A stretch of DNA of 32,356 nt from Akkermansia muciniphila (GTDB lineage: Bacteria; Verrucomicrobiota; Verrucomicrobiia; Chthoniobacterales; Chthoniobacteraceae), in the NCBI GenBank assembly GCA_945883955.1, contig CAMCYN010000014.1, positions 1 to 32,356 on the forward strand, given 5' to 3'. Each line of letters begins with the position of its first letter. Position 1 is the stretch's first letter. The position numbers were made by a program, and so were the translations under genes. Of this stretch, positions 1-32,356 are shown piece after piece. The notes under the pieces are model-generated. The model searched no databases. It was not told where the DNA came from and saw only the letters and a program-made list of their open reading frames with translations.

Positions 1-362
1 GGCCGGGTGAGCAGGGCGTAGGAACCGAAGATGTTCACCTCGGCGGCGAGCAAAGCGGCGAGGAGTTCGCCGAGTTCGGTGGCGCCTTCGGCCAGTTCCA
101 CTACGACGAGTTCGCAGACTGCGTAGGGGATTTCGTGTTCGGCAAAAATGTTGGTCACACTCTCGGGATCACTGACCACGATGCGGACGATGGCGGTGTC
201 TGCGGAATCCTGAACGCTGATCGCAACGACGTGGACATTGTGATTGTTCAGCAGAGTGACAATCCCCATCAGGGCGCCGACTTTGTTGGCGAGGAAGATG
301 GAGAATTGGTTTACACGGGGGCCTCCAATTTTTTCAGCCGTAGAATGAGGGTCGTAATCCAT
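1..362 (-). CDS. ACT-domain protein, truncated by the window edge
   Basis: The minus strand reads open from an ATG at 360-362 to the left edge (120 codons, no stop), so the C-terminus is missing. The product starts MDYDPHSTAEKIGG and then shows an ACT-like pattern: NQFSIFLANKVGALMGIVTLL (a strand followed by the Gly-containing loop and helix), then AISVQDSADTAIVRIVVSD, and a second half with VCELVVVEL and LLAAEVNIFGSYALL that looks like a second ACT repeat. ACT domains are small regulatory modules that usually bind amino acids. With no catalytic domain visible, this is probably a stand-alone regulator like those near amino-acid or acetate-metabolism genes, but its ligand cannot be told from sequence. 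It lies 84 nt downstream of the exported protein gene on the same strand. A long plus-strand open frame covers the region but has no recognisable family. No Shine-Dalgarno is visible. Confidence 0.75.
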   Translation of the reverse strand, partial: MDYDPHSTAEKIGGPRVNQFSIFLANKVGALMGIVTLLNNHNVHVVAISVQDSADTAIVRIVVSDPESVTNIFAEHEIPYAVCELVVVELAEGATELGELLAALLAAEVNIFGSYALLTR

Positions 363-446
363 GGAAATAAGTGGGTGCTGTGTGGGTTGAATTCGGGTGA
401 CGGCCGCGCGTTAGTTGTCTCGAGGCGCGAATTGTCAGTTTCGTCG

Positions 447-1229
447 TCAGTTTCGTTTTGCGGTAATATCCCAGAGGACAGAGGAGACAGTATCGGACAA
501 AAGGCGCACTTCTTCAATAGACGGAGCGACACCGATAGGGCCGTCCAGAAGGCGTTCGAGTTCCCCGAGCCTGCTGCGGATGCGTACGACAGTGGGATCG
601 GCCTGGATCTTTTCGCTCAGGGTGCAGACCCGGTCCCGGAGGATTTTAGCCAGAATGGGCTGTCGCAAAATGGAGGCGGAAGAGTTGGTGTACCGTTCGG
701 CGACCAGGGAGGCGACGATTTCGGTGCTGCGCATCCAGGCTCCGAGGGTGACGAGTGTCATGAGGTCGTGGTCTTCGTGTTTATGGAGCGAGTTTTGGAG
801 TTCGATCTGGGTAGCCTCCAGTTCTATGCGGAGCGCAATCCAGTCTTTACGTTCCGCGCAGTCGGCCAGGCTTTTACTGCGATCGAGCAGTTCGGCTTGA
901 ACTCCGAGGGGTTTGGCCAGGGAGACGATGTCTTTGGTGAGGTTTTTGGACTGCTGGATGTCTTCGGCTTGTGCGGCGAGTTGTCCGTCGGCAAAGACAC
1001 TGCCCAGGGTGAGGGCGTTTTGGGCGCGGCTCGAAAAGGTGGTGGGTACTGGCGGCCGGTAGCGGGAAGTCCAGTCGGGCTTGGAGTGTTTGGCCAGGTT
1101 GGTGAGGAATTCACTCGGAGACCGGGCCGGAGGCGACGGAACGGAAGCTAGTTCAGAGGCCGAGATACAAAAAAGCGGCTGCAGAGCGATGAGCACAGCA
1201 GTTAGCCGGGGTAAGGTTCTCGGCTCCAT
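447..1229 (-). CDS. exported protein of unknown function
   Basis: A 260-residue frame begins at the ATG at 1227-1229. The N-terminus MEPRTLPRLTAVLIALQPLFCISASELA has a short basic region, a hydrophobic core and a plausible signal-peptidase site after ISA, so the protein is probably exported. The rest is mostly helical and rich in charged residues, with heptad-like stretches such as LRIELEATQIELQNSLHKHED near residues 133-153. I see no catalytic motif, zinc ligands or membrane segment beyond the signal, and I do not recognise the family. It sits between dsbD (upstream) and the ACT protein (downstream) on the same strand, with a REP-like palindrome between it and dsbD, so it may be transcribed separately. 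A plus-strand frame covering 135-1151 competes for the same DNA, but it lacks a signal peptide or any known pattern. Confidence 0.65.
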   Translation of the reverse strand: MEPRTLPRLTAVLIALQPLFCISASELASVPSPPARSPSEFLTNLAKHSKPDWTSRYRPPVPTTFSSRAQNALTLGSVFADGQLAAQAEDIQQSKNLTKDIVSLAKPLGVQAELLDRSKSLADCAERKDWIALRIELEATQIELQNSLHKHEDHDLMTLVTLGAWMRSTEIVASLVAERYTNSSASILRQPILAKILRDRVCTLSEKIQADPTVVRIRSRLGELERLLDGPIGVAPSIEEVRLLSDTVSSVLWDITAKRN

Positions 1230-1245
1230 TGGAGGATAACGATAA

Positions 1246-1279
1246 CCTAAAAGGAGGCAGGTGTCAGGTTCCTTTTAGG
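1246..1279. repeat. REP-like palindromic element
   Basis: Two perfect 10-base arms, CCTAAAAGGA (1246-1255) and TCCTTTTAGG (1270-1279), flank a 14-base centre whose minus-strand reading contains CCTGACACCTGCC. From memory, the GGTGTCAGG / CCTGACACC core beside AAAAGGA arms resembles REP sequences mobilised by RAYT (REP-associated tyrosine) transposases. No such transposase lies in this window and only this one copy was seen. It sits in the gap between the dsbD stop and the next gene start, so it may also act as a hairpin terminator or mRNA stabiliser for dsbD. The hairpin is seen directly; the REP assignment is inferred. Confidence 0.55.
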
Positions 1280-1320
1280 GGGGGACCTTGGGGGATGCGG
1301 CGAGCCGGGGTGCAGGTCGG

Positions 1321-3510
1321 TTATCTGGAGGGAGGCGCCCCAGAAGATAGCTTCTGGACGGCCTCCAGGATCATGGTGGGCGTGAGAAGTTCGGGGAAAA
1401 TGACCGGCTCGCCGCTTTTTGGCGGGTACAGGAGGTAAAACGGCACGCCGACCCGGCCAAACCGGTTTAATTCCGCCGTAATGGTCTTGTCGCCATTGGT
1501 CCAGTCCGCCTTCACGAGAACGACGCCGGCCCGTTTGAAAGCCTCCATCACCTCGGGTTTGGAAAGGGTGAGCCGTTCGTTGACCTTGCAGTTCAGGCAC
1601 CAGTCGGCTGTGAAATCCACAAACACCGCATGGCCCGCCGCGCGTTCTGCCGCCACGCGTTCGGGAGAAAACGGCACCCAATCGCCACTTTCCGCCGCCG
1701 CCGACAGCTTGAGCGGAGCGTTTAAGGGCTCATGGACAAAGAGGCGGTATCCGGCGAACGCCAGGGCGACGGCTACCAGCAAAGCGACGATCCGGGATTG
1801 GAGGATCCCCAGCAGCCAGCAGCCAATTCCCAAGCTTAACAGATAGGCGCAGGTGCCGCCGAGAACGGCTGTGCCGCGAGATTGGCCCAGGACGGTGAGC
1901 AGCCATATCGCGACGCCCAGCATGATAAATCCCATCCCTTGCTTGAGACGTTCCATCCAGAGGCCTGGTTTGGGCAAAAAGCGAAGTAACGAGGTGTTTG
2001 CGGTCAGGATGAGGTAGGGTAGGCTCATGCCGGCGGCGATGGTCAGGAAAATCAAAATCACCGAAGGAGCGGGTTGGCTCACGGCAAATCCCAGGGTGAC
2101 GCCCAGGTAAGGGGCCGTGCAGGAGGTTCCGAGCAGGGTGGTGAACATCCCGTGCAGGAAGGCGCCTCCGTAGCCATGCTGGCCGGAGAGTTCGCTCAGG
2201 CGGGAGTTGGCAGTGCTGGAAAGGGTGATTTCGAAAACGCCGAGGAGGTTGAGTCCAAAGATGAAAACCGCCGAGATCAGCCCGAGCAGAATCCACGGGT
2301 TCTGGAACTGGAATCCCCAGTTGAGGCCGCCTCCGGCCGCCTTGAGTCCGATGACGGCCAGGGCCAAGCCTAAAAAGAAGGTGAAAACTCCGGAAGCAAA
2401 GGCGAGTCCGAGCTTAAAAACGCGGCGGGGATCCTGGCCGGCTTGCTGGGTAAACCCGAAGATTTTCAGTGCAATCACCGGCAGGACACACGGCATAAAG
2501 TTTAGGAGAAGGCCTCCTAAAAATGCGCCCCAAAGCACTCCAGCCAGGCCGTTGGTTTTAGAGGGCGCTGCGGGAGCTGTTTCCTGAGGGGCATCAGAGG
2601 GCGTTTTCGCGGCCGGAGGAACCGTGGCTTGGGCGGATCCGTTCGGCTGGACGCCCGGTTTTGAGGCGGCGGCGTCCACATTGGCGAGTTCCCAGCCTCG
2701 GCGTGTGCCGTCGGGGGCGGTCAGCACAAAGAGGGCGCGCCATTGGGCACCGGCTGGATCGGGATCGGCGATGGGGATTTTAAACTGGGCGGTTCCTGGC
2801 GTGGCCGACGGGATGGACTCGGGATGATCGGGGGTGAGGCCGGTCGGCGGGATGGGGAAAATTTCGAGCGTTTCTTTGCCGGGAATCCCCTGAACACGGA
2901 TCTGGAGTTCCTTGGGAGCGCGGGTCCATTCGACGGTAAAGGGGGCGGGGGGTTCTTGGGGAAGCTTCGCTTTCCAGGTGGCAAAGAGTTCCTGGTTGTC
3001 GGGGGTAACAGGTCCCGAGGGGAGTTCGAGGGTGAGGGTGGCATTGCCGGGAAGACAGGTGTCGGAACAGACAAACCATTTGATTCGGGCGGTAAGGGCC
3101 ACTTTTCCCGGGGGCAGCTCGGCCGGGGGACGGATCTCGACGGGGAGGACGAGTTCGTTTTCGTAAACATTGGTGAAAATGACGCCGCTCGTTACGAGGG
3201 CGTGGGGCAGGGGCCACTGGATGGGGCCGGCCTGAAATCCTGGAGGGAGTTGCCAGACAACACTCGGGGCGGCACCGGATTCGCCCGGAAATTGCCAATA
3301 CAGATGCCAGCCTTTTGCGAGCTTGAAGCGGACTCCTACGGTAAAGGGTTTCCCGGGGGCGATGGCCGCGGTGTCGGCCAGGAGCGAGGCGACACAGTTG
3401 GGCTCGGGGTTCGCTGCTTGGGTGAAGGCGTTCTGTTGAGCGTGCGTGCGGGAAGCGGGTGCTAGCGGCAGGGCGGCCAGCAAAAGGAAGAATAGGAATC
3501 GGGAGAGCAT
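1321..3510 (-). CDS. dsbD: DsbD-type thiol:disulfide interchange protein
   Basis: This 729-residue inner-membrane protein carries electrons from cytoplasmic thioredoxin to periplasmic thiols. Order of parts: signal peptide (LFFLLLAALPLAPASRTHA); an N-terminal periplasmic DsbD-alpha-like immunoglobulin domain at about residues 40-180, with its pair of cysteines in CSDTC; an Ala/Pro-rich linker; a central membrane domain of about eight helices at about 325-590, containing the conserved cysteines in LNFMPCVLP (about 340) and GTSCTAPYLG (about 464); and a C-terminal thioredoxin domain with the active site DWCLNC at about 636-641. All three cysteine pairs of the relay are present and the length is slightly above the E. 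coli protein, so it looks intact. The start gives a textbook signal peptide. Likely partners are cytochrome c maturation or disulfide isomerases, none of which are in the window. Its TlpA/ScsB-like relatives differ in the N-terminal domain. Confidence 0.93.
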   Translation of the reverse strand: MLSRFLFFLLLAALPLAPASRTHAQQNAFTQAANPEPNCVASLLADTAAIAPGKPFTVGVRFKLAKGWHLYWQFPGESGAAPSVVWQLPPGFQAGPIQWPLPHALVTSGVIFTNVYENELVLPVEIRPPAELPPGKVALTARIKWFVCSDTCLPGNATLTLELPSGPVTPDNQELFATWKAKLPQEPPAPFTVEWTRAPKELQIRVQGIPGKETLEIFPIPPTGLTPDHPESIPSATPGTAQFKIPIADPDPAGAQWRALFVLTAPDGTRRGWELANVDAAASKPGVQPNGSAQATVPPAAKTPSDAPQETAPAAPSKTNGLAGVLWGAFLGGLLLNFMPCVLPVIALKIFGFTQQAGQDPRRVFKLGLAFASGVFTFFLGLALAVIGLKAAGGGLNWGFQFQNPWILLGLISAVFIFGLNLLGVFEITLSSTANSRLSELSGQHGYGGAFLHGMFTTLLGTSCTAPYLGVTLGFAVSQPAPSVILIFLTIAAGMSLPYLILTANTSLLRFLPKPGLWMERLKQGMGFIMLGVAIWLLTVLGQSRGTAVLGGTCAYLLSLGIGCWLLGILQSRIVALLVAVALAFAGYRLFVHEPLNAPLKLSAAAESGDWVPFSPERVAAERAAGHAVFVDFTADWCLNCKVNERLTLSKPEVMEAFKRAGVVLVKADWTNGDKTITAELNRFGRVGVPFYLLYPPKSGEPVIFPELLTPTMILEAVQKLSSGAPPSR

Positions 3511-3522
3511 CGGAGTCGGAGG

Positions 3523-3762
3523 TTAGAAGAAATAAGCGAAACGACCGAAGGAGAGGGCAAGGAATACAAAGAAGGATAAGACTGCGAGAGCCTTCTTTAT
3601 TGGGACGAAAGCCGGCGGTGGGACCTGGCAGGGCGGCGCATAGGGAGGGACTTGTGGGTTTTTTGCGGGTTCCGCCGCGAAGGTGGGCGAGAATTTTGTT
3701 TGGGAAGGGAGATTGGCAGCGGCCCCGGCTTCGGTTACCCCCCACGGTATGTCGATAGCCAC
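3523..3762 (-). CDS. possible small single-pass membrane protein
   Basis: An open minus-strand frame ends at 3523, only 12 nt before the dsbD start. Its C-terminus is a convincing hydrophobic segment (IKKALAVLSFFVFLALSF), preceded by a proline-rich stretch (PQVPPYAPPCQVPPPAFVP). The weak point is the start. Between the stop and position 3759 there is no ATG, GTG or TTG in frame; the first candidates are GTG at 3760-3762 and TTG at 3763-3765. These overlap the divergent cobalamin adenosyltransferase start by 14 nt and have no Shine-Dalgarno. If real, this is a 79-aa tail-anchored protein co-transcribed with dsbD. The hydrophobic tail could also be chance translation of a T-rich leader. No function is proposed. 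Confidence 0.3.
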   Translation of the reverse strand: MAIDIPWGVTEAGAAANLPSQTKFSPTFAAEPAKNPQVPPYAPPCQVPPPAFVPIKKALAVLSFFVFLALSFGRFAYFF

Positions 3763-4303
3763 CAAGACAGGAGACAGAGGTACTACGGGGTTGATGTTTA
3801 ACCGACGTGTGCCGAAAACCCATCCCCGGGTGGTCGCGTACGGAATGGTCGACGAGCTGAATGCGGCGCTCGGCATGGTGCGTGCCTTTTGCGAGGTGCC
3901 GTTTGTGGCGGAGCGGGTTTTGGAAATCCAGAAGGAGCTTGTGGTTCTCATGGGCGAACTTGCTGTGGCGTCTGGCGACATGGAAAAATACCAGCAGAAG
4001 GGACATAAACCAGTGGGAGCTGAGTTTGTGGAACGGCTCACGGCGCAAATTGAGGACCTCGAAAAGAACCACAAAATCACCTTCAGCGGTTGGGCCACGC
4101 CGGGCGGAACCCGTGGAAGCGCCTGTCTGGACGTCGCGCGTACGACCTGTCGGAGAGCGGAGCGTCAGGTGGTGGAACTCACGCAAACCGGAGCACACAC
4201 CAATCCCGAAATCATCCGTTACCTGAACCGGCTTTCAGACTTGTGCTGGCTTTGGGCCCGCTGGGTTGAAACGGTGGACGCCGAGCGCGAGAACGGTCTC
4301 TAA
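3749..4303 (+). CDS. pduO: cob(I)alamin adenosyltransferase, PduO type
   Basis: The 184-residue product transfers the adenosyl group of ATP to cob(I)alamin to form coenzyme B12. It begins MSIATKTGDRGTTGL, the family's N-terminal ATP-binding signature (TKTGDxGxT). It continues with VDELNAALGMVRA, and has the C-terminal signature GSACLDVARTTCRRAERQVV followed by YLNRLSDLCWLWAR, both typical of the PduO trimeric helix-bundle enzymes. I chose the ATG at 3749 because the family starts within a few residues of the TKTGD motif. An in-frame start at 3683 would add 22 unlike residues. No B12-synthesis genes are near; it is followed on the same strand by citramalate synthase after about 96 nt. The reverse frame 2780-4198 is a shadow. 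Confidence 0.92.
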   Translation: MSIATKTGDRGTTGLMFNRRVPKTHPRVVAYGMVDELNAALGMVRAFCEVPFVAERVLEIQKELVVLMGELAVASGDMEKYQQKGHKPVGAEFVERLTAQIEDLEKNHKITFSGWATPGGTRGSACLDVARTTCRRAERQVVELTQTGAHTNPEIIRYLNRLSDLCWLWARWVETVDAERENGL

Positions 4304-4399
4304 GCGTTTGGGTCTCCATCCTTGGGGGGAGAGTGGTGAACTCGGGGAGGAGGCGGCTTGGCAGCCTGCCAGCCAACGGTTAGGTTGACCGTCCCTGTT

Positions 4400-5986
4400 A
4401 TGAATCAGCTACCTCAAGTCACTATCTACGATACCACTCTCCGCGACGGCACGCAGGGGACCGGAATTTCTTTCAGTGTCTTGGACAAGATTCGGGTGGC
4501 CGAACGGCTGGACGCTTTTGGTGTGCATTATATCGAAGGGGGCTGGCCGGGATCGAATCCCAAGGACGCCGCGTTTTTTGCCGAGGCCTCCCAGCGGGTA
4601 TGGAAGAACGCCAAGATCACGGCGTTTGGAATGACCCGTCGTGGTAAGGCCAAGGTGGAAGAAGACGCCCAGGTGCAGCTGTTGCTGGATGCCAAAACTC
4701 CTGCCGTCACCATCGTAGGCAAGACGTGGCCGCTACACGTCATCGAAGTGTTTCAGGTGACGCTGGAGGAGAACCTGTCCATGATCAGCGATACGGTCGC
4801 GTATTTGAAAAGCCATGGACGCGAGGTGCTTTATGATGCCGAACACTTCTTCGACAGCTTTCGCGAAGATCCTGAATACTCCCTCGCCACCATCCTGGCG
4901 GCCCAAAAGGCCGGCGCGGATTTGATCGTACTGTGCGACACTAACGGAGGTTGTCTGCCGGAGTTTGTCGAGGAGGTGACCCGGCGTGCGATCGAGGCGC
5001 TGGGACGTCCCGTGGGCATTCACACGCACAACGATTCCGGGTTGGGGATTGCCAATGCGCTAGCAGCAGTCCGTGCAGGAGCCTGCCAGGTGCAGGGAAC
5101 CATCAACGGATATGGCGAACGGGTTGGGAATTGCGATTTGACGACTCTGATGCCGAATTTGCAGATCAAGTGCGGTATTCCGCTTGGATTGGATCTGACG
5201 AGGCTGAAAGAACTTTCGGGCTTCGTGGATGAGTTGGCCAATGTGCAGCACAATATCCGCGCACCCTATGTCGGAACGGCGGCGTTCACTCACAAGGGGG
5301 GGTTGCACGTGCATGCTGTGCAGAAGCTTGCGCGGACTTACGAACATGTGGATCCGTCTCTTGTCGGCAACGAGCGTGTCATTTCCATTTCTGACATGTC
5401 GGGGCAGAGCAACGTGCTAGCCCGTGCCGAAGCTCTCGGATTGGAACTTAAGAAGGGATCGCCGGTCGTTAATGCGGTCTTGGCTGAAGTAAAGCGACTG
5501 GAGTCTGAAGGGTATGAGTTTGAAGCGGCGGAAGCCTCCTTCGAGTTGCTGATCCGCCAATTCCTTGGTCAGCGCGAGCCACTGTTTACGCTCGAGGAAT
5601 ATCATTGCAGCTTCCGCCGCAATGGATCGGGCCTTTGGAACAAAACGGAAGCCACGGTGCGGATCCGGGTCGGCGATCAAATTGAATATACGGTCGAGGA
5701 AGGTGACGGTCCGGTGAACGCGCTGGATGCGGCTTTGCGTAAGGCGTTGCGTCCGTTTTATCCGCAAATCGATTCTATACGACTGGAGGATTACAAGGTG
5801 CGGATCATTAACGGACAGGCGGGCACTGCGGCGCGGACTCGGGTGTTGATTACATCTACCGACGGGCACGATACGTGGGGAACCGTGGGAGTGAGTGACA
5901 ACATCATCGAGGCGAGTTGGCTGGCACTGGTGGACGGTCTCGAACACTGGGTGCGCCGGTCGACAGGCTCCCATGCTGCTCACTGA
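4400..5986 (+). CDS. cimA: (R)-citramalate synthase
   Basis: The 528-residue enzyme condenses pyruvate with acetyl-CoA to give citramalate, the first step of the threonine-independent isoleucine route. The TIM-barrel start is the family's TIYDTTLRDGTQG (residues 8-20), with the catalytic Arg/Asp of LRDG. GIHTHND near residue 207 supplies the metal-binding histidines, and THKGGLHVHA lies near 296. The C-terminal 130 residues form a LeuA-type allosteric domain (for example ATVRIRVGDQIEYTVEEGDGPVNALDAALRKAL). ISFSVLDKIRVAERLDAFGVHYIEGGWPG matches the long divided-type citramalate synthases better than 2-isopropylmalate synthases. The start is uncertain: a TTG at 4358 is in frame and lies just after GGGAGGAGG, a good Shine-Dalgarno, and would add 14 residues; the ATG at 4400 matches family length better but has no Shine-Dalgarno. 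The 3' end overlaps the helicase gene by 14 nt. Confidence 0.9.
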   Translation: MNQLPQVTIYDTTLRDGTQGTGISFSVLDKIRVAERLDAFGVHYIEGGWPGSNPKDAAFFAEASQRVWKNAKITAFGMTRRGKAKVEEDAQVQLLLDAKTPAVTIVGKTWPLHVIEVFQVTLEENLSMISDTVAYLKSHGREVLYDAEHFFDSFREDPEYSLATILAAQKAGADLIVLCDTNGGCLPEFVEEVTRRAIEALGRPVGIHTHNDSGLGIANALAAVRAGACQVQGTINGYGERVGNCDLTTLMPNLQIKCGIPLGLDLTRLKELSGFVDELANVQHNIRAPYVGTAAFTHKGGLHVHAVQKLARTYEHVDPSLVGNERVISISDMSGQSNVLARAEALGLELKKGSPVVNAVLAEVKRLESEGYEFEAAEASFELLIRQFLGQREPLFTLEEYHCSFRRNGSGLWNKTEATVRIRVGDQIEYTVEEGDGPVNALDAALRKALRPFYPQIDSIRLEDYKVRIINGQAGTAARTRVLITSTDGHDTWGTVGVSDNIIEASWLALVDGLEHWVRRSTGSHAAH

Positions 5987-8900
5987 GCGAATCCTAAGTG
6001 ATGCGGGCGGATGGCAGGTGCTGAAGCAGGCCAAAGCCCTGCACGGCATGGGGCGCGTTCGTGATGTAGTCTGGGCCGAGCCGCTGCTGAAAGGAGTGGT
6101 CCGCGAAGGCGAGACGGAGTACCGGTCGGGGCTGAAGATTATTTCCAGGTCCAATCTGGAAAATCTGTGCACCTGCCGGGACTCCAGGGTGCGCGGGCTT
6201 ATTTGTGCACACTCCGTGGCGGTCGGGCTGGAGCTGTTAAATCCCGCGCCCAAGACCGTTTCTGTGCCGGCTGGAGCGCCTGCGAGTGGAGCGTCATCCG
6301 CTTCTAGTTCTGGGACTAAAGTTGCGACATTGAGCGCGAACCCGGTCTCCGATTCACCCAAGCCTTGGGGGTTTTCGCTGGATGGCGGGAGTCCAGTGGA
6401 ACTGTTTGTGGTAATTCCCCCGAATCTTGCGCAGTCGGCTGCGCGCGGATCGGTTTCTCTGGGAATAGAATCGGTTTTTCAGGGGAAACGGACACTGCTC
6501 TCGGCACTCGATCCGCGTGGTGCCTATCGGTGCAGCCGTGAGGATTTGAGGCTGCTGGAGGCGCTTGTCCGGCTTCAGCCTGGCGGTCCTTTGCCCGGCA
6601 TGCTGGCGCTTCCGCTGGAGTCGGCTTTGGGGGTCATCGAAGCTTTAACGGGACATCCGCGGGTGTCGTTGGGGCGTCAGGGTCCGTTATCGGTTCAGGC
6701 CGAGCCGCTCCGGCCCACGCTGTTTGCCGACAGTCGTCCCAATGGCGATCTGGCGTTGAGGTGTGAAGTGCCTGCCGGCGGGGCTTTGTTGCACGGGAAA
6801 AAGGCGGCCTGGATGTTCCGGGACCAGACGTTGCGGCCGGTTTGTCCCGGGCTGCCAGCGGTGTATCTGGAGTTGTTGCGTGGGGAGGTGGTGCTGCCCG
6901 GGCCTGCAGTGGCCCGGTTTCTCCAGCAGGAATGGGAGCTTCTGTCGCGAAGTTTTGAATGTGAAAAGGTGCGGTTGCCCGAGATTTCCGAGGCGAAACC
7001 CGTGGCGTCCGCGCTCGGGGACACGGCTCCCAAACCGCTCTTTTCCTTGAGTCTGGAGGGTTCGCTTAATTTTCTATCCGGCAAATTGGAGGCCGCGTAC
7101 GGGGATTTTAAAACAACCCTCTCCAGCCGGGCGCCTGGAACTCGGCCTCGAAACGGGGTATTGGAGGAGGTCGCGCTGGCCCGGCTGGTGGATTATGGGT
7201 TCGGGCGTCCTGACGCAGAGGGCCAAATGGTGATGCGCGGAGAGCTGCCGATACTCGAATTTTTTGCGCGGCATTTGCCGGCTTTGCGGAAAGAGTGGCG
7301 GGTGGAGATCGGGGCTCGGTTTGCGCACGTCACGCGTGGGATCGAGCGCATCGAGCCGAAGCTGGAAGTGAAAGGGTCCGGGGAAGATTGGTTTGAGCTG
7401 GATGTGGCGCTGGCGACATCGGGCGGGGAGCGGTATTCGGGCGCGGAGATCCAGCGGTTGATCCAGACGGGGCGCAGTCATATCAAGCGCAAGGACGGTT
7501 CGGTGGCGGTGTTTGATCCCAACCTGCTCGATGAATTTCAACAGGTGCTCCGTGATTGCGATCCCCAGCAGAAGCAGGCGGGCCGTTACCGGATTGCCAA
7601 CCGGCAGGCGGGGTTTTTACAGGCGTTTGCCGAAGAGAATGGCGCGGAGTTGGCGGCGCCGGCGCATTGGAAACAATGGGCCACGGCGTCGAGAAAGGTC
7701 GAAGCGCTGCGGCCTATTGGGCTTGGACCGCTTGAGGAACTTTTGCGTTCCTACCAGAAGCAGGGCGTCTACTGGATGCATTTTCTGGCGGAGAACGGCT
7801 TGGGCGGGATTTTGGCTGACGAGATGGGGCTTGGAAAAACAGTTCAGGCTTTGGCGTTTATGCGAAGCCTGAAAGGGCGCTGCCTGGTGGTGGCGCCTTC
7901 GTCCCTGCTCACCAACTGGGAGCGGGAGGCGCAGCGGTTTTTGCCCGGAATCCGAGTGTTAGTGCTGGCGGGAGCAAAGCGGCACGAGCGGCTTGCAAGC
8001 GAGCTTGGAACGGCTGAGCTGGTGATCACAAGTTACCCGCTTCTGCGCCGGGACATCGAATGGTACCGGGGGGAGAATTTCGCGGCAGTGGTGCTGGATG
8101 AAGCTCAGCATATTAAAAATCCGGAGAGTCAAAATGCGCAGGCTGCATTCCAGTTGCGGGCTGACCGGCGTTTTGTGCTGACTGGAACGCCGGTGGAAAA
8201 CTCCGTGCGGGACGTGTGGTCGCTGCTGAACTTTGTCATGCCAGGCTACTTGGGGACCCGCGCTGATTTTAAGGAACGTTACGAGTTGCCGATTTCGCAG
8301 GACCCGGGAGGGGTGGAGCATCGGCGTATGATCAAACGTCTCGCGCCATTTGTGTTGCGGCGTACAAAAAAGGCTGTCGCGAGCGAGTTGCCGGACAAGA
8401 TTGAGCAGGTGGTTTGGTGTGAACTCTCCAAAGCGCAGCGGGAAACTTATGCGAAGTTGGTCGATCTAACCCGGCGTGAGGTGAGCAAAGCCGAGGGGCT
8501 CAAAAATCAGGGACAGGCGCGTATGTTGATGCTGACCGCGCTATTGCGCCTGCGGCAGGCATGTAATGACTTGCGTTTGCTTGGCGGGGATTTTGCGCAG
8601 GAGGCAGGTAGTGCTGTGCCGGACTCAGGGAAGCTGGAAGCACTCGAGGAGTTGTTTTCGGAGGCGCAGGAAGGTGGGCACCGGGTTCTGTTGTTTAGCC
8701 AATTTTCGTCAATGCTGGATCTCCTCCAGCAATGGATGGAGGCACGCAATGTCGACTTTTGTCGTCTTGATGGATCCACGCGGGATCGAACCGCGCAGGT
8801 GGACCGCTTTCAAACGGGGACCGTGCCGGTGTTCCTCATTAGCCTGAAGGCGGGCGGAGTGGGGTTGAACCTGACGGCTGCGGATACAGTGATTCACTAT

Positions 8901-9131
8901 GATCCCTGGTGGAATCCGGCCGTGGAAGCGCAGGCAACGGACCGCGCACACCGGATTGGGCAGAAGTCAGTAGTGACCTCCTATAAGTTTATTACGAAGG
9001 GGACTGTGGAGGAGAAAATCCTTCAGCTTCAGGGCAAGAAGCGGGCATTGATGGATGCGTTGGTGGATAGTGAGCAGCCACTTATGGACGGTCTGTCGCT
9101 GGATGATCTTGCGGGACTTCTGGAGGGGTGA
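5973..9131 (+). CDS. SNF2-family helicase with SWIM zinc finger
   Basis: This 1052-residue SF2 ATP-dependent DNA translocase has an N-terminal SWIM zinc finger (C66-x-C68...C78-x-H80, in LCTCRDSRVRGLICAH), a long middle region without a recognised fold, and a C-terminal Swi2/Snf2 motor. Motor motifs are clear: ADEMGLGKT (motif I, about 615), LDEAQHIKN (motif II, about 708), LTGTPVENS (motif III), LLFSQFSSMLDLLQ, LISLKAGGVGLNLTAAD (motif V), and DRAHRIGQ (motif VI, about 990). The bacterial family of this layout is common but its cellular role is largely unsettled; remodelling of protein-DNA complexes or RNA polymerase recycling are the usual guesses. I took the ATG at 5973 because the product then starts MLLTERILSDAGG just before the SWIM region. 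This ATG lies inside the last codons of cimA, which suggests translational coupling. Confidence 0.93.
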   Translation: MLLTERILSDAGGWQVLKQAKALHGMGRVRDVVWAEPLLKGVVREGETEYRSGLKIISRSNLENLCTCRDSRVRGLICAHSVAVGLELLNPAPKTVSVPAGAPASGASSASSSGTKVATLSANPVSDSPKPWGFSLDGGSPVELFVVIPPNLAQSAARGSVSLGIESVFQGKRTLLSALDPRGAYRCSREDLRLLEALVRLQPGGPLPGMLALPLESALGVIEALTGHPRVSLGRQGPLSVQAEPLRPTLFADSRPNGDLALRCEVPAGGALLHGKKAAWMFRDQTLRPVCPGLPAVYLELLRGEVVLPGPAVARFLQQEWELLSRSFECEKVRLPEISEAKPVASALGDTAPKPLFSLSLEGSLNFLSGKLEAAYGDFKTTLSSRAPGTRPRNGVLEEVALARLVDYGFGRPDAEGQMVMRGELPILEFFARHLPALRKEWRVEIGARFAHVTRGIERIEPKLEVKGSGEDWFELDVALATSGGERYSGAEIQRLIQTGRSHIKRKDGSVAVFDPNLLDEFQQVLRDCDPQQKQAGRYRIANRQAGFLQAFAEENGAELAAPAHWKQWATASRKVEALRPIGLGPLEELLRSYQKQGVYWMHFLAENGLGGILADEMGLGKTVQALAFMRSLKGRCLVVAPSSLLTNWEREAQRFLPGIRVLVLAGAKRHERLASELGTAELVITSYPLLRRDIEWYRGENFAAVVLDEAQHIKNPESQNAQAAFQLRADRRFVLTGTPVENSVRDVWSLLNFVMPGYLGTRADFKERYELPISQDPGGVEHRRMIKRLAPFVLRRTKKAVASELPDKIEQVVWCELSKAQRETYAKLVDLTRREVSKAEGLKNQGQARMLMLTALLRLRQACNDLRLLGGDFAQEAGSAVPDSGKLEALEELFSEAQEGGHRVLLFSQFSSMLDLLQQWMEARNVDFCRLDGSTRDRTAQVDRFQTGTVPVFLISLKAGGVGLNLTAADTVIHYDPWWNPAVEAQATDRAHRIGQKSVVTSYKFITKGTVEEKILQLQGKKRALMDALVDSEQPLMDGLSLDDLAGLLEG

Positions 9132-9204
9132 GGTGGCGAAGATTTGAGGCAACAGAGTCATTGTCTTCCGCTTCGTAGTTTCGATGCAGCAAGGCGTTTG
9201 TGGT

Positions 9205-9232
9205 CTTGCTCGGAAGGTCGTGAGCAAGTTTT
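9205..9232 (+). terminator. possible Rho-independent terminator after the helicase gene
   Basis: A perfect 7-bp stem, CTTGCTC (9205-9211) and GAGCAAG (9222-9228), encloses a 10-nt loop and is followed by TTTT at 9229-9232. It lies 73 nt after the helicase stop and 88 nt before the TPR gene, where a transcript end is expected. The stem is only moderately GC-rich and the T-run is short. The remaining bases of the 9132-9320 gap show no gene I can support. Confidence 0.4.
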
Positions 9233-9320
9233 ACGCGGGGGTCAATCTTGGGAAGGAATTTGGTGTACTTGATCCCGCAGATGCTTTTATTAGGACGTTT
9301 CAATCAAAGATTTCGCACTT

Positions 9321-12275
9321 ATGTCCTCTCCCCAGGAAAAAGCGATACCGCGGAGCACTTCTGATTTTGCTTTGGCTGTTAAGCCCCCGAAATTGAGTGT
9401 CTTTTCGTATCCGATAGAGCTTCGCGCAAGCCTCCGCTTTGCGCCCCTGGCATTGGCGTTATTGATGCCGGTCTTGGCACTGGGACAGGGAGCTGCACCC
9501 CCTAAACCCGAAGAGCAGGCTGCCGCGCTGAATAGCCTTTATCAAAAGTCAATGGAGTCCTTCGGCAAGGGGGAATTCAAAGAGTGCGTTGCTGGCTTGA
9601 GGGAAATGCTGGCTAAAGGCGCCGAAGGACCGGGAACGGAGAGTGTTTATTTTACGATAGCCGCCGCGCTTTTCAACCTGAAGCAGTATAAAGAGGCGAA
9701 AGCTGCTTTCGAGGAGTACAATACGAAATATCCGGCAGGGACTAAACTGATGGAAGCCCAGACAGGAATCGGGCAGTGCCAGATGTCCCTCGGTGACAAA
9801 GAGGGGGCAGTGAAGACGTTTGCGGATATGGCGCAGAAGCCTGGGGTAAACAAAGAAAAGATGCTCCTTGTGCAGGCTAATCTGCTCAAGGAGATGAAAA
9901 AGACGGATCAGGCTCTGGCCTTGTTGCGGCCTGCCGTTACCGGTGTGCTTGGCTCTGAGGAATCGGTGCAGTTAGTCAGCCTTCTCGCAAGTTTGGAGGT
10001 TACCGCCGGGGACGCAGAGGCAGCCTTTAAGTTGTTGAGCTTGCTGTACCGTCGCTTTGATGTTGTTGACAATCCTCTCCAGGTGAATGGTTTGGCCTTT
10101 GAAATTGGAGATGCTCTTTTGAATAAGAAAGACTTCAAGCAAGCCCTTCGCTCTTACTCGTTGGTGAGGCGAAAAGACGATGTTCTAGCCTTACAAAGGC
10201 AGAAGATGCAGACGCTAGTGAGCCGTTATGACGCCAGCTTGGCTGCAATCCGGCAGACGCCGGACAAGCTTTCGCAGTTACAGTCGAGCCTTGTGGATTT
10301 GAAGGCTCAGTTCGAAGAGGGGAAAAAGGTTTTGGAGGACGTTGAGAAGGCCGACGACTATATGATGCCGCTGCGTTTCCGTCAGGCGCGAGCCTACCAG
10401 GAACTCAAAAGGCCTTGGGGAACGATTGTATTGTTTGAGTCTTTGCTGAAGGGAGACGTCAAAGGGCAGGCCCGGGAAGACATGATGTTCAGTATCTGCG
10501 GTAGCCAGTCTGATCTAAATAACATTAAAGGACTTAATCAGGCCCTGGACGCATATCTAAAAGAGTTTCCTGAGGGCAAATATGCCAATGAGGCAAACCA
10601 CATGCGGGCCGTGCAGTTGCTTCAGTTAAACGACCTTCGTGGAGCGGAGACGTTGTTTGGATCGGCTATTAAGAACAACACCGCCGGAGAGCGCCGGGAG
10701 TTCACCCTCTTTTTACTGGCAAACATCCGGTTCGGATTGTCCGAGTGGGACAAGGCTTTGGAGGCCTACGCGGATTATTCAAAGAGTTATCCAAAGGGAG
10801 AGCACCTCGAAGAGGTGAGCTATCGTGGCTCCCTGTCGCATTTCTTTAAGGGGGATTATGAGAAAGCCCTTGCTGGATTTGAGACGTATTTAAAGGGCAA
10901 TCCTGATGGCACTTTTGCGCCTGATGCAGGCTATCGTGTTGCTGCCTGCTATATGGCGGGACAACGCGCTATGGACGTGATTGCGCGCTGTCAGGCTTGG
11001 GCGAAGAATTACGGATACCACCCCTTAATGTCAGAGGTAATGTCGCTCCTCGGAGATGCCTATGCCTCCCTGGACAAACGGGAGGAGGCTGCGGACGCTT
11101 ACTTCAGGGGATTGCAACTAAATGCGACCGACGAGGTGCTCAACTACCTGTTGTTTGAAGCAAACAAGCAGTACCAAAAACTGGGTCAGTGGAATAAAAG
11201 CACTGAGCTTTTTAAGAACTTCATCGAGCGGAATCCAAAACATCCGGCGGTTGTTGCTTCGATGTTTTGGCTTTCCAAAGCCTTGGTGAAAGAGGGGAAG
11301 CCTGAAGAAGCCAAACGGTTTCTGGCTGATAAGATTGCGACCTTTATCAAGGATCGAAACAGCGATGCCGTTGAGCAACTACTGACCCAGCTTGCGCAGT
11401 TCTGTTCCAAAAAGCCTCGGCCACCAGTGAAGGCGCCACCTGCTCCGGGTGAGCCTGAATCCGTCCCTGCGACCGCCGCCGAGCCGCCGCCGTATGATCC
11501 GGAGGCCGAGTTGGACAAGTATTTGCCCATGAAAACGATTGGGACTACCGATCTCGCTCGAGGGCGTATCTTCTTTGCCCGCGCTGAATTGGCTCGAATG
11601 ACACGCAGACCTAAAGACTCGGCGGATTGGATGGATCGTCTATGTAAGGAGATTGGGGCGAAAGACTTGGGTGCTGCCTTGCTTGCGCAGGCTGGCGATC
11701 GAATGCTCGAGCGCAGCGACAAGGCGAAGGCGACGGCGTTTTACAAAGAGTTAATGACGTCCTTCCCCAAATCTGACCTCCTGGATTTCGCGTATAACGG
11801 AATGGGCCAAATTGCGCTGATTGAGGGGAAAAATGATGAAGCATTTAAGTGGTTTGACGATGCTGTTGAGAAAGTGGGGGCGAACGCGAGGTTGAAGGAT
11901 GTGACCCTTGGCAAAGGGAAGGCGTTGTTGGCGATGGGTAAGTTTGATGAGGCGAAAGCTATTTTTGAACAGGTTGGCGCTACTCGCGAATGGAAGGGGG
12001 CGGTGACGGCGGAATCGCTATTTCTGCTCGGCGAAACGGCCTTCCGTAAACAGGAGTACGCCGTTGGCTTACCTCACTTTCAAAGGGTGGCTGTAGCCTA
12101 TACTCGGTATCCATCAATCGTAGCGCGTGCGTATCTGCGTGCGGCAGACTGTTTTGAAAAGATGGGTGATGTCGAGAAAGCGAAGGCACACTTGGCCGAA
12201 TTGGTCGCAAAAGAAAAACTGGTCGGACTTCCTGAAGTGGAAGTCGGCCGCAAACGGTTGGAGGCTACGCAGTAA
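9321..12275 (+). CDS. large exported TPR-repeat protein of the Exb-type operon
   Basis: This 984-residue protein is built almost entirely of tetratricopeptide-like helical pairs. Examples are AAALFNLKQYKEAKAAFEEY, SLSHFFKGDYEKALAGFETYL, GDRMLERSDKAKATAFYKEL and GETAFRKQEYAVGLPHFQRV, each with the usual small/aromatic/Ala/Pro spacing. Near residues 696-735 a proline-rich linker (KKPRPPVKAPPAPGEPE) separates two TPR arrays. The N-terminus holds a signal-like segment (FAPLALALLMPVLALGQG, about 40-57), so it is probably periplasmic or outer-membrane facing; the preceding 38 residues are long for a signal peptide and an in-frame TTG near codon 25 may be the true start. It resembles YbgF/CpoB and BamD-like TPR scaffolds in context but is far larger. 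It opens a tight operon with ExbB/ExbD genes, only 2 nt before the next gene. Confidence 0.85.
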   Translation: MSSPQEKAIPRSTSDFALAVKPPKLSVFSYPIELRASLRFAPLALALLMPVLALGQGAAPPKPEEQAAALNSLYQKSMESFGKGEFKECVAGLREMLAKGAEGPGTESVYFTIAAALFNLKQYKEAKAAFEEYNTKYPAGTKLMEAQTGIGQCQMSLGDKEGAVKTFADMAQKPGVNKEKMLLVQANLLKEMKKTDQALALLRPAVTGVLGSEESVQLVSLLASLEVTAGDAEAAFKLLSLLYRRFDVVDNPLQVNGLAFEIGDALLNKKDFKQALRSYSLVRRKDDVLALQRQKMQTLVSRYDASLAAIRQTPDKLSQLQSSLVDLKAQFEEGKKVLEDVEKADDYMMPLRFRQARAYQELKRPWGTIVLFESLLKGDVKGQAREDMMFSICGSQSDLNNIKGLNQALDAYLKEFPEGKYANEANHMRAVQLLQLNDLRGAETLFGSAIKNNTAGERREFTLFLLANIRFGLSEWDKALEAYADYSKSYPKGEHLEEVSYRGSLSHFFKGDYEKALAGFETYLKGNPDGTFAPDAGYRVAACYMAGQRAMDVIARCQAWAKNYGYHPLMSEVMSLLGDAYASLDKREEAADAYFRGLQLNATDEVLNYLLFEANKQYQKLGQWNKSTELFKNFIERNPKHPAVVASMFWLSKALVKEGKPEEAKRFLADKIATFIKDRNSDAVEQLLTQLAQFCSKKPRPPVKAPPAPGEPESVPATAAEPPPYDPEAELDKYLPMKTIGTTDLARGRIFFARAELARMTRRPKDSADWMDRLCKEIGAKDLGAALLAQAGDRMLERSDKAKATAFYKELMTSFPKSDLLDFAYNGMGQIALIEGKNDEAFKWFDDAVEKVGANARLKDVTLGKGKALLAMGKFDEAKAIFEQVGATREWKGAVTAESLFLLGETAFRKQEYAVGLPHFQRVAVAYTRYPSIVARAYLRAADCFEKMGDVEKAKAHLAELVAKEKLVGLPEVEVGRKRLEATQ

Positions 12276-12277
12276 AA

Positions 12278-13066
12278 ATGAAGAGGGCTCTATTTTGGTT
12301 GAGCGTTCTGGTTGCCTTTGCTTGCGAGGGGATTTGCGAGGATGTCTTTCTTAAGGATGGTAGTGTGGTCCGGAATGTAGGGTTACGTCGTGAAGGGGCA
12401 TTTGTTTTTGGAAAACCCGAAGGTGGGCAGGATATTCTGATTCCAGCCAATACGATCGTGAGAATTGCCTTCCGGGAGTCTGGGGGATTGCGAGATGCGC
12501 GTGATGGCAACTATGCCGCAGATAGTCGGACGGTGATTGATAACACCGGGGCGGAGATGACTTATCACAAGACATGGATCGATATACCAGGGAGCATGTG
12601 GCCTACGCTTATGCGCCTGCGTTTACCGGCTTTGATTGCAGCAGGCCGGACTAGTGACCTTGACGACTTGCTGAAGGATTGGACACCCACGGGCGATCCT
12701 GAGTTGGACGCTGCGGTTGCACTATTAAATCTAAAGCGCTCAGGGGCAGGTAAACCGGAATTGCAAAAGGCTTGGAAGGCCGCAATTGAAGGTAATGTTG
12801 GTACCTTGAGCGCTGCAATTTCGTGGATTGAGCTGGGGAATGAGGCCGCAGAAGCCAAGGATTGGGACACCGCCATCCGTTACTATGTTTCTGTGCAGGT
12901 TTTTGCCCCCAATTGGAGACCATTGCACCCCTTGGCGCTTATGGGTGCGGTAAAGGCTTGTCTTGCCAACGAACAACCGGGTCAGGCGATTCCCTTCTCC
13001 GACGATTTGAAGACTGAATACCCTCGGTCTTCGCAGGCAAAGGCCGCTGAGAAGTTGGTAAAATAG
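12278..13066 (+). CDS. exported protein of the TPR/Exb operon, unknown function
   Basis: The 262-residue product starts MKRALFWLSVLVAFACEGICEDVF, a short signal peptide ending near a cysteine or alanine, so it is likely periplasmic or possibly lipid-anchored. After it, EDVFLKDGSVVRNVGLRREGAFVFGKP is a beta-rich segment like those that start many verrucomicrobial and planctomycetal exported proteins. The C-terminal half (GNEAAEAKDWDTAIRYYVSVQVFAPNWRPLHPLALMGAVKACL) reads as one or two TPR-like helical pairs, matching the larger TPR protein upstream. The gene starts 2 nt after that protein's stop and ends 46 nt before exbB, so all are probably one transcript. No catalytic residues are visible; I infer an accessory or scaffold role in the Exb-type complex. 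Confidence 0.8.
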   Translation: MKRALFWLSVLVAFACEGICEDVFLKDGSVVRNVGLRREGAFVFGKPEGGQDILIPANTIVRIAFRESGGLRDARDGNYAADSRTVIDNTGAEMTYHKTWIDIPGSMWPTLMRLRLPALIAAGRTSDLDDLLKDWTPTGDPELDAAVALLNLKRSGAGKPELQKAWKAAIEGNVGTLSAAISWIELGNEAAEAKDWDTAIRYYVSVQVFAPNWRPLHPLALMGAVKACLANEQPGQAIPFSDDLKTEYPRSSQAKAAEKLVK

Positions 13067-13112
13067 CCCGTCCGTCCTTTCTAATTCACAAACTAAACCT
13101 GACTCGTAACTT

Positions 13113-13949
13113 ATGAAGAGATTCGTAAAACCCGTACTTGTGGCGCTCCTCGCTCTTTCCGCCGTTGTCTGCAGTCCCGAAGCCAACGCCGCGGAGGAAA
13201 AGGCCGCTGCCGCCGTCCATAACAAAACACTTTGGGAACAGATTCACGAAGGCGGTTGGGTTATGATTCCCATCGGGATCTGTTCGGTCCTAACGGTATA
13301 TCTATGCGGGGATGGGTGGATCCGAACTTCGCAGAAACGGACTTCCCCTCCGGTATACGAAACGGAATTAAAACGCCTCTTCCGCGAAGGCGATTACGTT
13401 GGAGCTTACAATTTCTGTAAGTCAAACCCTGCGCCCATGACCAATGTGTTCCGGTCCGGTATCGGGATGCTTGGAGAGGGAAAATCAGCCGTTGAGGAAG
13501 CGATGGTGGGGACAATGCATCAGGAAAGTTCAAAACTGAACAGCTACATCAGTTACCTTTCGGTTATCGGGGTTTGTACGCCGATGATCGGGTTGCTTGG
13601 AACGGTTACTGGGATGATCAAGGCGTTCGCGAACTTGGGAACTTCGGGGATCGGGGATCCATCTGGACTGTCGGCCGCTATCGGTGAGGTTTTGATTGCA
13701 ACGGCGAGTGGGCTGCTCATCGCTATTCCTGCGTTCACCATGTTCTACTTCCTGCGTAGTCGTGCCAGTCACTCCCTGCACCATATTCAGGATCTTATGC
13801 AAGAAATGTTCCGTAAAATGCCTTATGACCATATGTCCGGGTTACATATCAGTGGTGAGGAAGTGTTTGCTTCGATGCCTAACTGGATAGAACACCATGA
13901 AGAGGCGCATGTGCAGGATGCCGGGCACGAAGAGGTAGCCGCGCACTAA
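13113..13949 (+). CDS. exbB: ExbB/TolQ/MotA-type proton channel subunit
   Basis: The 278-residue product belongs to the inner-membrane motor family that uses proton flow to energise envelope machines. It carries an apparent cleavable signal (VLVALLALSAVVCSPEANAA). TM1 is at about 47-66 (GGWVMIPIGICSVLTVYLCG), a cytoplasmic loop includes the typical alternating charged helix (EEAMVGTMHQESSKLNSYISYL), TM2 is TPMIGLLGTVTGMIKAF and TM3 is GEVLIATASGLLIAIPAFTMFYFL. These last two are the family's signature blocks. The C-terminus is His/Glu-rich (HHEEAHVQDAGHEEVAAH). A signal peptide before TM1 is found in ExbB variants of several phyla. The two ExbD genes directly downstream are its expected partners. 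Whether the complex serves a TonB-like, Tol-like or other process is open. Confidence 0.93.
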   Translation: MKRFVKPVLVALLALSAVVCSPEANAAEEKAAAAVHNKTLWEQIHEGGWVMIPIGICSVLTVYLCGDGWIRTSQKRTSPPVYETELKRLFREGDYVGAYNFCKSNPAPMTNVFRSGIGMLGEGKSAVEEAMVGTMHQESSKLNSYISYLSVIGVCTPMIGLLGTVTGMIKAFANLGTSGIGDPSGLSAAIGEVLIATASGLLIAIPAFTMFYFLRSRASHSLHHIQDLMQEMFRKMPYDHMSGLHISGEEVFASMPNWIEHHEEAHVQDAGHEEVAAH

Positions 13950-13970
13950 AAAAATGGGACATCTTTAAAA

Positions 13971-13976
13971 AAGGAG
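13971..13976 (+). promoter_or_regulatory. strong Shine-Dalgarno for the first exbD
   Basis: AAGGAG at 13971-13976 sits 7 nt before the ATG at 13984 and fixes that start. It stands out because most genes in this window have no recognisable Shine-Dalgarno, which suggests that translation of this subunit is set independently of exbB. Confidence 0.8.
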
Positions 13977-13983
13977 TAACCCT

Positions 13984-14445
13984 ATGGCTGGAGGAGGAGG
14001 AAGTATTGAGTCGGGAGAACCCGACTTCCAAATTGCACCGATGATCGATGTGTTGCTGGTGATGCTGATCTTCTTCATGACGATCACCTCGGCCCAAGTG
14101 TTGCGCATCGACAAGAATATCAAATTACCAGTCGCCCAAAACGCAGCGCGTAAAGACAGCAGTCGGGCGGAAGTCATTATTAACGTTCGCTGGGATGCTG
14201 ATCTTCAGAAGGCTGTCTTCACCTTCGATGACAAGACTTATGACACTACGGCAGAATTCCTTCCGGCACTTCAGCTAGCCAAAGAGGCGGCCGAAAAACA
14301 GATCTCTTCGACTCAGAATCCCAATCCGCGCGTCGTCATTCGGGTCGATAAGGAGGCCCCGGCTCTTTATGCCTCCCAGGCGATGAATGCGGCCGCTGAG
14401 GCGGGAATTGCGGATATCTCGTTTTCTACCGTCAACCGCGAATAA
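13984..14445 (+). CDS. exbD: ExbD/TolR-type stator protein, first copy
   Basis: The 153-residue product has the standard layout: a short cytoplasmic tail, one membrane helix and a periplasmic domain. The helix is IAPMIDVLLVMLIFFMTITSAQVL (about 17-40), with the conserved proton-carrying aspartate in PMIDV. The periplasmic part ends in a family-like segment (RVVIRVDKEAPALYASQAMNAAAEAGIADISFST). The tail contains a run of glycines and serines (MAGGGGSIESGEPDFQ). A good Shine-Dalgarno precedes it and a second, dissimilar ExbD follows after 3 nt. Paired ExbD genes behind one ExbB suggest a heterodimeric peg, as proposed for other Exb-type systems with two ExbD proteins. Confidence 0.93.
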   Translation: MAGGGGSIESGEPDFQIAPMIDVLLVMLIFFMTITSAQVLRIDKNIKLPVAQNAARKDSSRAEVIINVRWDADLQKAVFTFDDKTYDTTAEFLPALQLAKEAAEKQISSTQNPNPRVVIRVDKEAPALYASQAMNAAAEAGIADISFSTVNRE

Positions 14446-14448
14446 TCC

Positions 14449-14889
14449 ATGAAAAGTTTCGTTGAGGAAGAGACTCCTGCTGGTGGTTTTCAGATCGCAC
14501 CGATGATTGATGTCGTGTTCGTTATCATGCTGTTTTTTATGGTGATGGCGGGTGCGGTAAAAGTTGAGAACGAGCTGAATACGACACTTCCCGGAAGTAC
14601 TGAGACGTCTTCTGCAACGGACTTCGTGGATGAAATCACGATCACCATTTCCGAATCAGGCGAGGTGGCTTTGAACGACGAACCTTTCGATTCGCCCACA
14701 AGTGCCGACCTCAAAAACCTGCGCGACACGCTGATGCGTCTGAAGCAGAACGCTGACAACGCAAAAACTCCTTCGGTGGTGACGATTGTGAGCGAACCGC
14801 AGGCGAAGTATCATCGGACGGTAGCGGTGCTTGATGCATTAGCGGCCGCAAAAATTGAAACAGTCACCTTTAGCGTGAGCGACGAATGA
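14449..14889 (+). CDS. exbD: ExbD/TolR-type stator protein, second copy
   Basis: The 146-residue product has IAPMIDVVFVIMLFFMVMAGAV (about 16-37) as its only membrane helix, with the same essential-type aspartate in PMIDV. The periplasmic domain follows (ITITISESGEVALNDEPF ... VVTIVSEPQAKYHRTVAVLDALAAAKIETVTFSV), matching the ExbD fold more canonically than the first copy. Outside the helix the two copies differ strongly, so this is an old duplication rather than a recent repeat. It starts 3 nt after the first exbD stop and its TGA overlaps the next gene's ATG in an ATGA, so translation is probably coupled. Confidence 0.93.
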   Translation: MKSFVEEETPAGGFQIAPMIDVVFVIMLFFMVMAGAVKVENELNTTLPGSTETSSATDFVDEITITISESGEVALNDEPFDSPTSADLKNLRDTLMRLKQNADNAKTPSVVTIVSEPQAKYHRTVAVLDALAAAKIETVTFSVSDE

Positions 14890-16256
14890 GTTCGCACAAC
14901 CAGTTCCAACAAGCGGCGCAAGCTGCTCAAGAAGCAAAAGCTCGCGCAAAAGCAGCAGAAGAAGCCGCAGAAGCTGCGGTAGAGGCAGCTGCGCTATCAG
15001 CTGCACCTCAGGTGTATGTGCAGGCTGCTTTGCCTCCGCCAGTGAAATTGTCGTTGTGGCAGAGGATTTTGAATAAAGGAGGCAGCTTCCTTTTCCTGAG
15101 TATCGTTTTCCATTTGCTCCTGCTGGCGGGAGCGGCGACGTACGTGGTCCAATCTATACACGCGAAGGAAAAGCTCAAATTCACGGGTAAACCTACGCTG
15201 GGGGCTCCGGGGCAGAAATCGTTGGAATATAAAGTTCAGACTGTAAAGCGGAACCAGTCGATGAGCAGCGCACCGGCTGCTTCCACTCGCCTGACCTCAA
15301 CGGCTAGTAATGTCAAAGTGGCAATCCCTGATGCTCCGCTGACGACCTCGTCTTCGTCTGCCATGCCCTCTATGATGGGGGGGATGGGGGGGTCCTCGTT
15401 TGGTGCAAGCGGAGGGGGAGGCGGGGGAGGCGGGGGAGGCGGAATAGCAGTTGGCGGAGCAATGGCAGCCATGCCTGCGGCCGGATTTACCGTATTTGGC
15501 TTCAAGGGAAGCGGAGTAGGCCGCGGGTTGTCTGGACACCTCTATGATCTCAAGCAGGACAAGGATAGAAAGCCCACGGAAGGGGACAGCAATGACAGGG
15601 GCTATGTATTGAGGTACCTACGGAATTTCGATGAGAAAAGGTTTGATATGAAGTTGCTGCAGCCATTCTTTGTCTCTCCTGTGGAGCTTATGGCCACGCG
15701 CTTTTGGGTGCCGAATGGACCTGCCTCCCAAATGCCCCAGGCCTTCAATGTGGAGAAGGATGTTAAGCCAACATCCCTTTTAATTCATTATAAAGGAAAG
15801 GTGAGTCCACCCAAGGACGGAAAGTATAGATTTGTCGGCTTCGGAGATGACTTTTTAGGCATTAAGCTCAATGGAAAGGTGATTCTACCCTTTGATCGAC
15901 CTGGAAGCCGCATTTACGGGACTGATGCCACAGGTACAGGCGCGTTTTATGCGAATACCAAAAAAGGGCACGCAGTCAGTGACCCGGTGCTGCTTCGTGC
16001 GGGGCAACCTGTGGATCTGGAGATTATTCTGGTGGAGTGGCCGGGAGGATTGATGACTTTTAGTCTTTTGGTGGAGCGGGAAGAGGATCTACGGGATGGA
16101 AAATATAAAAAGACATCAAACGGATTGCCAATCCTTCCGATTTTTGAAACCGACATTACTGCTGCCATTCCGGAATACGAAGACAAGCCAGGAACGCCGA
16201 CGCTACTTCCTCCGCGAGATCCGAATCGTATGATGTGGAAGGTACTCCGAGAGTAG
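14886..16256 (+). CDS. single-pass membrane protein with PA14-like C-terminal domain, in the TonB position
   Basis: The 456-residue product starts with an Ala/Glu/Lys-rich helix (about 8-40, probable coiled coil). It has one membrane helix (GSFLFLSIVFHLLLLAGAATYVV, about 66-88), a long low-complexity periplasmic stretch with Ser/Thr, Met-Gly and an 11-glycine run (176-186), and a C-terminal globular domain. There, GLSGHLYDLKQDKDRKPT, SLLIHYKGKV, PPKDGKYRFVGFGDDFLGIKLNGKVIL and the later SDPVLLRAGQPVDLEIILVEWPGG fit the PA14 beta-barrel pattern of sugar- or ligand-binding domains. The N-in, single-TM, flexible-linker design and the place after exbB-exbD-exbD match TonB/TolA energy transducers, but I see no TonB C-terminal domain. 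Energy transduction to a PA14 domain is therefore an inference. Its start overlaps exbD by 4 nt. Confidence 0.85.
   Translation: MSSHNQFQQAAQAAQEAKARAKAAEEAAEAAVEAAALSAAPQVYVQAALPPPVKLSLWQRILNKGGSFLFLSIVFHLLLLAGAATYVVQSIHAKEKLKFTGKPTLGAPGQKSLEYKVQTVKRNQSMSSAPAASTRLTSTASNVKVAIPDAPLTTSSSSAMPSMMGGMGGSSFGASGGGGGGGGGGGIAVGGAMAAMPAAGFTVFGFKGSGVGRGLSGHLYDLKQDKDRKPTEGDSNDRGYVLRYLRNFDEKRFDMKLLQPFFVSPVELMATRFWVPNGPASQMPQAFNVEKDVKPTSLLIHYKGKVSPPKDGKYRFVGFGDDFLGIKLNGKVILPFDRPGSRIYGTDATGTGAFYANTKKGHAVSDPVLLRAGQPVDLEIILVEWPGGLMTFSLLVEREEDLRDGKYKKTSNGLPILPIFETDITAAIPEYEDKPGTPTLLPPRDPNRMMWKVLRE
15414..15440 (+). repeat. 9-bp tandem repeat encoding polyglycine
   Basis: GGGGGAGGC occurs three times in perfect tandem at 15414-15422, 15423-15431 and 15432-15440, inside the Gly-rich linker of the PA14-type protein. 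Each unit adds three glycines and keeps the frame, so slippage would change linker length, not switch the gene off. Confidence 0.8.
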
Positions 16257-16261
16257 CGGCG

Positions 16262-16282
16262 AAGGATCTACTCGCGATCCTT
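16262..16282 (+). terminator. hairpin after the TPR/Exb/PA14 operon
   Basis: AAGGATC (16262-16268) and GATCCTT (16276-16282) form a perfect 7-bp stem with a 7-nt loop, 5 nt after the operon's last stop. No T-run follows, so it may stabilise the mRNA 3' end rather than terminate by itself. The gap to 16427 separates two convergent operons and holds no gene I can support. Confidence 0.35.
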
Positions 16283-16350
16283 GTAAATAGGAGCGAGTCC
16301 GTAGAACAGCTAAAGCCATTTTCATCTTCAAGGAGGAGGGGGCGGCTTCC

Positions 16351-16379
16351 AACACCTTTTTATAGAGGTGGTTCTTTCT
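16351..16379 (+). terminator. weak terminator-like hairpin between convergent operons
   Basis: CACCT and AGGTG arms pair around TTTTATAG, extended by AAC/GTT with one bulge, and are followed by the T-rich TTCTTTCT. Placed between the plus-strand Exb operon and the minus-strand DUF4340 gene, it could end the plus-strand transcript. The stem is short and imperfect. Confidence 0.3.
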
Positions 16380-16427
16380 GACCTATGCCCCACCTCGTTC
16401 TTATTGATGGGCGCTTAGATGTGGCGC

Positions 16428-18218
16428 CTACTTTGTCAATCTCCTGCTAAGTGTGGTGTGGTCTGCTGTAGACAACAGAAATGTTCCTTCATTTGTTGAG
16501 AGCTTAGAATAAAAGCCCTCATTACCTAAAGGTCTACCGATAGTTAAGGTAACTGTCGAATTTTTGTCGGCCGCATTAATAGTAATGTTGAAGGTTGTGG
16601 TAGCTTGGTCCGCCCCCTGTTCCCCTGATTCCTCTGGAGCAAGCCAACGCGACGTATGAAGTGTGCACAGCGTGCCCAGGATGGCGCGTACAGCGGCTTC
16701 GTCGGGCACTGCGCGGGCGTCAGTGGCGAACTTCCAGCCGGACTCTTTCTTCTCAAGCTTTAGTGCCGAACCTTCCGCCATAATTTCCAGAGAGGAGACT
16801 GTTTCCGGCTTAATTTTTAAAATACCTAAGGGCTGTAGCTGCGCCGAGTGGTACGGGAGCGATTGCAAAAGGTTGCGCGGCGTGGCCAGGATGAATGGCT
16901 CATCCTCAATCTTTGCGTATCCGGTGTCCCCCTCGACGTTCCCAAAGCAAATGGCGAGGATAGGTCGCTCGCCTGCGTGTGTTTCCGCAGTGTTTTCAGA
17001 TGCGTAAGACGAAAACGTCACCTTCATCTGAGGATGTTCCAGTCCGTATTTTGCGAGGTCGGATGCCACATCAGAAACAAAGTTAGTAACTTCCGCAGAC
17101 TGAATGTTTGCAAGGAGCCTAGGGGGAATAGCTTCGTTGATTCGAACTTCTTTGTCTCCTTCCTTCTGAATCCAGCCTTCGCCCTTTCGGATGAGAACGA
17201 TCTTGGGTCGCCTGACGGATTCTATTGTAATCCGGTCGACAATATCACTTTCCACTCGGACTAACTTTCGATCTCGAACATCGTTGGGACGCGCCTTTAG
17301 AAGGGGATCCAACGCTAAGTTTGAAAGGACTGTGACAGCTGGCCGATTGAGCAGCCGGGCGAACGAATGGTCCTTATTTACCTCCCCCAAGGGTGCCGAA
17401 CCGATCTTTAGCGTGATCGGCTCTTTGTCTCCCTCGACGTGAATCGAAATGGTCGCACGGGGTTCGCCGAGGCCTTGTTCAGGAGTGGGGGTTTCCGGGT
17501 AGAACTGGGCGACTTTGGCTGTGAGAATGCTAGCCAGCAGATCGTTTACTTTCTGGTCGGCGGCTCTGGCGCGTAGCGGCTTTACAATCTCCCAGTGGCT
17601 GCTTTTTCGCTCAAGCTCCAGTTCCCCGTCGGGAGTTTTGATTCCGAGCCGGTGGACTTGCTGGAGCTGAATATCTGACAGTCGTTTATCGCGAAACTCT
17701 TCGGGCTTTTTGGCGAGCTGGCTTCGAAGGTTCCCGTTGATGACGAACACGGTGTTGGCGCCCTGTTGGCGAATGTACTGTTTCCCCTCAATGGCGCTGT
17801 CTTTTCCAAGTAGTAGTTCCGCTTCCTTACCCGATTCAGTTCTCACTTTGATCCGCAACTCAGAGTCCGCGACACCGAACTCCTTAAGTCGATCCTTCTC
17901 TTGCGCGGCAGGGACGTCGATTTTGGAGTTATGCTGGAGCGATTCGAGCGTGCTGAGGAGTTGCGAGACAACCAGATCATCGGCGCGATCCTCGATCGGG
18001 TGCTTTAGGCGCCATACCCCGTCTTTTTTGTGCAGTTCAATGGGAGAACCGGCGTTTTGGATGAAAATGGAGGTGATTTTGCCCGGCTCGATGTTGATCA
18101 CACGCGCCGCAGTATCCGCCTTTTCCTGAGTGGACAAGGTGTGGCGTTCGACAAACAAAATGTAGGTCACGAAACTTGCCGCGACGACTGCCAGCGAAAG
18201 GGTGGTGCGCGTTCTCAT
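16428..18218 (-). CDS. DUF4340 domain protein
   Basis: The 596-residue protein has an N-terminal hydrophobic segment (LSLAVVAASFVTYILFVE, about 7-24) that acts as a signal anchor. The remainder is large, extracytoplasmic and beta-rich. Repeated modules of the form 'helix, DGVWRLKHPIEDRADDLVVSQLLSTLESL' and 'SGWKFATDARAVPDEAAVRAILGTLCTL' mark two or more DUF4340 units, each with a short 'W-K/R ... P ... A ... V ... L' pattern and a KLGK/LLGKDS-type turn. DUF4340 proteins are known mostly from their regular place behind GldG-type ABC auxiliary genes, and their biochemical role is not established. Here it is the last gene of that cluster, 48 nt after the GldG-like gene. A role in envelope export or assembly is inferred from context only. 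Confidence 0.85.
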   Translation of the reverse strand: MRTRTTLSLAVVAASFVTYILFVERHTLSTQEKADTAARVINIEPGKITSIFIQNAGSPIELHKKDGVWRLKHPIEDRADDLVVSQLLSTLESLQHNSKIDVPAAQEKDRLKEFGVADSELRIKVRTESGKEAELLLGKDSAIEGKQYIRQQGANTVFVINGNLRSQLAKKPEEFRDKRLSDIQLQQVHRLGIKTPDGELELERKSSHWEIVKPLRARAADQKVNDLLASILTAKVAQFYPETPTPEQGLGEPRATISIHVEGDKEPITLKIGSAPLGEVNKDHSFARLLNRPAVTVLSNLALDPLLKARPNDVRDRKLVRVESDIVDRITIESVRRPKIVLIRKGEGWIQKEGDKEVRINEAIPPRLLANIQSAEVTNFVSDVASDLAKYGLEHPQMKVTFSSYASENTAETHAGERPILAICFGNVEGDTGYAKIEDEPFILATPRNLLQSLPYHSAQLQPLGILKIKPETVSSLEIMAEGSALKLEKKESGWKFATDARAVPDEAAVRAILGTLCTLHTSRWLAPEESGEQGADQATTTFNITINAADKNSTVTLTIGRPLGNEGFYSKLSTNEGTFLLSTADHTTLSRRLTK

Positions 18219-18266
18219 AAACGGAGCTGAGGAAATGGTGGGGAAAATCCGAAGCAGAAAGGCAGA

Positions 18267-19793
18267 TCAATTACGGCGTTTCCAGCATACGATCGCGCCG
18301 AACACGGCGACCAGACCGGGAATGAGGCCCATGACGACCAGAGCCAGGCGGCTCATTTGTTGTTCGTTCAAGCTGAGTTGAACTGCCTGTTTTGGCTTCG
18401 GAGGAATGCCGGCAAGCTGTTCTCGGTTAATTAGCCAGTTTAAGGAGTTGATGGCGAAGTCGAGTCCACTCTCAGAGATGCGAATGCCCTCGTTGGAAAC
18501 AAATTCCGAGTTTCCAACCAAGACAAGGCGTGATGTCTCCACCTTCACCCTTGGATCCTCGATGCCGCCCTTTTCGATTGCGACCGCCACTGTAAGTGGG
18601 CCGAGATGATCCTTGTCCGGATCCTTTACGGCTGGTTTCGAGTCCATGCGTACGTACTCTGTTTCTCCCCAGAAGTCTGCGGGACAAAGAAGGAGTGGGA
18701 AGGCCCGGATCTTTTCGATAGTGGATTTGGGGGAAGTCAGCGCGATGGATTGACTGAGCCCTGCAAGCTGCAGGTCAATTCCAAGCTCAATGTCCTTAAG
18801 AATCGATTTCCCACTCTGCGGAACGACTCCGACGGCTGTTGACACCGTACTAGGGCGAACAGCTGGTTGCCCGTTTTCCAAAACCAACATACTCGCTGTA
18901 CGCACGATAACATCCTGCTGTGGTATAATTCCCTGATTCGCCAGCCAATTTACCAAGCGTGGGGCCTTTGCTGCGCCGCCTAGAAAGAGGAAGATACGGC
19001 CCTTTCTCTCATTCCAGTAATCAGTGAGGAGAGTGAGCTCGCGTTCGGAGAGGTCACTGTGCGGCCCAAGCACCACGATGGCTGAGGCGTCAGCAGGGAC
19101 GGTATCCACATTGTTGAGGTTAAGTGTTTCGATGCGGATATTTTGTCGCTCAATAAAAGCCTTAAACTCCGTAGAATTTTGTCCAGTGATGGCCGATTCA
19201 CCGTGTCCGGAGAGGGAATATATTTTATTTTGTTTCTCTTCCGTAATTTCGAGCAGGGCAGAGGTGAGCGCTTCCTCGCCCTTAAATCCGCGGACGACAG
19301 GGCTCTGCCCTATCACGGTTGCGGAGTTTTCCATGACGGCCATATCCACTGCGTTGACGAATTTCGAACGCCCTTCGTAATCGAGGATAACTATGTTGTC
19401 GTTGTTCCCGAACTTATACTTCTCGGAAAGTTCCTTGGCCCTTAGCAGGTTTCGATAGGGGTCAACCACTTCAACAGACAGGGATCGTCCGGAGGCATAC
19501 TCATATTCCCGAAGCAGGGACGCGACGTCTTGGGCGATGGCCTGGGCGCTGGGGAAAAAGACGATGGCTTTTACGGGCTTTTTCAAGCCGGACAACAGGT
19601 TCTTCGTGAGCGGAGCGAGTGCAAACTTCTGATTTCTCGAGAAGTCCCAGCGCTTAAAATGCCTGAAATTTACATAGTTAATCATGCCTATGATCGCAGC
19701 GAAAATGGCGATCTGTACCAGGACGTTGAACCCGATATTGATGCGTTTCATTGCGGAGGCGGAGGGCTTGATGGAAGCGGGCGGCTTGTCCAT
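18267..19793 (-). CDS. GldG-like ABC transporter auxiliary protein
   Basis: The 508-residue protein has a membrane helix near the N-terminus (NVLVQIAIFAAIIGMINYV, about 24-42) and another at the very end (LALVVMGLIPGLVAVFGAIVCW), with the large domain between them outside the cytoplasm. Family features include RWDFSRNQKFALAPLTKNLLSGLKKPVKAIVFF (typical 'W/F-D-x-T/S ... L-x-K-P-V-x-V' opening), EVVDPYRNL, the KIYSLSGHGE motif of the ABC-type 'auxiliary' domain, and FLGGAAKAPRLVNWL. These proteins accompany GldA/GldF-like ATPase and permease. In Bacteroidota the set is needed for gliding, but outside them it is widespread with unknown substrate. The permease gene is 20 nt upstream. Confidence 0.88.
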   Translation of the reverse strand: MDKPPASIKPSASAMKRINIGFNVLVQIAIFAAIIGMINYVNFRHFKRWDFSRNQKFALAPLTKNLLSGLKKPVKAIVFFPSAQAIAQDVASLLREYEYASGRSLSVEVVDPYRNLLRAKELSEKYKFGNNDNIVILDYEGRSKFVNAVDMAVMENSATVIGQSPVVRGFKGEEALTSALLEITEEKQNKIYSLSGHGESAITGQNSTEFKAFIERQNIRIETLNLNNVDTVPADASAIVVLGPHSDLSERELTLLTDYWNERKGRIFLFLGGAAKAPRLVNWLANQGIIPQQDVIVRTASMLVLENGQPAVRPSTVSTAVGVVPQSGKSILKDIELGIDLQLAGLSQSIALTSPKSTIEKIRAFPLLLCPADFWGETEYVRMDSKPAVKDPDKDHLGPLTVAVAIEKGGIEDPRVKVETSRLVLVGNSEFVSNEGIRISESGLDFAINSLNWLINREQLAGIPPKPKQAVQLSLNEQQMSRLALVVMGLIPGLVAVFGAIVCWKRRN

Positions 19794-19813
19794 AGATACT
19801 TTTTAACAGGTCC

Positions 19814-20569
19814 TTACGCCTTCCATTTGCGGTATTGAAAAACCTGTAGGTTCATAAAAAGAACCAGTGCGGTCATCGAAACGTACCAGATAATTGGGCG
19901 GCTATCGATGAGTCCGCGAGAGAAGTCGGCCATGTGTTCCACGGCCGAGAAGTAGGCGATAATGTCGCGAACGGCCTGACTCTGTGAGTTAAGAATAAAG
20001 CCCAAAAGGCCCGCCACAAAAGAGCCGAAAATGGCCACAAAGGTCATAACCGCAGCATTGATCTGTTCGCTTGTAAGGGCAGATGCCAAGCAACCCAGAG
20101 CGATATAAAAGGCTCCAACGAGAAGAAGGAACAGGTAGCTTCCACCGAAGGCGCCTGCCGCCAAGGCGGCCTGTTTTCCTGTGATTTCTGTAAATGCGGT
20201 AAAATAAAGGAAACTGGGAGACCAAAGGATGGTGTAGAAAATATAGGCACCAAGGAACTTGGATAGTACCACCTGCCAGTCCTGGACGGGTGCCGTGGTG
20301 AGCGTTTCGATGGTTCCCATCCGGAATTCATCGGCATAGGTCCGCATCGTGATCAGCGGAAAAATTAGTACGAAGGGAAACCAGAAAAGAACGGTATTAA
20401 ATGCCGCTTCCACCACGGTGACTTCCGAAGGGCTCTGATTCAGGAGTGCCACGCCTGAGTAAAAATTGAACCCGCTGGCAATAAGGAAGAAGAAGATAAC
20501 CACATACGCGATTGGGGAGTAGAAGGAGCTCTTCACTTCTCGGCCCAGCAAAGTCAAAAAAACACGCAT
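19814..20569 (-). CDS. ABC-2 type permease, GldF-like
   Basis: The 251-residue product begins MRVFLTLLGREVKSSFYSPIAYVVIFFFLIASG, the standard N-terminus of GldF/NosY-like ABC-2 permeases. About six hydrophobic segments follow, including FWFPFVLIFPLITMRTYADEFRMGTIETLTTAPV, which carries the conserved 'P-x-x-T-M-R ... E ... G-T-x-E-x-L' family signature in its coupling region. I took the ATG at 20567-20569; an upstream in-frame start would add 41 residues that look like translated leader. It lies 35 nt after the ATPase stop, consistent with one operon. Substrate unknown. Confidence 0.92.
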   Translation of the reverse strand: MRVFLTLLGREVKSSFYSPIAYVVIFFFLIASGFNFYSGVALLNQSPSEVTVVEAAFNTVLFWFPFVLIFPLITMRTYADEFRMGTIETLTTAPVQDWQVVLSKFLGAYIFYTILWSPSFLYFTAFTEITGKQAALAAGAFGGSYLFLLLVGAFYIALGCLASALTSEQINAAVMTFVAIFGSFVAGLLGFILNSQSQAVRDIIAYFSAVEHMADFSRGLIDSRPIIWYVSMTALVLFMNLQVFQYRKWKA

Positions 20570-20604
20570 AACAGAAATTGATTTGATAGTAGCAAGAAAG
20601 GCAC

Positions 20605-21534
20605 TTATTCGCCTTGGGTAAGGTCCACAAAGACATCCTCCATGGTAGGTTTTCGTCTGTTTAGTTCCACGAGTGCCCAGTGTTTTTCCCAAGCCATCCG
20701 TAAGATATCCTCCGCAGGATGTGCGTCGGCATCGGTTCTGAGGTGAAAACGTTTACCGTTCTCCGTGGGCTCCTCCGTCACATCTTTCACGCCTGACAGC
20801 TTGGTTAATGCCTCCCGAACGGAGTCGGGAGGGTTGAGTAATTCGAGGGAGATCGCTCCGGCCGCACGATGGTTTCGGAGCAGATTTTCGGCAGTGTCCG
20901 CTGCTCGGATTCGGCCTTTGTGGATCACAATAACCCGGGAACACATCATTTCTACCTCGGGTAGAATATGGGTAGAGATGAGTACGGTGCGCCGATGGGC
21001 TAAATTCTTGATCAATTCTCGCACCTGCCGAATCTGGTTCGGATCAAGACCGATCGTCGGCTCGTCCAGAATGAGTAGGTCGGGATCATGAACCAATGCA
21101 TCGGCAAGGCCCACGCGTTGTCGTTGGCCCTTGGAGAGCGTTGCGATCAGGGCCCGCTCCTTTTCTTGAAGGCTGCACATCTCCAGGACGTCTCCGACAC
21201 GTTCTCTGATATTGGCGCTTTCCACGCCCTTGAGGGCGGCCCGGTAGCGCAGGTATTCGTTCACCCGCATGTCGTGATACAGTGGAGTGCTTTCTGGGAG
21301 ATATCCAATGTGTCGGCGTGCTTCTACGGATTGCTCAAAAATGTCGAATCCTGCAATCGACACACGACCCGACGTCGGGGGCATATATCCGGTCAGAATA
21401 CGCATGGTTGTGCTTTTACCCGCTCCGTTTGGCCCGAGAAATCCGACGATCTCGCCCTTTCTGACTTCGAATGAGAGGTCTTTGATTGCGGTAAAGCCCG
21501 CGTAGCGTTTGGTGAGTTGCTCGACTTGGATCAT
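20605..21534 (-). CDS. ABC transporter ATPase, GldA-like
   Basis: The 309-residue ATP-binding subunit shows Walker A GPNGAGKST (34-42), signature LSKGQ (133-137), Walker B LLILDEP (153-159) and the switch-region STHIL. A C-terminal extension of about 90 residues (for example MEDVFVDLTQGE at the end) is typical of ABC-2/GldA-type exporters. The ATG at 21532-21534 gives MIQVEQLTKRYAGF, the usual start for the family; a start at 21597 would add 21 atypical residues. It is the first gene of the ATPase-permease-GldG-DUF4340 run, 226 nt downstream of a histidine kinase gene with no clear terminator between them. The substrate is not predictable. Confidence 0.93.
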   Translation of the reverse strand: MIQVEQLTKRYAGFTAIKDLSFEVRKGEIVGFLGPNGAGKSTTMRILTGYMPPTSGRVSIAGFDIFEQSVEARRHIGYLPESTPLYHDMRVNEYLRYRAALKGVESANIRERVGDVLEMCSLQEKERALIATLSKGQRQRVGLADALVHDPDLLILDEPTIGLDPNQIRQVRELIKNLAHRRTVLISTHILPEVEMMCSRVIVIHKGRIRAADTAENLLRNHRAAGAISLELLNPPDSVREALTKLSGVKDVTEEPTENGKRFHLRTDADAHPAEDILRMAWEKHWALVELNRRKPTMEDVFVDLTQGE

Positions 21535-21760
21535 AGGGAGGGAGAGGGGGAAACGCGCGCTCGGGCTGAACCGACGCGGGAAAAAAAAGCCTTCCATTCA
21601 TCAAGAGACCGTGGCGAGGAGAAGATTCCGCACTAAACGAACGGCGGAAATGGACTCTGTGACTTGGGGGCCTTGCTTTGATTCCGCAATGCCATGCTCT
21701 GATGAATGGCGGTATAAAGTGCCGATAAAAATTTCTTTGGACTGTAGGAATTTGAGATCT

Positions 21761-23905
21761 TCAAAAAAAGGGATTCTTTTCCGGCGAGACATCTCCTGCG
21801 TCCATGTCTCCGGAGTTTGGAACGGGAGCGAGGTGGATCAACGCGGGAGTGGACGGGTGCACCCTAGGGAGTTCCACCCAAAATACGCAGCCCTTCCCAA
21901 GGGTACATTCCAATCCGATGTTTCCCTGCATTGCGCTGAGCAGTCCTTTGCAGAGAGAAAGGCCTAGACCGGTACCTTCGATGTCGCTTTTTTCTGCACC
22001 GAGTCGGTGGAATGGGGTGAAAAGATGGGGAAGCTTCTCTTCAGGGATTCCCGGGCCGGTGTCGGTAACGTAAATTCGGCCGGTAGCAATTCCGGGCAAC
22101 ACCTGCACTTCGACCTCTCCGCCGGGGTGGTTGTACTTGATAGCGTTTGAAAGCAAATTGAGTGCGACTTGATGGAGTTTTTGGCGGTCGGCTTGAACGT
22201 AAACCGACCGGCTGGGAGGAAGGAAACGCAGTTGGACATTTTTGATGTCTGCGAGGGGCTGCATCAACTCAATGCAGGGTTTCAAAAAGTCAGCCAAATC
22301 GACCGGTTCCATCGTCAGTTCCATTACGGACGATTCGATGAGGGCAATATCGAGAACTTCGTTGATGAGGGCCAATAGATGCTTTCCCGCACGGGTGATG
22401 TGACCGATACACTCAACCTGCCTGGCACCCGGTGCATCCAGTTCGAGGAGTTGAGCAAAGCCAATAATCGCATTGAGAGGGGTTCTCAGTTCGTGGCTCA
22501 TCCGGGAAAGGAATTCACTCTTGGCTTTGTTGGCACTCTCGGCCTGCTCTCGGGCGAGGTTTACGCCTTCCTCCACGCGTTGCCTTTGGATTGCGGCTGC
22601 GAGCACATTTGCGACCGCTTGAAGGTAATCAGTGTCTTCCTTAGTGAAATGGCGGACTTCCTTGCTGAAAACCCCAATGGCTCCAAAGGGTTGATTTTTG
22701 AAAGCCAAAGTGACTGACGCGCTGCTCCTGCATCCGCTGCTGCGTACCGACGGGCTGATTTCAAACCGGGTCTCGCTATCCATATCTTCCACGACCACCG
22801 GCGTGCCGTTCAGAATGGTAAATCCGGATTGGGAGCGAGTTCCGGCGCGGAGTTGATCCAGTTGGACTTCCTTGGGCCACCCCGCCGTTCCGCGAAGCAC
22901 CAGGTTTTCATGATCGGGGGTGAGTTCCCGGATGGAGCAAAAGTCCACACCGAGAATCGAAACAATGGTCGAGGCGGCATCTTCGATGAGGGTGGATGGG
23001 GGTGTTCCAGAGAGCGCTTTAGCGCCGAGTTCTGCTACCGAGGCCTGCTGACGGGCTCTGTCTTCGATGGTGCGAGTGGCGCCTGCGAGCGCGGTGGTAC
23101 GTTCCAAAACACGGTGTTCGAGGCTTTCTTGGCTGCGGGAAAGCTCCTCTCTATATTCGTGTGCGCGAGTGATATCCGAGAGCGTTAACAGAATTCCAAC
23201 CGAGATGTTTTCCGTTGTTTCGGTACGCCGGATTTCCCAATCGGTAAAGCGGACCCTGTTACTTTTGTCAAAATATCCCATGGGCCAGGCGGTCAAAAGA
23301 TGGGGCTCACCGGTTTGAAGCGTGTGAAGACAGAGTTGATGGGCTTCCTCCGCACAGGCCGCTTCAAGCACACTGGTGATGAGTGCAGTGAGGGAACTCC
23401 CTTCGACTCCTCCGGGTGGCCGTGCGAACAAGGTATGTAAAAACGGATTGGCTCGGATAACTCGAAGCGAGGTGTCGAGAAATGCCATTCCAACCGGACT
23501 CTGTTCAAAACAGACTCGTAGTTGTTCAGATCGCAATTGCCGCTGAAAGGAGGCGCGTGCCAAGTAGGTGATGTCTTGTAGCGACAGTAGGATCAGTGGA
23601 GATGCAAGGGACGCCTGCGGCAGGATGGTTCCATCGGCTCGGAAGGTGCGGACCCGGGCCGAGGTGACTAGTCGGATCCGAGTCCGAAACGGGTTTTGAT
23701 TTACGCAATAACGAGCGAGACGGGCATGGAATTCTTCGCGGTCTTCCAAGGGCAGAAACGCACGCCATCCGTGCCCTAAAAGCTCGTCTCGAGATACGCC
23801 AAGGGTCCGGGCCAACGCTCGGTTTGCAAATGCACACAGGCCGTCAGCATTCCCTAACCAGATAGCTCCCGGAATACATTCGAGGGTGGCGATATCGGGC
23901 GGCAT
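21761..23905 (-). CDS. cytoplasmic PAS-PAS-GAF sensor histidine kinase
   Basis: The 714-residue product has no membrane helix. Domains in order: PAS (about 5-115, with LARTLGVSRDELLGHGWRAFLPLEDREEF); a second PAS (about 125-240, CFEQSPVGMAFLDTSLRVIRANP); a short coiled coil (about 250-290); GAF (about 300-435, FCSIRELTPDHENLVLRGTAGWP); HisKA with the phospho-acceptor H in SHELRTPLNAIIGFAQLL (about 470); and the HATPase_c ATP-binding domain (N box LLSNAIKYN, G1 DTGPGIPEE, G2 GTGLGLSLC). The C-terminal 35 residues after the kinase core are Pro/Asp-rich and unfamiliar. No receiver domain or adjacent response regulator is present, so its target is elsewhere. A terminator 72 nt upstream separates it from rpsR. 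Confidence 0.92.
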   Translation of the reverse strand: MPPDIATLECIPGAIWLGNADGLCAFANRALARTLGVSRDELLGHGWRAFLPLEDREEFHARLARYCVNQNPFRTRIRLVTSARVRTFRADGTILPQASLASPLILLSLQDITYLARASFQRQLRSEQLRVCFEQSPVGMAFLDTSLRVIRANPFLHTLFARPPGGVEGSSLTALITSVLEAACAEEAHQLCLHTLQTGEPHLLTAWPMGYFDKSNRVRFTDWEIRRTETTENISVGILLTLSDITRAHEYREELSRSQESLEHRVLERTTALAGATRTIEDRARQQASVAELGAKALSGTPPSTLIEDAASTIVSILGVDFCSIRELTPDHENLVLRGTAGWPKEVQLDQLRAGTRSQSGFTILNGTPVVVEDMDSETRFEISPSVRSSGCRSSASVTLAFKNQPFGAIGVFSKEVRHFTKEDTDYLQAVANVLAAAIQRQRVEEGVNLAREQAESANKAKSEFLSRMSHELRTPLNAIIGFAQLLELDAPGARQVECIGHITRAGKHLLALINEVLDIALIESSVMELTMEPVDLADFLKPCIELMQPLADIKNVQLRFLPPSRSVYVQADRQKLHQVALNLLSNAIKYNHPGGEVEVQVLPGIATGRIYVTDTGPGIPEEKLPHLFTPFHRLGAEKSDIEGTGLGLSLCKGLLSAMQGNIGLECTLGKGCVFWVELPRVHPSTPALIHLAPVPNSGDMDAGDVSPEKNPFF

Positions 23906-23976
23906 ACTGGAAGGCCCCAGGAGGGGAAAGGCGAAACTTCTCAGGATGAAAGTGGGAGAAGTTGGCGCAAAATTTC

Positions 23977-24010
23977 AAAAAAAAGGCCGCACCGTGATCC
24001 GGAGCGGCCT
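23977..24010 (-). terminator. Rho-independent terminator of the rpmG-rpsR unit
   Basis: Read on the minus strand, AGGCCGC (24010-24004) pairs perfectly with GCGGCCT (23990-23984) around a 13-nt loop, and a run of eight T (23984-23977) follows. It lies 27 nt after the rpsR stop. This is the clearest terminator in the window. Confidence 0.88.
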
Positions 24011-24036
24011 GATTTGAGAGATAGTACAATCTCCAG

Positions 24037-24276
24037 TTAGTTCATCAGGAGAGCTTGACGAGACCGCTTGATTTCGCGGGTGATTTTCCGGTGGTAGTGG
24101 GCGGGCATCCCAGTGAGGCGGCGGGATAAAATCTTGCCTTGTTCGGTGATGAACTTGCGGAGCAAATCCGGGTTTTTCCAGTCGATAGCATCGAGGGAGA
24201 TGTCGATGCGCCGACGGGGCATGGTGCGGTTTGCGCGACGGAAAGCCGAGCGGCGCTCAGGAGTTTTTGGCTGCAT
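24037..24276 (-). CDS. rpsR: 30S ribosomal protein S18
   Basis: The 79-residue product is a small-subunit protein that binds S6 and 16S rRNA in the platform. The family core is plain: IDWKNPDLLRKFITEQGKILSRRLTG, then HYHRKITREIKRSRQALL, which is the classic 'ID-Y/W-K-x-x-x-x-L-x-x-F-I-x-x-x-G-K-I-x-x-R-R-x-T-G' signature and the 'R-x-L-x-x-x-I-K-R-A/S-R' tail. The N-terminus is basic (MQPKTPERRSAFRRANRTMPRRR). It is the last gene of the DksA-like, rpmG, rpsR unit and is not beside rpsF or rplI, the neighbours most bacteria have. No Shine-Dalgarno is visible. Confidence 0.96.
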   Translation of the reverse strand: MQPKTPERRSAFRRANRTMPRRRIDISLDAIDWKNPDLLRKFITEQGKILSRRLTGMPAHYHRKITREIKRSRQALLMN

Positions 24277-24287
24277 AAAATGGAAAA

Positions 24288-24461
24288 TTACTTGGTTTCC
24301 CGGTGTACGGTGCGGCGTCGGAGAAACGGGTTGTATTTAACCTTCTCGAGACGATTCGGGGTGTTGGGGCTCTTCTTATTACGGGAAGAGATGTAGCGGG
24401 AGACAGGCTTGCCTTCAGCGCGAGCTTCTGTGCACTCGAGGATAATAAAATCGCGGGCCAT
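24288..24461 (-). CDS. rpmG: 50S ribosomal protein L33
   Basis: A 57-residue frame runs from the ATG at 24459-24461 to TAA at 24288-24290. It reads [19 protein letters not shown], then [37 protein letters not shown]. This is L33: the 'R-x-x-I-x-L-x-C-T' start, 'Y-x-x-x-x-N-K-K' centre, 'R-L-E-x-x-K-Y-x-P' and 'T-x-H-x-E-x-K' end. Only one of the four zinc cysteines is present, so it is the zinc-independent (C-minus) form. It ends 11 nt before rpsR and starts 21 nt after the DksA-like stop. Confidence 0.95.
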
Positions 24462-24482
24462 TGGAACGTTTGGTTAACTAAT

Positions 24483-25256
24483 TTACTCTTTGGAATCTGG
24501 GACGTGGTCCTCTTCTTCTCCCTCTTGGGATTCCTCATCGGTTAGACCGAAGAGGGAAGTCACGGGCATGCGCGACTTGTGGAGTTTGCCCTGCCGCTCT
24601 ATTTCGGCCTGACATTCTACAGTGTAACGAGCGAAGGGCATCGCTTCTAATCGAATCTGCATAATCTCTTTCCCGCTCATCTCACAGATACCGTAGGTAC
24701 CTAGTTGGATACGATTGAGAGCTTGCTCGATTTCATAAAGTGCATCCTGTTCCTGGCTCAGGAGTGATAAAGCAAAATCGCGATCGTAAGCATCGCTACC
24801 GGCGTCAGCTTGGTGCATTCCAAATGCACTCGCTTCGCTTCCCTCGGCTCGGGAACGAAGGGTGTCTTTCGCGACGCCATTCATCGAGTCTACGATAGAA
24901 TCGTACAATTCCAGAATCTTTTCCCGCTGCATTGCGAGCCAAGGAGTCATCACTCCGGGCTTCCCCTTAATTTCGGGAGTTTGCTCCGGGATCAGCTCCG
25001 GTCGGGGAATCACCTTTTTCGGTCCGGATTTTTCAACAACGGGCGGCGTAACAACCGAAGGTGTCTTGCTGGCAGGCTTTTTGTTGGACGCCAGAGGGGC
25101 CGTTTTACTCGGTGAATCTGAAAGATCGGCTACCTTCGGTTCGGCTGAAGAACTTCCAGCCTTTTTAGTAGGCACAGAGCCGGTAGCTCCCAACGTTTTA
25201 GGCGCGGTTGCTGCTGGCGCCTTGGCTGCAGTTTTTTCTAGTTTGGACTTAGGCAT
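24483..25256 (-). CDS. TraR/DksA-family protein with long basic N-terminus and degenerate zinc finger
   Basis: The 257-residue product has two parts. Residues 1-105 are a disordered Lys/Ala/Pro/Ser-rich tail (AAKAPAATAPKT, SKTPSVVTPP) resembling bacterial histone-H1-like tails. Residues 106-240 match the DksA core: a coiled-coil hairpin (REKILELYDSIVDSMNG ... SDAYDRDFALSLLSQEQDALYEIEQALNRI) followed by the finger GTYGICEMSGKEI, then LEAMPFARYTVECQAEIE. Only C191 and C215 remain of the four zinc cysteines; S194 and E218 stand at the other positions. The C-terminus is acidic (EESQEGEEED). DksA-like proteins act in the RNA polymerase secondary channel, and a role in ribosomal gene control fits the rpmG-rpsR neighbours, but this is inferred. 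Confidence 0.85.
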   Translation of the reverse strand: MPKSKLEKTAAKAPAATAPKTLGATGSVPTKKAGSSSAEPKVADLSDSPSKTAPLASNKKPASKTPSVVTPPVVEKSGPKKVIPRPELIPEQTPEIKGKPGVMTPWLAMQREKILELYDSIVDSMNGVAKDTLRSRAEGSEASAFGMHQADAGSDAYDRDFALSLLSQEQDALYEIEQALNRIQLGTYGICEMSGKEIMQIRLEAMPFARYTVECQAEIERQGKLHKSRMPVTSLFGLTDEESQEGEEEDHVPDSKE

Positions 25257-25495
25257 AATAGGAGATCTCGATACACCTCGGTCGATGAATCTGAGAAAAA
25301 GAGGGATTGGACATAATCGTTTGCGCGTTGCGCTGCAAGGGTAAACCGCAAGCTTGCACTCCTATCTTCGCTTCCCATCCTTCCGGAGGTGGTCTCATCC
25401 TCCGCTTCCGGGTGCCTCCCCTATCTTTGCGAAGCCCATACGTGTCTTGCTCTCCTAAAAGTCTTAGCTTTTCCTTCTCCGTCCATCCCTCCTGT

Positions 25496-26179
25496 ATGCT
25501 CGTAGACGTTCAAAATCTCCACAAATCCCTTCTCTCCCCCCTCGGCGGACCTTCTGTGGATATTCTTCGCGGTCTCGATTTTACTCTTGAAGAAGCTGCC
25601 ACGGTAGCTGTCCTCGGACCTTCGGGGTCGGGTAAAAGTACGTTTTTGAACATTTTAGGCGCTCTGGATCATTCCGATTCAGGCTTGGTCCGGGTGGCGG
25701 GTTTAGATCTGAGTCAGCTTAAAAACCGGGCGCTTTCAGAGTATAGGAACCAAACGGTTGGGTTTGTTTTTCAGATGCACCATCTTTTGCCACAATGCTC
25801 TGTGCTGGAAAATGTGCTCGCTCCTTCTTTGGTGACGCGAGGCCGAGACCGTTCGCAGATCGAGGCTCGGGCGCGGGAACTTTTGGACTCCCTGGGATTA
25901 GCGCACCGGCTGGCACATCGTCCTGGAGAGTTGTCAGGTGGTGAGAGGCAGCGAGTGGCGGTTGCTCGTGCCATGGTGTTAAGCCCGAAGCTGCTTCTCG
26001 CAGACGAACCCACTGGAGCGCTCGATCGGGCTGCGGCCGCCAATCTCGGAGAAATTCTGTTACAAATGAATCGCAAATATCAGGTTGCCCTTCTCGTTGT
26101 AACCCATTCGCGGGAGCTGGCGTCCCAGATGCAGCGGGTACTGGAGCTCAAAGATGGAAAACTGCTTCAGGCTTCATGA
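25496..26179 (+). CDS. ABC transporter ATPase, LolD/MacB-like
   Basis: The 227-residue product is the nucleotide-binding subunit of a type VII (MacB/LolCDE/FtsE) ABC system. It shows Walker A GPSGSGKS (41-48), Q-loop FVFQMHHLLP (91-100), signature LSGGERQRVAVARA (146-159), Walker B LLLADEPTGALD (166-177) and switch His H204 in VVTHS. The LDFTLEEAATVAVLGPSGSGKST stretch and the size match LolD. I took the ATG at 25496; in-frame codons further upstream to 25307 look like translated leader. Its last bases overlap the permease start (ATGA), so the two are one unit. The 239-nt gap to the divergent DksA-like gene must hold both promoters, but I could not assign a convincing -10/-35 pair. Confidence 0.92.
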   Translation: MLVDVQNLHKSLLSPLGGPSVDILRGLDFTLEEAATVAVLGPSGSGKSTFLNILGALDHSDSGLVRVAGLDLSQLKNRALSEYRNQTVGFVFQMHHLLPQCSVLENVLAPSLVTRGRDRSQIEARARELLDSLGLAHRLAHRPGELSGGERQRVAVARAMVLSPKLLLADEPTGALDRAAAANLGEILLQMNRKYQVALLVVTHSRELASQMQRVLELKDGKLLQAS

Positions 26180-29100
26180 GTTTTTTACAGCTAGTTTTCT
26201 TGGGGTTACGCTTTCATTGGCGCGCCCATTTTGGCGCCTTCGTGGGGTCTGTCCTTTGCACCACGGTTCTAGCCGGCTCTTTTTTGGTTGCGGACTCCCT
26301 TCGAGGAACTTTGCGCGATCAGGCTACCGCGAGAGTCGGGCACGTTCAGTCAGCCCTTTCTGCGGGGGAAAAGCTTTTCAGAAGCACACTGGCTTCTGAG
26401 GTCGCCCGGGATGCCGCCCCGGCGCTGTTACTGCGGGGCTGCGTCTCTAAAGCGGATGGAACTGCCCGGCTTAACCAAGTCCAAGTACTCGGTGTGGACG
26501 GGCGCTTCTGGGAGTTGGCGTTGGCCGCCGATCGTCGCGAGTTACAATCTGGTGATGCTGTTGTGAACAAGGCTCTTGCGGAGCGTCTTGGAGTTCAACT
26601 TGGCGAAAGTCTTGTGCTCCGCGTAGAAAAGCCTTCCCCATTTTCGAGGGATGCCCCTCTTTCGGGCGAGGAGGACGCGATCGAATCAATTCGTATCCGC
26701 GTGGTGGCTTTCGCTGACGATGCCCATTTTGGCCGCTTCTCGATGCATGCCAACCAAGTGCCGTCGGCCTCAGTTTTTCTACCCTTGGAAACCCTTCAAC
26801 AGCGCTTGGATGTTCCAAAAAAGGCGAATCTTCTGCTGAGCTCGTCTCTGGATGCGGAATCACTTCAAAAGCGGGTTACACAAAAATGGACTTTAGAAGA
26901 CGCCGGGTTGCAACTTCGGAGTCTTCCGGAGGCCGCAGGGCAGGAACTGAGAAGTTCCAATGTATTTCTCGAGCCCGTGTTATTAAACAAGTTTCCTCCC
27001 GGAAACAAATCATTGACCTATTTTGTCAATGCCGTTCGCAGCGGTAGCCATTCTACTCCCTACTCCATGGTTTCGGCCGTGACGCCGGGAAGTCTCCCTT
27101 TTTTCCCTGACGATATTTCTGAAAACGAAACTGTTATATCAGAGTGGCTTGCGGCGGATTTGGATGTTAAAGTAGGAGCGTCCGTGGAGCTGAGTTATTT
27201 TGTGATGGGAGAGCGTCGCACGCTTGAGGAGCGTTCCCGATCTTTTCGAATTAAGGATATTATACCAAATGGACGCCCTGGCTGGGATAGCTCTTGGATG
27301 CCGGACTTTCCCGGGTTAGCCGACGTTGGCAATTGTCGCGATTGGAAACCTGGATTTGCGCTCTCTTTAGACCGTATTCGAGATAATGACGAAGCGTATT
27401 GGAAGCAGTTTCGTGGGACTCCAAAAGCGTTCATATCACTAAAGGCCGGCCAGGAAATGTGGGCTAACCGATGGGGCTCGTTGACCGCTGTTCGCTACCC
27501 AAACGGCGACCTAGCTCCCCACACGTTGCTGAGCGCCATTTCTCCCACAGAGGCCGGGTTTCAATTTATTCCAATGCGACAGCTTGCGCTTGCCGCCACT
27601 TCGACTCCGGTAGATTTTGCAGGATTATTTGGCGGATTTAGTTTTTTCCTGATTATTGCCGCGTTGGCCTTGGTGGGGTTGCTGTTTGGTTTGATGGTGG
27701 AAAAGAGAGGAACGGAGGCGGGAACTTTATTGGCGGTCGGTTGGTCTACTGAGCAAGTACGCTCCCTTTTTCTGAGTGAGGGAGTAGCGGGGGTGGTTTT
27801 GGGGGCATTGCTGGGAAGTGGGGGCGGTCTATTGTACACTCAGGCGATTTTATTCGGACTCAGGCGCGTTTGGAGTGGAGCTACTTCGGGAGTTGAAATC
27901 TCTTTTCATGCGACGTTTTCCTCTTTGTTGATTGCAGTATGCGGAAGCGTGTTGGCTGCCATTTTTGCTATGGTTTGGGTGTGCCATCGGTCGTGGCGAC
28001 GCCCCGCTAGAGTACTTTTGGCCGGCGAAACTTTGGAGTCTGGGACCGGGCCGTCGGGGGCTTCTGGTTTTGGGCGGAGCAGTAAATGGATTGTTTGTGT
28101 GTCGGGCTTTGGGGGTCTTTTCCTGAGCGGATGGGCTATTTGGAAAGGTGAATCCGGGCCTGAATGGTTCTTTGGCGGGGGAGCTCTCTGTTTGATTGGC
28201 TCTCTAGTCACTGCGCGGTGGTTGCTGTCACGTCTAGCTGGAGGAAAAATTTCTGCAGTGCGCCATATGGCTTGGCGGAATATTGGTCGGCGGTCCGCGC
28301 GCGCCATGGTGACGATGGGAGTGCTGGCTAGTGGTGCGTTTTTAGTTTTATCGGTAGAGGTTTTCCGGAAGACAACCTCTCCAAGCGAACTCCACCGAAA
28401 CTCTGGCACTGGTGGCTTTGCCTTGATTGGTCAATTGAGTGCTCCCGTGTACGAAGATCTGAATCTGCCGGCAGTACGCGATGCCTTTGGGCTGCCAAAG
28501 GGGCCTGACGTCAAAGCCTTGATGGTTCGTGAAAAAGAGGGCGATGAGGCTAGCTGCCTTAATTTAAACCGTGCTGTGAAACCCCGAATTCTTGGGGTTC
28601 CTTCCACCGATCTGGAGCGGCTCGGCGCCTTTCGTTTTACCACCAAGTCGGCTAAATGGTCGGTCTTGCAGGCACCCGACAACCAGTGGATTCCCGCTGT
28701 AGCGGATGAGGCTACAATCCGTTGGGCCCTCCAGAAGAGCTTGGGCGATGAGATTCTTGTACACGAAGGATCTGGCGGCGTTGTACGGCTCAAGTTAGTC
28801 GCCGCTTTGAGCGGATCAATTTTGCAGGGGGCTCTCTTGATCGACGACTCTGCATTCCAACGAGCGTTTCCCAACCTCGGTGGCTACCGAACTCTGTTGC
28901 TGGATGTTCCGGCTGGCGAGACGGACGAGACCCGCGCGGCATGGAGTCGAGCGCTTTCGGATCGCGGATTGGAGCTCATCTCTACATCCAGCCGGTTGGC
29001 GGATTTAAATGCCGTTGCCAATACCTACCTCTCCATCTTTCAAGTGTTAGGCGGGCTGGGAGTCCTTCTTGGTGCCTTGGGTGGCGCCGTCGTGGCCGCG

Positions 29101-29403
29101 CGGAACGTCATAGATCGACGCATGGAGCTTGCTATCCTATTGGCGACGGGATGGCGCATACAACAGATCCGGCGTTTGTTGAAATGGGAGCATTTTGTCT
29201 TAATTGCTCTCGGCACGGTAATCGGCGGCGGCTGTGTGTGGCTTGTAACAGGTCCCGTACAATACATTCGTGGTGAAGCTATGAACGGGCGTCCCTTACT
29301 ATTTGCATTGGGGTGTCTCTTTAGCCTTTCGGTGGGCGCTGTATGGATCGCGTTGAATATGGCGATGCCACGTCGTGTTATTGATACCCTCCGGGCGGAT
29401 TAG
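26176..29403 (+). CDS. very large FtsX/MacB-type ABC permease
   Basis: The 1075-residue product starts with one helix (FGAFVGSVLCTTVLAGSFLVADSL, about 20-43). A large extracytoplasmic MacB_PCD-like domain of about 430 residues follows, then a first FtsX core (about 480-625: FAGLFGGFSFFLIIAALALVGLLFGLMVEKRGTEAGTLLAVGW, LFLSEGVAGVVLGALLG). A second half opens with RHMAWRNIGRRSARAMVTMGVLASG (about 695-720), has another extracytoplasmic domain, and ends in a second FtsX core (about 955-1070: LGGLGVLLGALGGAVVAARNVIDRRMELAILLATGW). Two FtsX modules in one chain suggest a permease that supplies both halves, which explains why only one permease gene follows the ATPase. Lipoprotein or lipid handling is the usual role of this class; the substrate is not visible. 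Confidence 0.9.
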   Translation: MSFLQLVFLGLRFHWRAHFGAFVGSVLCTTVLAGSFLVADSLRGTLRDQATARVGHVQSALSAGEKLFRSTLASEVARDAAPALLLRGCVSKADGTARLNQVQVLGVDGRFWELALAADRRELQSGDAVVNKALAERLGVQLGESLVLRVEKPSPFSRDAPLSGEEDAIESIRIRVVAFADDAHFGRFSMHANQVPSASVFLPLETLQQRLDVPKKANLLLSSSLDAESLQKRVTQKWTLEDAGLQLRSLPEAAGQELRSSNVFLEPVLLNKFPPGNKSLTYFVNAVRSGSHSTPYSMVSAVTPGSLPFFPDDISENETVISEWLAADLDVKVGASVELSYFVMGERRTLEERSRSFRIKDIIPNGRPGWDSSWMPDFPGLADVGNCRDWKPGFALSLDRIRDNDEAYWKQFRGTPKAFISLKAGQEMWANRWGSLTAVRYPNGDLAPHTLLSAISPTEAGFQFIPMRQLALAATSTPVDFAGLFGGFSFFLIIAALALVGLLFGLMVEKRGTEAGTLLAVGWSTEQVRSLFLSEGVAGVVLGALLGSGGGLLYTQAILFGLRRVWSGATSGVEISFHATFSSLLIAVCGSVLAAIFAMVWVCHRSWRRPARVLLAGETLESGTGPSGASGFGRSSKWIVCVSGFGGLFLSGWAIWKGESGPEWFFGGGALCLIGSLVTARWLLSRLAGGKISAVRHMAWRNIGRRSARAMVTMGVLASGAFLVLSVEVFRKTTSPSELHRNSGTGGFALIGQLSAPVYEDLNLPAVRDAFGLPKGPDVKALMVREKEGDEASCLNLNRAVKPRILGVPSTDLERLGAFRFTTKSAKWSVLQAPDNQWIPAVADEATIRWALQKSLGDEILVHEGSGGVVRLKLVAALSGSILQGALLIDDSAFQRAFPNLGGYRTLLLDVPAGETDETRAAWSRALSDRGLELISTSSRLADLNAVANTYLSIFQVLGGLGVLLGALGGAVVAARNVIDRRMELAILLATGWRIQQIRRLLKWEHFVLIALGTVIGGGCVWLVTGPVQYIRGEAMNGRPLLFALGCLFSLSVGAVWIALNMAMPRRVIDTLRAD

Positions 29404-29498
29404 CCGATTATACGCGCTTGCCCTCTTTCAGCGTAATTAAACCGCGCGTGAGGTCATTGATTTAAAAACGTGCCGTTCATCTGAAGTGCTACTGCCTA

Positions 29499-30866
29499 CT
29501 AGATTCCGTTAAGCACGCCCGTTGAATCTCCAAAGCGCTCGGCCTTTACGCCCATGTTTCTAAGTAGGCTCAGGTGGAGATTACTCATCGGGGTGGCCTG
29601 CGTAAGACTCGTATGACTTCCGGGATTTAGTAACCCTGCCCCGTGTCCCGCTAATATGACGGGTAATTTATCGTGTGCATGACGGTTTCCATCCGAGAGA
29701 CCGCTGCAGTAAACGATCATTGAATTGTCCAATAGGGATTTTCCATTCGACTCCTTGGTATCCTTGAGACGTTTCAGGAGGTATGCAAGTTGTTGTGTGT
29801 AAAATAAATCTATCTTTGTTAGTTTTGCAATTTTGGCTGCATCCTCCTGATGATGAGACAGATCGTGGTGTCCCTCCGGCACTCCAATCTGGTGGAAGCT
29901 GCGGTTGCTACCGTCATGCGCCATTAGAAAGGTGGACACCCGGGTGGAGTCGGTCTGAAAAGCCAAGACAAGCATATCCATCATAAGTCGGATGTGTGCT
30001 TGGTAATCTTGCGGCGTCCCATCTGGAACTGCGGCCTCTACTTTGGGTAGGGGGCCGAACTCTTCCATGTGTCGCAGACGTTGTTCGACCTCTCGGACCC
30101 CAGTGAGATATTCGTCGAGTTTATGACGGTCGTTTTTGCCGAGATGTCCTTGGAGTTGCTTTGCGTCTTCGCGGACAAAATCCAGCAAGGATCGCGCTCG
30201 AATCTGTGCCGCGGCGGCTTGCGCTGAACGATCAGTTTCCCGTGCGCCCGTTCCGAAAAGCCTTTCAAAAACGAGTCTTGGATTTGATTCGGGCGCGACG
30301 GGTTGCGTATCTGATCGCCAGGCCAGATTAAATTGGTAGGCACAGGAATAGCCCGAGTCACAAGCTCCTGATTTTCGGACACCATCGCAGGAGAGTTCCA
30401 GCGACGCAAATCGCGTACGCTTTCCAAGCTCGCTGGCGGCAACTTGATCCACTGAGACGCCCAAGCGAATATCGCTTCCCGCTGTCTTTTTGGGGCGCGC
30501 GCCCGTTAATATAGTAGCCGCCGCACGGGCGTGATCTCCACCGCCGTCTCCTCCTGCTCTTCCATTTTGATGTTCCAGTCCACTAATGATCTGAATGTCA
30601 CTTCGGAATTCCGAAAGAGGTGCCATTGTCTCGTTTAATTGAAAATTTGATCCGGTTCCTATGGGATTCCAACGATCGCTAATCACACCGTTAGGGACGT
30701 AGACAAAAGCCATCCTCGAGGGAGCCCCAGCGGCCGGACTGGCTAGTTGCGGGACACTGGCGCCGCAGGTCTTGCTACCGAGAAAAGACTCCAACGCAGG
30801 AAGTGCCAGAGCGACTCCAAGGCCGCGCAAAAAGTGACGCCGATCCAGTTGTCGTGAGGTGTTCAT
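29499..30866 (-). CDS. Tat-exported DUF1552 protein
   Basis: The 455-residue protein starts MNTSRQLDRRHFLRGLGVALALPALESF, a twin-arginine signal (RRHFLRG) followed by a hydrophobic core. The mature part matches the DUF1552 family, with RMAFVYVPNGVISDRWNP, DIQIISGLEHQNG, GGGDHARAAATILTGARP, SVDQVAASELG, SLELSCDGV, HDGSNRSFHQIGVPEGHHDLSHH and MIVYCSGLSDGNRHAHDKLPVILAGHG. The family is abundant in planctomycetes and verrucomicrobia and is normally encoded next to a DUF1592/DUF1588-type cytochrome-like protein. No such partner is visible here. The function of DUF1552 is not established; the fold resembles sulfatase/alkaline-phosphatase-like proteins of the DUF1501 class. A TATAAT lies 5 bases upstream of the ATG, without a matching -35. 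Confidence 0.9.
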   Translation of the reverse strand: MNTSRQLDRRHFLRGLGVALALPALESFLGSKTCGASVPQLASPAAGAPSRMAFVYVPNGVISDRWNPIGTGSNFQLNETMAPLSEFRSDIQIISGLEHQNGRAGGDGGGDHARAAATILTGARPKKTAGSDIRLGVSVDQVAASELGKRTRFASLELSCDGVRKSGACDSGYSCAYQFNLAWRSDTQPVAPESNPRLVFERLFGTGARETDRSAQAAAAQIRARSLLDFVREDAKQLQGHLGKNDRHKLDEYLTGVREVEQRLRHMEEFGPLPKVEAAVPDGTPQDYQAHIRLMMDMLVLAFQTDSTRVSTFLMAHDGSNRSFHQIGVPEGHHDLSHHQEDAAKIAKLTKIDLFYTQQLAYLLKRLKDTKESNGKSLLDNSMIVYCSGLSDGNRHAHDKLPVILAGHGAGLLNPGSHTSLTQATPMSNLHLSLLRNMGVKAERFGDSTGVLNGI

Positions 30867-30996
30867 AGGTATTATAACGGTTACATCGGGTGGCGGGTTT
30901 TCTTAGAGAGTCTTCCTTTTACTCGCTCCTAAAAACGCCCTTTACGCGACTGCCCGCTCCATTGCGAAGAAAACGAAGAACCCGAATCAAGCAAAG

Positions 30997-31305
30997 GTGC
31001 ACAAATCCAAGCGCCGAGGTAGAGGCGGCGCGGTCTGTCCGAACACACGCCGCAAAATGAGCGGCTTCGAGCCGGACTACGTATTTTGCGGGCACGACCA
31101 TTCTGGTCCTTATCAGGAGGGAGGTTCGTTTTTTGAAAGACTCGGAAATTCAGCCTGCTTTAACGGAGGCCAAGTTTTGCCTTCAAAGGAGAGGCGTCCA
31201 AACCATGTGGCGCTCGATTTGGAAGGCGGTGTGGCTACCTGGGGATTCTTTGATCGCACTCAGAAAGTTTGGAAATCCGTGACTCGTGGGATTCGCGAAC
31301 CATGA
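30997..31305 (+). pseudogene. C-terminal remnant of a calcineurin-like metallophosphoesterase
   Basis: A 102-codon frame (first usable start GTG at 30997) contains EPDYVFCGHDHSGPYQEGGSF, then RLGNSACFNGGQ, PNHVALDLEGGVATWGFFD. 'D-Y-V-x-x-G-H-x-H' followed by 'G-G-S-x ... G ... N-x-G-x' is the C-terminal metal-site block of YfcE-like and related calcineurin-type phosphoesterases. The N-terminal blocks of the family (DxH, GDxxD, GNH) are absent, and the 25 residues before the motif (HKSKRRGRGGAVCPNTRRK) do not resemble one. The piece is therefore probably the tail of a gene that lost its 5' two-thirds. A short real protein cannot be excluded. It lies divergently 130 nt from the DUF1552 gene. 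Confidence 0.65.
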
Positions 31306-31449
31306 CATTGAGGGTCGTGTAAGTCCTGAGACATGCGCCAGCTCAGACCAGAACGCGCCGGGTCCGGCCGAATCTTCGGCTCCGCTCAAGTTGGCGGAAG
31401 AGGCCCAAGGTTACTTTACCATCCTCCAGAGGGGTTTTTCTAAACCTGC

Positions 31450-32016
31450 TCAATCGTTGCCTTCCAAGGCAGCTTGCCACTCTGGTTCTACTCGATGTTC
31501 CCGGATAAGGATCAGGAGTTCTTGTTTATCCCATTCAGGACCAAGAATATTGATCATACGGTGAATGTCTCGTAGGTGTTTGGTGGATTTGCCTTCCCGA
31601 TAGAACTGAAGTTTCCGCAAAATGACGTACTCGGGAGGGGCAAAGGAAATTTGGTCGCCCTCGATTTCAGCAAGGTGTCGGCGGGCGAGCCCCCAAGAGT
31701 GGAGGGAGTCAGCGCCAGCGAGATAAATGTCAGCCTTGAAGCCTGATTCGTGGTGAATGAGGTTAAAGTGGCCTCTTTGCCCTCGAGCTTGTTCGATCTG
31801 AATGGTTTCTCGAGGTGGACAGTAGAACTCGGTTTGAGGAAATGCGGTTTCAATCCGGAGCGAATCTTCTGGGCGGAGGAAGACGACGATATCGACATCG
31901 TTTGTCATGCGGGGTTCTCCGTAATAGATCGCAGCAACGCTACCGGTGACCATATACCGAAGATTCAGCTCGTTGAGCTTTCGGGTAAAAATCAGAAAGG
32001 GCTCAAGAGGAGGCAT
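31450..32016 (-). CDS. nucleotidyltransferase-fold protein, toxin-like (AbiEii/MNT-type)
   Basis: The 188-residue product has the minimal nucleotidyltransferase signature: a helix LIFTRKLNELNLRYMVTGSVAAIYYGEPRMTNDVDIVVFL (about 8-46) with the GS motif and the DxD pair (DVDI), then FKADIYLAGADS, which can supply the third acidic residue (about 110), and EYVILRKLQFYREGKSTKHLRDIHRMI, a helix common to the AbiEii/DUF6036-like class. I took the ATG at 32014-32016 because the family starts just before this helix; the longer frame to 32172 overlaps the neighbouring 65-aa gene. Members of this class act as toxins of toxin-antitoxin or phage-defence pairs, or as uncharacterised enzymes. The upstream small gene overlaps it by 14 nt. 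Confidence 0.82.
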   Translation of the reverse strand: MPPLEPFLIFTRKLNELNLRYMVTGSVAAIYYGEPRMTNDVDIVVFLRPEDSLRIETAFPQTEFYCPPRETIQIEQARGQRGHFNLIHHESGFKADIYLAGADSLHSWGLARRHLAEIEGDQISFAPPEYVILRKLQFYREGKSTKHLRDIHRMINILGPEWDKQELLILIREHRVEPEWQAALEGND

Positions 32017-32200
32017 GCAGGAAGATTTCTTTAACGCGTTGTTGCACTTGAGTGTCACTCCAGTCCGGATGCAATTCACGGAGGCGTGCGGCTTTGAGTT
32101 TCCGAGCGGACCAGTATAGGCCAAAGGCGGTGCGGAGCCTTTGAGTGCCTGTCGTGTGGCGCAAAGCGGCAAGATACTCGGGCGTGAGCGTGGAAGCCAT
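32003..32200 (-). CDS. small partner protein of the nucleotidyltransferase, possible antitoxin
   Basis: A 65-residue, basic and helical product, MASTLTPEYLAALRHTTG ... FGLYWSARKLKAARLRELHPDWSDTQVQQRVKEIFLHASS, lies directly upstream of the nucleotidyltransferase gene and overlaps it by 14 nt. From memory, small proteins with 'LR...A..LYW.AR..KAA.LR..HPDWS..QV...V.EIFL' recur next to nucleotidyltransferase-fold genes in planctomycetes, cyanobacteria and verrucomicrobia. No DNA-binding ribbon is obvious, so it may be a protein-binding antitoxin or a cofactor. The function is not demonstrated; the pairing is the main evidence. Confidence 0.75.
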   Translation of the reverse strand: MASTLTPEYLAALRHTTGTQRLRTAFGLYWSARKLKAARLRELHPDWSDTQVQQRVKEIFLHASS

Positions 32201-32300
32201 GCTTCAGACTAGTCTCAAGCATCTGCATTCACAAGGCGGTCTGGCATAGGAACAGTCCCGCAGCCATGCCTCTCCATCCGATTCCATTTGTGGGAGTCGC

Positions 32301-32356
32301 ATGGAAATTTACCGCGCACGCAATCCGCGCAAGTCACCTCTCTGGCAATGCACTCA
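32301..32356 (+). mobile_element. IS91-family transposase, N-terminal fragment at the window edge
   Basis: The last 56 bases encode MEIYRARNPRKSPLWQCTH. The N-termini of IS91-family (Y2, rolling-circle) transposases carry 'YRPRxPxxSPLWQ-x-x-x-x-H-F' before their zinc-binding domain, and this matches well. Only 18 codons are visible, so the call rests on a short motif; the rest of the gene lies beyond the window. A window extension would show the zinc cysteines and the Y2 motif if correct. Confidence 0.55.

What the first reader, a model, noticed from the sequence alone, without database searches (positions are those of the whole stretch)
9321..16256. Exb-type energised envelope operon whose TonB-position gene ends in a PA14-like domain
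Seen: six tightly packed plus-strand genes (gaps of 2, 46, 34, 3 and -4 nt) encode a 984-aa exported TPR protein, a small exported TPR-like protein, ExbB, two dissimilar ExbD proteins, and a single-pass protein with coiled coil, low-complexity linker and PA14-like C-terminus. Known: ExbB/ExbD motors drive TonB or TolA through their single-TM partner. Inferred: here the transducer may pull on, or present, a PA14 (glycan- or ligand-binding) domain, with the large TPR protein as a periplasmic scaffold. This would be an energised machine distinct from classical TonB and Tol.
Basis: partly seen in the sequence, partly recalled or inferred. Interest (0 to 1): 0.7.

Follow-up and report, generated by a model that had tools for sequence, protein, structure and literature searches.

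The report
Membrane motor arm with swappable heads
A bacterium carries what looks like an ion-driven membrane motor whose moving arm ends in a sugar-binding-type (PA14) domain, and in related bacteria the same arm carries one of three unrelated end domains, as if the tip of a tool had been exchanged during evolution.

The parts
9321..12275 (+). 984-aa exported TPR protein (TPR)
   Evidence: ORF; TPR_2 E 6.5e-26; NCBIfam tol_pal_ybgF 6.2e-55; hydrophobic segment at residue 36; a TPR-profile gene upstream of ExbB in 48 of 49 motor operons
12278..13066 (+). 262-aa exported protein: small N-terminal beta domain, then TPR-like helical repeats (SML)
   Evidence: AlphaFold2 pLDDT 94.1, strands 21-64 then helix pairs; Foldseek best rows BamD (E 5.8e-4) and YbgF TPR (2.9e-3); present in 41 of 49 motor operons
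13113..13949 (+). ExbB/TolQ-type motor subunit with an N-terminal export-like segment
   Evidence: MotA_ExbB E 6.7e-26; T164 and T197 kept in 50 of 50 aligned
13984..14445 (+). ExbD/TolR-type subunit 1
   Evidence: ExbD E 2.7e-18; intramembrane Asp (kept in 106 of 106 ExbD-profile hits)
14449..14889 (+). ExbD/TolR-type subunit 2
   Evidence: ExbD E 3.6e-20; intramembrane Asp; the only hit of this type in this genome at E <= 1e-25
14886..16256 (+). 456-aa single-pass force transducer with PA14-fold head
   Evidence: strongest hydrophobic segment starts at residue 70; S72-x3-H76; matches in 31 of 57 genomes, own included
15036..15389 (+). constant anchor of the transducer: membrane helix, conserved stretch, start of the linker
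   Evidence: alignment A1 of 24 sequences; shared with vWA and toroid transducers
15477..16253 (+). PA14-fold head (residues 198-456); D321-D322 align with the DD of yeast Epa6 in a weak profile match

Best explanation
The operon encodes a proton-motive-force-driven envelope machine of the ExbBD/TolQR type. ExbB with the two ExbD proteins is the motor. The last gene is a TonB/TolA-like force transducer: its membrane helix docks on the motor through a conserved His, its linker reaches into the periplasm, and its C-terminal head grips a partner. Here the head is a PA14 lectin-fold domain; in relatives the same anchor carries a vWA domain or an alpha/alpha toroid. The two exported TPR proteins are periplasmic partners, perhaps a CpoB-like link to the wall or outer membrane. 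SHOWN by sequence or prediction: motor residues, the Ser-x3-His helix, PA14 fold, conserved gene order, different heads on one anchor family, and more anchors than motors in most genomes of a chosen set. INFERRED: that the protein moves when the motor runs, that the head is the gripping part, what it grips, and that orphan transducers use the same motor.
For: Motor: the intramembrane Asp in 106 of 106 ExbD-profile hits and two Thr in 50 of 50 ExbB; PMC12204202 passages name these as the proton-binding Asp and the Thr ring; matching to E. coli numbering is recalled. Transducer: of 103 anchors, His at the TonB-like position in 95, Ser in 83, both in 82; PMC11658791 calls TonB(H20A) and ExbD(D25N) inactive (passage). 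PA14 fold; no TonB_C hit at E <= 1. Gene order. Heads: of 102 full-length transducers vWA 60, PA14 30, toroid 12 by an iterated profile; a non-iterated check recovered 30/30 PA14, 12/12 toroid and 53/60 vWA with no cross-hits. L046/L065 and L036/L061 align at 53% and 55% over 87 and 105 anchor residues, with only chance-level pieces elsewhere. In L103 vWA and PA14 copies agree at 132 of 133 residues (144-276) and then diverge. AU tests on the motor tree reject one clade for vWA (p 0.003) and toroid (0.019), and barely for PA14 (0.045). In genus mates a motor trio (L207, L208, L210) and the PA14 transducer (L042, L045, L044) lie on different contigs.
Against: No phenotype, interaction or expression data for this organism. 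The Leu and second Ser of the SHLS motif are mostly Ala and Val, and 8 of 103 anchors lack the His, one of them as an alignment gap. Seven vWA heads failed the non-iterated check; five of these had no Pfam hit at E <= 0.1 and one only a weak one (L154 not scanned); I read all seven and saw D-x-S-like motifs, degenerate in L154. A simple D-x-S-x-[SM] pattern is present in 47 of 60 vWA proteins. The genus mates also have a second motor beside a second anchor (G001:C33, G003:C22, G006:C76), so which motor serves the orphan is open. The L103 contig equals in length one titled 'Lentisphaerae' but its motor branches among this window's order: transfer or a binning or assembly error is possible. TPR and SML do not diverge with head changes.
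Confidence: 0.75

Rival explanations
1. An energised lectin: the PA14 head binds a glycan (peptidoglycan, outer-membrane glycan or incoming polysaccharide) through a calcium-bound Asp pair, and the motor pulls on that glycan.
For: Closest folds are PA14 sugar-binding domains of bacterial adhesins and yeast Epa/Flo lectins; D321-D322 align with the DD of Epa6 (weak); PMC8092209 and PMC6218569 passages give that DD pair as the calcium and sugar site. In Fibrobacter, adjacent locus tags run TPR, TPR, (one not seen), ExbB, ExbD, ExbD, TonB family, the last four more abundant on cellulose (PMC6851124 passages).
Against: DD in only 20 of 36 heads; NE in 9, DN in 4, SD in 2 (the own-genome paralogue is one), HD in 1. 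The second calcium loop was not tested. vWA and toroid heads occur in the same slot and no lectin function is known to me for them. Fibrobacter synteny was read from tables; homology was not tested.
Confidence: 0.3
2. The head is a protein-protein module: all three heads dock on outer-membrane or periplasmic proteins, with the TPR proteins as linkers, making a Tol-Pal-like envelope-stabilising or gliding-type machine.
For: vWA domains usually bind proteins (general knowledge; PMC12204202 says the same); the TPR proteins score with YbgF/CpoB and BamD; one motor plus two different TolR-like subunits resembles AglRQS of Myxococcus gliding (recalled; AglRQS is named as a motor in PMC12204202).
Against: Among 722 neighbour ORFs, no family outside the six genes recurred in more than 11 of the loci, and that one is a generic ABC-type ATPase (only the 25 largest clusters were looked at and they were not domain-annotated, so Pal, OmpA or Glt genes were not searched for directly). 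TPR and SML do not co-diverge with heads.
Confidence: 0.4
3. An ordinary TonB paralogue for an outer-membrane transporter whose C-terminus has drifted.
For: TonB position, anchor helix with Ser-x3-His; plug-domain receptors exist in the genome.
Confidence: 0.03
4. A phage-defence motor of the Zorya kind.
For: Shares a MotA/ExbB-family motor.
Against: No PADLOC hit for ExbB, either ExbD, SML or the transducer at E <= 0.01; only a generic TPR model for the large protein.
Confidence: 0.02

Closest known systems
vWA force-transducer operons of the PVC group (Williams-Jones et al. 2025, PMC12204202; outline and passages seen)
   Same: TPR gene, tolQ-like gene, two different tolR-like genes, and a single-pass transducer with the TonB/TolA-type His and a domain II of about 100 residues. 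In my sample the homologous anchor carries vWA in 60 of 102 transducers.
   Different: Head is PA14 here. PA14, toroid, squalene, prenyl and cyclase occur 0 times in that main text; head exchange is not mentioned in the passages I saw.
TonB-ExbB-ExbD and TolA-TolQ-TolR
   Same: Motor family, intramembrane Asp and Thr, N-terminal anchor with Ser-x3-His, linker, globular C-terminal head.
   Different: Two ExbD genes, two TPR-type partners, no TonB_C domain in the head; SHLS only half kept.
AglRQS gliding and sporulation motor of Myxococcus (recalled)
   Same: One TolQ-like and two TolR-like subunits with TPR partners.
   Different: Homology and Glt/Nfs-like neighbours not tested.
Fibrobacter succinogenes FSU_2396-2403 cluster (PMC6851124, passages)
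   Same: By locus tags: OmpA, TPR, TPR, ExbB, ExbD, ExbD, TonB family; the ExbB, both ExbD and the TonB family protein more abundant on cellulose.
   Different: TonB-family head; FSU_2399 is not in the passages; sequence homology to this window not tested.

Membership tests
ExbB/TolQ-ExbD/TolR motor family | MotA_ExbB and ExbD domains over curated cut-offs | tested here: met
   91.0 bits against cut-off 22.9; 66.7 and 72.8 against 25.4
ExbB/TolQ-ExbD/TolR motor family | intramembrane Asp in ExbD; conserved Thr in ExbB | tested here: met
   106 of 106 and 50 of 50; equivalence to E. coli residue numbers recalled
TonB/TolA force transducers | anchor helix with SHLS motif | tested here: inconclusive
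   Window has S72 and H76. Of 103 anchors Ser in 83, His in 95, both in 82; Leu and second Ser positions mostly Ala and Val
TonB/TolA force transducers | TonB/TolA C-terminal domain | tested here: not met
   no TonB_C hit at E <= 1; PA14 fold
vWA force-transducer family of PMC12204202 | operon TPR, tolQ-like, two tolR-like, transducer | tested here: met
   window and 47 of 48 other operons gathered; L119 has no TPR hit
vWA force-transducer family of PMC12204202 | vWA C-terminal domain | tested here: not met
   PA14 head in the window; anchor homologous to vWA members
vWA force-transducer family of PMC12204202 | motor docking of the anchor helix in a complex model | not testable with these tools
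   no complex prediction available
PA14 domain (PF07691) | score over the Pfam gathering cut-off | tested here: not met
   15.2 bits against 24 for the window; relatives L103 (24.7) and L054 (24.1) pass
PA14 domain (PF07691) | PA14 beta-sandwich fold | tested here: met
PA14 lectins | consecutive Asp pair that binds calcium and sugar | tested here: inconclusive
   D321-D322 in the window, DD in 20 of 36 heads; binding not testable
Zorya defence motor | PADLOC Zorya components | tested here: not met
   no hit for the motor genes at E <= 0.01

The most novel reading that the evidence does not exclude
A modular tool-changer: one proton-driven motor serves a set of transducers that share one anchor and linker but end in interchangeable heads (vWA, PA14, alpha/alpha toroid), each pulling a different class of envelope partner. 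New heads arise by exchange behind the Gly-rich junction, and the PA14 version is a directly energised lectin.
Probability: 0.3. Interest if true: 0.82.

Novelty: new variant of a known kind. Interest (0 to 1): 0.58.

Why it matters
In TonB and TolA the motor and the output head go together. Here the output head looks like an exchangeable part: three unrelated folds on one anchor family, about five head changes on the motor tree, and one contig with neighbouring genes that share anchor and linker but not head. That gives a natural experiment on how a periplasmic force transducer couples to its load, and suggests that some PVC membrane proteins annotated only as PA14, vWA or squalene-cyclase-like are motor-driven. 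It can be tested with swaps in a laboratory strain.

Tried and rejected
Conserved neighbours as a clue to function: the SNF2 helicase upstream and the DUF4340 protein downstream gave no phmmer match at E 1e-3 in the 40 loci (one of them from the window's own genome), so I take them as chance neighbours; the other downstream ABC genes were not used as queries. Clustering 722 neighbour ORFs of at least 110 aa (the 25 largest clusters looked at) gave ABC-type ATPases in 11 loci and a few families in 4-5 loci; a cluster of 53 'new' ORFs at ExbD positions I take to be antisense shadow ORFs.

TonB-like C-terminus: rejected. Zorya: rejected. Co-evolution of TPR or SML with the head: no signal in 17 operons (permutation values 0.83 and 0.97). 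A PDB sequence search with the head profile gave only weak hits (best E 0.21, RsgI3), so the fold claim rests on the predicted structure. The SML fold search gave chiefly TPR-type rows. No Rfam family reached its cut-off in the window. Promoter-like sites in 9100-16500 were at chance level, terminator-like sites slightly above it; neither was used.

Tallies and their limits: one search scored at most 15 candidates per genome, so counts of 14-15 are lower bounds, and not every anchor match was checked for its head. The 24-of-30 comparison uses genomes that I chose partly because they had many anchors; motors are ExbD2-type hits at E <= 1e-25, anchors E <= 1e-3; 5 of 30 were equal and 1 (G020) had fewer. 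Of 100 loci examined, six gave no anchor match (L050, L052, L054, L058, L059, L062) and are not in the 102; their PA14-like domains are among the 36 rows of alignment A2. One truncated transducer (L064) was left out of the head count. Phylum neighbourhoods were 60 stretches picked by me from the listed matches, mostly one per genome.

Head changes: 5 with the promoter-proximal head of each operon, 4 without L103, 7 if two-headed operons count as states of their own. The tree is a quick one with SH-aLRT support only; the labels are clustered on it (0 of 200 shuffles as low), and the three single-toroid operons are not (500 of 500).

Literature: (open-licence PMC papers only) listed no paper that I recognised as treating PA14- or toroid-headed transducers; bioRxiv and most subscription journals are not held.

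Full report
WHAT IS THERE. Domain searches give TPR, MotA_ExbB, ExbD, ExbD and a weak PA14. The window is contig C14 of a draft genome of 3.83 Mb in 363 contigs. A scan of named genomes with anchors of relatives gave 20 loci, all with Verrucomicrobiota- or PVC-type titles: 12 Spartobacteria or Chthoniobacter-type, one 'Lentisphaerae', one 'PVC group'. The genome also has 6 MotA/ExbB-family (window included), 5 plug-domain and 3 TonB_C hits, so this operon is additional to a classical TonB system.

THE ANCHOR IS TONB/TOLA-LIKE. The alignment of 24 anchors has an invariant His and a nearly invariant Ser four residues before it in the membrane helix. Over 103 anchors, His is kept in 95, Ser in 83, both in 82. 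PMC12204202 describes the SHLS motif as the motor-docking site of TonB and TolA (passage), and PMC11658791 calls TonB(H20A) and ExbD(D25N) inactive mutants (passage). The later Leu and Ser of SHLS are mostly Ala and Val here. In the motor, the ExbD Asp is present in 106 of 106 profile hits and two ExbB Thr in 50 of 50.

THE HEADS DIFFER. A match to the transducer was found in 31 of 57 genomes of relatives and to the anchor in 82 of 288 genomes drawn from the phylum, own genome included in both. I took 100 neighbourhoods and annotated them with profiles. Of 103 transducers, one is truncated; the other 102 were assigned to vWA (60), PA14 (30) or an alpha/alpha toroid that scores with squalene-hopene cyclase C-domains (12) (Pfam on chosen members). 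That classification was iterated. A non-iterated check with five seeds per class gave 30/30, 12/12 and 53/60, and no cross-hits. The seven unmatched vWA heads are the weak point: five had no Pfam hit at E <= 0.1, one a weak one, one was not scanned; by eye all seven have a D-x-S-like metal-site motif, degenerate in L154. Pairs such as L046 (PA14) and L065 (vWA) align at 53% over 87 anchor residues and only by chance elsewhere; L036 (PA14) and L061 (toroid) at 55% over 105. In L103 two adjacent genes, vWA then PA14, agree at 132 of 133 residues from 144 to 276, through the Gly-rich linker, and then diverge at once; the DNA is 56-59 identical bases in each of six 60-base blocks there. I read that as a shared adaptor kept uniform by conversion or recent duplication. 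Caution: its contig has the length of one titled 'Lentisphaerae', while its motor branches inside the clade of the window's relatives, so transfer, binning or assembly error is not excluded.

ON THE MOTOR TREE (49 operons, ExbB plus both ExbD, quick method), the fewest head changes are five, four without L103, seven if two-headed operons are their own states. AU tests reject a single clade for vWA (p 0.003) and toroid (0.019) and barely for PA14 (0.045). The larger side of the tree (31 operons) is all vWA; the changes lie in the clade of 18 that holds the window. The root is not known, so which head is ancestral is not shown.

ONE MOTOR, SEVERAL TRANSDUCERS. Of 102 transducers, 52 lie in a motor operon, 6 behind a TPR gene without motor genes, 40 have neither upstream on their strand, and 4 are too near a contig edge to tell. 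The window's own genome has a second PA14 transducer with its own TPR and SML but no motor genes beside it (C8, L032) and one ExbD2-type subunit. Genus mates G001, G003 and G006 have an ExbB-ExbD-ExbD trio on one contig and a PA14 transducer on another; each also has a second ExbD2-type subunit beside a second anchor. In 24 of 30 genomes anchors outnumber ExbD2-type motors (selection told under Tried and rejected). Sharing of a motor is inferred from these numbers.

WHAT IS KNOWN. Williams-Jones et al. 2025 (PMC12204202; [quoted passage not shown] function unknown. The window operon is the same machine with another head. That main text does not contain PA14, toroid, squalene, prenyl or cyclase, and seven searches listed no other paper that I recognised as treating it. 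A possible functional lead is Fibrobacter succinogenes, where locus tags 2396-2403 run OmpA, TPR, TPR, (2399 not seen), ExbB, ExbD, ExbD, TonB family, the last four more abundant on cellulose (PMC6851124, passages); homology was not tested.

HOW IT MOST LIKELY WORKS. Protons through ExbB/ExbD drive the motor; the transducer's helix docks on the ring and its linker and head are moved against a partner in the periplasm or at the outer membrane; the head decides the partner. For the PA14 head, a glycan is a fair guess (0.3) and a protein partner somewhat likelier (0.4). TPR and SML diverge no faster when heads change (17 operons), which fits a general role for them rather than a head-specific grip.

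VERDICT. Observation confirmed. Interpretation partly supported. New variant of a known kind, with head exchange as the point of interest.

Noticed in passing
L103:7729-10741: The adjacent vWA and PA14 transducers also carry N-terminal SAM domains (Pfam E 2.2e-18 and 3.7e-16), presumably cytoplasmic; a signalling or oligomerising input to the motor is possible.
   Followed up: partly
L054:6776-9889: A PA14-like domain related to the transducer heads sits at the end of a 1037-aa protein with an acetyl xylan esterase-type domain and no anchor match, so the head family also exists outside motors.
   Followed up: no
L050:2898-4238; L052:4063-5376: PA14-headed proteins that miss the anchor profile but whose hydrophobic segment still shows Ser-x3-His by eye; probably diverged transducers.
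   Followed up: no
window 16428-21597 (-): DUF4340, GldG-like ABC_transp_aux, ABC-2 permease and ABC ATPase genes, convergent with the operon; resembles the gliding-type ABC cluster by recall. The DUF4340 protein had no match beside relatives' operons; the others were not tested.
   Followed up: partly
L130:7358-11709: Three transducers in a row (PA14, vWA, PA14) without motor-gene hits in the 18.5-kb stretch.
   Followed up: partly
L157:14999-17344: A 781-aa vWA-type transducer with two vWA-like stretches by eye, both with degenerate metal-site motifs, upstream of a motor operon.
   Followed up: no
G000:C13 (L215:5131-8942): Another ExbB-ExbD pair in the same genome followed directly by an 841-aa protein with TPR and SML profile matches (2e-29 and 9e-9).
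   Followed up: no
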